Source: Inia geoffrensis
Taxonomy: Eukaryota > Chordata > Mammalia > Artiodactyla > Iniidae
Length of the DNA stretch: 64,000 bases
Direction of reading: 5' to 3'
Assembly (NCBI GenBank): GCA_036417435.1
Contig: CM070901.1
Coordinates: 11,010,001-11,074,000, forward strand
Every line of letters starts with the position of its first letter. Position 1 is the first letter of the stretch. Shown here in pieces: positions 1 through 64,000 of this stretch. The notes beneath the pieces were generated by a model. The model saw nothing but the letters and a program-made list of their open reading frames with translations. It was not told where the DNA came from and searched no databases. A program made the translations under genes and the position numbers.

Positions 1-806
1 ACCAGTAAGTCTCCAAGTAAATTTGAACAAAATGACTAATTAGCTCAAGTGCTATCATAATTATGTCTAAAATAATTATATACATTGTGTCATAAATATA
101 TAACATGCTATCTAATGATGAGTGTATCTGAAGATCAAATGCAATATTCATATTATCTGAAAGAAATAAAAGAGGCTAAATATGTATATAAAGAAATCAA
201 TATATTCCTAGAAACCTAATAGTCCTTGAATTGCCATTCCTGATGTACATTTTATCTATATATAATATAAAAAGGAATATATATATATAATATATATAAT
301 AATTGTAAAATATAAAAAGAATATATATAATATAAAAGAGAATATATATGTTCTTATATATATGATATAAAAAAGAATATAAAATATAAAATATTTTATA
401 TATTATATATATAATATATATTTTATATATTATATATATATAATATATAAAAGATATATAGCTTCCAAATTTTTCAAGATAAAGCTTTTATATTTTATCT
501 TTTAAGTTTTTACTAGATTTTTTATAGGCATTGTGATGAGGAATTAAATGCTTTAATTATATTGATACATGGAATAGTATTTCTTGATACTGTACAAATA
601 TACATTATCTAAATAGATACATTTCCACTGATCTTAAACTTACTACCAGCTGCTCCAGTCTTCCTAGTTTTGGCACCCTTAGGAGATTCAAAGCGATTAA
701 AGAGAGGAGCACTTTATTTCCTGAAATGTGTTGAGGTTAAGGATTGGCACCAGACAGCAGGAGGATCTTGATAACACCATAGGGAGTGTTTTAAAATGGG
801 ACCTGT
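1..806. other. AT-rich flanking DNA with a TA-rich low-complexity tract
   Basis: No gene is visible. About 256-465 is almost entirely A and T, built from irregular runs of TATA and ATAAAA, and could fold back on itself many times over. The remainder looks like ordinary unique AT-rich DNA. The last 14 bases (793-806) are the left target-site copy of the U6 retropseudogene that follows. Confidence 0.7.
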
Positions 807-812
807 GTGCTC

Positions 813-863
<51 letters not shown>

Positions 864-907
864 GGCCCCTGCGCAAGGATGATACGCAAATTCGTGAAGC
901 GTTCCAT

Positions 908-911
<4 letters not shown>
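807..911 (+). pseudogene. RNU6: U6 snRNA retropseudogene
   Basis: Positions 807-911 match U6 spliceosomal RNA from its first base through the TATTT near the 3' end. I see one substitution against the mammalian sequence: T for C at U6 position 77 (base 883). The copy is followed by about 29 A residues. It is bracketed by a 15 bp direct repeat (793-807 and 938-952), the signature of L1-driven retroposition. The external promoter of a real U6 gene is missing: there is no TATA box near -30 (the nearest TTTAAAA is at about -18), and I see no PSE. The pol III terminator is also broken, with only three T residues before the A-tail. It is therefore very probably inactive. The near-perfect body suggests either a recent insertion or one too young to have decayed. 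Confidence 0.95.
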
Positions 912-944
<33 letters not shown>

Positions 945-952
945 GACCTGTG

Positions 953-3297
953 GCATGTTAGATATGGTTGAGAGATTTTTGTTTTCCAGATGAACAGATG
1001 GGAAAATTTAAAAAAACAAAACAACAAAAAACTTAGTGGAAGGGTAAAACACCTGCTCCCAATTCGGGGCAAATACTGAAATGGTAGTTATAAAGAGATG
1101 TATACATTTTTCTGCTACTTATTTTAGTATCTTCATTAGGATTTCATATTGAAACCCTTGAACTGGTCCAAAGAACATGCTGACTACAAAATATTCTCTC
1201 AAATCTAGACTTTTCTATCGATATGAAATAATCCCTCCTATGAAATCCACAGATGTTCTTTCTGTTGTGCTAGAGCACAACATGAAACTTTCTGCCTCTG
1301 CATGACTACAGCTTATGCTTCACTTCTGCAGTCACTCCACTGAATTGTCAAGTCTTAGCACATTGGTAAAGAAGGAACGATCATTCGGAGATAGACTGAA
1401 GTGCAAACCAGCAGATGATTTATCTGTAATACAATTTAGAAACAAGTGTAATTTAAAAAAAAAAAAGTGCCATACTGAAAATCTAGCCAGAGTTGTTAGG
1501 TGACATTAGAAATTAGACTGAGACGATGTTAAACTAAGAATTATTAGGCTTTCTATAGGCTCTGGGGATGCTCAAGTAGTAGTTGTTTGCAAACTGGGCA
1601 GTATAATTAGCTTCTGGTTGGATGATACATAATTAAATTTTGCAACCAACCCTGACACTTATTATCCTATGCCCAGAATTGACACACCATTAGTAGCTTT
1701 GGGAATTGCTAAAATCATTTTACCTATGGATTTATGTAAGCAGTTTGGCAAATAGCCTTACATGAAAATTCAGCCAAAATGAAATTTGTGTATTGGATGT
1801 GATGTGAATGCTCGATAATATATCCTTTAGGCTAGGGAAATGCATCTTTTTTTTTTTTTCCCCCAAAAAGTCAGGTGAATGATTTATACAAGCTTAGAGA
1901 ATTTCTTCTAATTTTTATTAGTGACAGTGATTTTTAGTTAGCACTACATAAACATCAGAACGAGTTTATGTTAGTGACAGCAAAATTCACAGTTAAGCTA
2001 TAGTGAATCTTGATGAATTCTAAACCAAGGTTTTAAAATTATATGGTCTAGAATACAAGGTCAGAATTTTCTTGTGAAAGAAATCATCTATTAGGGAAAA
2101 AAACGTGTACAGCTAAGAGATACTAAGTTATTTGGTAAACCCATAGAACAGTTTCCTTTTATTATTCTTTCCTCAATTTGTTCTAAAACTAATAAAATGT
2201 ATATCTCAGACTGTCTTACTAAAATGCATTATTATTTCCAGTTTTGAAAATTCTTCCCTTCTCCAGACTTCACTAGGATATTCTGTATTTGACATGAACG
2301 TATTATAAGACTTAAAAATACATTTTAAAAAAACTTGTAATGGATATTTGTGAAAATATGTCTGTGACATCTATATTTTAGGCTTTTTTTTTTTTTTTTT
2401 TTGGTGGTAAAAGAAGCTCTGTAGAATGCCTTATAGATTATTAACCCATTGTACAGTAAACTATCTCTTGGAAAGATCATGAAAATCTTACTTTAGTAAA
2501 TAAGTTACAGACATTTAAAAAAAGAGTGATGAGTGATGGAATGTAGTTTTAGTTTTTTTACTGCAGTAAAATATTAAGTATTTTTCAGGATTAAAAAATA
2601 GAGCAAATGTGATAACTAAAAATTATTAAACATAATTTAAATAGCTATATATTGTGCATGCATGCCATGTATGCTGGAATACATGCCAGGATGTTATTTT
2701 AAATATAGTATAATACTGTATTTAAATTACTATTACTATTTTCTGGATGAAACATATTTTCTTTCTGAGAGTAAGTCTGATTCTCTCTCTTGAACCAGCC
2801 ATTTGTAAAATCTCGAGCTTAGTTTCCACTACTGTTAGAAAGACTTGAAAGTCTTTGATAGCTACCTATTTAGTGACCAGAATAGTTGATGGAATCATCT
2901 TTTATATATTCTTCTCATCCTTGTAATTAGAGTGTAATCTTACTTCACCTAACAAAGGTATTTAATTCTTTTCAAATTTCATTTATTTTATCCTAAATGG
3001 GAAAGAATGCGAGATCATCTATGGGGCCATCAAGTACATTTCATCTGGTATGGAGTTGTACTGAAGGTACCCTTGTTATTAGCTATAACAGTCTAAGAAA
3101 AACAAATAGAATGTTGCTATGGGAGACCAAAGTCACCAACAAGTGAAAAAATAACCCAAAGTGAAATCGAGTCCCCCTAAAACCAAGTTTCTCTTCTGAG
3201 TTTATGATTAACCTCTCTATCCAAAACTTTATTCCCTTTCTTTTCCTGAACCTGTTCCCCTCAATACTGAGGAGTATCAAAGAAAAGGGGGGTGGAT
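953..3297. other. Intergenic AT-rich DNA, no gene seen
   Basis: I see no gene or confidently classifiable repeat here. There are homopolymer tracts at about 1848-1865 (T then C) and 2383-2402 (T). The few short frames have no recognisable domain. Old, decayed repeats may be hidden in it. Confidence 0.5.
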
Positions 3298-3902
3298 TGA
3301 AACTGTATACAAGCCCCTGTGTCTCTATCTTTTGAAGTAAAAAGCTTTTGCTTTAATTTCCCTGGCCTCCCTTGAATCCCAAAAGGCTGGCTCAAGAGTC
3401 AATAATTTGGATATGAGAAGACATAGAAACAAAGAATAGCTGTTGGTCTGGGAAACTGTAATAATTGAGATTATACACTTGCCACATAGCACAATCACCG
3501 AACTCCCAGTTCCCTGAAAGATACAGATAAAGGCCCGACACACATTCCTAAGTTGTTTTTATAGGAAGCAGACCCTGCCAGATGAAAACTGCTGACCACG
3601 AGCACAGACCCTAGACTGGTTGAATCCAGAAGGCTGATGATGCTTGAAGCTTCACCTTGATGCCAACCAATCCAGGAACTGTGCACGAGCCGATCAACCC
3701 TGCAACCCCTCCCTCACACTGTCTTTAAAACCCCTTCCATGAAAGGCTTTAGGGAGTTCAGGTCTTTTGAGCAGGAGCTGCTCATTCTCCTTGCTTGGTG
3801 CCCTGCAATATATGCCGTACCTTCCATCACCATAACCCAGTCTCTCAAATCGATTGGCTTTACTTCACGTGAGTGAGCAGACCCAAATTAGGTTCGATAA
3901 CA
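3298..3902 (+). mobile_element. Solo LTR of a class I (gammaretrovirus-like) endogenous retrovirus
   Basis: The right half has the usual order of a class I ERV LTR: a TTTAAAA promoter box near 3724, then a leader ending in the stretch that leads into the poly(A) signal, here decayed to AATATA near 3809. After it comes a U5 with TTGGCTTTACT and an end GGTTCGATAACA at 3902, typical of this LTR class. No primer-binding site or internal viral gene follows, so it looks like a solo LTR left by recombination. The 5' boundary is uncertain; a TG at 3298 is my best candidate. I did not find a convincing target duplication. Confidence 0.7.
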
Positions 3903-4367
3903 AAAGGCAACTTGACAATACACAGCTGTACTCTTGCCAAGAAAAAACAGAAGAAAAGCACTTCTAATGGAAATGTAATAGGAATACTTGAATGATTCAC
4001 AAATCCCAGAAAGAATTTAAAATCATGAGATGTATCAGAGCTGTACATTAGAAACTGAAGAACTAACTGAAGCTGAGGTAAAATACTGCCATGGAAGAAA
4101 GATTCATATAGAATAATTAAGTAATCTAATTTTATTTAATAAATATTTTTACCTCATGTTAGGGAAAGGGATAAGAGATATTGGTCTTTAAAGTTCATTA
4201 TGGAAAATTGGTAGAAAATTCACTAAAACTTATAAATCACAAAATATAGATATAAACTATTTATAAATATGGAAATAAATGCAAGAATAAGCAACAAAAC
4301 TGTTGAAAATGATTATATCTAAACTGACAATGTTGGATGAGGATTGGGAAACCAGAAGGGTTTTTTC
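3903..4367. other. Spacer between LTR and L1, no gene seen
   Basis: AT-rich DNA without a recognisable gene. It supplies the left target site of the next L1: the 12 bp AAAATACAACAG at 4368-4379 is repeated at 6641-6652. Confidence 0.5.
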
Positions 4368-4379
4368 AAAATACAACAG

Positions 4380-4662
4380 CACAGCCAACATCATTCTCAA
4401 TGGTGAAAAACTGAAACCATTTCCACTAAGATCAGGAACAAGACAAGGTTGCCCACTCTCACCACTCTTATTCAACATAGTTTTGGAAGTTTTAGCCACA
4501 GCAATCAGAGAAGAAATAGAAATAAAAGGAATCCAAATCAGAAAAGAAAAGCTAAAACTGTCACGGTTTGCAGATGACATGATACTATACATACAGAATC
4601 CTAAAGACTCTACCAGAAAACAACTAGAGCTAATCAATGAATTTGATAAAGTAGCAGGATAA
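4380..4662 (+). pseudogene. L1 ORF2 fragment: reverse transcriptase palm
   Basis: Translation gives the RT region of ORF2p: the [19 protein letters not shown] segment, then the catalytic FADDM box, then the stretch ending NEFDKVAG before an in-frame stop at 4660-4662. In an intact L1 the frame would continue, so this copy is broken here. The reading frame is open a little further left (from 4303), but that part is host flank, not L1. No activity is possible because the endonuclease and fingers are missing. Confidence 0.9.
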
Positions 4663-5505
4663 AAAACCAATGCACAGGAATCTCTTGCATTCCTATATAC
4701 TAATGATGAAAAATATGAAAGAGAAATTAAGGAAACATGCCCATTTACCACTGCAACAAAAAGAAAATACCTAGGAATAAACCTACCTAAGGAGACGAAA
4801 GACCTGTATGCAGAAAACTATAAGACACTGATGAAAGAAATTAAAGATGATACAAACAGTTGGAGAGATACACCATGTTCTTGGATTGGAAGAATCAACA
4901 TTCTGAAAATGACGATACTACCCAAAGCAATCTACAAATTCAATGCAATCCCTAGTAAATGACCAATGGCATTTTTCACAGCACTAGAACAAAAACTTTC
5001 ACAATTTGCAGGGAAACACAAAAGACCCCGAATAGCCAAAGCAATCTTGAGAAAGAAAAATGGAGCTGGAGAAATCAGGCCCCCAGATTTCAGACTATAC
5101 TACAACACTACAGTAGTCAAGAGAGTATGGTAGTGGCACAAAAACAGAAATACAGATCAATGGAACAGGATAGAAAGCCCAGAAATAAACCCATGCACAT
5201 ATGGTCACCTTATCTTTGATAAAGGAGACAAGAATATACAATGGAGAAAAGGCAGCCTCTTCAATAAGTGGTGCTGGGAAAACTGGACAGCTACATGTAA
5301 AAGAAAGAAATTAGAACACTCCCTAACACCATACACAAAAATAAACTCAAAATGGATTAAAGAGCTAAATGTAAGGCCAGAAACTATCAAACTCTAAGAG
5401 AAAAACATAGGCAGAACCCTCTATGACATAAATTACAGCAAGATCCTTTTTGACCCACCTCCTGGAGACACGGAAATAAAAACAAAAATAAACAAATGGG
5501 ACCTA

Positions 5506-6132
5506 ATGAAACTTCAAAGCTTTTGCACAGCAAAGGAAACCATAAACAAGACCAAAAGACAACCCTCAGAATGGGAGAAAATATTTGCAAATGAAGCAAT
5601 TTACAAAGGTTTAATCTCCAAAATTTACAAGCAGCTCATGCAGCTCAATATCCAAACAACAAACAACCCAATCCAAAAATGGGCAGAAGACCTAAATAGA
5701 CATTTCTCCAAAGAAGACATACAGATTGCCAACAAACACATGAAAGACTGCTCAACATCACTAATCATTAGAGAAATGCAAATCAAAACTACCATGAGGT
5801 ATCACCTCACACCAGTCAGAATGGCCATCATCAAAAAATCTAGAAACAATAAATGCTGGAGAGGGTGTGGAGAAAAGGGAACCCTCTTGCACTGTTGGTG
5901 GGAATGTGGATTAATACAGCCACTATGGAGAACAGTATGGAGGTTCCTTAAAAAACTACAAATAGAACTACCATGTGACCCAGCAATCCCACTACTGGGC
6001 ATATACCCTGAGAAAACCATAATTCGAAAAGAGTCATGTACCACAATGTTCATAGCAGCACTATTTACAATAGTCAGGACATGGAAGCAACCTAAGTGTC
6101 CATCGACAGATGAATGGATAAAGAAGATGTGA
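5506..6132 (+). pseudogene. L1 ORF2 fragment: C-terminal domain with cysteine motif
   Basis: A 208-residue open frame covers the end of L1 ORF2p. It carries the cysteine-rich motif of the C-terminal RNA-binding segment, readable as C-x3-C-x7-H-x4-C within residues about 118-136, and ends near DEWIKKM. Between this piece and the RT piece upstream the frame is interrupted several times (for example stops near 4962, 5133 and 5396). It is a dead remnant of the 4380-6640 element. Confidence 0.9.
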
Positions 6133-6809
6133 CACACATATACAATGGAATATTACTTGGCCTTAAAAAGCAACAAAATTAGTTATTTGTAGTGAGGTGG
6201 ATGGACCTAGAGTCTGTCATACAGAGCGAAGTAAGTCAGAAAGAGAAAAACAAATACCGTATACTAACACATATGTATGGAGTTTAAAAAAAAAAATGGT
6301 TATGAAGAACTTAGGGGCAGGACAGGAAAAAAGATGCAGACATAGAGAATGGACTTGAGGACACGGGGAGGGGAAGGGTAAGCTGGGACGAAGTGAGAGA
6401 GTGGCATGGACTTGTATCAAATATAAAATAGATAGCTAGTGGGAAGCAGCCACATAGCACAGGGAGGTCAGCTCGATGCTTTGTGTCCACCTAGAGGGGT
6501 GAGATAAGGAGGGTGGTAGGGACATGCAAGCAGGAGGGCATATGGGGATATATGTATATGTATAGCTGATTCAATTTGCTATAAAGCAGAAACTGACACA
6601 CCATTGTAAAGCAATTATACTCCAATAAAGATGTTAAAAAAAAATACAACAGTTACTCTTTGATGCTTAAATGTCAAGTATGAATTACATTGACAAAATT
6701 AATAATTTTTAAGATGGGAATTTTTTTCCTGTAGCTTCCTTTCCCACTTAAAGTGCAAGATCTACCATTCTAAAGTACATTTCAAGTTGTGTTTTTAAAT
6801 AGTATTTCA

Positions 6810-6911
6810 ACATGTATATGTATAACTGAATAACTCTACTGTACACCTGAAACTAACACAACATTGTAAATCAACTATACTCCAATATAAAATTTAAAGA
6901 TTCTTAAAAAT
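6810..6911 (+). mobile_element. Very short L1 3' end with 13 bp target duplication
   Basis: About 100 bases match the extreme 3' end of an older L1 subfamily (the CTGAAACTAACACAACATTG stretch followed by an A-rich tail). It is flanked by an exact 13 bp repeat, AAATAGTATTTCA, at 6797-6809 and 6912-6924. Only the last hundred bases were copied. Confidence 0.88.
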
Positions 6912-6924
6912 AAATAGTATTTCA

Positions 6925-9022
6925 TTTTCTGCCATCTTGAAGCAGTGTATGCTGTTTGCAAAATCAAAACATAATTTGGTGAAAAAATCTGTAAAGATTA
7001 AATCTTAAAATTCAAGCATAAAATATTTCAAAAATAATTAACATGGGCCCCTATATATCTAATATAAATGTCATTAATATTAAAATTATTTTAGTTTCTT
7101 TCAATATATTTGTGTCAATTTCTTCTTATCCTTGTTAAACACAATTATTAGAAATGGATATGGACGAGCTCTCATAAATATAAAGGGATTTATACATCAT
7201 TCAATCATTAATTAAATTTTAATCGTCCACTGTTTAGCTATAGTAGCCAGATTTTTAAAAATAAAAATAAACATTGTCTTTCTTGCTCATAAAGAGTTTC
7301 CCTTCTTACTCAGGAGACAGAGAAATAAGCTAAACACCACCGTGCAGTGTGAAAAATATTAAGATAGTGGAATATTCTAGGTTCTAGAAGAGGACAGGAG
7401 TAGGGGGGATCTAAATCACAAAAACTACCTGTGTGACAAGCTAAATAGCATTAACATACATACATTAATTTTATTGCCTATATCCAAAATATTTTGCCAT
7501 TTCAAACATCATTTTTATGTGTGCTCATGCAAAAAATACAAGTCAATGAGTGTTACCATCAACAATTAAAACCACTGAAAAATTGTAAAAAATGCAAACC
7601 ACTTACAGACATATGCCTAATAAATAATGAGACCACAAAAAATTTTACAAGATGACTAAAGAAGTGATTTTAATGGTATTTTAACAAGTGGCGATCACTA
7701 TCCATTTCTAAATATTTTAGATAATGCAGTTGTCACATTCAAGGCAAATGTTCATGCTGCAAATAGACCTAAGGCTCACAAAGACTATGAACTAAATTAA
7801 ATAAACTATGTCCTCACGAAGACTGGCAGGGTCTTAAAGGAGAGCTAGGGTACTTCTAAAGAAAGAATTGAAGGAATCTGATGTGGCCTAGAATATAAGT
7901 ACCCTGCATTCCAAGACATGGCTTTCAAACATTCCTTTGGAATGTTTGACTTCACTGAAGGTGTTTCAGTAGGATAAAGTCAGAATCTCAGCTCTCCTGA
8001 GGATAGAGGAGAGACATGCTGTTAAGATATTATAACAATAATCTAAGCAGAGGTTTCAGAATAAGCCAGATTTGGCCCACCTGTTTGTTCCTTCAGCAAA
8101 CACACTATTTGGATGTGGTTTGTAATACAGTCAATACTTAAAATCTGGGAGATTTCACACAAAAACTCCAGCTTTCAAGTTTCTCAGGAGAAAATTTAAT
8201 TTCTAACCATACTAGGCCCACAGTCTAGCTTGTCCACTGTCTTAATCATTTTTTATTGGCTCTGTAATCCTGAGCCAAAGTCTCAGTTTCTGTGCTGGGT
8301 ATCAATTTATTGCCTCTCAGCTCCAAATTCACTCCTTTTGATTGCTCTGTAAAAATGGACCAGAGACCTTTTAAATATGTTTTCCTTTGCCAGACGGCAC
8401 TGACATATTAGACAAATATTTCACTCTACTCATGTCTTTATCAAAAGTGGAAACATGAAATTTAGATGGACTTGATTTTTTCAAAATGAGAGGGCATATT
8501 TTCCAATGGAAAGGCAGTATATTCCCGTGTTTCATAAAAAACATGAACTGTTGCCAAAAAAAAAAAAGTGTGCCTATGATTTCAATATAACTCGACCTGT
8601 CAGGAAATGTGATTTTTTTTTTTTTTTTTTTTTTTTAAATGCTGGAAGCCTGGAGGCAGGGGCACTGCTCAGGGATGCCTGGACTCTGACTCTGCTTTCA
8701 CCCCTGCCTTCCCATGTTGATACTGTGGCCTCATTGCCACTGATTTTGATTCAATAAATTTACTTTTTTATTTAAAGTATTTCCAGAATACTTTTTTTTT
8801 TTTTTAATGCAAGAAGTAAAAGAAAATTGTTAAAGTTTCCCCTAATATGTATTTAAGCTGCAAGGGTTTCGCCCCATCATAAAATACAATTTCTTACATC
8901 TGACAAGATCCACCATGAACAGGATTTGTCACCACCATGAGGAACCCCATTAAGTGACTTTTGAGGCTCATGGAGTCTTAGATGAGCTATGATACATGTA
9001 TTTGTTCTGTTTGAATTTCTCA
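6925..9022. other. Intergenic AT-rich DNA, no gene seen
   Basis: No gene is recognised. It contains a perfect 11 bp inverted repeat with a 3-base loop at 7925-7949, and T tracts at 8612-8637 and about 8792-8807. Around 8640-8760 a slightly more GC-rich stretch ends in CAATAAA, but I cannot assign it to any gene. Confidence 0.5.
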
Positions 9023-9033
9023 TGCCATGATTT

Positions 9034-9151
9034 TTATTTTTTTTAACATCTCTATTGGAGTATAATTGCTTTACAATGATGTGTTAGTTTCTGCTTTATA
9101 ATAAAGTGAATCAGCTATACATATACATATACCCCCATATCTCCTCCCTCT
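9034..9151 (-). mobile_element. Very short L1 3' end, inverted, with 11 bp target duplication
   Basis: About 118 bases are the reverse complement of the L1 3' UTR end. The T-rich tail is on the left, followed by AACATCTCTATTGGAGTATA. The direct repeat TGCCATGATTT lies at 9023-9033 and 9152-9162. The subfamily is the same as the 4.4 kb copy. Confidence 0.9.
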
Positions 9152-9162
9152 TGCCATGATTT

Positions 9163-9647
9163 AAAAATATTTTTTTATTAAACAGGAAATTTGATCCAAC
9201 ATTATAATGTGTGTACCCTTTTTTCTGTGTGGGTCTCTTCCTACCATCAGTTAGCCTGTATGCAATGCTGCAATATCATAATAAGAACCATAACAAGTTT
9301 ATAGAAACAAAAAATGGTGGAAAGCATAATAAACTGAAGAAAAATCCATAAATGTTTAGCGTTTTTAATGTGAATTAATGGAAACATAAATTATTACAGT
9401 GATATATAAAGTATAAAAATTATACTATAATTGGCTATAAAAAATAAATTTTGGCTATAAAAATTATAGCCAAATCATTATACTGATGGTAGATTTTTAA
9501 AAAATAAATCTGTTGATTAAAATATAAATTAAATGTTCTAAACCCAAACAAACATTTTCAAAAGTAATCTAGCTGGAAATAATTTTTCTTAGTTTGGTGA
9601 AGATTTGGCTGAGAACTTATAGGATGACAGACCTATAATAATCGGAA
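9163..9647. other. AT-rich spacer with an imperfect palindrome
   Basis: No gene is visible. Around 9430-9478 the phrase TTGGCTATAA occurs twice directly and once inverted, so a stem of 10 bp with a 3-base loop can form. Confidence 0.5.
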
Positions 9648-12497
9648 TTAGGATAGCAGCCAAGACAGTGGTGTAGACGGACCCTAAGGTCACCTCTTCT
9701 CACGAGCACACAAAAATCGCAACAATCTGCAGAACCACCGTCACTGAAAAAGACTGAAACCTACCAGAAAAGATCCTCTGCAGCTAAAGACATAAAGATG
9801 GAACCACAATGAGACTGGTAGGAGGGGTAGACTTGCGATATAATCAAATCCCGTACACTCTGTGTGGGCGACCCACAAACAGGAGAATAATTGTACTGCG
9901 TAGGCTCTTCCACAGGAGTGAGAGTTTTGAGCCCTTATGTAAGGCTCCTCAACCCAGGGGTCCAGCACCAGGAAGAGGAGCCCCAGAGCACTTGGCTTCA
10001 AAGGTGAATATTTCAATATCCCCAAATCAATCAATGTGATACACCACATTAACAAGCTGAAGAATAAAAAACATATGATCATCTCAATAGATACAGAAAA
10101 AGATTTTGATAAAATTCAACATTCATTTATGAAAAAATCTTTTCAGGAAGTGGTAACAGAGGGAAGATACCTGAACATAATAAAGGCCATATATGACAAA
10201 CCCACAGCTAACATCACATGCAACAGTGAAAAGCTGAAAGCATTTCCTCTAAGATCAGGAACACGACAAGCATGCACATTCTTGCCAGTCTTATTCCACA
10301 TAGTTTTGGAAGTCCTAGCCATGGTAATCAGAGAGGAAAAAGAAATAAAAGGGGGAAAAAAAGAAATAAAGGAGGGAAAAAAAAGAAATAAAAGAGATCC
10401 AAATTGGAAAAGAAGCAAAACTGTCAGTGTTTGCAGATGACATGCTGCTATACATAGAAAATCCTAAATACACCACCAGAAAACTACTAGAGCTCATCAG
10501 TGAATTTGGTAAAGTTATTGGATACAAAATTAATATATAGAAATCTGTTGCATTTCCATATACTAACAACAAAATATCAGAAATAGAAATTAGGGAAACA
10601 ATCCCATTTACCATTGTGTCAAAACAATAAAATACCTCAAAATAAACCTACCTAAGGCAGCAAAAGACCTGTATTCCAAAAACTTTAAGACACTGATGAA
10701 AGAAATTGAAGACCACACAAACAGATGGAAAGATATACTGTTTTCTTGGATTGGAAGAACCAATATTGTCAAAATGACCAAACTATCCAAGGCAATCTAC
10801 AGATTCAATGTAATCCCTATCCAATTACCAATGGCATTTTTTCACAGAACTACAATAAAAAATTTTTTAATTTGTATGGAAATACAAAAGACCTCAAATA
10901 AACAAAACAATCTTGAGAGAGAATAATGGAATTCAAGGAATTATGCACCCTGACTTCAAACTATACTACAAAGCTATAGTAATCAAAACAGTATGGTACT
11001 GGCACAAAAACAGACATATACATCAATGGAATAGTGTAGAAAGCCCAGAAATAAACCCACGCACTTATGGTCAATTAATCTATGACAATGGAGGCAAGCA
11101 TATACAAGGGAGATAAGACAGTCTCTTCAATAAGTGGTGCTGGGAAAATTGAAGAGCTACATGTTAAAGCATGAAATTAGAACACTCCCTAATACCATAT
11201 AAAAAATAAACTCAAAATGCATTAAAGACCTAAATGTAAGTCTGGATACTATAAAACTCCTAGGGGTAAATATAGGCAGAACACTCTTTGACATAAATCT
11301 CAGCAATATTTTTTTGCAGCTTCCTTTTAGAGTAATGGGAATATAACTAAACAAATGGGACCTAATTAAACTTAAAAGCTTTTGCACAGCAAAGGAAACC
11401 ATAAACGAGACAAAAAGACAACCTACACACTGAGAGAAAGTATTTGCAAATGATGCAACTGACAAGGGCTTAATTCCCAAAATATACAAACAGCCCATAC
11501 AGCTCAATATCAAAAAAACAAACGACTCAATCAAAAAATGGGCAGAAGACCTAAATAGACATTTCTCCAAAGAAAACATACAGATGGCCAAGAAGCACAT
11601 GAAAAGATGCTCAACACTGCTAATTATTTGAGAAATGCAAATCAAAACTACAATATAGTATCACCTCAGACCAATCAGGATGGCTATCATTAGAAAGTCT
11701 ACAGATAATGAATGTTGGAGAGGGTGTGGAGAAAAGGGACCCTCCTACACTGTTAGTGGAAATGTAAATTGGTGCAGCCACTATGGGAAATAGTATGGAG
11801 GTTCCCCAAAATCTAAAAATAGAGTTGATGTATGATCCAGCAATCCCACTCCTGGGCATATATCCAGACAAAACTATAAATCATAAAGATACATGCACCC
11901 CAATGTTCATAGCAGCAGCATTTACAATAACCAAGACATGGAAACAACCTGAATGTCCATCAACAGATGAATGGATAAAGAATATGTGGTATATATATAC
12001 AATGGAATAATACTCAGCCACAGAAAAGGATGAAATAATGCCATTTGCAGCAACATAGATGGACCTAGAGATTATCATACTAAGTGAAGTAAGCCAAAGA
12101 CAAATATCATATGATATCACTTATATGTGGAATCTAAAAAAACAAGATACAAATGAACTTATTTACAAAACAGAAATAGACCCACAGTCAGTTACCAAAG
12201 CGGAAGGGAGGTAGGGATAAATTAGGAGTTTGGGATTAACAGATACATACTACTATGTATAAAATATGTAACCAACAAGGACCTACTATATAGCACAAGG
12301 AACTAAACTCAGCTATACTCAGTATTTTGTAATAATCTACAAGGGAAAAGAATCTGAAAAAGAATATATATGTATGTGTGTGTCTGTGTGTGTGTGTATA
12401 TTATATATATATATATATATATATAATTGAATCAGTGTACTATACACCTGAAACTAACATTACATTGTAAATCAACTATAATAAAAATTTTTTTAAT
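9648..12497 (+). mobile_element. Older L1 (copy B): 5' leader joined to RT region, then 3' UTR
   Basis: About 9648-10005 matches the start of an L1 5' leader (the segment with GACCCACAAACAGGAGAATAA and the proline/glycine-rich frame). From about 10006 the sequence jumps to the middle of ORF2 (CAAATCAATCAATGTGATAC), omitting the rest of the leader, all of ORF1 and the ORF2 endonuclease. ORF2 then runs, with many frameshifts, through the FADDM box near 10432 and the C-terminal region to about 12005. The 3' UTR is an older type ending in CTGAAACTAACATTACATTG. A TG/TA microsatellite has grown inside the 3' UTR at 12371-12425. I did not find its target duplication. Confidence 0.85.
10036..10440 (+). 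pseudogene. L1 ORF2 fragment: RT with a local repeat expansion
   Basis: This 134-residue frame reads as L1 RT from the [12 protein letters not shown] motif (the motif A region) to just before the FADDM box, where the frame slips. Between 10338 and 10395 a purine-rich unit of the type GAAATAAAAGGGGGAAAAAA is repeated about three times, inserting extra Lys/Gly/Glu residues absent from the sister copies. A methionine codon opens the frame here only by chance; the true ORF2 start is deleted. Confidence 0.85.
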
Positions 12498-12812
12498 GAT
12501 ACAAATGAACTTATTTATAAAACAGAAATAGACTCACAGACATAGAAAACAGTGTTTACCAAAAGGGATGCTGTGGTGAGGGAGGGAGATAAATTAAGTT
12601 TGGGATAAACATATACACATTACTATATATAAAATAGGTAAACAACAAGGACCTACTATATAGCACAGGGAACTATACTTAGTGTATCATAATAGTCTAT
12701 AATGGAAAAGAATCCAAAAAAGAATAAATGTATATGTATTACTGAATCACTTTGCTGTACACTTGAAACAAACATTGCATTGTAAATTAACTATATTTAA
12801 ATTTTAAAAAAG
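12498..12812 (+). mobile_element. Second, tandem copy of the L1 3' UTR
   Basis: From GATACAAATGAACTTATTTA at 12498 the sequence repeats the 3' UTR that starts at 12146, with substitutions and small gaps and a period of about 352 bp. It ends in an A-rich tail near 12812. It could be a separate, strongly truncated L1 inserted in the tail of the first, or a tandem duplication. The two copies differ enough to be old. Confidence 0.85.
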
Positions 12813-12999
12813 AAATGGAAATTTAAAAATTGCATTTGGAATGAACACTCCAAAAATAATTAAAAATTTAAAAATATAAATTATATGTATCTTCTATTAT
12901 AAATGTCAAGAGGACAGATATGCATAAATATCACCCAATTGTCTATATGAGACTACCCATTGGACTGAGTACATTTTCACATGGTATCTATGAGAAGTA

Positions 13000-13001
<2 letters not shown>

Positions 13002-13038
<37 letters not shown>
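13002..13038. repeat. (TG)n microsatellite
   Basis: An uninterrupted run of 18 TG dinucleotides, probably polymorphic in length. Confidence 0.97.
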
Positions 13039-13039
<1 letters not shown>

Positions 13040-13149
13040 CACTGAGAAAAGTTTGAGAGATTTATTACAGATGGGTCAAAATTAGAAACTACAGAACAAG
13101 GCTACCAATGTGCTCTTTTATATTAATATTATACTTGTAAAATTGTGTA

Positions 13150-13600
13150 AAAAATATAATGACATCACATTAGCTGAATTTCAGGAAAGGTGCCCTCCAG
13201 AACTTTCCAGAAATCTGACCACTAGGGTGCAGTGGAAGTGTCTAACCTATGGCATCCTGGTCAGAAAGCGCACAAACAAGAGCCAAGGGAAGCTGTGGCC
13301 AAAGGGTACTTCTGTTATGTGCTCCAGGGTCTAGACACGGGAGAAGCTCTGAGCCTGGCAGGAGCTTGGTGCTAGAGAAAACTGAAGGAACTGAGCCCTG
13401 GGGGGGCCGCATGTCTGCAGGAATAGGATGCTGGAGAACAGGTTCATTGCTGCAAGAGCCTGCCAGATGAGCACACCAGAACCAGAAAGCCATCCTTTCT
13501 CCTCCTGCAATATCTTTAACACGCCCTCTACTGACTAAAGTTAACATCATGCCAGCAGCAAAGAAAAAATATTTCAAGGAGCCATATCCATTTTCATAGT
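13150..13600 (+). repeat. Unclassified dispersed repeat, copy 1
   Basis: A more GC-rich block in AT-rich surroundings. Its right part (about 13460-13600) aligns with 59120-59250: both carry the phrases GCCCTCTACTG and TGCCAGCAG and the same CCAGAACCAG/CCAGCACCAG start. The phrase CCAAGGGAAGC also matches upstream (13282 and about 59012). Open frames of 149 and 73 codons cross it on opposite strands but resemble no protein I know. It may be the 5' region of an old L1 or an LTR remnant. Confidence 0.6.
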
Positions 13601-13666
13601 GAAGGAAGGAAGGAAAGGAAGGAAGGAAGGGAGGGAGGGAGGGAGGGAGAGAGGGAGGAGAAAAGT
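13601..13666. repeat. (GGAA)n/(GGGA)n purine microsatellite
   Basis: Runs of GGAA pass into GGGA, all purines on the plus strand. A further G-rich stretch follows to 13680. Confidence 0.95.
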
Positions 13667-13689
13667 GAGGGGGGGCAGGAGAAAGGCAC

Positions 13690-15339
13690 ATAAAAGATCC
13701 CCACTTTTTAGATCACATTTCAATTTCTTTCTTTGATTTCCCTTCATAGTCAAATTATGAGCCCTAAAAAGAAACCATTCTCACTGTTTACAGAATGATC
13801 TCACCTTAGATTGGATTAGTATTGGTTGATAAGTTTTTGGTTCAACTGCATGTGTGTATGTGTGTGTGCTTGTGAACATGTCATACATTATTCTTTCAGT
13901 CAAAATCAAAAAGTAAGTTTGAAAGCCACAGTTGAAGGTAATCGTCTTCAAGGAATCAAATAACAGATAAACCCTCTTGGATGTGTACATTGTGGTCATT
14001 TTAAATACTACTATTTTTTAGTCATATCTATTACATCTGATTTTACTAATCTTTACTTCTTTTGGTTGTTGATTAGGTTAACTCATGAAAAAAATTCACT
14101 GCTTATTGTTGAACAATATTTTTTGACACATATATTAAACAACCATTAGCAAATGAATAATCAAATGTAAAAGAGTAAAAGCTTATGTATAAACAAACAA
14201 TGAAGAAAATATAAAAACTTTATATTGGGGCTACAAAACAGATACTTCTAGTTGATGTAAGTATTCACATACAGATTCACAAATGGCTGCTAGATTATTC
14301 ATACTATGTTTTTAAATTTTTCTATTAATTTTTTTTCTTTTGAAATTGCAATAAATGTATTTTTGTAAAGCCGGGTTTAGGAGAAAAATGCTTAGACTCT
14401 TTGATAATACAAGATAATTTAAAGTGGCCTGCCCTTCATATTACATTCCAAAGCTTCTTATGAATCCTAGAAATGGAAATGTCTTTTACAAATTTACATG
14501 GGGTTTCCTCAATAAAAGTTGTTTATTAATATCAACTGAATGAAAAAAAATCATGCAAACTTGAATTTTGGAATATTTAGAGCTGAATGCTACCTGGTTA
14601 TTTGTAAACCAATGCAATAATTTAAAGTAGAACTACTTAATGCTATCAAGTTGGAAACTCTAGAAGATCTCTCTGAATTAGTATATAAGCAGGGTTCATA
14701 GTTAAATTACTAAATTTTGCATATTTTAATAGGTCTATCTAAAGATAGTTTTTTAAATGTTTAGGTCAAATTCATAGAGAAGTTCAATATGAAACAGTCA
14801 CGGTTGGACGTGAAGATGCATCTGAAAGGGAAGTGTATATTGAATTGTGACATGGAGCCCTGACTGGTTTCATGATCAAAAGTTGCCGAGAGCAGAGAGA
14901 GAGCTAAGTATTAACTAAAACTGTCAGATGAATATGAGATAAAAAGAAATGAGATTCTATAAAATAACCAAGAGGGCCTGCATTTTTTGACAAGTGTGTC
15001 AATATTATTTCTTCATAAACAAGGCAATCGATTCCTCTAGAAAATTTAATAAACAAATATATCTTGTAAAAATACCTTTTTTCACAGATTTTTCAAAAAA
15101 GTCATACTTAACACTATCTAAATTACAGAAATTCTGAATTAGGAGGAAAGACCTTAATGGCAAAATAACATATAGAAAAGATACAAATTTATATTTATAG
15201 ATATATGTTACATAAATGCAGTCTACGTAAGTATATAGACAGAAGGTATTAAATATATATGATAATTTATAATATCCAACATAAGCATGATAGGTTACTG
15301 ATATAAATTATCTAGCACCCATGGCTAAGTTTTGCTAAG
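13690..15339. other. Intergenic AT-rich DNA, no gene seen
   Basis: I recognise no gene and no clear repeat. A short TG-rich stretch lies at 13852-13868. Confidence 0.5.
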
Positions 15340-15413
15340 AAGAGCAGCAGTGCTTTATATTAATTAAGTAATTCTATCCTCATGACAGTTGTCTGAGGCT
15401 GCTGCTATTATGT
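15340..15413 (-). mobile_element. Left half of a MIR SINE split by a retrovirus
   Basis: The stretch with CTATCCTCATGACAGTTGTCTGAGG up to CTATTATGT resembles the inverted MIR consensus. The element resumes at 17531 with TCCATCTTACAGGTGAGGAAA, the next part of the same consensus. The four bases before the retrovirus (ATGT) and after it (GTGT) look like its target duplication with one change. Confidence 0.65.
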
Positions 15414-15826
15414 TGTCAAATGACAAAACCAAAAAAAAATTTAGTGATAAGTTTGATGCCCTTTATTCAAGGGAAAACAATTCAGGGTTTGGGGCAGTAT
15501 TTTGCCCCACAGCAGTGAAGCGCTCTTCCCAAGGAAATTTGGGCAAGAGTAAGTTTTGTAGAACATTGGAGAAGGCAACACAGAAATAGGACATGAATAG
15601 CTAGGAGGTCTGGAATTTCCTATAAGGCTAGCAGGTCCTCTTTTCTAAGATGAGGTGAGATGGCTAAAGCTGAATTTCAGGATTGTGATTGGTGTGTGTT
15701 AGGGTTCCTTGACAGTGAGGTGTTTCCTATGAGTGCAGGCTGACTTAGGTTTAGATTTGTGATGTGGGCCAGGCCCCTAGGATGGCCTCCATATTTTGGG
15801 TGCTGATATATGAATTAATTTTATCA
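15414..15826 (-). mobile_element. Endogenous retrovirus LTR, minus orientation
   Basis: Reading on the minus strand, this LTR begins TGATAAAATTAATTC and ends TGTCATTTGACA, with an AATAAA poly(A) signal (plus-strand TTTATTC near 15463) about 50 bases before its end. It aligns over its whole length with 17135-17530, which is in the opposite orientation. On its U3 side it is followed (minus-strand upstream) by a polypurine tract and the envelope remnant, so it is the 3' LTR of a minus-strand provirus. Confidence 0.9.
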
Positions 15827-15832
15827 ATAACC

Positions 15833-15840
<8 letters not shown>

Positions 15841-15873
<33 letters not shown>

Positions 15874-16063
15874 GGTACGCGGGCCTCCCACCGCTGTGGC
15901 CTCTTCCGCCGCGGAGCACAGGCTCCGGACGCGCAGGCTCAACAGCCATGGCCCACGGGCCCAGCCGCTCCGCGGCATGTGGGATCCTCCAGACCGGGCA
16001 CGAACCCGTGTCCCCCGCATCGGCAGGCGGACTCCCAACCACTGCGCCACCAGGGAAGCCCCC
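15841..16063 (-). mobile_element. CHR-2-like tRNA-derived SINE (copy 1)
   Basis: Inverted SINE: the T-run at 15841-15871 is the tail, and CCAGGGAAGCCC at 16050-16061 is the head. The pol III B box (GGTTCG type) and A box (TGGCGCAGTGG) of the tRNA-like part are readable on the minus strand. The direct repeat TATCAATA plus a C run flanks it (from 15822 and 16064). The insertion point is the junction between the retroviral polypurine tract and LTR. The body is close to other copies, so it is fairly young. Confidence 0.95.
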
Positions 16064-16065
16064 TA

Positions 16066-17134
16066 TCAATACCCCCTTTTGATCAAACTCTCAGTTGTAC
16101 TAAGAGTTCTGACCAAAGTTTCAGGTATTAGCGTCTCTCTGAACTTCCACTTTTTGCTGATTTTGGAGTGAGTTTGGGTCTCTAACTGAAATTTGTAGGC
16201 TAGGGTGTAAAAGTCCCTTAGTTGGCCATTTTCTTTATCCCATATTTGGTGTTCCAGGTGAGGGGAGATCGTTTGTCTGGTTGCCAGCTGCTCCAGGCAT
16301 GCATTTAAAGCTTCTGAAACAACACAGTGCACCAGGTAGACGATTAGAATGACTGTAAGCAGGATAATACCAAACATTTGGAGGGTGCTCTGAAGCCATG
16401 GTCCCCAGGACTCAAACCAACTTAAGTAGATCAAAGGAACCTTGTTTAAGGAGTCACTTTCTGAAGCCAAGTGATCAGTGATTTTAGGTAGCTGAGTCCC
16501 TACTTCCCCAGAAGTATTAATCCAAGTGCAGCAAGTAATGTTGACCACAACACAGACACATGCTAGCCCAGTGAAAAGATAATTGACAGCCATCTTATTA
16601 TCAAAGAACATCTTTGACCAGAGAGTCTAGGGATTTTTGTTGGAAAGCTTTTGCTTCAGCAGTAGATTCTGCAATATCTTCAAGATTTAAGGAGAGTTTC
16701 CTGATCCTAGCCTCATTTATACTTACTCCTAGCCAAGGAAGTATATCTGCCAGGAGAGGCAAATTTTGAATCATGAATGTCTTCTGGTAATTCCCGCTTC
16801 AGTCTGTACTGTAAGATGAGAAGTGCAGCCCAACGTGAAGCCTTAGGTTGGTTGTGGCTAGTCAGGGACCTAACTGGGTCGCTCAGACGATAGCTTCCCA
16901 CTATTTTTAGTCTATTTAAACATGGAGTTGCCCATGCATGAGGAGGTGCTGTTCCTTCACAGTAAACCTGGGAGGAGCCCAGGCAGAGCTGCCAAATGAA
17001 GTATTCCCATGGTGATGGCTACCTGAATTGTGATCGGCCAAGGCTCCAAATTGGAAAGATTATAGCCCTGGAGACCAATAAGATTTAGGGGTCTGCAGAC
17101 CACACAGAGAGTATCGTTCTGATTTCTCTTTAAC
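16066..17134 (-). pseudogene. env: Endogenous retrovirus envelope remnant (class I type)
   Basis: The minus strand encodes the end of a retroviral envelope. The longest open frame, 181 residues (16611 to 16066), carries the CX6CC motif of gammaretrovirus-like transmembrane subunits (C20, C27, C28), two potential N-glycosylation sites (N24, N32) and a hydrophobic membrane anchor at about residues 79-98. The frame runs on through the polypurine tract and stops at the first bases of the LTR. Upstream on the same strand (to about 16740) is the helical segment that normally precedes CX6CC, but in another frame; further up to 17134 is a decayed surface-subunit piece with stops. There is no gag or pol. 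The gene is broken by at least one frameshift just before the 181-residue frame and by stops, so no functional envelope is predicted. Confidence 0.85.
16073..16083 (-). other. Retroviral polypurine tract
   Basis: On the minus strand AAAAGGGGGT lies directly before the LTR start (TGATAAAA). This is where plus-strand DNA synthesis is primed in retroviruses. The SINE at 15841-16063 now separates it from the LTR body, with part of the boundary duplicated as target site. Confidence 0.75.
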
Positions 17135-17530
17135 TGATAAAGTTAACTTGTATATTGGGACCCACAAAATAGAATCTGCCCCAGTGGTCTGGCCCATGTC
17201 ACAAATCTAAACCTAAGTCAGCCTGCACTTATGGAAAATACCCCAGAAACCTAACACCAATCATGATCTTCCAACTCAGCTTTAGCCAGCTAACCTCCTC
17301 TGAAAAAATAGGACCACCTAGCTTTATAGGAAATTCCCAGCCTCCTAGCCAATCATGCCCTGTTTCTGCGTTGCCTCTTCTAACTTTCTACAAAACTCGT
17401 TCTTGCCCAAACTCCTAGGAAGAGAGCTTCACTACTGTGAGGGAATGTACTCCTGATTCAATGGATTGTTTTCCCTTGAATAAAGGACATCAAACTAGTT
17501 ACTAAATTGTTTTAGTTCTGTCATTTGACA
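17135..17530 (+). mobile_element. Endogenous retrovirus LTR, plus orientation (inverted partner)
   Basis: Begins TGATAAAGTTAACTT, carries AATAAA near 17480 and ends TGTCATTTGACA at 17530. It is the same LTR family as 15414-15826 but in the opposite orientation. It joins host MIR sequence directly at its U5 end. At its U3 end it abuts the minus-strand envelope remnant at 17134/17135, with no polypurine tract. A separate solo-LTR insertion is unlikely, since the bases flanking it (TAAC and GTGT) do not match. Confidence 0.9.
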
Positions 17531-17625
17531 GTGTCCATCTTACAGGTGAGGAAAGCATGTTTTGTTGAGATTATATAGCTACTGAGATGCACAGGAGGGA
17601 TTATAACCCATTCTGATCTGTAACA
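17531..17625 (-). mobile_element. Right half of the split MIR SINE
   Basis: TCCATCTTACAGGTGAGGAAAG followed by a CTACTGAGATG segment and a region resembling the inverted MIR core; it continues the element interrupted at 15413. Confidence 0.7.
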
Positions 17626-18330
17626 TATAAACTGACTTCAGTATTCCAGCTGGGAAAAGGACATTTGGGTATAAACCATAAAGCAAGCATTAATTACATA
17701 CCTGTGTCTCTAGTTGTAGTAATTCCTAATATTTACTAAATTTTAAGAGTCACAAATTAACAATTAGAGTAAATATGCCTGCAATTCATTATGCATATAG
17801 TTGCTCTTATCAGGTAAAATCATGAGACTATAAACTGCCACAGAAATTATTTCCATAAAAACATCTTCAAAATTCATGCAATACCGTTATGTATCAAATA
17901 GGTTAAATTGTAATCTGTGAAAATTGTTAATGATAGTAAGGGAAATAATGTTATGGTTGTTTTTCCTCTAATATACCTCAAGAAAAGTATAGCCTTTAAA
18001 GAAGAGTGCACTGAATATTTTTTATATTAACCTGACAATTTATCTCTCTCACACATTGTTAATTTAGTTTAGTTTTCAATTTCCATTTAAGCTAATCTTT
18101 GTTTTTAAAAATGGTATGTTAAAAAAATTAGTGTCATGACAAAAATTGAGAATTTCTCTAATTTCTGTGATCTGAAAGTTTTAGGTCATGCTAAATAAAA
18201 TAATGGATGCAATAAAACAATTGCTTTTGTTTCTAGCCTCTTGCAAATCAAGGAAAGACAAATATCCATTTAAAGTGGAAAATTCTCAGTTTCTAAACAA
18301 AATATATAACCTTTATTTTTTTTCTCTTTT
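17626..18330. other. AT-rich spacer, no gene seen
   Basis: No gene or repeat recognised. Confidence 0.5.
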
Positions 18331-18340
18331 CAACTTAACA

Positions 18341-18549
18341 TGTTTTTTTTGTTTTTTGCGGTACACGGGCCTCTCACTGTTGTGGCCTCTCCCGTTGCGG
18401 AGCACAGGCTCCGGACGCACAGGCTCAGCGGCCATAGGTCACGGGCCCAGCCGCTCCACGGCATGTGGGATCTTCCCGGACCAGGGCACGAACCCGTGTC
18501 CCCTGCATTGGCAGGCGGACTCTCAACCACTGCGCGACCAGGGAAGCCC
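18341..18549 (-). mobile_element. CHR-2-like SINE (copy 2)
   Basis: Inverted copy with a short T-rich tail (18341-18358) and head at about 18549. A short direct repeat CAACTTA at 18331-18337 and 18549-18555 is a plausible target duplication. Confidence 0.93.
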
Positions 18550-18550
18550 A

Positions 18551-19219
18551 ACTTATGTCTTTTATGATTAATATTTTTTTAATAACCTGAAGCATTGTGC
18601 AAGTGAAGCAATGGTGAACGTTTACAAAAGGCCTTCATAGCAGCAGGATATCTCATGTATTTCATGTTGTTACATTTAAAACCTGACTCTCTTATCTAAT
18701 CACATTTAAGGTGCCAGAAAAATATAGGCAAACAACTCTTGAGACATTCCCTTAATTGTTTTCTTGTGGTGGTGTGCAAAATGCTGAAAATAATTGCAAA
18801 CAAATTGTATCTGTCTGAGCAAAAGAAACAATCTGTATGCACTTAAAGACAGCAATTAAAGACTAATTATTTCCATTAGAAACAAATATATGTACGTGGC
18901 CATCTTGGGTAATGAATTTGGCCAGTTCATATGACATTTTATAGCTACCAAACAAAGGGAAGAATTTATGTACAAAATTTTCACTTACATTCACCAGGGA
19001 ATATAATGTCGCATATAATCCTTAATAGAAAACAATATAAAAAATCATTTTCAACCTCGTTAAAAATCACAAATGCAATTTAAAATATTACTTTTCCATT
19101 TATAATTGGTAACTTTTAAAAATAATAATACCCCGGGCAGTGACATAATATTATATATTTCTGGTTGCAACTCATACATCTTTATTTATTTTTAGAAAGT
19201 ATTTTAATGATAGGTATCA
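18551..19219. other. AT-rich spacer, no gene seen
   Basis: No gene or repeat recognised. Confidence 0.5.
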
Positions 19220-19900
19220 GGGTCATTTTATGTCCACTTCTACTCTACCATAAATTTTTATTAAAGTAGTACATGCAGAGAACCACACAAATTATGACTA
19301 ACCAGCTTGATGAATTTTCAAAAAGTGAACACATCTAAATGTGAACAGTGAAAAATATTAGTAAATTAATACAATGGCCCAGCTGTTATCCCCCCAAAGT
19401 AACCTATATCCTTGCTTTTAGCACCATGAACACTGCCAAATAACTAAAGTATTTATATTTCCAACAATAATGTATAAGAGGTCCCATCTTCCATATCATT
19501 GCCAACACTTGATATTATCCAGTTTTCTTTTTTAAAAATTTAGCCATTCAAAAAAAAAAAAAAAGGGCTTCCCTGGTGGCGCAGTGGTTGAGAGTCCACC
19601 TGCCGATGAGGGGACACAGGTTCGTGCCCCAGTCCAGGAAGATCCCACATGCCGCAGAGCGGCTAGGGCCGTGAGCCATGGCTGCTGAGCCTGCGCATCC
19701 GCAGCCTGTGCTCTGCAACGGGAGAGGCCACAACAGCGAGAGGCCCACATACCACAAAAAAAAAAAAAAAAAAAAAAAAAATTTAGCCATTCCATTAGGT
19801 GTGTGTAGTTGAAGTTTTCATTTGTATTATTTCATTGTGAACTAATAATGCCAAATACTTATTCATACATTTGTGAATTAGTAGGATTTCTTTCCCTAGT
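19220..19900 (-). mobile_element. Old L1 fragment(s), inverted, interrupted by a SINE
   Basis: The stretches around 19255-19330 (CAGCTTGATGAATTTTCA) and 19440-19548 plus 19793-19890 resemble the 3' part of ancient L1 in reverse. The SINE at 19565-19781 splits the phrase TTTAGCCATTC/CATTAGGTGTGT of that old L1. Confidence 0.6.
19565..19781 (+). mobile_element. CHR-2-like SINE (copy 3) with A-tracts at both ends
   Basis: Head GGGCTTCCCTGG at 19565, A/B boxes in order, A-tail to 19781. The 15 bp direct repeat AAAATTTAGCCATTC is at 19535-19549 and 19778-19792. A run of 15 A residues (19550-19564) lies between the left target copy and the head, which is unusual because tails belong only at the 3' end. 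Confidence 0.95.
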
Positions 19901-20079
19901 CTCTCTATATGTATGAATTATATATGTATAACCAAATTGTTATATATAACCAATTCTATATATACATACATATATGAAACCAAGCACGGTGTATGATATA
20001 ATTTCCTTTCCTGATGCTTTGTAAGGTACATTTCTCATAAATCAATTATGCTCTGCAAATGTGGATCTCTTTCCAAGAT

Positions 20080-20330
20080 TTTATAATGATTCTTGACTAG
20101 TTTTTTAATAATGTACTTTATGGACATAGAATGTCAATACAGTAAAATGCTCCCACTTCAGGCATGTGCTTTGATGACTTGTCACAAATATATAAACATA
20201 AGTCACTACTACAACCAAGATATAAAACACTTCCATCACCCCCAAAAGATTAATCTGTATCCCTTCCCAGTCAGTTCTCACCCCTGGAGTCACTGGTGTG
20301 CTTCTCACCAAGATTCCATTTTAAAGCAAT
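20080..20330 (-). mobile_element. Old L1 fragment, inverted
   Basis: The phrases AACCAAGATATAAAACACTTCCATCACCCC and CCTTCCCAGTCAGTTCTCACCCC are in the order known from the 3' part of ancient L1 in reverse. Heavily diverged. Confidence 0.55.
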
Positions 20331-20679
20331 ACTACAGCAAAGGTCCTGAGGAGAGACCAGTGAGGTAGGAGGAAACCAACCAAATGAGGAAAGGGATTCT
20401 AAGAGGAAGAAGTAAGCAACCGTCAAATGGGGTTGATCATTTATTTTAGATGAAACATGAGTTAGAACTAACCTATGGCTTTATCAAGGCAGAGGTCATG
20501 TCTTAATTTGACAGGAGCAGTTTCTGTGGGGTAGTCGAAGATAAGTCCAAACTGAAATGGTTAGAGGTGAAAATGAGAAGAAAAAGAATGGGACATAGTG
20601 AGCATAATGATGCATGTCTTTCAGAGTTTTGTGACCAAGGCAGCAAAGGAAGGAGACAGTAGCATACCTCTCAGAACTC

Positions 20680-21118
20680 ATCCTACTGCTCTTCCACTCA
20701 TTCATTCTCTATCTGTCACATGGGCCTTTGGCTGTTTCTCAGTCATGCCAGTCACTGTCTACAATGTTGGGTCTTTCTCAGAATGCCTTCACTCACATCT
20801 CCTCTTGCCTAACTGTCTTCAATTTTGCTTAAATATCGTCTTCAAAATTTGGCTTTCCCTGTCCATTCGGATGTTAACTGCCTCTCTCCCTCCACCTTCA
20901 TTCTGCTAATCCCACTTCAATTTTTATTTTTTCCTAAGCACTCAGCACTTTCTAACATACCACACAATTAATTTATTTATGATGTTTATTGTTTACTGTC
21001 TGTCTTCTCCACTGGAAGGTAGCAGGAATCTTTGTCTTGTTCACAGATGTATTAGAAGCACCTAGAAGACAGTCTGTCACAGAGGAGGTATTCAAAAAAT
21101 ATTTGTTGCATACATAAA
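20680..21118 (+). mobile_element. LINE-2 3' end
   Basis: The order matches the 3' end of L2: a pyrimidine-rich CTTCACTCACATCTCCTC part, then AGCACTTTCTAACAT, TTTATTGTTTACTGTCTGTCTTCTCCACTGGAAGG, CTTGTCTTGTTCACAGATGTAT, CCTAGAAGACAGTCTGTCACAGAGGAGG and TATTTGTTG. It is ancient and non-coding. Confidence 0.8.
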
Positions 21119-21739
21119 TGACATTGTGGTTGAAAATAATGGCTTTGAACAGACCAGTAGAAGTCTAGTATCGAACAAACAGGAAATAATGACAAAATAT
21201 CTTGTTTGGGGGTGGAAAGAATAGTGGAGAAGTGGAGCTATAGTAAGGCTGTTACATTTTTCCTCTGGAGGATTAGCAAAAGGAAGGAGCTCCAAAAGAG
21301 TAACTGTGGAGGCGAGAGGCTAAACTCATTAAGTGATGTTCATCTAGTTAGAATATTTTTCCCAGTTAGTAGGTGAAATTTAATTCAAGGGAGGGGGAAA
21401 CATGAATTTTAAGAAGGGAGACCAGGTACAGATTCATTAACAGGATTCGGGCCATGGCTCAGATGTGTTGATTCTGCACCAATGCTTATAACACAAGGTG
21501 TGTTGATGGCATTAAACACACAGATGATATAATAGAAAATAGTGTGAGGTAGCAAAAATGCTAGAGAATAATACTATATTAAAAAAATAAAGAAGTCTGT
21601 TAAAAGTACAGAAGAAAACATGAATAGCAAACTTCAACCCAGCAGCAAATAATTGCACATTAGCAGTATCAGGATTTCAAATCAAAAAGAGATATTTAAG
21701 CTGCATATGTAAATGACATATTTTCACATGCAGTGGGTA
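21119..21739. other. Spacer, no gene seen
   Basis: No gene or confident repeat. Confidence 0.45.
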
Positions 21740-22545
21740 TTTAGATTTGCATTTATCCCTTTTTATGTATCTGTGTATACAAATAAGTTATTTGCATGCA
21801 TAATGTGGACACTACTTCTTAATATTGAAAGCATACAGTTCAGTGGTATTAAATACATTCACTTTGTTGTGGAGCCATTGCCACCATCCATCCCCTTAAC
21901 ACTTGTCACCTTGTACATCTGAAACTCTATACCTATCAAACAATAACTCAGTCTTCCCTGCTTCCAGTCCCTGGCAACCACTATTATTATACTTTCTGCC
22001 TTTATGATTTTGATTAAGTAGCTCTTATAAGTGGAATCAGACAGTATTTGGCTTTTTTGTGGCTGGCGTATTTAACTTAGCATGATGTCCTCAAGATCCA
22101 GCAATGTTGGAATATACTAAAGAGTTTCCTTTCTTTTTAAGGAAAATATACTATTGTATGCATATACCACATTTTGCTTATCCACTCATTATTTGATGGG
22201 CACATGGGTTGCTTCCATGTTTTAGCAATGTAATAATGCTGCTATGAAGATGGAGTACAAAACCTCTTCAAAAGCCTACTTCAATTCTTTTGGGTATATA
22301 CCCAGATGTATTAATAGAATTGCTGGATGTTGTGGTAATTCCATTTTTAATTTTTTGAGAAATTTCAATACTATTTTCCACAGTGGCTGTACCATATCAT
22401 ATTCCCACCAACAGTGCACAAGTTTCCAATTTCTTCACTTCCTTGACAACACTTGTTGTTTAATGGGGTTTTTTTTTTTATGGTAGCTCTTCTAATGTGT
22501 GAGGTGGTATTTCATTTTAGTTTTTATTTGCATATAATTGGCCAG
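21740..22545 (-). mobile_element. Old L1 3' fragment, inverted
   Basis: Long colinear match to the inverted 3' portion of ancient L1: CCCTGGCAACCACTATTATTATACTTTCTG, then ATAAGTGGAATCAGACAGTA, then TGGGTATATACCCAGATGTA, then CCACAGTGGCTGTACCATA and CACCAACAGTGCACAAG. It is old and full of small gaps. Confidence 0.85.
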
Positions 22546-22822
22546 AAGGCAAGTCATATTTTCCAGAAATTAGTAAGAAATTATGTATATTATTTCCACT
22601 CCATATACTGTATCCAACACATTTTTCTTTAGTTTTATTACCTTAGCAATAAAACATTTAAAAGAAAGTCCTCTTAATTTTATGTATACAAATTATCTAT
22701 AAGATACTTTGTAAGCATGATTATCCAATGAAAACTTTTGAGTGCCTAATATGTACAAAAATTCTCATAAACATTGAGTTCAGTCCTAACAGTAGGTTAT
22801 TTCTCCCACCAAAAGGTTTACC

Positions 22823-23400
22823 AATTGAGGGCAGTCTCAGAGACCTCTGGGACAACATTAAATGCACCAACATTAGAATTATAGGGGTACCAGAAGAAGA
22901 AGAGAAAAAGAAAGGGACTGAGAAAATATTTGAAGAGATTTTAGTTGAAACTTCTCTAATATGGGAAAGGATATAGTTAATCAAGTCCAGGAAGCACAGA
23001 GAGTCCTATACAGGATAAGTCCAAGGAGAAACATGCCAAGACACATAATTATCACACTACCAAAAATTAAACACAAAGGAAAAATATTAAAAGCAGCAAG
23101 GGGAAAACAACAAACAACATACAAGGGAATCCCCATAAGGATAACAGCTGATCTTTCAGCAGAAACTCTGCAAGCCAAACGGAGTGGCAGGACATATTTA
23201 AAGTGATGAAAGGGAAAAACCTACAACCAAGAGTACTCTACCCAGCAACGATCTCGTTCAGATTCGATGGAGAAATTAAAACCTTTACAGACAAACAAAA
23301 GCTAAGAGAATTCAGCACCACCAAACCAGCTTTCCAGCAAATGCGAAAGGAACTTCTCTAGTCTGGAAAAACAAGTGAAGGAAAAGACCTATAATGACAA
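22823..23400 (+). pseudogene. L1 ORF1 C-terminal remnant
   Basis: ORF1p is the RNA-binding chaperone of the L1 particle. The part present starts at SLRDLWDNIKCTNIRIIGVPE, the usual entry to the RRM-like domain, and continues after a stop (TAG near 22976) into the C-terminal domain with the ARGKQQTTYKG and ADLSAETLQAK motifs. A one-base loss near 23180 then shifts the frame, so the last part is read in a different frame. The coiled-coil trimerisation region is missing. Confidence 0.88.
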
Positions 23401-23418
23401 ACCCAAACAATTAAGAAA

Positions 23419-26400
23419 ATGGTAATAGGAACATACATATTGATAATTACCTTAAATGTAAATGGTTTAAATGTTCCAACCAAAAGACATAGACTGGCTG
23501 AATGGATACAAACACAAGACCCATATATATTCTAGCTACAAGTGACCCACTTCAGACCTAGGGACACATACAGACTGAGAGTGAGGGCATGGAAAAAGAT
23601 ATTCCATGCAAATGGAAATCAAAAGAAAGCTGGAGTAGCAATTCTCAGATAAGACAAAATAGACTCTAAAACAAGGACTATTACAAGTGACACAGAAGGA
23701 CACCACATAATGATCAAGGAATCAATCCAAGAACAAGATATAACAATTGTAAATATTTATGCACCCAACATAGGAGCACCTCTATACACAAGGCAAATGC
23801 TAACAGCCATAAAACAGGAAATTGACAGTAATACAATCATAGTAGGGGACTTTAAGACCCCACTTTCACCAGTGGACAGATCATCCAAAATGAAACTAAA
23901 TAAGGAAACACAAGCTTTAAATGATACATTAAACAAGATGGACTTAATTTATATTTATTTGTAAGACATTCCATTCAAAAAAAACAGAATACACTTTCTT
24001 CACAAGTTCTCACGGAACATTCTCCAGGATAGATCATATCTTGGGTCACAAATCAAAGCTTGGTAAATTTAAGAAAATTGAAATCATATCAAGTATCTTT
24101 TCCAACCACAACATTATGAGACTAGATATCAATTACAAGAAAAAATCTGTAAAAAATAGAAACACATGGAGGCTAAACAGTACACTACTTAAAAACGAAG
24201 AGATCACTGATGAAATCGAAGAAATCTAAAAATACCTAGAAACAAATGACAGTGAAAACACGACCCAAAACCTATAGGATGCAGCAAAAGAAGTTCTAAG
24301 AGGGAAGTTTATAGCAACACAATCCTACCTCAAGAAACAAGAAACATCTCAAGTAAACAACCTAACTTACACCTAAAGCAATTAGAGAAATAAGAACAAA
24401 AAAAACCAAAGTTAGCAGAAGGAAAGAAATCATGAAGATCAGATCAGAAATAAATGAAAAAGAAATGAAGGAAACAATAGCAAAGATCAATAAAACTAAA
24501 AGCTGGTTCTTTGAGAAGATAAACAAAATTGATAAATCATTAGCCAGACTCATCAAGAAACAAAGGGAAAACACTCAAATCAACCGAATTAGAAATGAAA
24601 AAGGAGAAGGAACAACTGACACTGCAGAAATACAAAGGATCATGAGAGATTACTACAAGCAACTCTATGCCAATACAATGGACAACCTGGAAGAAATAGA
24701 CAAATTCTTAGAAAAGCACAACCTTCCAAGATTGAACCAGGAAGAAATAGAAAATAAAAACAGACCAATCACAAACACTGATATTGAGACTGTGATTAAA
24801 AATCTTCCAACAAACAAACACGCGGAACCAGATGGCTTCACAGGCGAATTCTATCAAACATCTAGAAAAAAGTTAACACCTATCCTTCTCAAACTCTTCC
24901 AAAATATAGCAGAGAGAGGAACACTCCGAAACTCATTTTCCAAGGCCACCATCACCCTGATACCAGAACCAGAAAAAGATGTCACAAAGAAAGAAAACTA
25001 CAGACCAATATCACTGATGAACATAGATGCAAAAATCCTCAACAAAATACTGGCAAACAGAATCCAACAGCACATTAAAAGGATCATACACCATGATCAA
25101 GTGGTGGTTATCCCAGGAATGCAAGGAATCTTAATACATGCAAATCAATCAATGTGATACACTATATTAACAAACTGAAGGAGAAAAAGCATATGATGAT
25201 CTCAATAGATGGAGAAAAATCTTTTGACAAAATTCAACACCCATTTATGATAAAAACCCTACAGAAAGTAGGCATAGAGGGAACTTACCTCAACATAATA
25301 AAGGCCATATATGACAAATCCACAGCCAACATCGATCTCAATGGTGAAAAAGTGAAACCATTTCCTCTAAGATCAAGAAGCAGACAAGGTTGTCCACTCT
25401 CACCACTATTATTCAACATAGTTTTGGAAGTTTTAGCCACAGCAATCAGAAAAATAAAAAGAAACAAAAGGAATCCAGACCGGAAAAGAAATAAAGCTGT
25501 CACTATTTGCAGATGACATGATACTATACACAGAGAATCCTAAAGATGCTACCAGAAAAGTACTAGAGCTAATCAATGAATTTGGTAAAGTAGCAAGATA
25601 CAGAATTAATGCACAGAAATTTCGTGCATTCCTATACACTAATGATGAAAAATATGAAAGAGAAATTAAGGAAACATTCCCATTTACCACTGCAACAAAA
25701 AGAAACAAATACCTATGAATAAACCTACCTAAGGAGACAAAAGAACTGCATGCAGAAATCTATAAGACACTGATGAAAGAAATTAAAGATGATACAAACA
25801 TATGGAGAGAAATACCATGCTCTTGACTTGGAAGAATCAGCATCGTGAAAATGACTATACTACCCACAGCAATCTACAGATTCAGTGCAATCCCTTTCAA
25901 ACTACCAATGGCATATTTCACAGAACTAGAAGAAAAAATTTCACAATTTGTATGGAAACGCAAAAGACCCCGAAAAGCCAAAGCAACCTTGAGAAAGAAA
26001 AATGGAGCTGGAGGAATCAGGCGCCCTCACTTCAGACTATACCACAAAGCTACAATAATCAAGACAGTATGGTACTGGCACAAAAATGGAAATATAGATC
26101 AATGGGACAGGATTGAAAGCTCAGAGATAAACCCACACACATATGGTCACCTTATCTTTGATTATGGAGACAAAAGTATACAATGGAGAAAAGACAGCCT
26201 CTTCTATAAGTGGTGCTGGGTAAACTGGACAGCTACATGGAAAAGAATGAAATTAGAACACTCGCTAGGACCATACACAAATACAAAGTCAAAATGGATT
26301 AAAGACCAAATGTAAGGCCAGACACTATCAAACTCTTAGAGGAATCATAGGAAGAACACTCTGTGACATAAATCACAACAAGATCCTTTTGACCCACCCC

Positions 26401-27100
26401 CTGAGAAATGTAAATAAAAACAAAAATAAACAAATGGGACCTAATGAAACTTAAAAGCTTTTGCACAGCAAAGGAAACCATAAACAAGATGAAAAGAGAA
26501 CCCTCAGAATGGGAGAAAATATTTGCAAATGAAGCAACTGACAAAGGATCAATCTCCAGAATTTACAAGCAGCTCATGCAGCTCAGTATCAAAAAGAGAT
26601 ACAACCCAATCCCAAAATGGGCAGAAGACCTAAATATACTTTCCTCCAAAGAAAATATATAGATCGCCAACAAACACATGAAAGGATGCTCAACATCACT
26701 AATCATTAGAGAAATGCAAATCAAAACTACAATGAGGTATCACCTCACACCAGTCAGAATGGCCATCATAAAAAAATCTAGAAACAATAAATGCTGGAGA
26801 GGATGTGGAGAAAAGGGAACCCTCTTGCACGTTGGTGGGAATGTAAATTGATACAGCCGCTATGGAGAACAGTATGGACGTTCCTTAAAAAACTACAAAT
26901 AGAACTACCATGTGACCCAGCAATCCCACTACTGGGCATATACCCTGAGAAAACCATAATTCAAAGAGAGTCATGTACCAAAATGTTCATTGCAGCTCTA
27001 TTTACAACAGCCAGGACATGGAAGCAACTGAAGTGTCCCTCGACAGATGAATGGATAAAGAAAATGTGGTACATATATACAGTGGAATATTACTCAGCCA
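23419..27100 (+). pseudogene. L1 ORF2 remnant: endonuclease, reverse transcriptase, C-terminal domain
   Basis: ORF2 begins at the ATG at 23419. The endonuclease part is cut by stops (for example near 23535 and 23650). In its open piece at 23710-23964 the catalytic GDFNT motif reads GDFKT. The downstream DH pair of the SRIDHILGH motif survives near 24030. A 241-residue frame (24432-25157) covers the linker and RT fingers, next to a 120-residue frame (25154-25516) for the palm up to the FADD box, where the frame slips. Other pieces lie at 25518-25718, 25845-26315, 26444-26662 and 26791-27162. The C-terminal cysteine motif is partly lost, reading ARWWEC instead of HCWWEC. The protein cannot be made. 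Confidence 0.92.
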
Positions 27101-27639
27101 TAAAAAGAATTGAAATTGAGTTATTTATAGTGAGGTTGATGGACCTAGAGTCTGCCATATAGAGTGAAGTAAGTCAGAAAGACAAAAATTAATGCCATAT
27201 GCTAACACGTATATATGGAGTCTAAAAAAAAAATGGTTATGAAGAACCTAGGGGCAGGACAGGTATAAAGACACAGCCGTAGAGAATGGACTTGAGGACA
27301 TGGGGAGGGGGAAGGTTAAGCTAGGACAACGTGAGAGAGTGGCATGTACATATATACACTACCAAATATAACATAGATAGCTAGTGGGAAGCAGCCACAT
27401 AGCACAGGGTGATTAGCTAGGAGCTTTGTGACCACCTAGAGGGGTGGGATAGGGAGGGTGGGAGGGAGACGCAAGAGGGAGGAGATATGCGGATATATAT
27501 ATATGTATAACTGAATCACTTTGTTATATAGCAGAAACACACCAGTGTAAAGCAATTATACTCCAATAAAGATGTTAAAAAAAAATAGCATAGGTACCCT
27601 ATAAAATAATTTCGTAGTTTCTTGTAAAATTAAACATGC

Positions 27640-28190
27640 AACTACCAATTGGCCTAGCAGTTGTCCTCTTGGGCAATTATTCCAGAGAATGGAAAACTTA
27701 CATTCACACAAAACATGTATGCCAATATTTTTATCAGCTTTATTCATAACAGTACAGGAAGTAAACTACCTACTTGTCCTTCAACAGGTAAATGGATAAA
27801 TAAACTGTGGTACATATGTACTATGGTATACTACTCAGCAGTAAAAAAGAATGAATTATTGATTGACAGGACTTTGAGATATCTCAAGGGAATTGTGCTG
27901 AGTGAAAAAAAAAAAGTAAATATCTAAAGATTACATAGTATGAGTTCATTTATATAACATTCTTGAACTGAAAAAATTATAGCGATGGAGAAAAGACTAT
28001 TAGTTGCCAGGGTTTGGTGAAATGTATGAGAAGGAGGTAGATGTGATTATAAAAGGGAAACGAGGAATTTTTTGGTGATGAAACTACTATATCTTGAGTG
28101 TAGTAGTGGATACATGAATGAACGTGTGATAAAATTGCAAAACAATACAAATACAGACATAGTGCAAGTAAAACTGGAGTAATATTAAGA
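27640..28190 (+). mobile_element. Old L1 3' fragment
   Basis: Reads like the end of ORF2 of an ancient L1 (frame with TGKWINKLWYICTMVYYSAVKKNE, the old counterpart of the [20 protein letters not shown] end) and then a typical old 3' UTR (GTTGCCAGGGTTTGGTG, ATAAAATTGCAAAACAATAC). Confidence 0.8.
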
Positions 28191-28215
28191 GGACTGGTGG
28201 ATGTCAGAAAGAGAA

Positions 28216-28295
28216 TGGAAGGAAGGAAGGAAAGAAGGAAGGAAGGAAGGGGAAGGGGAAGGGAAAGGGAAAGGGAAAGGGAGGAAGAAGGAAAG
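28216..28295. repeat. (GGAA)n/(GGGAAA)n purine microsatellite
   Basis: GGAA units pass into GGGAAA units, all purines on the plus strand. Confidence 0.95.
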
Positions 28296-28763
28296 ATTTT
28301 TAAAACAGGTATTATTTGCACAATGAACCATATGTTCATATAAGAAACATATGGTTTCTATGACAAATAAGTGTAATTTTCTATTCTATAAAGGATTTTA
28401 TAAACCAATTTCTACAGAGAAAATTGTTCATGTCTACTTTATCAAATGCATATCGAATATTTGTTTAAGGTAGTTTCTTCAAGAAGTGATTAAAATACAT
28501 GAAAACCAGTTCAGTTGTCATTTATTAACAATGATTAATTCCAATCAATCAATTTCCATCACCAAAGCTCTCTTTTCTATGTTTGTTTCCTTTATTTGAT
28601 TTATTTAAATTTTTCAATTTGATAAAATCATGATGGTGATTCAAGGGAGGATTTAGATAAATTAGGGATAAATTCCCCAAAGTTAAGGTGAATTCTGATC
28701 TTATAATTCATTCTGAATTGCAGTGACGAAGCAGGGGAGTTTATGATAGGGTGATCCAAGGAA
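28296..28763. other. AT-rich spacer, no gene seen
   Basis: No gene or repeat recognised. Confidence 0.5.
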
Positions 28764-28835
28764 GCAGAGGGCTGGAGCTGCTCTCAGGGGCAACTATCCG
28801 CAGAGGGCTGGAGCTGCTCTCAGGGGCAACTATCC
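28764..28835. repeat. Exact 36 bp tandem duplication
   Basis: Two identical 36-base units, 28764-28799 and 28800-28835, each starting GCAGAGGGCTGGAGCTGC. The length keeps reading frame, but no gene is evident. Confidence 0.97.
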
Positions 28836-28884
28836 ATCTCCCCGAGCTATCAGAGAGGAAATGGCCAGAGCATTCGGGCATCTT

Positions 28885-28889
<5 letters not shown>

Positions 28890-28923
<34 letters not shown>
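28890..28923. repeat. (AC)n microsatellite
   Basis: Uninterrupted AC dinucleotides. Confidence 0.97.
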
Positions 28924-28926
<3 letters not shown>

Positions 28927-28952
28927 TACATGTCTGTGCATACTCAAGCACT

Positions 28953-29171
28953 AAAGAAAAGGAGAGAGGAGAAGAGAGGAGAGGAAGAGAAGAGGGAGAG
29001 GGAAGAAAAAACAAAAAAAAATGAAAAGAAAGGAGGGAGGGAGAGAGAGGAAAGAAAAAGAGAAAGAGAAAAGAAGAAAGAAAGAGAGAGAAAGAGGGAG
29101 GGAGGAAGGGGACGAAGGAAGGAAGGAAAGAAGGAGGGAAGAAAGGAAGGAAGGGAGAGAGGGAGGGAGGG
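28953..29171. repeat. 219-base nearly pure polypurine tract
   Basis: Counting on the plus strand I find only three pyrimidines (C at 29012, T at 29022, C at 29113) in 219 bases. It is made of irregular GAAA, GGAA, GAGA and GGGA units. Such tracts can adopt triplex (H-DNA) forms. The frames on both strands (Glu/Lys/Arg-rich on plus, Pro/Ser/Phe/Leu-rich on minus) are by-products. Confidence 0.95.
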
Positions 29172-29175
29172 TTTA

Positions 29176-30317
29176 TGTAAAAGATAGTGGTATGAATTCC
29201 CTGCCAGGATACTGTCAAAGTTAATTATTTATTTCCTTCTCTGACCCATTTCAGAAGGCTAAAATGGACACTATGTGCAATTCCTACTTAGAAATGTTTG
29301 TGAGTAGGAAGATGAATCGATAGTAATAAATTTCAGGTGAGTACCTAAATATTATTAATCCCTGAATACTGAACTTACATATCCTTAGGCTCACCTCCTG
29401 AGTTTTCAATCAGCCTTTTAAAGAGCTTTCCGTAATTACCGTGTTTCTTCATATGTACTTTGCATACATACTACTGCATACTACTACCATTAAGTCCAAA
29501 ATCAAAACTAGTTGTTTTAATCCTTAATATCAATTCCCCCTGAGGCTTCCTCATCCCAGTTAATGGTCCTCTAATTTTTTGGCCAGAGAGGACTGAAATG
29601 TGATTGAAAATTTTCTTTAACATCTGCTCTCCCTTTCCCCTTGTTTCTAGTCAATCAGAAAAGGTTTGTCAATTTTTTTAATATTTGACTCATACATTTA
29701 CTTCTTTACATTTAACATGCCAATGAATTATTATACACACATCTTACATCTTGCTTAAACTGTATTAGGTTTCTGATGGGTAGCCTTTCCCATGAAACCC
29801 ACACCACATGGTGATGTTATATTAGGTTTACTAATACACTATTTTGTGCCTGTCACACCCTTAAATGAAATCACTAGGTACTATCAATTAAAGTAAAATT
29901 TACGTACTCCAAAATGACTTTATAAGTCACCCTGTAATCTGCTCCCAAACTGATATTACCAGAGCCTGACTGTAACTTTAAGTCTTCTGTCTTACTGCCT
30001 TGGCTAGTGTCATTCATTCATTCCCTTAGAATATCTTAGTTTCTCCTCCAATACTACAAAACCAGGTTCTGTTCCACCTAGACCTCTGAGTGAAGATTTC
30101 CCTGATATTGGGTCTATAAATCTTTCATACTTTCAAAATTCTCTATAAAAATATAGCAAAATGTCCTTCCATCTTTGATAACACCTTTGGAGTATTGTAT
30201 TTTTATATTTGAGGACAAGCATTTGCTATTTAATCACATATTTTTAAAAATCAGCTCTAATCGTTACATGGCTTCTTATTCATCTCAGGTACAGTTTGAC
30301 AGACATCAGTTATTGCA
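29176..30317. other. Spacer with a possible L2 remnant
   Basis: No gene. Around 29940-30215 the order of CCACCTAGACCTCTGAGTGAAGATTTCCCTGA and nearby phrases is reminiscent of an old LINE-2, but the match is weak. Confidence 0.35.
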
Positions 30318-30334
30318 CTCAACCTAGAATTTCT

Positions 30335-30551
30335 TTTTCTTTTCTTTTTTTTTTTTTTTTGTGGTACACGGGCCTCTCACTGTTGTGGCCTCTCCCGTTG
30401 CGGAGCACAGGCTCCGGACGCGCAGGCTCAGCGGCCATGGCTCACGGGCCCAGCCGCTCCGCGGCATGTGGGATCTTCCCGGACCGGGGCCGAACCCGCG
30501 TCCCCTGCATCGGCAGGCGGACTCTCAACCACTGCACCACCAGGGAAGCCC
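30335..30551 (-). mobile_element. CHR-2-like SINE (copy 4)
   Basis: Inverted copy with a T-rich tail to 30360 and head at about 30551. The 17 bp direct repeat CTCAACCTAGMATTTCT (one mismatch) lies at 30318-30334 and 30552-30568. Confidence 0.96.
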
Positions 30552-30568
30552 CTCAACCTAGCATTTCT

Positions 30569-32329
30569 GACAGTAAAGTTTTATACTTTCTAAATTATTT
30601 GATGTGTTTAGAAATACTGATTTAATTATGATTTTAATTATTATAAAGCATTTTATTAGCATCTGTGTTAGTCACTTGTAGCTTTCCTTTGTGAATAATT
30701 CCATTAATTGAGGTTTTAGAATTGTATGTGATTTCTTTGTTTTTATATGCACTCATATTATTTAAAAGACGTAGACCCTTGTCCTCTCTGAATTGCAAAA
30801 TCTTGCTTGCTTATAAATTTTATTTACTTACTTTTTGATATAGAAAAGAGTTTAACATTTGAAAACGAATATGCCCGTTTCACCTTGTGAGTGTATATTT
30901 CTTCTAAAGTTAATACCACCCACTCTCCAGGTTTGATAAAGAGCAGCTTTTTAAAACTTTTATAGTTTTATTAAAAATTATTGCTCTTTACCCCATTTGG
31001 AATGTATTTTGGTAAGTGCTGTGAGACTATAAATTGACACTTTTTTAAAAGAAAAGGTTTCTCAACCATACCAACTCCTTTGGTTGAGTAATAAACACTT
31101 TGCCCTTTCATCTGAGTTGCCTCTTGTAACACACATCAAGTTATTTATTATAATTGGGTCTTTATATAAGCAATCAATTTTTCGTTGTGACCTGTTTATT
31201 CTTGAATATTCCAGTATGAAGTTTATGGTAATTGTATATGTTTTAATGATTGCCAAGCCAATATTTTTTCTTTTTTTTTTTTTTGTCTTAATCTCAACAG
31301 TTAAAACTTTGCAGAGTATACTTTTCAAATGTTTTCTTGTGATAGCAGGGTCCTTTTAATCAAACTAAGTTTGTGCAGCAATCCTAGGTATAAAGCAGAT
31401 GAAAGCTGAGCTGCTCTGGTTGAGGAAGCCTGAAGCCCTGATCACCAGAATTGTTTCACCTCACACTGGCAGAATTTTAGGGCTCCTTGGACTCATGTTT
31501 AAATCTGCCATTCTGCCGCACCTTTCATATATTTCTGAGAAATTCAACCAAAATAATTTTGATTTTTGTTGAAATTGCATTAAATATATAAATTAATTTG
31601 AACATAACTGACAATCAAAATTATACCTGTTATCAATTTACTGTTTCTTAGAGCCAAACTGACTATTCATTGCCGGCTGTCCCGATGTTAAGCTTTGTTG
31701 GCAGAGGGTAATAGAGGGGTCATGGAGGAGATTTTTTTTTTTTTTCCCCTGTTATTTGTGTACTTTTCTTGACTTATTCCTGTGATGTACAGCAACCGGC
31801 CCTAAGTGGATACACCAGTAATGTTTAGCCTCCAGCTTGCTAATTAAGCCCTTGGTTCCCTGCTGCATCACCCTCTGTCAAACAGCTCCCCGGGGGAGCT
31901 CCTGGCTTGTAGATCTCCTTTTGTCAGCTTTAGTAACTGATACCCAGCAGAGGCTTACCTCTTTTCCCTGCTCACCTATCCCAGGCAATTCTAGGTTACC
32001 TGACTGAGGTTTTCTGACTGCCAGGCTTTGCCTGCCAGCACCCTGTGGGTTTTAGTGAGGATTTTATGCTTGCTGGCTAGCCCAAGTTGTCTTGTCCACC
32101 AGCTTTAGTTGGATGACATCCCAGCTGTTGATTTTCTGATTGACAGGCCCAGCCACAGTTCCCCACCCTCCAGTGATGTCTGAATTATAACTTTGAGGAG
32201 GAGAACCTCTTCCAACTGCCATTTTTCTCAGTAAGTTTCTTTCGCCTTAGAGAAATTTTTGGAGTCATTTTGTACTCACTCTTGGTAGCTAATCTCCTGT
32301 ATATTGTTGCTACTTATTTCTGTTAACCC
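30569..32329. other. Spacer with a moderately GC-rich patch
   Basis: No gene is recognised. About 31640-32260 is richer in G and C than its surroundings, contains a near-palindrome AGCTCCCCGGGGGAGCT at about 31884-31900, and has no long open frame. It may be an unrecognised old repeat or a conserved non-coding block. Confidence 0.4.
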
Positions 32330-32692
32330 TCTAAGAAATGAATGTTTGTATTCTCCCCAAAGTTCTTGTGGTGAAAACAAAAGCCCTCAATATGATGGTT
32401 TTAGGAGGTAGAGCCTTAGGTCAGTAATTAGGTTATGAGGGCAGAGCAGTCATGAATGGGATTAGTGCCCTTATAAAAGAGACCACAGAGAGCTCTCTTT
32501 ACCCCTTCTTCCACATAGGACACAGTGAGAGATGGCCATCTGCAAACCAGGAAGTGTCCTCACCAGACACTGATCTGCCATTGTTTTAATACTGGATTTT
32601 CCAGCCGCCAGAACAGTGAGAAATAAATATTTGTTGTTTAAACCATCCAGTCTATGGTGATTTTTTTACAGTAGCTCAAACAGACTAAGACA
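32330..32692 (+). mobile_element. MaLR (MST/MLT1-like) LTR
   Basis: Contains, in the family's order, AATGTTTGTATTCTCCCCAAA, ATGATGGTTTTAGGAGG, GAATGGGATTAGTGCCCTTATAAAAGAGACC, CCAGAACAGTGAGAAATAAA (poly(A) signal at 32622-32627) and the end CAGACTAAGACA. This is a typical non-autonomous ERVL-MaLR LTR in plus orientation. Confidence 0.9.
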
Positions 32693-33829
32693 CACACACA
32701 TACACACAAACACACAGAGGTGTTTTTTTGCTTTTGAAGAATCTAATGAATCAACTCATTATTTTAAAAACTGCTAAGTTAAGGGAAAGAATCAAGCATT
32801 TATTCTGGGTTTCCAACATAAACTAAAGTATCAGTGTAACTAAAAATTTGATGAGGGGTTATTACTCTATAAGTGAATTTCAGCTACTAAATTGAAAATT
32901 AATAATGGAATTAAATATCACAATTTTGTAATTCCTAAAAAAAACTGGTGAATACAGGTTTTGAACATCAATGGCTACTAACAATCAGAAAAAGAGAGGT
33001 ATGTGCATGTCACATGTCACCTGAGGAAAGAACATTCTACCACCTCTGAACCTGAATTTAAGTACTCCTTCAAATAGAACTAACTATTTTCAGAAATTTT
33101 ATGGAAATACAGCTGGGAAACTGTATTCCACAGATGCAAACAGAAAAACTGAACCTGGAGAATTCTATAGTAAAATCAATCCAGTTTCTTAAAAAAAAAT
33201 TACTAAAATACAAAACAGAGAAGGATGGAAAGGAAATCTATAGATTAAAAGGGTCAAAAGATGTCAGGCAATCAAATGTGTGAATCTTTTTGAGTCTGAA
33301 TTCAAAATAAAAACTGTAAAATATATACGTATTTTTAATTAGCGTTTTTACACTGGATGGATATGCGAAGTTAAAGTTATTAAGAAATAGACGTTTTCAT
33401 AGTGTGGTATGCATTGTATTAATACTATAAATAAAAAGATAAATAGATATGTAGATAGAGACATATGGTAGATGAAATATAAATGGATGAAATAGCATAT
33501 CTGAAATTAGCTTTAAAATAATATGAGGGTGGATAGAAATATAGATGAGGCAAGATTTGTCATGAGATAATTATTGCTGAATCTGGATAACTACATTGTT
33601 TTATTACACTATTTTGTCTATTTTGGATATTTTTGAATGGTTTTAAAATGTCATATGAAAATGGTGAGGATCTGACTCCTCCTTTTATAAGAGATTTAGC
33701 TCAGAATCATCTCCAAGAAATGGTGAGACTATAAAACAACAGCAAGAGTTCGGCATTATAAAATATTCAATGAAGCAGTGTCATCTTTCCCAGATTTTAG
33801 AGATAGTGCAGTGGTGTGCTTAATAGGAT
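32693..33829. other. Intergenic AT-rich DNA, no gene seen
   Basis: Starts with a short AC-rich run (32693-32713). No gene recognised; the 60-codon frame at 33101 has no known domain. Confidence 0.5.
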
Positions 33830-33975
33830 GTGCTGGAGAGTCTGATTTACATGGAAAAGTTACTTAATGTCCCCAAGCTGTATTTTCTCACTTGTAAAAT
33901 GGATGAAATATAGTACCTGCATGAGTTAACACCTTATAAGCACTGAGAAAAATGTTCAATAATCATCCATGTTAA
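33830..33975 (+). mobile_element. MIR SINE
   Basis: Core phrases of MIR in order: AAGTTACTTAATGTCCCCAAGCTG, TTCTCACTTGTAAAATGGATGAAATA, TAGTACCTGCATGAG. Diverged. Confidence 0.75.
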
Positions 33976-36169
33976 AATAACTGTTACAGCTATTGAAGTC
34001 ATCTCACCTCTGAAATAGTAAAATTATAATATTAGTATCATTTTGCAGTTGTATTTAAGTCTTCAAAATAATTGTGTTTTCTAAGAAGATAGCAAGCAAC
34101 CTCAGTGTTAGTGAGAGCCATTCAAATAAATATTATGGGACTTTAATAAAAGAAATAACATAAGTGTAAAATAACTCAGCCTCCATAATCAAAAGACACT
34201 AAAATATACATCAGGACACAGATCAATAAACTATGTATAGACCAATAGCAAAAAAGTTACTTCTGTGATGAATTAGTTATATGATCTGTGGTCAGTAGAA
34301 AAGATGGAGTTATCATTTCATACAAAATCTTATCAAGTTACATCCTTTAGAAACATTCGATTGAAAGATTTGCCTGTTATGAAAAACTTTGATAAATGAA
34401 CTAGTAAAAAAATTTATAAAATAATTAAAAACAGAAAAAAATAAAGCCCATATGTGTTATTATGCAGATACTTCTAAATGATAAACCAAAATTACTAGTG
34501 AATCTTTTTCATCTATAAATCATATACTGGACTGTAGTTTGCAAAATTGTTTCCTTGAATTTTAGTATCCATCATGTTTTTTTACTGTGTTCTTATAGTT
34601 TATGAAGTCAGTATAAACTACAGAGTGAATTTATAACCTTCTGTTTTCTCTGGCAATATTAAATATCCCACATATGAATAGATAAACCTGAGGACATAAA
34701 TTACACAGTTATTAAGCTTGTTCATATGCAACTAAAGGTAAATTTATGGAGAAAAAACTAAAATAAAAAAATTAACATCTTTCATTTGAAAACATTGTGA
34801 CAAGGTTTTAACATTCAACGTAGGTAGAATCAAGAACAATAAAATACCATTATGGCCTGCTCACACTTGAAAAGCAGTTATGTTGATGCAATCTTTAGTC
34901 AATTAGGTCTCATTCAGCTTTCAAGCCATTACACAAAAAGACAACTTGTAACTAAGGCATAGAAGAGAAATTTGCAATTTATCAAAGGATGATTAGATTT
35001 TATGTCAGTCCAGCTTCATTTATCACTATCCTTGGGATATCACCATCTTAGATGTAGATGATTGAATGTAATTTTTAAAATTAGTACTTTGATAAAATTG
35101 ATCTAATTTTGATCTAATTTTGACCTTTATTGCCTTACAGAATGAACTATAATGGAGGAAGTCTGTTAAACTACCCAATCTTTTCCAGTTTTACTTAGTT
35201 AAATCGACCATAAGAAAAATGATCTTTTTTGGGTTTTAAAAAACTTTTAATCTTTACAATTCTACTTTAATCACATATAAATAGGTTATCACCCATGTCT
35301 TTATTCAAAACATATATAACAATCGTTCTCTCAGTTTCAAACAATTCGTTTTAGGAACCATATTACTAATGTTTTCAGAGCTTAAGATAGTTAAATAAAA
35401 ATTAAGTTACTTGGATTATTTTACTCTCAATCATATAAACTGATAAAGGTATAATAGAAAGTGTTCATGCTGATGAATTATACCATTTTTTACAAGTTTA
35501 AGAAAACCCTAAATCTTATTATTTCATGTTTGATTATATATGATTTTTAAATAAAAAATTTTATACATATTTGCATGTGAAAAGTTGCATTCAAAAAATA
35601 ATATTTTGTATGGTCTGTACTTTAAAAAATTCATACTAACATAACCTAAATTATGAATGTTTTTATGTCCATTCCATAGTCTCAATATTTTAATTTACTA
35701 TATATTCTGAAATAAGTTGATTTATATAAATGAATAATAGTTCTTCAAAAATATTATTTTATTCCTAGGTTTCTTTCTAAATTCATTTTTTTTCTGTCTT
35801 ACATTAGAGATTTTATCTTGATAATGAGGCAAAACAGTTTTGTCCAAATTTGTCAAGTGCTACAAAACATGTTGCCTGCAATCTCACTGGGTACTGACTA
35901 AGCCATACTAAGAAAATAACTGCATTTATAAATTGCTAAATTTTATTTAATGATCTCCAACCTCAGAATCAGAAATTTTAAATTCTAAATATTGAGTTAA
36001 TAAAATGAAAAACAATAAAAGTAGCCATGAGAAAATGAGACGTAAGTATTTGATTCTGCCTTCTATAAAACTGCAGTTATCGTCCACAAGTTTCAACAGT
36101 GCTTAATGGAGAACTTTTAGTGAAAAAGTTGTTGATACATTTTGTAAAATTTTAATTAGTAAACTAATT
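33976..36169. other. Long AT-rich unique stretch, no gene seen
   Basis: No open frame of note, no clear repeat, uniformly AT-rich. Consistent with intergenic or deep intronic DNA. Confidence 0.55.
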
Positions 36170-37110
36170 TTTCGAACTGTTCGAGGATTACAAAATAACT
36201 GAGCGGTAAGAACAGAGAGTTTCTATATACCCTCTTAACTCTCCCCCCAGTTCCTCCTATTATTAATATCTTTCATTAGTGTGGTGCATTTGTTACACCT
36301 GATGAGCCCCTATTTCTATATTATTATTAACTAAATTCAATTGAGGCAGGCGATAGATGGGTCCCAGGCTGGGCAGCTGGTTTGTGCCCTGTGCACCGAT
36401 ATTCCAAAATGAAGATAATAACAGGAGGATAATAGGAGAGGCTGAGCGCTGCCTAGATAAAAGATAGAGACCGCATATTCCTCATTCTCGATGTCAAGGA
36501 CTATACATGCATAGAAAGACTCCTTAGAGGTCAAAAAGAGAGTGATGACAACCTACCCATAGGCCTCTTCGCCAGAATCCATCTTGGCTAAGAGATGCCC
36601 ACGCACATGTGGGAGGAACTGAGATAAACACAGACTCAGAACCAGGCAAAGCAAGATGATTGGCCAAAGGAAACCCAGAAGTAATGCCCCATATAAGTGA
36701 TTCCAACTACCACGAGGATGCGACTCTCTCTCTGAGTCTGCCAGTGTGCGTGCCTATTCACATGTACTCTTTTTCCTCCTAATAAACACTTGTTTCACTA
36801 CTTTCTGTCTCTTTGTGGGAATTCACCTCTACAGTCTGACGGGCGGCCACTGGTCTAGTGGCTAGGAATCAGCGCTCTCACTGTCGCGGCCTGACTTGTC
36901 TCTGGCCAGGAACTGAAATCCTGCTTCCAGCCGCTGCAGGCCAAGGCCACCGGAGATCACAAGCACAGACATTAGAGTTTGCTTTTTGTGTTGTATATTC
37001 TATGGGTTTTGACAAATATATAATGACAAATCCATACTACAGTAACATACAGTATAGTTTTTCACTCTCCTAAAAATCCACTATTCATCCTTTCCACCTA
37101 CACATATTTT
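36170..37110 (-). mobile_element. Old L1 3' fragment, inverted, split by an LTR
   Basis: Left part 36170-36341 (CCTCCTATTATTAATATC, AGTGTGGTGCATTTGTTACA, TTATTATTAACTAAATTC) and right part about 36968-37110 (CATTAGAGTTTGC, TATTCTATGGGTTTTGACAAATATATAATGACA) are adjacent in the inverted L1 consensus. The LTR at 36342-36967 interrupts it. Confidence 0.8.
36342..36967 (+). mobile_element. Solo LTR of an endogenous retrovirus (family 2)
   Basis: Plus-oriented LTR inserted in an old L1. It shows a CATATAAGTG promoter box near 36690, the poly(A) signal AATAAACACTTG near 36781, and a U5 ending in the GGTCTAGTGGCTAGGAATCAG and TCTGGCCAGGAACTGAAATCC blocks known from cetartiodactyl ERV LTRs. It has no internal genes. 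The exact ends and target duplication are unresolved. Confidence 0.8.
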
Positions 37111-37194
37111 TTAATATGCAAAACACTCATTTATCAACGTTTATTTATTATAGAAATGAGGAAACCCCAGGAAGCCCATCTACTCCAGTCATTG

Positions 37195-38034
37195 TGGACC
37201 AGGCAGTCCTGGCAATCCGTCAACCAAAAATAACCTTGATGTCTGGAAAATAAAACTTCTTAAAGGAGCTAAAGAGCTGGCAAGAAAGTACGGTGTACAC
37301 AGGACAGAAACTAAATGTGTTAGGTAGTTAGACATTAGCAGCAAGGAGGTGACAGCAGCGAAAAGACGAGGGAGTAACCAAGTCACACCCAACCATCTGG
37401 GGACCCTCCCCTAACATTAGCAGCAAGAAGGCGACTGTAGCGAAAGACAAGACGGGAGCAGCCACGTTACACGCTAACCATCTGGGAAGCCTGCCTGGAC
37501 CCCACCCAGAACAGGTGAAACTGTGGTTGTGTGGTGGGCAGCTTATCCTGATAAAGAGGGGCACGGTAACACGAGGGGACTTCCCTGCGCTGCGCATGCC
37601 CAGACCAGACAGGCGTATAACCTATAGTAAACCCAACCTCACTATACCAACATTATAATAAAATCTACTTGTGGTTTTGCCCCCCGTTTCTTAGCAAATC
37701 AAGGGTGAGAGCATGCGCAATAGTGAACTTGACAGCTCGGGACTGTCAATCAAATAATGACCCCTGTCACTCACCCCGCCTCCCCGCAAAATGCTCCTTA
37801 AAAATGACTTTAAGCCTGTACAGGAATGCTGCTTTCACTCCGCAGATACAGCCCGCTCTCTATCTCTGAGAGTGCACCTACGCTTAAATCAACTTTGCTT
37901 TGAGCTTACGCTTGGATCTGTAGTCTGCAATTCTTTGCTTGCTACCGCGAGGACCACCGAGATTGCTGGTCAGGGTCTTCTGCTGACCTCCTCGGTGGAA
38001 GCAACTGTGACACAACGCACGCCACCAGGTAACA
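37195..38034 (+). mobile_element. LTR-like element (family 3) with an internal 82 bp duplication
   Basis: The right end (ACCGCGAGGACCACCGAGATTGCTGG, GCTGACCTCCTCGGTGG, ending AGGTAACA) is like a U5 of class I ERV LTRs. The left part contains two copies of an approximately 82 bp unit starting ATTAGCAGCAAG (37334 and 37416), which is how LTR enhancers often duplicate. It keeps more CpG than its surroundings, suggesting it is relatively young or under different methylation. The left boundary is uncertain. Confidence 0.65.
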
Positions 38035-38859
38035 AATGGAGGGAAGAACCCAGGATGAACAAAAGGACTTAGCAATGAGAGTATTTACCCACAGAAATGA
38101 AGTGAGTTTTAGTCTTCACAGGGACAGAGGGGAGAGCATACAAAGGAGAATTTTCACTCATGCTGGAGAATATAAAAGAAAATTTATTAAACTGGGATTC
38201 AAATTTCTAAATATCAGGTGTAGAGGTGAATTAAGAGTAGGCCCCTGCCCGGGAGCTCTGAGAAGATTGCCCGTCTTAATTTGACACCCAGTGGAGTAGG
38301 AAGAAAACTGCCTAACAATCAGAAGCTAGCCCTCACGTGAATTTGCAGAATGAATTCATGCTACTCCAAGCAAAGAATTTAGTTAAAAATAGTTCAGTAC
38401 AAGTAACTGTTAAGTTTTTATATATAGTTACTTATTTTATCCTCTTAGAAACACAGGTTTCGTGTGTAATTAAGTCTGTTTCAGAGACTTTCACTGGACA
38501 ACACAATGAGAGCCAGAAGTAGCCCAGGCATTCAGGGGGTTCTGTGCCAGAGGAGAGGAATCTTGAAGCTTATATAGCTGCCTACCCTCCAGAGGACGGG
38601 GAGAGTCTTTATCTTTCTAATATAAGCACATCCTCTCTGGGGAGAGACTAGAAGGTCCCAAGGTAAATTACCCTTTGTAATGTAAATAAATGGCTCCAGA
38701 GGAGATGAGACAAATAAACTAAATCAATCTCTCCTGAGGTCACAATTCATTACTTTTGAAATAAAAGTATTTCATTGTGAAATAAAATTCATATTTTATG
38801 GCAAGACAAGAAAAATTTAAACATTAAAAAATTGCATTATGTATCCACCAAACCTCCCC
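38035..38859. other. Unidentified stretch between two LTRs
   Basis: It contains a GC-richer block (38225-38330) and AT-rich parts. I cannot classify it; it might be retroviral leader or unrelated DNA. The 82- and 61-codon frames here resemble nothing I know. Confidence 0.35.
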
Positions 38860-39160
38860 CACTAGCAGAAATACCTGCTCACACGTAAAGAGCGACATTC
38901 TCCTAGCATCAACAAGACAACTTCTTAAAAGATAACATTCCTTCTTGATCTCTTAAGGTGACAAGATGACAGATCTGTATTGTGTGAACTGTCAATAAGT
39001 CATTGAATGTACAGCCAGCTCTCTGTCTCAAAAAACTTATATAACTGTACCTTAACTTCTAATGGGAGGAACAGTTCTCAGAGATTTCTGAGATGATCTT
39101 CCCAGGCTATAATCCTCAAATTTGGGGCAAATAAAAATTTCCACTTCCTTATCGGCTGGC
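38860..39160 (+). mobile_element. LTR fragment (cetartiodactyl ERV type)
   Basis: Has a promoter-like CTTATATAACTG near 39037, then GGGAGGAACAGTTCTCAGAG, TCCCAGGCTATAATCCTCAAATTTGG and a poly(A) signal AATAAA at 39130-39135. This order fits the R/U5 end of a retroviral LTR. Different family from the two to its left. Confidence 0.65.
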
Positions 39161-40437
39161 TAAATATGTTGACACCATTACAATTGATTTTAAACCAAGT
39201 TGTCAGCAATTTTTGCTCAGAAAGTCCTGACTGTGAAGAAACATGAAAATATTCAAGAGCACTGTTTCTCACCAGTAATTTCCTAAGATCTCTTATAAAC
39301 ATAAAAGACTTTTTTGTTCCAAAGTGAACCTATCCTCATTTTAGGACTCCAATAATCTCTATCTAATATTTTCCAAGAAACTTGATGTCACATTCAAAAA
39401 TAACAAAATACACAGGGAAACGCTGCACCATGAATCAGAGCAAATATAAAAGCAGAATCACCCAAAATTCCCAAAAGGAATTCAAAGATACAAAATAAAA
39501 AATAATAATATATAACTTATTTAACTTTCAGGTGAACATATTCCTAGAAATTAAGAGCAGACATGAAAATTAATATAATGTAAATTCTTGTCAAGCAACT
39601 TTGTATCAATGAATTTAACTCAATGATGTTTATTTCTCATTCATGCTGTATTTCAGGGTGGGATTTTCTGGTTGGTTACAATTCAAAAAGTCAGGGTGTT
39701 CTACTCCATGCAGGCATTCAAGAACCCTGGTTTACACAGTGTTTTCCATCTTAAGAATTTGGCTATCAATGTCATCCTGAGACTTCATGTCTAGCTGTCA
39801 CATGAGGAAGGCAAGAGATGATGACATGTTAGTACGGCCATGGCCAGGATGGATGTGACACCCATCACTCTGCTTTCATTTAATTGCATGGAACTCTGCC
39901 ACATGTCAACATCTAACTTTAAGACAGGCTGATAAATGTAATTTAGCTTTGTGCCCTGGAAGACGATGATATACCTTTGGTGATCAGTTAGCAGTATTTG
40001 ATGCCCTTAATAATGATAACATACTCTTGAGGAAGATGTACAATTAAAAATTTTTCTGCATTTAGCACTATAACCTCAAAACAGATTATGCAAAGATTGA
40101 CAAATACAGAAGTAGAAATTTAAAGTCTATAATTACAGTGAGAATACAACACCGTAGAAGAAAAACCGTTGTTGACAGAACACACTAACAACCCCTCCAA
40201 AGAAATCTTAACCTAATGATTAGGGTTGCAAGACTATAGTCAACAACTGTGAAATACACTTTCTTTAAAAGTTCGGATATAACATTCATAAAAACTGAGC
40301 ACATTTGAAAATATAGCTGAATATTTTTTCAATTATTAAAGAATGTGAGACAAAAAGCATCCAAAAAGAAAACTCCACATCCTTTTCACAAATTCTCTGA
40401 AACTCTCAGGTCGTATACATGCCTATATATGTGCATG
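39161..40437. other. Intergenic AT-rich DNA, no gene seen
   Basis: No gene or confident repeat. Confidence 0.5.
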
Positions 40438-40458
40438 CACACACACACACACACACAC
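40438..40458. repeat. (CA)n microsatellite
   Basis: Short CA run followed by an AT-rich stretch with TATA units to about 40512. Confidence 0.9.
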
Positions 40459-40514
40459 TATATACATACACATGTGTATATATCAATAATATATCAATAC
40501 ATATTATATATATG

Positions 40515-40990
40515 TTTCCTATTGCTGCTAAAATAAATAAGCTATAATAATATATTGCTGTTATAATTATAATAAACATAACTGAAATTTATTCTCTTCA
40601 CATTCTAGAGCCCAGGAATTAAAAGTGAGTCTTCCTGTGTTAAGATGGAGGTCTCAACAGGGCTGGTTCCTTCTTGAAGCTCCAGGGGAGATTCTATTCT
40701 TGGACCCCCTCCAGTTCCAATGGCTGCCAGTAGTCCCAGGCTTGGGACATAATTCCAGTCTGTTTCATCATCACTGTTCCTTCTCTTCTGTAGCCAAATA
40801 TCTTACTGCCTCCTTGTAATAAGGATACTTGTTATTACATTTAGGACTCACCCAGATAATCCAGGATAATTATCTCAAGATTCTTAATTTTATCACATCT
40901 GCTAAATTTCTTTTGCCATATAAGACAGCATTCACAGTTTCCAGGGATTAGGACCTGAATATCTGTGAGGAAAATTATTCAGCTTAACAA
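40515..40990 (-). mobile_element. Old LTR-like interspersed repeat, inverted (MaLR-like)
   Basis: In inverted order it shows CCTATTGCTGCTAAAATAA, AACTGAAATTTATTCTCTTCAC, ACCCAGATAATCCAGGATAATTATCTCAAGAT and TTCACAGTTTCCAGGGATTAGGACCTG, the layout of a common old mammalian repeat. The 52.0-52.3 kb element appears to be a related copy in plus orientation. Exact family uncertain. Confidence 0.65.
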
Positions 40991-41109
40991 TTTCAGAGTT
41001 GAGAAAATGAGGACATCAACCAAACTTATAAACAAGCATAAAATAAATTCTAAATATAGGATCAATCAAGATCAGTATAGGAAAGCAATATCTGTAAACT
41101 ACTTTTTTC

Positions 41110-41455
41110 TTTCTTTAAAATTTATTTATTTTTATTGAAGTATAATTGTACGATATTATATAAGCTACAGGTGTACAACATAGTGATTCACAATTTTTAA
41201 AGGTTATACTCCATATATAGTTATAAAAGATTAGCTGTATTCCCTGTGTTGTACAAAATATCCTTGTAGTTTATTTTATAGATAATAGTTTGTACTTAAT
41301 CCCCTACCCCTATATTGCCCATGCCCCCTTTCCCTCTCCCCACTGGTAACCACTACTTTGTTCGCTGTATCTGTGAGTCTGTTTCTTTTTAGTTATATTC
41401 ACTAGTTTGTTGTATATTTTTAGATTCCACATGTAAGTGATATCATACACTATTT
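41110..41455 (-). mobile_element. Old L1 3' UTR, inverted
   Basis: TTATTGAAGTATAATTG, ACAGGTGTACAACATAGTGATTC, TCCCTGTGTTGTACA, CCACTGGTAACCACTACTTTG and TTAGATTCCACATGTAAGTGATATC follow the inverted L1 3' UTR consensus. Confidence 0.88.
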
Positions 41456-41559
41456 TTTTATATTTAGAATTGAAAATTCCTTAACTGGTAGCTAGCCAAA
41501 TCAAATAGTGCCTTTAAAAAAGAATAACACTGTAGGACAGTTTTATCTTATTAAAAATG

Positions 41560-42350
41560 CAAAGTTGATTAACATATAAAAATCAATGAATGAAACCATC
41601 ATTTAACAGGTTAAAGAAGAAAATGCTAATCATAAATTTAATAGAAGCAAAATTAAAAGTTGAATATTATTATCAATCGTTTGTAATAAAACTGCTTACC
41701 AAAATGGAAATGGAATGAAACATTCTTAAATTGATCATATATATCTTCAAAATTATATAGCAAATACCATATGTGTTTATTAAAAGATAAAAGCATTCTT
41801 AATGCTACAAGATACTGTAATAGTTTTTTAATCAACATTGTACTGGAAATTCTAGCCAGTATAATAGGATAAGTATTATTTAGAGGTAAACAAACAGAAA
41901 AAAAAGAAACAAAATTTTATTACTTGAAACCGCAAATAATCTATATATAAGTTCTTGGGATTAATATGTAAATCTTACAAATTTTCTGGATTTAAAGTCA
42001 GTATTCAAAACCAATCACTTTTATATACACCAGCAACAAGCAATAAAATAAATTATAAAGAGAATAATGAAATTCGTAACAGCATATTACTTAGATATCA
42101 AAACACAATACAATACATAATCTCTCCAAATTGTTAAAAGCATTAAAAATACAAACAAGATATGGAAAAACCTTAAAATCACTACACTACTGGAAAAGAT
42201 TTGGCATTACCTAGTAAAGAAAGATGTGTATACACGAAGTAGAAATCCCACATCTGGCTATAAAACCTAGAAAAACTCCTGTACATGAACACTCTGAAAT
42301 ATATGAAAGAATTTCTAGTAGCTTTTCTAGTACTACTAACAAAAATAAAT
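41560..42350 (+). mobile_element. Ancient L1 ORF2 remnant
   Basis: Decayed RT region: the stretch near 41840 still translates like the NIVLEILA motif, and 41955-42137 like the region after the FADD box (QNQSLLYTPATSNK is the counterpart of AFLYTNNE). The continuing part near 42230-42330 resembles the C-terminal end. Many stops and gaps. Confidence 0.65.
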
Positions 42351-43479
42351 ATAAAAAGTAGGGTAGAAGTATATTTTGTAGTCTATCCTTACTGTATTTT
42401 AGATGGTATATGTTAAACATCACTTGCAATACACAAGTGAAGGTGAAAGAATAACATTTAGTGGCCACAACATTTAAGTGTCTCAGAAATGTTCTGCTGA
42501 AATAATAAAGTAACAGAAGAATACAGAAAGTATAATTCTCTTTTGATGTTAAAAACAGAAAACATTTAAAAATTGGACAGTATACAATGTATAATGGTAC
42601 AAACATTTGTGGGAAACACATATTTAAAAAGCAAAAGAATCCTAAATATAAAATTCAGCATAGTGTTTTTATATGAGAAGGGAAAGATGTAGTTAAAATA
42701 AGGAAGAGAGACACAGGCAAGTTTAAAAATAATGAAGTAAATAATAAAAGTGTTTGATCACATTCCTATCATAGATATTCTTTTATATCTGTGAAACATT
42801 TTAAAATATTTTAAAAATTAGGCGAGTGTACCATAACAGCAAAAAAGAATTCTCTAGGTCTTATAACTAAGAATTAAGGGAAAATTTTGGTATCATAATT
42901 ATTGAGCTTAGAAGCCATGCTATTAAAACCAACTACAGGTGTTTCTGAAAAATATATACATATTAAAAAATGGCCATGGATGAAAATGAAAACAGGACAC
43001 AATATTTTTTGACAAGAAATTGAACTATGTCTATCTAAAACAGTTTTTTAGTAAAGCAAGAAGATTGTGATAAAGTGCTGAAACTCAAATATGAATCTGA
43101 AATATGGATTTTAAATTAATTAACAGAAAATTAGTTTGGGCAGAACTAATTAACATTCAAAACAATGCCTTATGCTTTTCATGCAGACAAAGCATTATTT
43201 TAGACTTTATTTTTCTAAAAAGGATCACCTGGAATTTGCAGTTAAAATCACAGCACTTTGAAATATAACATGTTGAAATATTTAGTGCCTCCCAGGTGAA
43301 TTTTTATGTCAGTTGTAATGGTATGGAAAGCCTGTTGAACATGCAAGTTCAGATGATCAAATTCCTAACTCTTCCTGCTTCAGTGAACTGAGACTGGGCC
43401 AAGAAATGAGTATTTTTCATGGATGTGAAAGATAATTCTGATAGGAGTGAGCTGTGAAGAACATTTTGAGAAATGCTTG
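42351..43479. other. Intergenic AT-rich DNA, no gene seen
   Basis: No gene or confident repeat. Confidence 0.5.
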
Positions 43480-44255
43480 TTTTAAAGTAATTAAAGCTTT
43501 TCAGTAAAAAAGAGAATTCATATTTCAAATTTGCTGAGAGAGCAGATATTAAATATTCTTACTATAAACACACACACATACATACACAAATGGTAACTAT
43601 GTGAGGTGATAGATGTATTAAGTTATCATATCAATAGGGAAGAGCAAATCTGACTCCATATTGGATCTGTTTCTTTCACTTTAACCTTTGTATTCTATTG
43701 CTTTTGTGACAAGTTAATCACTAAAGGGATGTTGCCTATGGCTGGAAGTATACATAAAGGCCCGTCTCAGGGAACCCTCCCTCTGATGCCTGAGCATTAA
43801 GCAAAAATACTTTTGTTTAGTTCACAGGAGACATTCTGACCAAGCCCACCTGTGAATGGCTGTAGGAAAGAAGAAATTAAAACATCTCCTCAGGAGTCTG
43901 GCCAGGACCAGGAAATATTAATATTTGCAACAACTTTTCACCTTTCTAACTTTACCTCCTCTCCTCCCACTCTTTGTCTATAAAAGAAACCTGAATTCTA
44001 ACTTGGGTAAGATGGTTCTCTGGGACACTAGTCCACCATTTCCTTGCTTTGCTAGCTTTCTGAATAAAGTCGATATTCCTTGCCTCAACAACTTGTCTCC
44101 TGATTTTTTGGCCTGTTGTATGGTGAGCAGTATGAGCTTGGTAAAAACTGTGGTAATCATTTCACAATATATACATATACTAAAGCATCACCTTAAATTT
44201 ACACAGTGTTATTGTCAATTATATCTCAGTAAATCTGGGGGAAAGAAAGCAAGAG
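43480..44255 (+). mobile_element. Old L1 3' end split by an LTR
   Basis: The phrases GCTGAGAGAGCAGATATTAAATATTCTTAC and TGGTAACTATGTGAGGTGATAGATG (43535-43618) continue at about 44148 with GTGGTAATCATTTCACAATATATACATATAC and ATTGTCAATTATATCTCAGTAAA. This is one old L1 3' UTR interrupted by the LTR at about 43622-44145. Confidence 0.82.
43622..44145 (+). mobile_element. Solo LTR of an endogenous retrovirus (family 4)
   Basis: Inserted in an old L1 3' UTR. Shows a TATAAAAG promoter box near 43978, CTTGCTTTGCTAGCTTTCTGAATAAAG with the poly(A) signal at 44063-44068, and the U5 end TGTTGTATGGTGAGCAGTATGAGCTTGG. Such U5 ends are typical of class I ERVs. The 122-codon frame at 43925 lies across the R/U5 part and is not a gene. 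Exact ends unresolved. Confidence 0.78.
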
Positions 44256-47200
44256 AGAGAGAGAAAGAGAGAGAATTCATCCAAAAGAGTTAAAGAGTTA
44301 ATGGGAAAGTAGAATATTACATACCATCTGTTAAAAATGTAAATTAAACTTTCTCAGTTTTTGCCTTGCTCTCATAAAGACTATATACAAAAAAAAAAAA
44401 AAAGGCAAGGAATTTTATTTTAATTTAAGGTTGCAAAAAAAAGCCAAAATACATAAAATTATAAACATGTTTATATCTTTGAAAATCAGATAAGTTATTA
44501 TTTCCTAAAAACACATGTAAGGATATTTAATCATAAACAGCATTTTGCAAATAATTTATTCTTTAGCTCAATGAAGTGAAGACTTTGATAAGTAGATTCC
44601 TGTGAGACTCATAATATGTTTTATATTATGTGAACATAAACAAGTATTTCATTTAAACTTTTGGCAGTTTTGCTTTTAAAGATTTAATACTTTCTTAAAT
44701 TATTAATATTAACACTTATTTTATAATGATTTTTGTGAATATGTACATATTTTATATTTTCTGATACCTCTATGAATTTGGGACTTCAACTCATAAATTA
44801 TTGAGATAAAAATATTCTGAAATAATCTGGGAAACTAAAACTTTTTATACCATATATTCTAGAAATAACTGATAATTTTAAACGTTAATTAGTTTTATAT
44901 GAAATTTTGGTTTGCAAAAGATAAAAAATACACGTGTGTTTATATGCTTCCATTATTTAATTGAAATACTGGATCTTTTCTCTGGCTCAAGAAGTGAACT
45001 ATACCTCTTTTGGATAATTCTTATTGGGTGATACTTTTCTTAGACCTATATGTTCTCAGCCAATAAAAAATGTGGAGCCTAAATAGAGAAAATTTGAAGC
45101 TACATTGTCACAGCGTGAATCAAACCAGATGCTTTTTATTCGTAAACATCTTGACTCTTTATAACTCCAGAAATTAGTAAAGTAGGTAGTCATTTCTCAT
45201 AGTTTCTTATTATACACATAATTAATTTTACAAGTTTTAAAACTGTAGGTTTAAAAACTTTAAAATTCTGTAATTTAAGCGCATTAATTTTTATGAATTA
45301 ATATATCTAGTTATATTAAGTTGGTAATAAAGTGGGTGTTAAAGAGAGATGATATCTGGTTACTCAGCAAAGATAAAAGGATGGTAAAAACTTCATTTGG
45401 GGGCTAACATTATATTTAAAAGCTCTACAAGCACAGTGGCTCTAATACGAAATTGCTAATTGTGCTCCACTATAACCAAAAATTGTATACACTTTTATGT
45501 CTTGTTACCTATCATGTAGATTTATTCACGTGTACTTGTTAGATATGTAGACTATTATGCTAGCTTTGTTAAGATGAAACCTTTTCAGTTAGGTTAGAAG
45601 TTGCACTATGGATTAGAACTTAAATAGGTGTTAAATCTAATATTGGAGAAAAAGAAGAAAATATCATTATTTATTATATCCTTCTAGGTCTGTTCATGAG
45701 GGTGGCTTGGAGGCATTGTCACCCCAGTTACACTGATATTTAGCTCTAATAGTTAGGTTTTTATTTCTGATATGATTTTCCTCTAAAAGCAAGCAGGACT
45801 CCTCAGGAAATCACCGATTCCCATCTGGAGTTAGGAGGGTACAATGTGGGCAGGAAATAATTTATTATTGCCAGAAAGCAAGATTGGGTAAAACTTTATC
45901 ATATCTCTTGGCATCTAAAGGACACAGCTGCTTAACCTCCCACTGGTCAAGCTCTGATAAATTTATTTAAAATATATTATATTTAATAAACTGAAAATTC
46001 GTTGAACCTGCCAAAAATAAAACAAAACAAAAGCCATATGTCCATAATAACACTCAAAAGAAAAAAACACTCTACCTTCATGGCACTCTATTCAGACTGA
46101 TTTTATGAGTCATATAAAATATTAATAGTTATTTTTCCAGATTATAAAAAGAATCATACATGTTTAGCCTCAGAAAGAGTCTTAATAGTATTTCAGACCC
46201 CAAATGTTCTTGTTCACCAGATAAAACAAAGGCCTATGCTATGCTCTCCAAACTGTATAAATGCTAGTGTTAGAATGCATTAATGAGCTGTGTTAAGACA
46301 TTCCACTCAATATTATGTATAATTTGGTACCAGATCCTCCACCATTCAAAACTGCAAGTGCACTGTGATTTAAACAACCAAACCTAAAAGTAATCATGTT
46401 TGTTGCTGCAATATAGCCTGGTCTATTTTGTCTATATAGTCACATAAGCTAGAGGCTCCCCTATTTAAGTTAGGGAGCAGACCGACAGTTTCAGGCAATG
46501 TCAACAACCCTTCAGGGAGCTTCAAGTCTACTTCCTTGCTGATCTTTGCATAGGGCTATATCATGCTTTCTCATACACAGATTTACATTTGCTTTTTTAA
46601 CTGAGAATGAGCCCTAGTCATCTCAGGAGTAATGTTAAACTTTTGAAGAACAGATAGATCAGTGAGGATATCAAGCTCTTGTCCATTTGAGAAAACAAAA
46701 AATTACTTGAACGACAGCCATTCAAGTAAACCATGCGTGGCAATTACCCTTGTGATTCCTTGTTGCTGTCATCAAATTACAAACTAGTGAAAATATGAGT
46801 TTCAGGAACAAAAATTTGCCAAAAATAAACAGAGAACAATTAATAAGTGCTAAGATTGACTGAACGTGTTAGCCGTCATAAAATTTATGGGCTTTTACCC
46901 AACTTCTTTTATCAACCATATGTTTATTAAACACAAGGACCTAAATATTAAGATATTATTGAAAAGATTCAAATGGAGTTAAAGCAAACTAAGTAAAAAC
47001 CATTTTAACAATGTCAAATATGGAACACATAAATCTTTCTCTGTGAAAATGTCCATATTCACAATAGATTAGTGATAACAAGGCCAGTTATTTTGACCAA
47101 ATTATAACAGAAATAATGCAACAGAGTAATGCTATTTATTTAATGCTAGCCAGCAAAGTAGGCAAATAAAAATAGATAAGAACTTCTGCTAAAAAATGTA

Positions 47201-47949
47201 ATATACAAAATATTCTATTTTTGCCTAGTACTCCACAAGCAGTTTTAATTTTTTATTTACTGGCCCACAGGCTGGACAAAAGATAAAACACAACTCTCTG
47301 AAGGCAGTGTAAAGTGACCAAAGCTGAGTTTCAACCCTTGAAAGAAGACAATACCACTAGGTTTATATGGCTTCCCCAGAGCCCCCAGCCCCTGCTTTCT
47401 GCAACCCAACACTGCAAGGCAGTAGATTTAAGACTACGAAAGAAATAATTATAATTCCTAGCAACTGAAAAAGGAAAAGAAGCTTAGTGCAATGGGATAT
47501 GGTGTCAATAAGCCATAACTGCCCTTGAAATATTTGCCAAACTATTTAATTATACATGTGTGTTTTAATGAGGAACGAGAGAAAAGAACTGTGCACATGT
47601 AGGGTGCAGGGTTGCAATGAAATAATAAGCCTCTATACATAATTTTGGTTTGTTCTCCTGAGGATGTGAGATTCCAGTTTGTATTACATGTGCAGGCTGC
47701 CAAACCTCAAGTCAAGAAATTAACTTTAATACACCGGTGATTTACCTCTATTCAGTTCTTGTAGGACTCCCATATACAGATTTTCAACTACGTAAGCTCA
47801 CGATTCCATTAAAATATAAACTGAGGAGATACAACAAAATCGATGAGCAAAAACAGAGAGAACAAATTGTCCATATTGTACTGGCAATCTTAATTACTGT
47901 AATATACAATAAAATAGAATTATTATGATTAAAATGAATGACAACGAAA
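44256..47949. other. Long AT-rich unique region, no gene seen
   Basis: Apart from an A16 run at about 44389 and short purine repeats at 44249-44275, I recognise no repeat or gene here. It is the longest stretch in the window without recognisable mobile elements. The only frame over 60 codons (47737-47928) has no known domain. Confidence 0.5.
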
Positions 47950-47989
47950 TTTTCAGAAAATATGTTTGTCCACTCAAAAGAATCTACAG

Positions 47990-48950
47990 AAAATTAGAAT
48001 TTATAAGTGCATTTAGTTAGGTTGCTGGATCTAAGGGTAATATTAAAAATCAATTGCTTTGCTACGCCACAGCAACAAAAAATTGAAAACTAAAATTTTA
48101 AAAATGTTTACGAAAAAATATATGCAAGAATGTTATGGAGCATTTTATAAAACCTCCTGAAGTACATAAAAAATGTTTAAACAAATAAAGATCTATAGTA
48201 TTTCAAAGAGATCAAAATAATATGATAAACATATCACTTTTCTCCAAATTAATAAATTAATTCATTAATTTCCAAATAAACTCCTAATTGGTTTTGTGAA
48301 TATGTGAAAACACATTGATTCAAATTTTTGTGGTCACAAAAACTGCAAAAAAGGTGATATAGTATTGAAGAACAAATTATAAGAAATGGCCTGATAGTTA
48401 TCAAGAATGTTTATAAAGGTGTAATTATTAAGATAATGTGATATGGGTGTTATGAAAAAAATAACTTAGTTGAATTCAATAAACAGCCAAATAGACCCAC
48501 AAACATGGGAATTTGAGGCATGACATTGCATGGGTAGAAGAAAATGTTAACTAAACGGAGCTGGACCATTTGCTTATTAACTGAAAGAAATGAATACCTA
48601 CCTCTATCATGTGCAAAAATATATTCTGGGGTTTATAGAACTGAAATTGGAAAGAAAATACTTAAAACTTCTGAAGAAATATAAGGGAATATTTTTATAA
48701 TACTAGGGTAGGTAAATATGTCTTATGGCACACATAAACACATAATAAAAAGAAAAAATTGATAAATGTTGATTCATTTGACTTTAAAAGTCCTTTATTC
48801 AACAAAATTCATGATAAAATGATAAGAAAAATGAAAGGCTGCAAAAAAAAAATGTACCAACAAATGTAACAAATGATTAGTATTCAAAATCTATAGCTCA
48901 ATAAAAAGTGAACTATATGGACCCCCCCAAAGAACATCTGAGTTATAAAA

Positions 48951-48990
<40 letters not shown>

Positions 48991-50050
48991 CAGAGATGCT
49001 GAAACTTATAAGTAACTTGGAAATTGCTGATTAAATCCATAATTAGATACCAATAAATGGACAAACATTAAAATTCTTGACATAAAGAAGAGTTGGCAGG
49101 GATATGGAGCATATAGAAATCTCACACACTACTGTTGATAGTTGGTGGAGTTTGAAGGTGCCACAGAAAAATGGTCCCTTTCCCTAATTTAAATATTAAA
49201 ATTAAGAAAGTGTATTGCGTGGGGATCGAAATATTAGCATTAGTGTAAGAAAGACCATATTTGAAGAAGTGGTTCATGTGTGAATCAACAATGGATTACC
49301 TAAGTAAAAAGACTTACTCATCCAGTCCTGGAATTCTTTCATACTAACTTACTCGTGGCTATAATTAGACAAGTATGTTCTCAGTGGACAGGTAGATAAC
49401 TCTATGACAAAAAAATGAGAGAAAATGGGATGGAGAGTGGCTAAAGGTGTGAAAGGAGGTTCCCTTAAATTTGTACGGACATTTTGAGGAGGCATTTTTG
49501 CAACTAGTAATAAAGCAGGTTGATGGACATCTCGACTCAGGAATACAGAGAAATTTTTGTACATATTCAGGAAGAAATTGCACAGGATTGTTTAGAGCAA
49601 CATTATTTTTAATATTTAAAAATGGAACTGAATTTTATATCCATTAACTTGAAAATAGATAAATATACCTGACATATGAACACAAGGGAAGACTATCCCT
49701 CTGTGAAAATAGGTGAACAAACACATTATATATCAATTTAATTGGATGAATCTCATAAATGTTATACAGTGATATAAATAAGTTGCAGAATAATATAATC
49801 AGCATTATTTCTTTGCTGTCATATATAAAACATGAAAAAACTATAGTATAATTATTTTAAAATACATAGGTATGTAATATGAGAAATACATGGAAATTTA
49901 AAAACTCAAACTCAGAATAGTGGTTGCTTCTGAGGCAAATGAAGGGCTGAACTCAAGGAGAGGTACAAAGGCATTAACTGTATTGGGAGAGGAGCACATC
50001 TGTGCTTACCGCATGTAGGATATATTTTAAATGATCTTTAAAAATAAGAA
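47990..50050 (+). mobile_element. Ancient L1 remnant with a (TA)n expansion
   Basis: Scattered but colinear L1 ORF2 phrases: AAACAGCCAAATAGACCCACAAACATGGG, CTGAAATTGGAAAGAAAATACTTAAAAC, GCAAAAAAAAAATGTACCAACAAATGTAACAAATGATTAGTATTC, GGCAGGGATATGGAGCATATAGAAATCTCACACACTACTG, and a 3' part with AATAGTGGTTGCTTCTGAGG. Too decayed to translate. Confidence 0.65.
48952..48989. repeat. (TA)n microsatellite
   Basis: Uninterrupted TA dinucleotides inside the ancient L1. Confidence 0.97.
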
Positions 50051-50539
50051 AAATTAAACAATTTAGCAAAATATAAAGAAGGAATATAGAGCATGTTTAC
50101 AGATTATCATGTTTATCATGAAATGTAAATTGAAATCTATACTTATTATTCCATATCATGGTGATGTCTCATTTATTTATTTACTTATTTATGGCAGAGC
50201 ATTTCTTTGGGATAAGTATTCCATAGGTCACATTTTGGAAAATATTAAGCAAGTGATTTGTTCCAGCAAAGTCTTAGAAAGTTCTGAAAAAATTCGGACA
50301 GGAATTAGTCTCATAATTCTATAGAGGATAGAAGCCATTTAATGTATGGGCAAAAGATCTTAGAAGACATAATAGCTCCTGAGGGTGTCACTGCACAAAA
50401 AAACATGGTACCAAATTTGCCATAAAACTGACTGGCAAAATATTATGCTGCAAGTTCCTCTTGTATGTTTCCAAGGGGACATTATGAGAGAGGTACTGGG
50501 AGACAGGAGCAAGTAACAGTTAAAATGTGGGTTCTTGAA
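50051..50539. other. Spacer, no gene seen
   Basis: No gene; contains a short TTTA tetranucleotide run near 50171-50191. Confidence 0.45.
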
Positions 50540-50750
50540 TAATAGTTCTTGAGTGTGAATCATGGGTCAACCACTTGTTTGCTTTATGATTTTGAGCAAT
50601 TTAATTATACCATTAAACCTATATTTCTTATCTATAAAATGGAGTTAATAAAAGCCCCAAAGTTATAGGGTTATTAATGGGTTTCAATGAGATTGGAAAC
50701 TTCAAGTGCATCTGAAGGTATATAGTGAGTTGCTTAATACACACATTTAT
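50540..50750 (+). mobile_element. MIR SINE
   Basis: MIR core in order: CATGGGTCAACCACTTG, TTATGATTTTGAGCAATTTAATTATACC, TTCTTATCTATAAAATGGAGTTAATAA, ATAGGGTTATTAATGGGTTTCAATGAG. Confidence 0.85.
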
Positions 50751-51135
50751 TTTATTATCATATACCTGTAGACTTGATTTTTAACATAATTACTCTGATA
50801 TTATTTCTTACACTTTCAATTTTTAAATATAAATTGTAATTTAAATATTTATTTTGCTACAAATATGGTAATCACAAAAAATAATGTCATATCCTACCAA
50901 TGCGCCACCCAATAACCTGCACAAATTCATTCACATTCTGTAAGATAGTAGTATTTTACTATTTACAAGTCAAATTTCTGGCCTGCTAACTGGAGCAGAG
51001 AGGAATCATGAGCACAGGCCTAAGGAAAACTGCCTCTCACTAAATGAAATGGATAATATGTAACCAAGAACAACTGCCCTAACAGTTATGCCCTAAAGCT
51101 TCACAGTATTTAATCACGAAAGAAGAATTCAGGCC

Positions 51136-51263
51136 CACATATAGATAATGATAGATAATAGATAGATGATAGATAGATGATAGATGATTGATTGATGATA
51201 GATAGCTGATAGACAAATTATAGATAGATGATAGGTAGACCGACAGGTAGGTAGATAGATATA
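51136..51263. repeat. (GATA)n-type degenerate microsatellite
   Basis: Many GATA, GATG and GTAG tetranucleotides with interruptions. Confidence 0.9.
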
Positions 51264-52009
51264 AATAGAAAGAAATTTACATTTGCCTTCCTAGCACCCA
51301 GTGTAAATCACACGGAATACATTAAGTATAAGCAAGTATACTTATACATAAGTATAAGGTTGCAGTGCTTTAATTGATATCTTAGTTTTTAGAAATTAAA
51401 AAATCTTTAATGTAATCATACTAGTAAAGTAATATGACAACTAGCATGGGGGATAGATTATCATAATTTCTATAGTCTTTCAAGAGATAACAGTTATCTT
51501 ACAGTCAGCCATATCCGTTTCTTTCAAGGTAGAAGTGTGCAGTTCCAAACAGAAAATAAATGACCATCTTTGAAATAAACATTAATAAGGGAAGCATTAC
51601 ACTCAAATATGCTTCATTCTTTTATTCCCATTTTTGTCTTTCAGTGACATATATACTTTCCCTTCTAATTTCTGAATAAGTTAGGTTTTTATTTCAAAAT
51701 GTAGAATATAATTTGCCTTCACTATTAATCTCAAATATACTTCTTAATACTGCACTTCGGGTAGACATTTCCAGGGTGTTATCATCATCAGCTTTGCCAT
51801 AAGCTTGATTTAGAGAAAAAGAAAAATGAAAGTACTTCTGCTTTCAGCTCTGATGTATAAAGACCTTGAATATCATCACTTCCATCTTTTCAACAAGAAG
51901 ATTCTTGACAAATTGAAAATTAGTGACTTTTCCTGGATCCATTAGAGGGACTGGTGTTGCAATGCAAACTGTGCTACATACTACGGAGGGATAGGTGACT
52001 CAATTAATA
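51264..52009. other. Spacer, no gene seen
   Basis: No gene or confident repeat. Confidence 0.45.
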
Positions 52010-52317
52010 TTGTTAAAATGAAGAAGAGGAAGAATTAGTGGTAGGAGTGTGAGAAGGACTCAGCCCAATTTTGCTGGCTTTGAGGAGGGTGGACTGGGGC
52101 CATGAGCCAAAACAGGTGGGCTGTCTTTAGAAGCTGGGAAAGAAAAGGAGAGATTCTTCCTTAGAGCTTCCAGAAAAGATCTTGATTTTAGCTCAATGAG
52201 ACCAATTTTCAGACTTCTAACCTCCAGAACTATAAGATCCTATATTTGTGTTATTTTAACCACTAAGATTTTGGTAAATTGTTACGAAAGCAATAGAAAA
52301 CTAACAGAAGTGCTAAG
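52010..52317 (+). mobile_element. Old LTR-like interspersed repeat (MLT1-like)
   Basis: GTGAGAAGGACTCAGCCCAATTTTGCTGGCTTTGAGG, GGGGCCATGAGCCAA, TTTTAGCTCAATGAGACC, CAGACTTCTAACCTCCAGAACTATAAGAT and GCAATAGAAAACTAACAG appear in the order of a common mammalian MLT1-like LTR. Related to the inverted copy at 40.5-41.0 kb. Confidence 0.7.
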
Positions 52318-52319
52318 GG

Positions 52320-52369
52320 CCAGGTCCTGTTGGAAATAGAAGTAGTAAGGGCCAGGTCCTGCTGGAAAT
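52320..52369. repeat. Short imperfect tandem repeat
   Basis: GGGCCAGGTCCTG followed by T/C and TGGAAAT occurs twice, at 52317 and 52349, about 32 bases apart. Confidence 0.85.
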
Positions 52370-52439
52370 GTTTCCCTTCTGAAGGCCCATTCAATCTGCC
52401 CTACGCAAAGAGCTTCTGTTACTACAGACATCATGACCA

Positions 52440-52640
52440 TGGCTAAGTACTCACTATCACCCAGTATCTTGCTAAATTCTTACAACACTCCCAATGAGTT
52501 ATGTATCATTATTCAGATATTATGGATGAAGAAACTGAGGCTCAAAAGTTCTTGCCAAAATTCCAACATTTAGAAAAGGCCAGTCCTAGGATTTTTAACT
52601 CAGATTTTCTGATTCCAAATTCATATTTTTCCATTGCATC
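52440..52640 (-). mobile_element. MIR-like SINE, inverted
   Basis: ATTCTTACAACACTCCCAATGAG, TATTATGGATGAAGAAACTGAGGCTCAAAAG, TCTTGCCAAAATTCC and CTCAGATTTTCTGATTCC follow the inverted MIR layout. Confidence 0.75.
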
Positions 52641-52833
52641 CAGTTCCCTACTGTGAACATAAAGTTTCAGCTTGTGCAAAACAATCCACCCAAAACCCCT
52701 AAAATGTAATATTTCCACTCTTTTGCACCACTCTCCCCATATTATTATAACAGCCACACATTTGTGTGTATCCCTAATATGAAACATTACAATGTTATGT
52801 GACAATATTAAATTTGTTTAAAATTATTTATTT

Positions 52834-53051
52834 ATTTTTTGTTTTGTTTTGTTTTTTTTGCAGTACGCGGGCCTCTCACTGTTGTGGCCTCTCCCGTTGT
52901 GGAACACAGGCTCTGGACGCGCAGGCCCAGCAGCCATGGCTCACAGGCCCAGCCGCTCCGTGGCACGTGGGATCTTCCCAGACCGGGGCACGAACCCGTG
53001 TCCCCTGCATCGGCAGGCGGACTCTCAGCCACTGCGCCACCAGGGAAGCCC
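52834..53051 (-). mobile_element. CHR-2-like SINE (copy 5)
   Basis: Inverted, with a T-rich tail interrupted by G (52834-52860) and head at about 53051. The exact 15 bp direct repeat TAAAATTATTTATTT is at 52819-52833 and 53052-53066. The long frames here simply read through SINE sequence. Confidence 0.97.
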
Positions 53052-53066
53052 TAAAATTATTTATTT

Positions 53067-54397
53067 TTAATTGCTTAGAGATGCTCAATTTTATTTTTAC
53101 AGATCTACCACTATATTTCAGAAGTGTCTCCAGCCAACTTTGTTCGTATTTCAATCAGCCTCAGGATTCCCTACAGACTTCCACCCTCTTTTGTTTCAGG
53201 GACATTGTTAGGGAAGACACCTTAGCAGATGGGAAAACCCGTGCAGATAAAAATAGCTTTGTGTTGGGGTAAGAGGTCACAATTGTTTCTTACTAATGCT
53301 CCTTTGCTAAATAACTTATCTCCAAAATTCTGGAACCTTTTTCCTTACCTAGACCTGGAGGGTTTGCTAGTACTTGGTAGATGATAAATGCACTGAGGCA
53401 GAGATAACATGTTAATTGATTAATAGTCCCTTGATGTAGCTCAGTGTGTGCCTTAAATAAGGTGTCAAGTTAATGCTAAAAGAAGAATCCATGTTGAACT
53501 CTAGCTCCTGCTTGTCATTGATGAACTGTCCTGTGAATGCTCCCGCCTAAACAGTCATGTTATCCATGAGGCCCTGGCTACTGAGCAGGGCACCTGATGC
53601 CTGTTTCTCTTGATATCTGCTCCTCATATTGTGGCTCTGACTGTGTCAGTACGACCTGAATTTAACTTGCATAGTTGAAAGAAAATATCATGGCTAAGAA
53701 CAGTGCTGAATATAAACACAAAATTAACATGTCAAACTACATGGGAAAAAATTAAAAAAGCAATCCCTCTTTCTAGGTTGTTCTAGTGCAGAGAATCCCC
53801 AATTTTTCCTTTTACACTCTTTCAATATTGCATGTAAACAGGGTTTTCCTAGAGAGCAGTGGGAAATATATAAAATTAGGAAGTTTCACATTCAATTTAA
53901 ATTTTGGCCAGCTCTTATAATATTTGTTGTTTTTTTCTGAATTGCCCTGTAGCTATGAAAACTGGTTTCTTGTGTGAAGGCAGCTAGTAGTAGAAACCGG
54001 TTTTATGATTGAATGCATTAGGAAACTTAGGTTTATTAGTATAATTATGGAAATATGGTTAATAGCCTTGGGATATTTCCTTTTTTTTCAAAGAAAAATG
54101 GGAGACTAACATAAGGTAACAATTCGGTTTAAGTAGTAAATATTTGTGAAATACTGAAAGCTGAAAACTTTGGAATATAAGTGTAAAAACTGTTCACTGA
54201 AAATACTTTTATTTATCTCATTATTCATTGTTTTCTCTAAAATGTAAAACATGAAATGTGGTACAAATAACTTTTTAAAACAAACAATAATAAGGGAAAT
54301 GCAGAGATTAAAATAGGCAGAGAAAGGAAAGTTAAACACAGTAAAATCTCAAATAATATTTTTATCTTCGTCCTCTTGATGTATTAAGTAGTAGATT
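53067..54397. other. Intergenic DNA, no gene seen
   Basis: No gene or confident repeat. Confidence 0.5.
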
Positions 54398-54725
54398 AAG
54401 TTGCATATAGGAATGCAAGGATTCTTCAATATAAGCAAACCAATTGATGTGATACACCATATTAACAAATTGAGGATAAAAAACATATGATTATCTCAAT
54501 AGATGCAGAAAAATCTTTTGACAAAATTCAACACTCATTTCTGATTAAAAAAAAAAAAACCTCCAGAAACTAGGCATAGAGGGAACTTACCTCAACATAA
54601 TAAAGGCCATATATGACAAACTCACAGCCAACATCATCCTCAATGGTGAAAAACTGAAAGCATTTCCACTAAGATGAGGAACAAGACAAGGTTGCCTACT
54701 CTCATCACTATTATTCAACACAGTT

Positions 54726-55274
54726 TTGGAAGTTTTAGCCAAAACAATCAGAGAAGAAAAAGAAATAAAAGGAATCCAAATCAGAAAAGAAGTAAAGCTG
54801 TCACTGTTTGCAGATGATATGGTACTATACATAGAGAATCCTAAAGATGCTACCAGAAAACTACTAGAGCTAATCAATGAATTTGGTAAAGTAGCAGGAT
54901 ACAAAACTAATGCACAGAAATCTCTTGCATTCCTATACACTAATGATGAAAAATCTGAAAGAGAAATTAAGGAAACACTCCCATTTACCACTGCAACAAA
55001 AAGAATAAAATACCTAGGAATAAACCTACCTAAGGAGACAAAAGACCTGTATGCAGAAATCTATAAGACACTGATGAAAGAAATTAAAGACGATACAAGC
55101 AAATGGAGAGATATACCATGTTCTTGGATTGGAAGAATCAACATTGTGAAAATGATAATACTACCCAAAGCAATCTACAAATTCAGTGCAATCCCTATCA
55201 AACTACCAATGACATTTTTCACAGAACTAGAAGAAAAAATTTCGCAATTTGTATGGAAACACAAAAGACCCTGA
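54726..55274 (+). pseudogene. L1 ORF2 fragment: RT palm and thumb
   Basis: 182-residue frame with the [14 protein letters not shown] active-site block at about residues 27-40, then the thumb region with the KYLGINL and [11 protein letters not shown] motifs. It ends at a stop at 55272-55274 where intact L1 reads on. Upstream palm sequence lies in another frame across an A-run near 54548-54560 and a stop near 54675. Confidence 0.92.
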
Positions 55275-55548
55275 ATAGCCAAAGCAATCTTGAGAAAGAA
55301 AAACAGAGCTGGAGCAATCAGGTTCCCTGACTTCATACTATACTACAAAGCTACAGTAATCAAGACAGTATGGTACTGGTACCAAAAAAAGAAATACAGA
55401 TCAATGGAGCAGGATAGAAAGCCCAGAGATAAACCCACACACACATGTTCACCTTATTTTTGATAAAGGAGTAAAGAATATACAATGGAGAAAAGACAGC
55501 CTCTTCAATAAGTGGTGCTGGGCAAACTGGATAGCTAAATGTAAAAGT

Positions 55549-56394
55549 ATGAAATTAGAACACTCCCTAACACCATACACAAAAATAAACTCAAAATGGA
55601 TTAAAGACCTAAATGTAAGGCCAGACACTATAAAACTCTTAGAGGAAAACATAGGCAGAACACTCTATGACATAAATCACAGCAAGAGCCTTTTTGACCC
55701 ACCTCCTAGAGAAATGGAAATAAAAACAAAAATAAACAAATGGGACCTAATGAAACTTAAAAGCTTTTGCACAGCAAAGGACACCATAAACAAGACGAAA
55801 AGACACCCCTCAGAATGGGAGAAAATATTTGCAAATGAAGCAACTGACAAAGGATTACTCTCCAAAATTTACAAGCAGCTCATGAAGCTCAATATCAAAA
55901 AAACAAACAACCCAATCCAAAAATGGGGAGAAGGCCTAAATAGACATTTCTCCAAAGAAAATATACAGATTGCCAACAAACACATGAAAGACTGCTCAAG
56001 ATCACTAATCATTAGAGAAATGCAAATCCAAACTACAATGAGGTATCACCTCACACCAGTCAGAATGGCCATCATCAAAAAATCTAGAAACAATAAATGC
56101 TGGAGAGGGTGTGGAGAAAAGGGAACCCTGTTGCACTGTTGGTGGGAATGTAAATTGATACAGTCACTATGGAGAACAGTATGGAGATTCCTTAGAAAAC
56201 TAAAAATAGAACCACTATACGACCCAGCAATCCCACTACTGGGCATATACCCTGAGAAAATCATAATTCAAAAAGAGTCATGTACCACAGTGTCCACTGC
56301 AGCTCTATTTACAATAGCGAAGACATGGAAGCAACCTAAGTGCCCGACAGATGAATGGATAAAGAAAATGTGGCACATATATACAATGGAATGA
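55549..56394 (+). pseudogene. L1 ORF2 fragment: C-terminal segment
   Basis: 281 residues, the longest open frame of the window. It covers the ORF2p C-terminal region, including the cysteine motif ([18 protein letters not shown], about residues 190-207), and stops just before the natural ORF2 end ([14 protein letters not shown]), where an insertion of a few bases (ATGAATTTTAC) changes the frame. Retains a nearly complete domain but lacks promoter, start and the enzymatic part. Confidence 0.92.
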
Positions 56395-56929
56395 ATTTTA
56401 CTCAGCCATAAAAAGATTTGAAATTGAGTTATTTGTAGTGAGGTGGATGGACCTAGAGTCTGTCATACAGAGTGAAGTAAGGCAGAAAGAGAAAAACAAG
56501 TACTATATACATATATATGGAACTTAAAAAAAAAAAAAAAAAGGTTATGAAGAACATTGGTGCAGAACAGGAATAAAGACACAGATGTAGAGAATGGACT
56601 TGGGGATACGGGGAGGGGGAAGGGTAAGCTGGGAGGAAGTAAGAGAGTGGCATGGACATATATACACTACCAAATGTAAAACAGATAGCTAGTGGGAAGC
56701 AGCCACATAACATAGGGAGATCAGCTTGGTGCTTTGTGACCGCCTAGAGGGGTGGGATAGGGAGGATGGGAGGGAGATGCAAGAGGGAAGAGATATGGGA
56801 ACATATGTATATGTATAACTGATTCACTTTGTTATAAAGCAGAAACTAACACACCATTGTAATGCAATTATACTCCAATAAAGATGTTAAAAAAAGAGTT
56901 TCATATAATTACACAATATTTGGAACTTT

Positions 56930-57479
56930 AAAAAAAATTAATTAATGGGCTTCTCTGGTGGCGCAGTGGTTGAGAGTCCGCCTGCCGATACAGGGGACAC
57001 GGGATCGTGCCCCGGTCCGGGAAGATCCCACATGCCTCAGAGCGGCTTAGGCCCGTGAGCCATGACCACTGAGCCTGCGCATCCGGAGACTGTGCTCCGC
57101 AATGGGAGAGGCCACAACAGTGAGAGGCCCACATACCGCAAAAAATAATAATAATAATTAGTAATAATAATTATTTATTTATTTATTTTTGGCTGCATTG
57201 GGTCTTCATTGCTGCATGCTGGCTTTGTCTAGCTGTGGCGAGCGGGGGATACTCTTTGTTGTGGGAACATTGTGGTGGCTTCTTTCATTGTGGAGTACGG
57301 GGCTCTAGACACGCAGTCTCTGTAGTCGTGGCTCGCAGGCTCTAGAGCAAAGGCTCAGTAGTTCTGGTGCACGGGCTTCGTTGCTCCGCAGCATGTGGGA
57401 TCTTCCCGGACCACGGATCGAACCCATGTCCCCTGCATTGGCAGGCGGATTTGTAACAACTACACCACCAGGGAAGTCC
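56930..57479 (-). mobile_element. CHR-1-like SINE (copy 7), inverted, carrying a nested SINE in its tail
   Basis: The long CHR form: from GGCTGCATTGGGTCTTCATTGCTGC (57189) to the head CCAGGGAAGTCC at 57468-57479. It contains the CTCTTTGTTGTGGG and GGCTCAGTAGTTCTGG modules missing from CHR-2 copies. The direct repeat TGGAACTTT at 56921-56929 and 57480-57488 includes the nested CHR-2, showing that CHR-1 inserted first. Confidence 0.92.
56947..57155 (+). mobile_element. CHR-2-like SINE (copy 6), nested
   Basis: Head GGGCTTCTCTGG at 56947, tail of A and AAT repeats to about 57160. It sits in the AT-rich tail of the CHR-1 copy and in the opposite orientation. Confidence 0.94.
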
Positions 57480-57489
57480 TGGAACTTTC

Positions 57490-58639
57490 GTCTAATTGCT
57501 AATGTATATATATATTTAAAAGCCATAGGATTCCGTTATGCAATATGGTTCCAAGTTCCTTCTGCATTTTATGTTGAATTCTCTAAAAGCATGTAGGTAA
57601 TAGCTACTAAAGTCTATTTTTTTCTCTTTTCTTTTGCATTAGTCAAAAATATCTTTTTAAGAACTAAATGTAAAATATCAAATTATGCCTCCTAGGGACT
57701 CATTGATGATAATAACAAAAACAAAACGAAGGACTTAACAATTACAGTTTGGTTTAGAAATGGAGAGATATTGTTAGACTACAACAGGCGAGGAAGGGAA
57801 GTACCGGAAGATTAAATTTATAGCATACATTTCATGATTAGATACATTTATATGAAGAAAGACAAATAAACCAAAATGTAAGTATAAATAATCTTTCAAA
57901 AATCAACGTTTATAACCTAATTGGGGTATCAGGAATGAAGAGAAATAAAGGATCAAAATCAATAGCACTTGTGTACTTCTGTATAAAATATATAGAAACA
58001 AATGGCTACTACTTTTCTCTTAATTAGGATGACATTCAAAGACATAATCACTTTCATCTGTGATATAATTAAAACTAATCTTATTCATAATCAGTTTCTA
58101 TCAATCTCACTTTGTAAATGAATTTCAACATATTTCAGTCCTCTATATCTTCATCATTACCATATTTCAAGCTACCATTATTTCTAATCTTGAATAGTAA
58201 CATAGTGTCCTAACCAGAATCTTTTCATAGAGAAAAAGGAAAGGAGTTTGTACAGCAGGTAAAGGGAAGAATATAAAAAATAAAAATGTCTTCACACAAG
58301 TTTTCTTGATACAGAACATAAGGGCTTTTTCACTTAATTTGGTCAAAGTGAATATAGATAATGCTCTTTTTACTTGATTCTAAATGCACATTTGCCCACT
58401 TTTAAAAATACCTCTGAAATTAACATCTTATAATCAATGCTGTTATGTTTGATAAGATGTGGTAACTCAGGTGCCTGCATATCATATTGCCTCACTGTTC
58501 TGCAGGCTAATACTTGCTACCTGGAAGGAAGGAAATTTTATTGGTTTTGTTTTTGTTTGTTTTTAATTTGAATAGGGAAATTTTAATATAAAGAATTATT
58601 AACTCTAATGGGGGATTGAAGTAATGGGAAACTGGCTCA
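57490..58639. other. Intergenic AT-rich DNA, no gene seen
   Basis: No gene or confident repeat. Confidence 0.5.
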
Positions 58640-59315
58640 TAAGGAGTAAAGAGAACTCTAAAGAATACAGCAATAGCAGATACAGGCAGCAATCACCATC
58701 CCTAGGGCTGAGATAGAGCCCACAGGGAAGGAACAAACGTAGAAGAGGGCCATATCCCCGAGGCTGCAATCCAGAGCTCCTTGCTCACCGGATGGTGTTC
58801 TCTGAAGCTGCAGAACTGCCCTGAGAGAACGTCGGGGATGTTGTCCATGAGGAGTGCCATGCCAACAGCCCTCACCAGAAAACCATTCCCTGGGGGTGCG
58901 GCAAGAAGCTGCCTCCAGCGGGTGCTGTGCCTCAGAACTCAAGGGGTGCTGGGGGAATGGTTCATGGGAGGGGCCAGGCCTGCGGCACCGGCTCGGAAGC
59001 TTTCCCAGAGGTCCAAGGGAAGCCGCTTATGAAAAGGACCGCCAGTGGCGCTTTCCTGCAAAGCCTCCTGAAGCCATGTTTACCCAGGGGAAAGTCACTT
59101 GCCCCACAGGAGTCCGCTTACGGAGCGCACCAGCACCAGAGGAACCCCTTCCTCCTCCAGTGTCCCTCCGGCGCCCTCTACTGGCGAAGTTTAACATTGT
59201 GCCAGCAGGCAAAAGATCAGTGTTTTCAAGCCCAGCTCCATTATCACAGAGCAGACAAAAAGAAGGGCAGGATGGGAGCTGAAAGGCAATAAATTGAAAA
59301 CTGGCACAATATATA
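58640..59315 (+). repeat. Unclassified dispersed repeat, copy 2 (GC-rich block)
   Basis: A GC-rich block of about 650 bp. Its right part aligns with 13280-13600. It ends in CTGAAAGGCAATAAATTGAAAACTGGCACA, a phrase I associate with an old mammalian interspersed repeat, perhaps a 5' region of ancient L1. Overlapping frames of 142 and 121 codons on plus show no domain I recognise and contain the repeat, so I do not call a gene. Confidence 0.6.
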
Positions 59316-59771
59316 AAGAGGAAAGTTCATGAACTATATTTGGGGCAAGTTTTAAAATTATATGCAATTCAAGGTAATCTGTTGCTCCCCCCAACTCTCC
59401 CTCTGTTAATAGTTTTCTCCTTCTAAGGTAAGAGTAATTGCGGTTCTCCATTTTAAAGTGTTTCCTCTTGAGTCAGCAGTTACAGAATGTTCATTAGAGT
59501 TGGATTTCTGGATGCATTGGGTATCCCTTTATGTGCTAAAAGGAAAACAGGATTCAAACCAACGTCAAATTGGCCAGTAAATTCTGAAGTTGACTCTGTT
59601 CATGTGCCTCATTTATTTTGTTTAAAAATGTGCAGATTTTGCTAGGGTAACCAAGGTTTTAACCAGTTCTTCACTGATCATCACATTACTGGTGTCTGGA
59701 CATGCAAAAATTCTTCTTATAAACTGTCATTATTTCTGTTGTTGTTGCTGTTTGTCTTTATATAATTATTT
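59316..59771. other. Spacer, no gene seen
   Basis: No gene; a short TTG repeat near 59737-59750. Confidence 0.45.
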
Positions 59772-60270
59772 TCTGTGCGTCTGACAATATTTTATTTGTG
59801 AGATTCTTCCAGGTTGTTGCATGTTGTAATAGTTCATTCTTTTTTTATTTTTTAAACTTTTAAAAAACTTTTTTATACTGGAGTATAGCCGATTAACAAT
59901 GTTGTGATAGTTTCAGGTGCACAGCAAAGTGACTCAGCCATACATATACTGTATCCATTTTCCCCCAAAGTCCTATCCCATGCAGGCTGCCACGGAACAC
60001 TGAGCAGAGTTCCCTGTGCTATACAGTAGGTCCTTGTTGGTTATCCATTTTAAATATAGCAGTGTGTACATGTCAATCCCAAACTCCCTAACTATCCCTT
60101 CCCCCCACCTTTCCCCCTTGGTAACCTTCAGCTTATTTTCAAAGTCTGTGAGTCTGACAACATGTTATTTGTGAGATTCTTCCAGGTTGTTGCATGCTGC
60201 AATAGTTCATTCTTTCTTGTTGCTGTAAGGTATGCGAGCGTATGAATATGTCACACTTTATCCATCTCAC
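59772..60270 (-). mobile_element. Old L1 target with a nested L1 3' fragment and a 72 bp duplication
   Basis: 59844-60144 is an inverted L1 3' UTR fragment: T-rich tail on the left, then GGAGTATAGCCGATTAACAATGTTG, CAGAGTTCCCTGTGCTATACAG and CCTTGGTAACCTTCAG. It is flanked by two copies of a roughly 72 bp sequence, about 59772-59843 and 60145-60217, differing at about six positions. The duplicated sequence resembles an old L1 itself (GGTTGTTGCATGCTGCAATAGTTCATTC, continuing TGTAAGGTATG...TATGAATATG). Confidence 0.85.
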
Positions 60271-60274
60271 TTTT

Positions 60275-63200
60275 ATTAACATCTTTATTGGAGTATAATT
60301 GCTTTACAATGTTGTGTTAGTTACTGCTTTATAACAAAGTGAATCAGCTATACATATACATATATCCCCGTATCTCCTCCCTCTTGTGTCTCCCTCCCAG
60401 CCTCCCTATCCCACCCCTCTAGGTGGACACAAAGCCCGGAGCTGATCTCCCTGTCCTGTGTGGCTGCTTCCCCCTAGCTATCTATTTTTCATTTGGTAGT
60501 GTATCTATGTCCATGCCACTCTCTCACTTTGTCCTAGCTTACCCTTCCCCCTCCTCGTGTCCTCAATTCCATTGTCTACGTCTGTGTCCTTATTCCTGTC
60601 CTGCCTTGCCCCTAGGTTCTTCAGAGACATTTTTTTTTTTTTAGATTCAATATATATGTGTTAGCATATGGTATTTGTTTTTCTCTTTCTGACTTACTTC
60701 ACTCTGTAAGACACACTCTAGGGCCATCCACTTCACTACAAATAACTCAATTTTGTTTCTTTCAATGGCTGAGTAATATTCCATTGTATATATGTGCCAC
60801 ATCTTTTTTATCCATTCATTTGTCGATGGACACTTAGGTTGCTTCCACGTCCTGGCTGCTGTAAATAGTGCTGCAATGAACATTGTGGTACATGACTTTT
60901 TCAATTATGGCTTTCTAAGGGTATGTGCCCAGTAGTGGGATTGCTGGGTCATACGGTACTCCTATTTTTAGTTTTTTAAGGAACCTCCATACTATTCTCC
61001 ATAGTGGCTGTATCAATTTATATTCCCACCAACAGTGCAAGAGGGTTCCCTTTTCTCCACACCCTCTCCAACATTTATTCTTTGTAGATTTTTTGATGGT
61101 GGCCTTTCTGACTGGTGTGTGGTGCTACCTCAGTTTGATTTGCATTTCTCTAGTGATTAGTGATGTTGATCATTCTTTCATGTGTTTGTCGGCAATCTGT
61201 ATATCTTCTTTGAAGAAATGTCTATTTAGGCCTGCCCATTTTTGGATTGGGTTGTTTGTTTTTTTTTGATATTGAGCTGCATAAGCTGCTTGTGTATTTT
61301 GGAGATTAATCCTTTGTCAGTTACTTCATTTGCAAATATTTTTTCCCATTCTGAGGGTTGTCTTTTCGTCTTGTTTATGGTTTTCTTTGCTGTGCAAAAA
61401 CTTTTAAGTTTCATTAGGTCCCATTTGTTTATTTTTGTTTTTATTTCCATTTCTCTAGGAGGTGGGTCAAAAAGGGTCTTGCTGTGATTTATGTCATAGA
61501 GTGTTCTGCCTATGTTTTCCTCTAAGAGTTTTATAGTGTCTGGCTTTACATTTAGGTCTTTAATCCAGTTTGAGTTTATTTTTGAGTATGGTGTTAGGGA
61601 GTGTTCTAATTTCATTCTTTTACATGTAGCTATTTTCCCCAGCAGCACTTCTTGAAGAGGCTGCCTTTTCTCCACTGTATATTCTTGCCTCCTTTATCAA
61701 AGATAAGGTGACCATATGTGTGTGGGTTTATCTCTGGGCTGTCTATCCTGTTCCATTGATCTATCTTTCTGTTTTTGTGTCAGTTCCATACTGTCTTGAT
61801 TACTGTAGCTTTGTAGTAAAGTCTGACATCTGGGGGCCTGATTCCTCCAATTCCGTTTTTCTTTCTCAAGACTGCTTTTGCTATTCAGGGTCTTTTGTGT
61901 TTCCATACAAATTGTGAAATTTTTTGCTCTAGTTCTGTGAAAAATGCCATTGGTAGTTTGATAGGGATTGCATTGAATCTGTAGATTTCTTTGGGTAGTA
62001 TCATCATTTCCACAATGATTCTTTCAATCCAAGAATATATCTCTCCATCTCTTTGTATTGTCTTTAATTTCTTTCATCAGTGTCTTATAGTTTTCTGCAT
62101 ACAGGTCTTTTGTCTCCTTAGGTAGGTTTATTCCTAGGTATTTTATTCTTTTTGTTGCAGTGGTAAATGGAAGTGTTTCCTTAATTTCTCTTTCAGATTT
62201 TTCATCATTAGTGTATAGGAATGCAAGAGATTTCTGTGCATTAGTTTTGTATCCTGCTATTTTACCAAATTAGCTTTAGTAGTTTTCTGGTAGCATCTTT
62301 AGGATTCTCTATGTATACTATCATGTCATCAGCAAATAGTGACAGTTTCACTTCTTTTCTGATTTGGATTCCATTTATTTCTTTTTCTTCTCTGGTTGCT
62401 CTGGCTAAAACTTGCAAAACTATGTTGAATAACAGTGGTAGAATGGGCAACCTTGTCTTGTTCCTTATCTTAGTGGAAATGGTTTCAGTTTTTCACCATT
62501 GAGAACTATGTTGGCTGTGGGTTTGTCATATATGGCCTTTATTATGTTGAGGTAGGTTCCCTCTATGCCTACTTTCTGGAGAGCTTTTATCATAAATGGG
62601 TGTTGAATTTTGTCAAAAGATTTTTCTGCATCTATTAAGATGATCATATGGTTTTTATCCTTCAATTTGTTAATATGGGGTATCACATTGATTGATTTGC
62701 ATATATTGAAGAATCCTTGCATTCCTGGGATAAACCCCATTTAATCATGGTATATGATCCTGTTAATGCGTTGTTGGATTCTGTATGCTAGTATTTTGTT
62801 GAGGATTTTTGCATCTATGTTCATCAGTGATATTGGCCTGTAGTTTTATTTCTTTGTGACATCTTTGTCTGGTTTTGGTATCAGGGTGTTGGTGGCCTCG
62901 TAGAATGAGTTTGGGAGTGTTCCTCCCTCTGCTATATTCTGGAAGAGTTTGAGAGGGATAGGTGTTAGCTCTGCTCTAAATGTTTGATAGAATTCGCCTG
63001 TGAAGCCATCTGGTCCTGGGCTTTTGTTTGTTGGAAGATTTTTAAACACAGTTTCAATTTCATTGCTTGTGACTGGTCTGCTTATATTTTCTATTTCTTC
63101 CTGGTTCAGTCTCAGAAGGTTGTGCTTTTCTAAGAATTTGTCCATTCCTTCCAGGTTGTCCATTTTATTGGCATAGAGTTGTCTGCAGTAGTCGCTCATG

Positions 63201-64000
63201 ATCCTTTGTATTTCTGCAGTGTCAGTTTTTACTTTTCCTTTTTCATTTCTAATTCTGTGTATTTGAGTCTTTTCCCTTTTTTTCTTGATGAGTCTGGCTA
63301 AGGGTTTATCCATTTTGTTTATCTCTCAAAGAACCAGCTTTTAGTTTTATTGATCTTTGCTATAGTTTGCTTAATTTCTGTTTTTATTTATTTCTGATCT
63401 GATTTTTATGATTTCTTTCCTTCTGCTAACTTTGGATTTTTTTGTTTTTGTTGTTGTTCTTCTTTAATTGCTTTAGGTGTAAGGTTAGGTTGTTTGAGAT
63501 TTTTCCTTTTTCTTGAGGTAGGATTGTATTGCTATAAACTTACCTCTTAGAAGTGCTTTTACTGAATCACATAGGTTTTGGGTCATTGTGTTTTCATTGT
63601 CATTTGTTTCTAGGGGATTTTTGATTTCCTCTTTGATTTCTTCAGTGATCTCTTGGTTTTTTAGTAGCATATTGTTTAGCCTCCATATGTGTGGTTTTTT
63701 TAATGGATTTTTTCCTGTAATTGATACCTAATCTCATAGCACTGTAGTTGGAAAAGATACTTGCTATGATTTCAATTTTCTTAAATTTACCAAGGCTTGA
63801 TTTGTGACCCAAGATAGGATCTATCCTGGAGAAAGTTCCATGAGCACTTGAGAAGAATGTGTATTCTGTTGTTTCTGGATGGAATGTCCTATAAATATCA
63901 GTTAACTCCATCTTGTTTAATGTGTCATTTAAAGCTTGTGACTATTTATTTTCATTTTGGATGATCTGTCCACTGGTGAAAATGGGGTGTTAAAGTCCCC
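60275..64000 (-). mobile_element. LINE-1 (copy E), minus strand, runs off the window
   Basis: The inverted 3' end begins at TTAACATCTTTATTGGAG (60277). The 3' UTR covers about 60277-60780, and ORF2 continues to the window edge, where the endonuclease GDFNT-type region is just reached (63990s). Same 3' UTR subfamily as copies A, C and D. Its 5' end, and whether ORF1 exists, lie outside the window. Confidence 0.94.
60780..64000 (-). pseudogene. L1 ORF2 remnant (minus strand)
   Basis: Minus-strand pieces in order from the window edge: endonuclease end (63911 to 63642, with SRIDPILGHKS where the usual His of SRIDHILGH is Pro), linker (63670 to 63485), RT fingers (63313 to 62846, 155 residues), palm motif A (62740 to 62465), the [14 protein letters not shown] active-site block (62450 to 62262), thumb and later parts (61906 to 61697, 61675 to 61226) and the C-terminal end (60904 to 60647). 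Several frameshifts and stops separate them, so no ORF2p can be made. Confidence 0.92.

Follow-up and report, generated by a model that had tools for sequence, protein, structure and literature searches.

A provirus normally has two LTRs in the same direction and meets the host with one U3 and one U5 end. The locus analyzed here departs from this on both counts: it is bounded by two full-length copies of one LTR family of about 400 bp, standing in opposite directions, and both of its host junctions are U5 ends. How could such an element have entered a genome? We analyzed it within a window of 64,000 nucleotides from Inia geoffrensis, to which all positions refer (Table 1). Our preferred answer, to which we give a probability of about 70%, is a single integration of head-to-head viral DNA that would have been assembled before integration. 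The two viral DNAs that this answer assumes are called genomes A and B below, and the LTRs assigned to them LTR A and LTR B.

Table 1. Features of the inverted LTR pair and its surroundings in the window
Feature	Position	Strand	Basis
Left part of the host MIR, ending at the insertion	15270..15413	-	MIR alignment; final four bases ATGT, putative target duplication
LTR A, assigned as the 3' LTR of genome A	15414..15826	-	U5 end at host; U3 start TGATAAA at 15826; copies elsewhere in the genome
SINE (presumably CHR-2-like) in the U3 tip of LTR A	15822..16071	-	own target duplication TATCAATA at 15822-15829 and 16064-16071
Open env piece, transmembrane subunit, 186 aa, gammaretrovirus-like	16066..16626	-	PF00429, Syncytin-2, protein relatives
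Polypurine tract AAAAGGGGG of genome A	16072..16080	-	sequence; sense order tract, spacer TAT, U3
3' part of env of genome A	16081..17130	-	collinear with the 3' interior of L025, whose homology reaches 17130, and of L016 (from about 17095)
Joint: one extra base T, then AAC, putative untrimmed U3 tip of genome B	17131..17134	+	comparison with polypurine-tract/U3 spacers
LTR B	17135..17530	+	U3 start TGATAAA; U5 end at host
Host MIR, right part	17531..17620	-	MIR alignment; opening four bases GTGT, putative target duplication

The inverted pair had been proposed in an earlier note, together with the alignment by which it could be checked. The reverse complement of LTR A aligned locally with LTR B at a score of 362, with 321 of 386 aligned bases identical (83.2%; 83% identity without gaps), 37 gap columns from 12 indel events and a K2P distance of 0.195. 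The scores of 200 dinucleotide shuffles averaged 21.6 and did not exceed 34, and the comparison in the same direction reached 18. A third copy of the LTR was not found in the window at E 1e-3. The outer ends of LTR A and LTR B both read ...TGTCATTTGACA, and both host junctions are therefore U5 ends, as the same note had stated. A polypurine tract is retained beside LTR A and absent beside LTR B; since it stands before LTR A, LTR A is the 3' LTR of a minus-direction genome. This tract, the SINE in the U3 tip of LTR A, the limitation of the interior to env and the AAC before LTR B are additions to what the note had described.

The sequence on both sides of the insertion was identified as MIR by alignment to the MIR consensus. 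The alignment of the left flank ends at consensus position 112, and that of the right flank resumes at 117. The joined flanks scored 97 against MIR, whereas 1000 joins of pieces drawn at random from the window gave at most 95; trimming them at the joint by up to three bases cost at most one point, and more trimming cost more. The single flanks were weak against MIR, ranking 9 and 10 against 1142 background pieces, with the left flank alone scoring the same as the best of 300 shuffles. Joined, the flanks align as a single MIR that continues through the insertion. Because LTR–LTR recombination keeps host junctions, the right U5–host junction must have been made either by integrase or by breakage precisely at the end of the LTR. 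Together with the continuous MIR, this points to a DNA that had two U5 ends and was integrated once, in a concerted manner.

A 4-bp target duplication had also been proposed earlier. Only three of the four bases agree between ATGT and GTGT, and a match of at least three of four has a chance probability of 0.065; the length of 4 bp is the LTR family's own. Among 31 host-flanked copies in the same genome, 15 matched at three or more of four bases (cross-locus pairs, 10%) and 7 had exact 4-bp duplications, for example AGCT in L010 and CTAC in L012 (0.5% of cross-locus pairs). These copies set the 4-bp rule of the family, and ATGT/GTGT, matching at three bases, has the look of a decayed duplication of this kind. 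The set of 31 drops three copies with an incomplete LTR (L025, L038, L045) and one without an LTR (L048). A GGGG filter set aside L031, L036, L043, and L044, of which only L044 has a real polypurine tract.

Between the host flanks, only env and LTR sequences were recognized, and between the LTRs only the 3' part of env, in antisense. The open env piece matched PF00429 with an E value of 6e-5 and 22.4 bits, just under the curated cut-off of 22.5, and the Syncytin-2 chain among structure sequences with an E value of 2e-4. It had 13 protein relatives, and those with PF00429 included a syncytin-A-like protein of donkey. A transmembrane subunit of the TLV_coat family (PF00429 marginally below its cut-off), the 4-bp target duplication, the TG...CA LTR and the polypurine tract before U3 support placing the element among the gammaretrovirus-like (class I) endogenous retroviruses. 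In the passage cited, the target duplication is 4 bp in MLV and 5 bp in Rev-A (PMC3790719). Three env fragments from public short contigs (P0001, P0002, P0003) were 89–93% identical to the window's env piece and may represent this locus in relatives. Relatives among viral contigs were not found in any of five scans; the sole contig match in other genomes, in a bacterial bin (L001), covered only 23 bases and was judged to be due to chance.

The part of the interior upstream in env was assigned through copies in the same genome. Piece 16713-17018 had no relatives at E 1e-3 (3 candidates), neither this piece nor 16957-17133 matched a solved structure, and piece 16601-16798 gave weak unrelated matches only; the genome copies identify the region 16713-17133 as internal provirus. 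The first 160 bases of the interior had their best match in L025, with a score of 80 vs. 40 for the best of 200 shuffles; against L016, the same stretch scored 50, with a shuffle best of 48. At the other end, the SINE was inserted at the boundary between the polypurine tract and the U3 region of LTR A, and its target duplication doubles the U3 tip (16072-16080 and 15822-15839). Next to the SINE tail, the tip copy reads ten C in a row; the other has five. Six other matches to this SINE, whose CHR-2-like type fits a cetacean genome, exceeded 85 bits in the window.

The inner joint is informative about how the two halves met. Solo copies whose target duplications are exact place the U3 start at TGATAAA, and the base triplet preceding it at LTR B is AAC, which is not env: the env of L025 matches the window up to 17130 and then mismatches, ungapped, at all four positions of 17131-17134. 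The last 40 env bases at the joint are covered by this one relative only. The spacer between the polypurine tract and U3 in this LTR family is AAC in L025, AAT in L016 and L044, and TAT in the window's LTR A. AAC or AAT was thus the spacer at 3 of 4 junctions in this family, and at 14 of 19 that could be read in sister families, the other five having another triplet; the 19 were read by a pattern that itself requires a T-G/A start, and L072 and L076 look like twins. At host-flanked U3 ends, AAC or AAT was found in 0 of 31 copies, or 0 of 34 once the three copies that the filter had wrongly removed are restored. A Fisher test of 17/23 against 0/34 gave 7e-10 with copies that are not all independent (L016 and L017 are twins, and L011 and L013 are near-identical, with the smallest K2P of 0.03).

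A genome-wide search with the junction pattern returned seven matches, namely L025 (AAC) and six AAA junctions of other LTR types, and its reversed control returned two; beyond L025, it contained no further junctions of this LTR family. None of 32 env neighbours had this LTR at a score of at least 50 (best 30) within stretches of 251 bases, a length that can miss an LTR, as suggested by L051, a twin of the L016 provirus. A polypurine tract followed by another U3 was readable in 19 of the 32. Other LTR types, mostly with a U3 starting with TGTT, follow the same env 3' part in these neighbours (L049–L080); one env lineage was thus combined with several LTR types.

LTR B therefore seems to bear a tip restricted to unintegrated DNA and to LTRs preceded by a polypurine tract, and it has no such tract. 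Because AAC/AAT is the spacer of the polypurine tract and is missing at host-flanked U3 ends, the partner in the joint was probably viral DNA that was still unintegrated and had an untrimmed U3 end; the diagnostic tip is only three bases long.

These data favour the following course of events. Reverse transcription would have produced genome A, truncated in env, whose 3' LTR had a good U5 end. A second reverse transcript, genome B, would then have had its untrimmed U3 end joined to the broken env end of A, either by host end joining or by an end-to-end jump of reverse transcriptase, giving a product with a U5 terminus at either end. Acting in concert on both U5 ends, integrase would have inserted this DNA into the host MIR, with a stagger of 4 bp at the target. 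Genome B, until then full-length, would later have been reduced to a single LTR by ordinary recombination between its two LTRs, and the SINE would have landed in LTR A afterwards. The untrimmed tip at the inner joint indicates that integrase strand transfer did not make this DNA, which would instead have been put together from free reverse transcripts. The sequence itself shows the inverted LTRs, both U5–host junctions, the continuous MIR, the AAC in front of U3 and the antisense env, whereas the two separate DNA molecules, the enzyme that joined them and the subsequent LTR–LTR recombination in genome B are inferred.

We also consider a narrower version, rather unlikely, in which reverse transcriptase ran off the broken env template and jumped, within one particle, to the U3 end of the sister genome. 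In this version, the extra T would be untemplated, and the locus would be a natural, heritable case of concerted U5/U5 integration. If so, joints with untrimmed tips would recur among endogenous retroviruses, and their counts would give a fossil rate of failed reverse transcription.

The earlier note had offered either integration of already rearranged DNA with two U5 ends or later inversion of one LTR. The former is best supported; the latter is disfavoured, since neither inversion of one LTR nor LTR–LTR recombination can create a U5–host junction, and since LTR B has the AAC tip, a kind of triplet met at 0 of 34 host-flanked U3 ends. Self-integration, which was among the suggested causes of rearrangement before insertion, would yield the same final shape if an integrase-trimmed U3 end of B had attacked the env of A and the two-U5 product had then entered the host. 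In the part of the HIV-1 study cited, the U3 end was processed in 21 of 30 autointegrant clones and, in 13 of these, joined to internal viral sequence (PMC2644782). However, a trimmed end starts at TG, and env would be expected up to 17134; the L025 homology stops at 17130, and the AAC before TG is an untrimmed tip, which integrase would have removed. The joint is thus not of the kind in which a trimmed U3 end, with TG first, is attached to internal viral DNA, and we consider this route improbable. Intramolecular self-integration, worked out on paper, gave the right order U5-U3-env-U3-U5 but only one free U5 end, and was rejected. As candidate pre-integration causes, this leaves end joining and jumping by reverse transcriptase.

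Could the locus instead have been reshaped in the chromosome? A provirus of opposite direction might have nested in env, become a solo LTR and lost everything between its U5 end and the host edge; alternatively, a deletion might have fused two neighbouring insertions. Nested insertions and solo LTRs are common, single LTRs occupied 18 of the 20 regions described below, and both LTR edges would end with CA, which we infer would provide a 2-bp microhomology. Nevertheless, such changes demand breakpoints exactly at retroviral ends and a MIR without missing bases. A chromosomal U3 end should also be free of AAC (AAC/AAT in 0 of 34), and by simple logic, LTR–LTR recombination cannot turn a U3–host junction into a U5–host junction. 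A post-integration origin is accordingly of low probability. Far less credible still is an assembly error fusing two LTR copies: the LTR is numerous (187 first-look candidates, of which 40 were scored), but LTR B is only 73–78% identical to each other scored copy, the MIR is continuous across the insertion, and the SINE in LTR A has its own target duplication.

Searches of the genome covered 40 of 187 candidates for the right LTR and 40 of 170 for the left LTR, with a union of 51 scored copies. The search for more inverted arrangements, which the earlier note had called for, gave no other opposite-direction pair closer than 160 kb among the 49 scored copies outside the window; further examples may exist among the remaining candidates. 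A DIRS-like origin was rejected because the relatives have 4-bp duplications and no other inverted pair occurs among the 51 scored copies. Among 20 fetched regions of 9.8 kb, L016 alone had a second LTR, in the same direction. The 18 mentioned above had a single LTR, with the window's env unmatched within about 4.6 kb on each side; one of them, L017, is nevertheless a twin of the 5' LTR of L016. L016 and L017 (G000:C4, about 67.73 and 67.64 Mb) are separated by 87 kb, share identical LTR edges and flanks, and are probably one provirus in a segmental duplication. L011 and L013 (G000:C3 and C5) have near-identical LTRs (0.03) and much flank in common, in contrast to the roughly 24% by which other copies differ; they may be a duplicated segment.

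By global alignment, the K2P distance between LTR A and LTR B was 0.241, and that between the LTRs of the normal L016 provirus was 0.235 (229 bases, partial 3' LTR). The mean over 153 pairs of other copies was 0.236, with 91 of the 153 as small as the LTR A–LTR B distance. In a tree of 20 copies, LTR A and LTR B were sisters with weak support (54); among the scored copies, the best genome match of LTR A was C34:95726012 at 311 bits, with LTR B at 301 bits. Such distances would allow, without proving, an origin of both LTRs from a single infection.

Untrimmed ends can survive in 2-LTR circles. According to the passage cited, these circles arise when linear retroviral DNA undergoes non-homologous end joining, and are called dead-end products (PMC3148978). 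As described there, they resemble the window locus in that viral DNA ends are joined before integration; in contrast, at our locus, the U3 end would have met a broken env end in the opposite direction, and two U5 ends would have been integrated. Autointegration products, namely deletion and inversion circles, were reportedly described by Shoemaker in 1980 and 1981. They share with the window locus an inverted segment and a U3 tip attached inside the viral sequence, but as far as the account cited here goes (PMC2644782), they are circular, have a trimmed U3 end and lack host junctions.

Among endogenous elements, the HERV-K(HML-2) provirus c7_C is likewise described as being flanked by an LTR in opposite orientation (PMC2525661); the passage lists gag-pro-pol and is silent on junctions, target duplication, and cause. 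DIRS-1 retrotransposons share inverted terminal repeats with the window locus (PMC5633606). In the passage cited, however, they belong to a tyrosine recombinase family in which the inversion is normal, whereas the relatives of the window's element are single LTRs or a same-direction pair, with a polypurine tract and 4-bp duplications. Among the papers ranked highest in our literature searches, none on an endogenous provirus with two U5 host junctions was found, which is no proof of absence.

The locus thus seems to be an uncommon relic of a type of accident that is already known. Retroviral DNA that is rearranged and unintegrated counts as a dead end, at least in the passage on circles (PMC3148978). 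One such molecule appears to have been integrated into the germ line via two U5 ends and to have persisted there over tens of millions of years. A simple sequence test, based on the untrimmed U3 tip, separates pre-integration joints from self-integration and from chromosomal inversion; the test is applicable to any inverted LTR pair in sequenced genomes.

Without CpG columns, the K2P distance between the two LTRs was 0.184 with a standard error of 0.025, corresponding to 42, 61, or 92 million years at rates of 2.2, 1.5, or 1.0e-9 substitutions per site and year, respectively. Elsewhere in the window, a perfect tandem duplication with a 36-bp unit, apparently recent, was found at 28764-28835.
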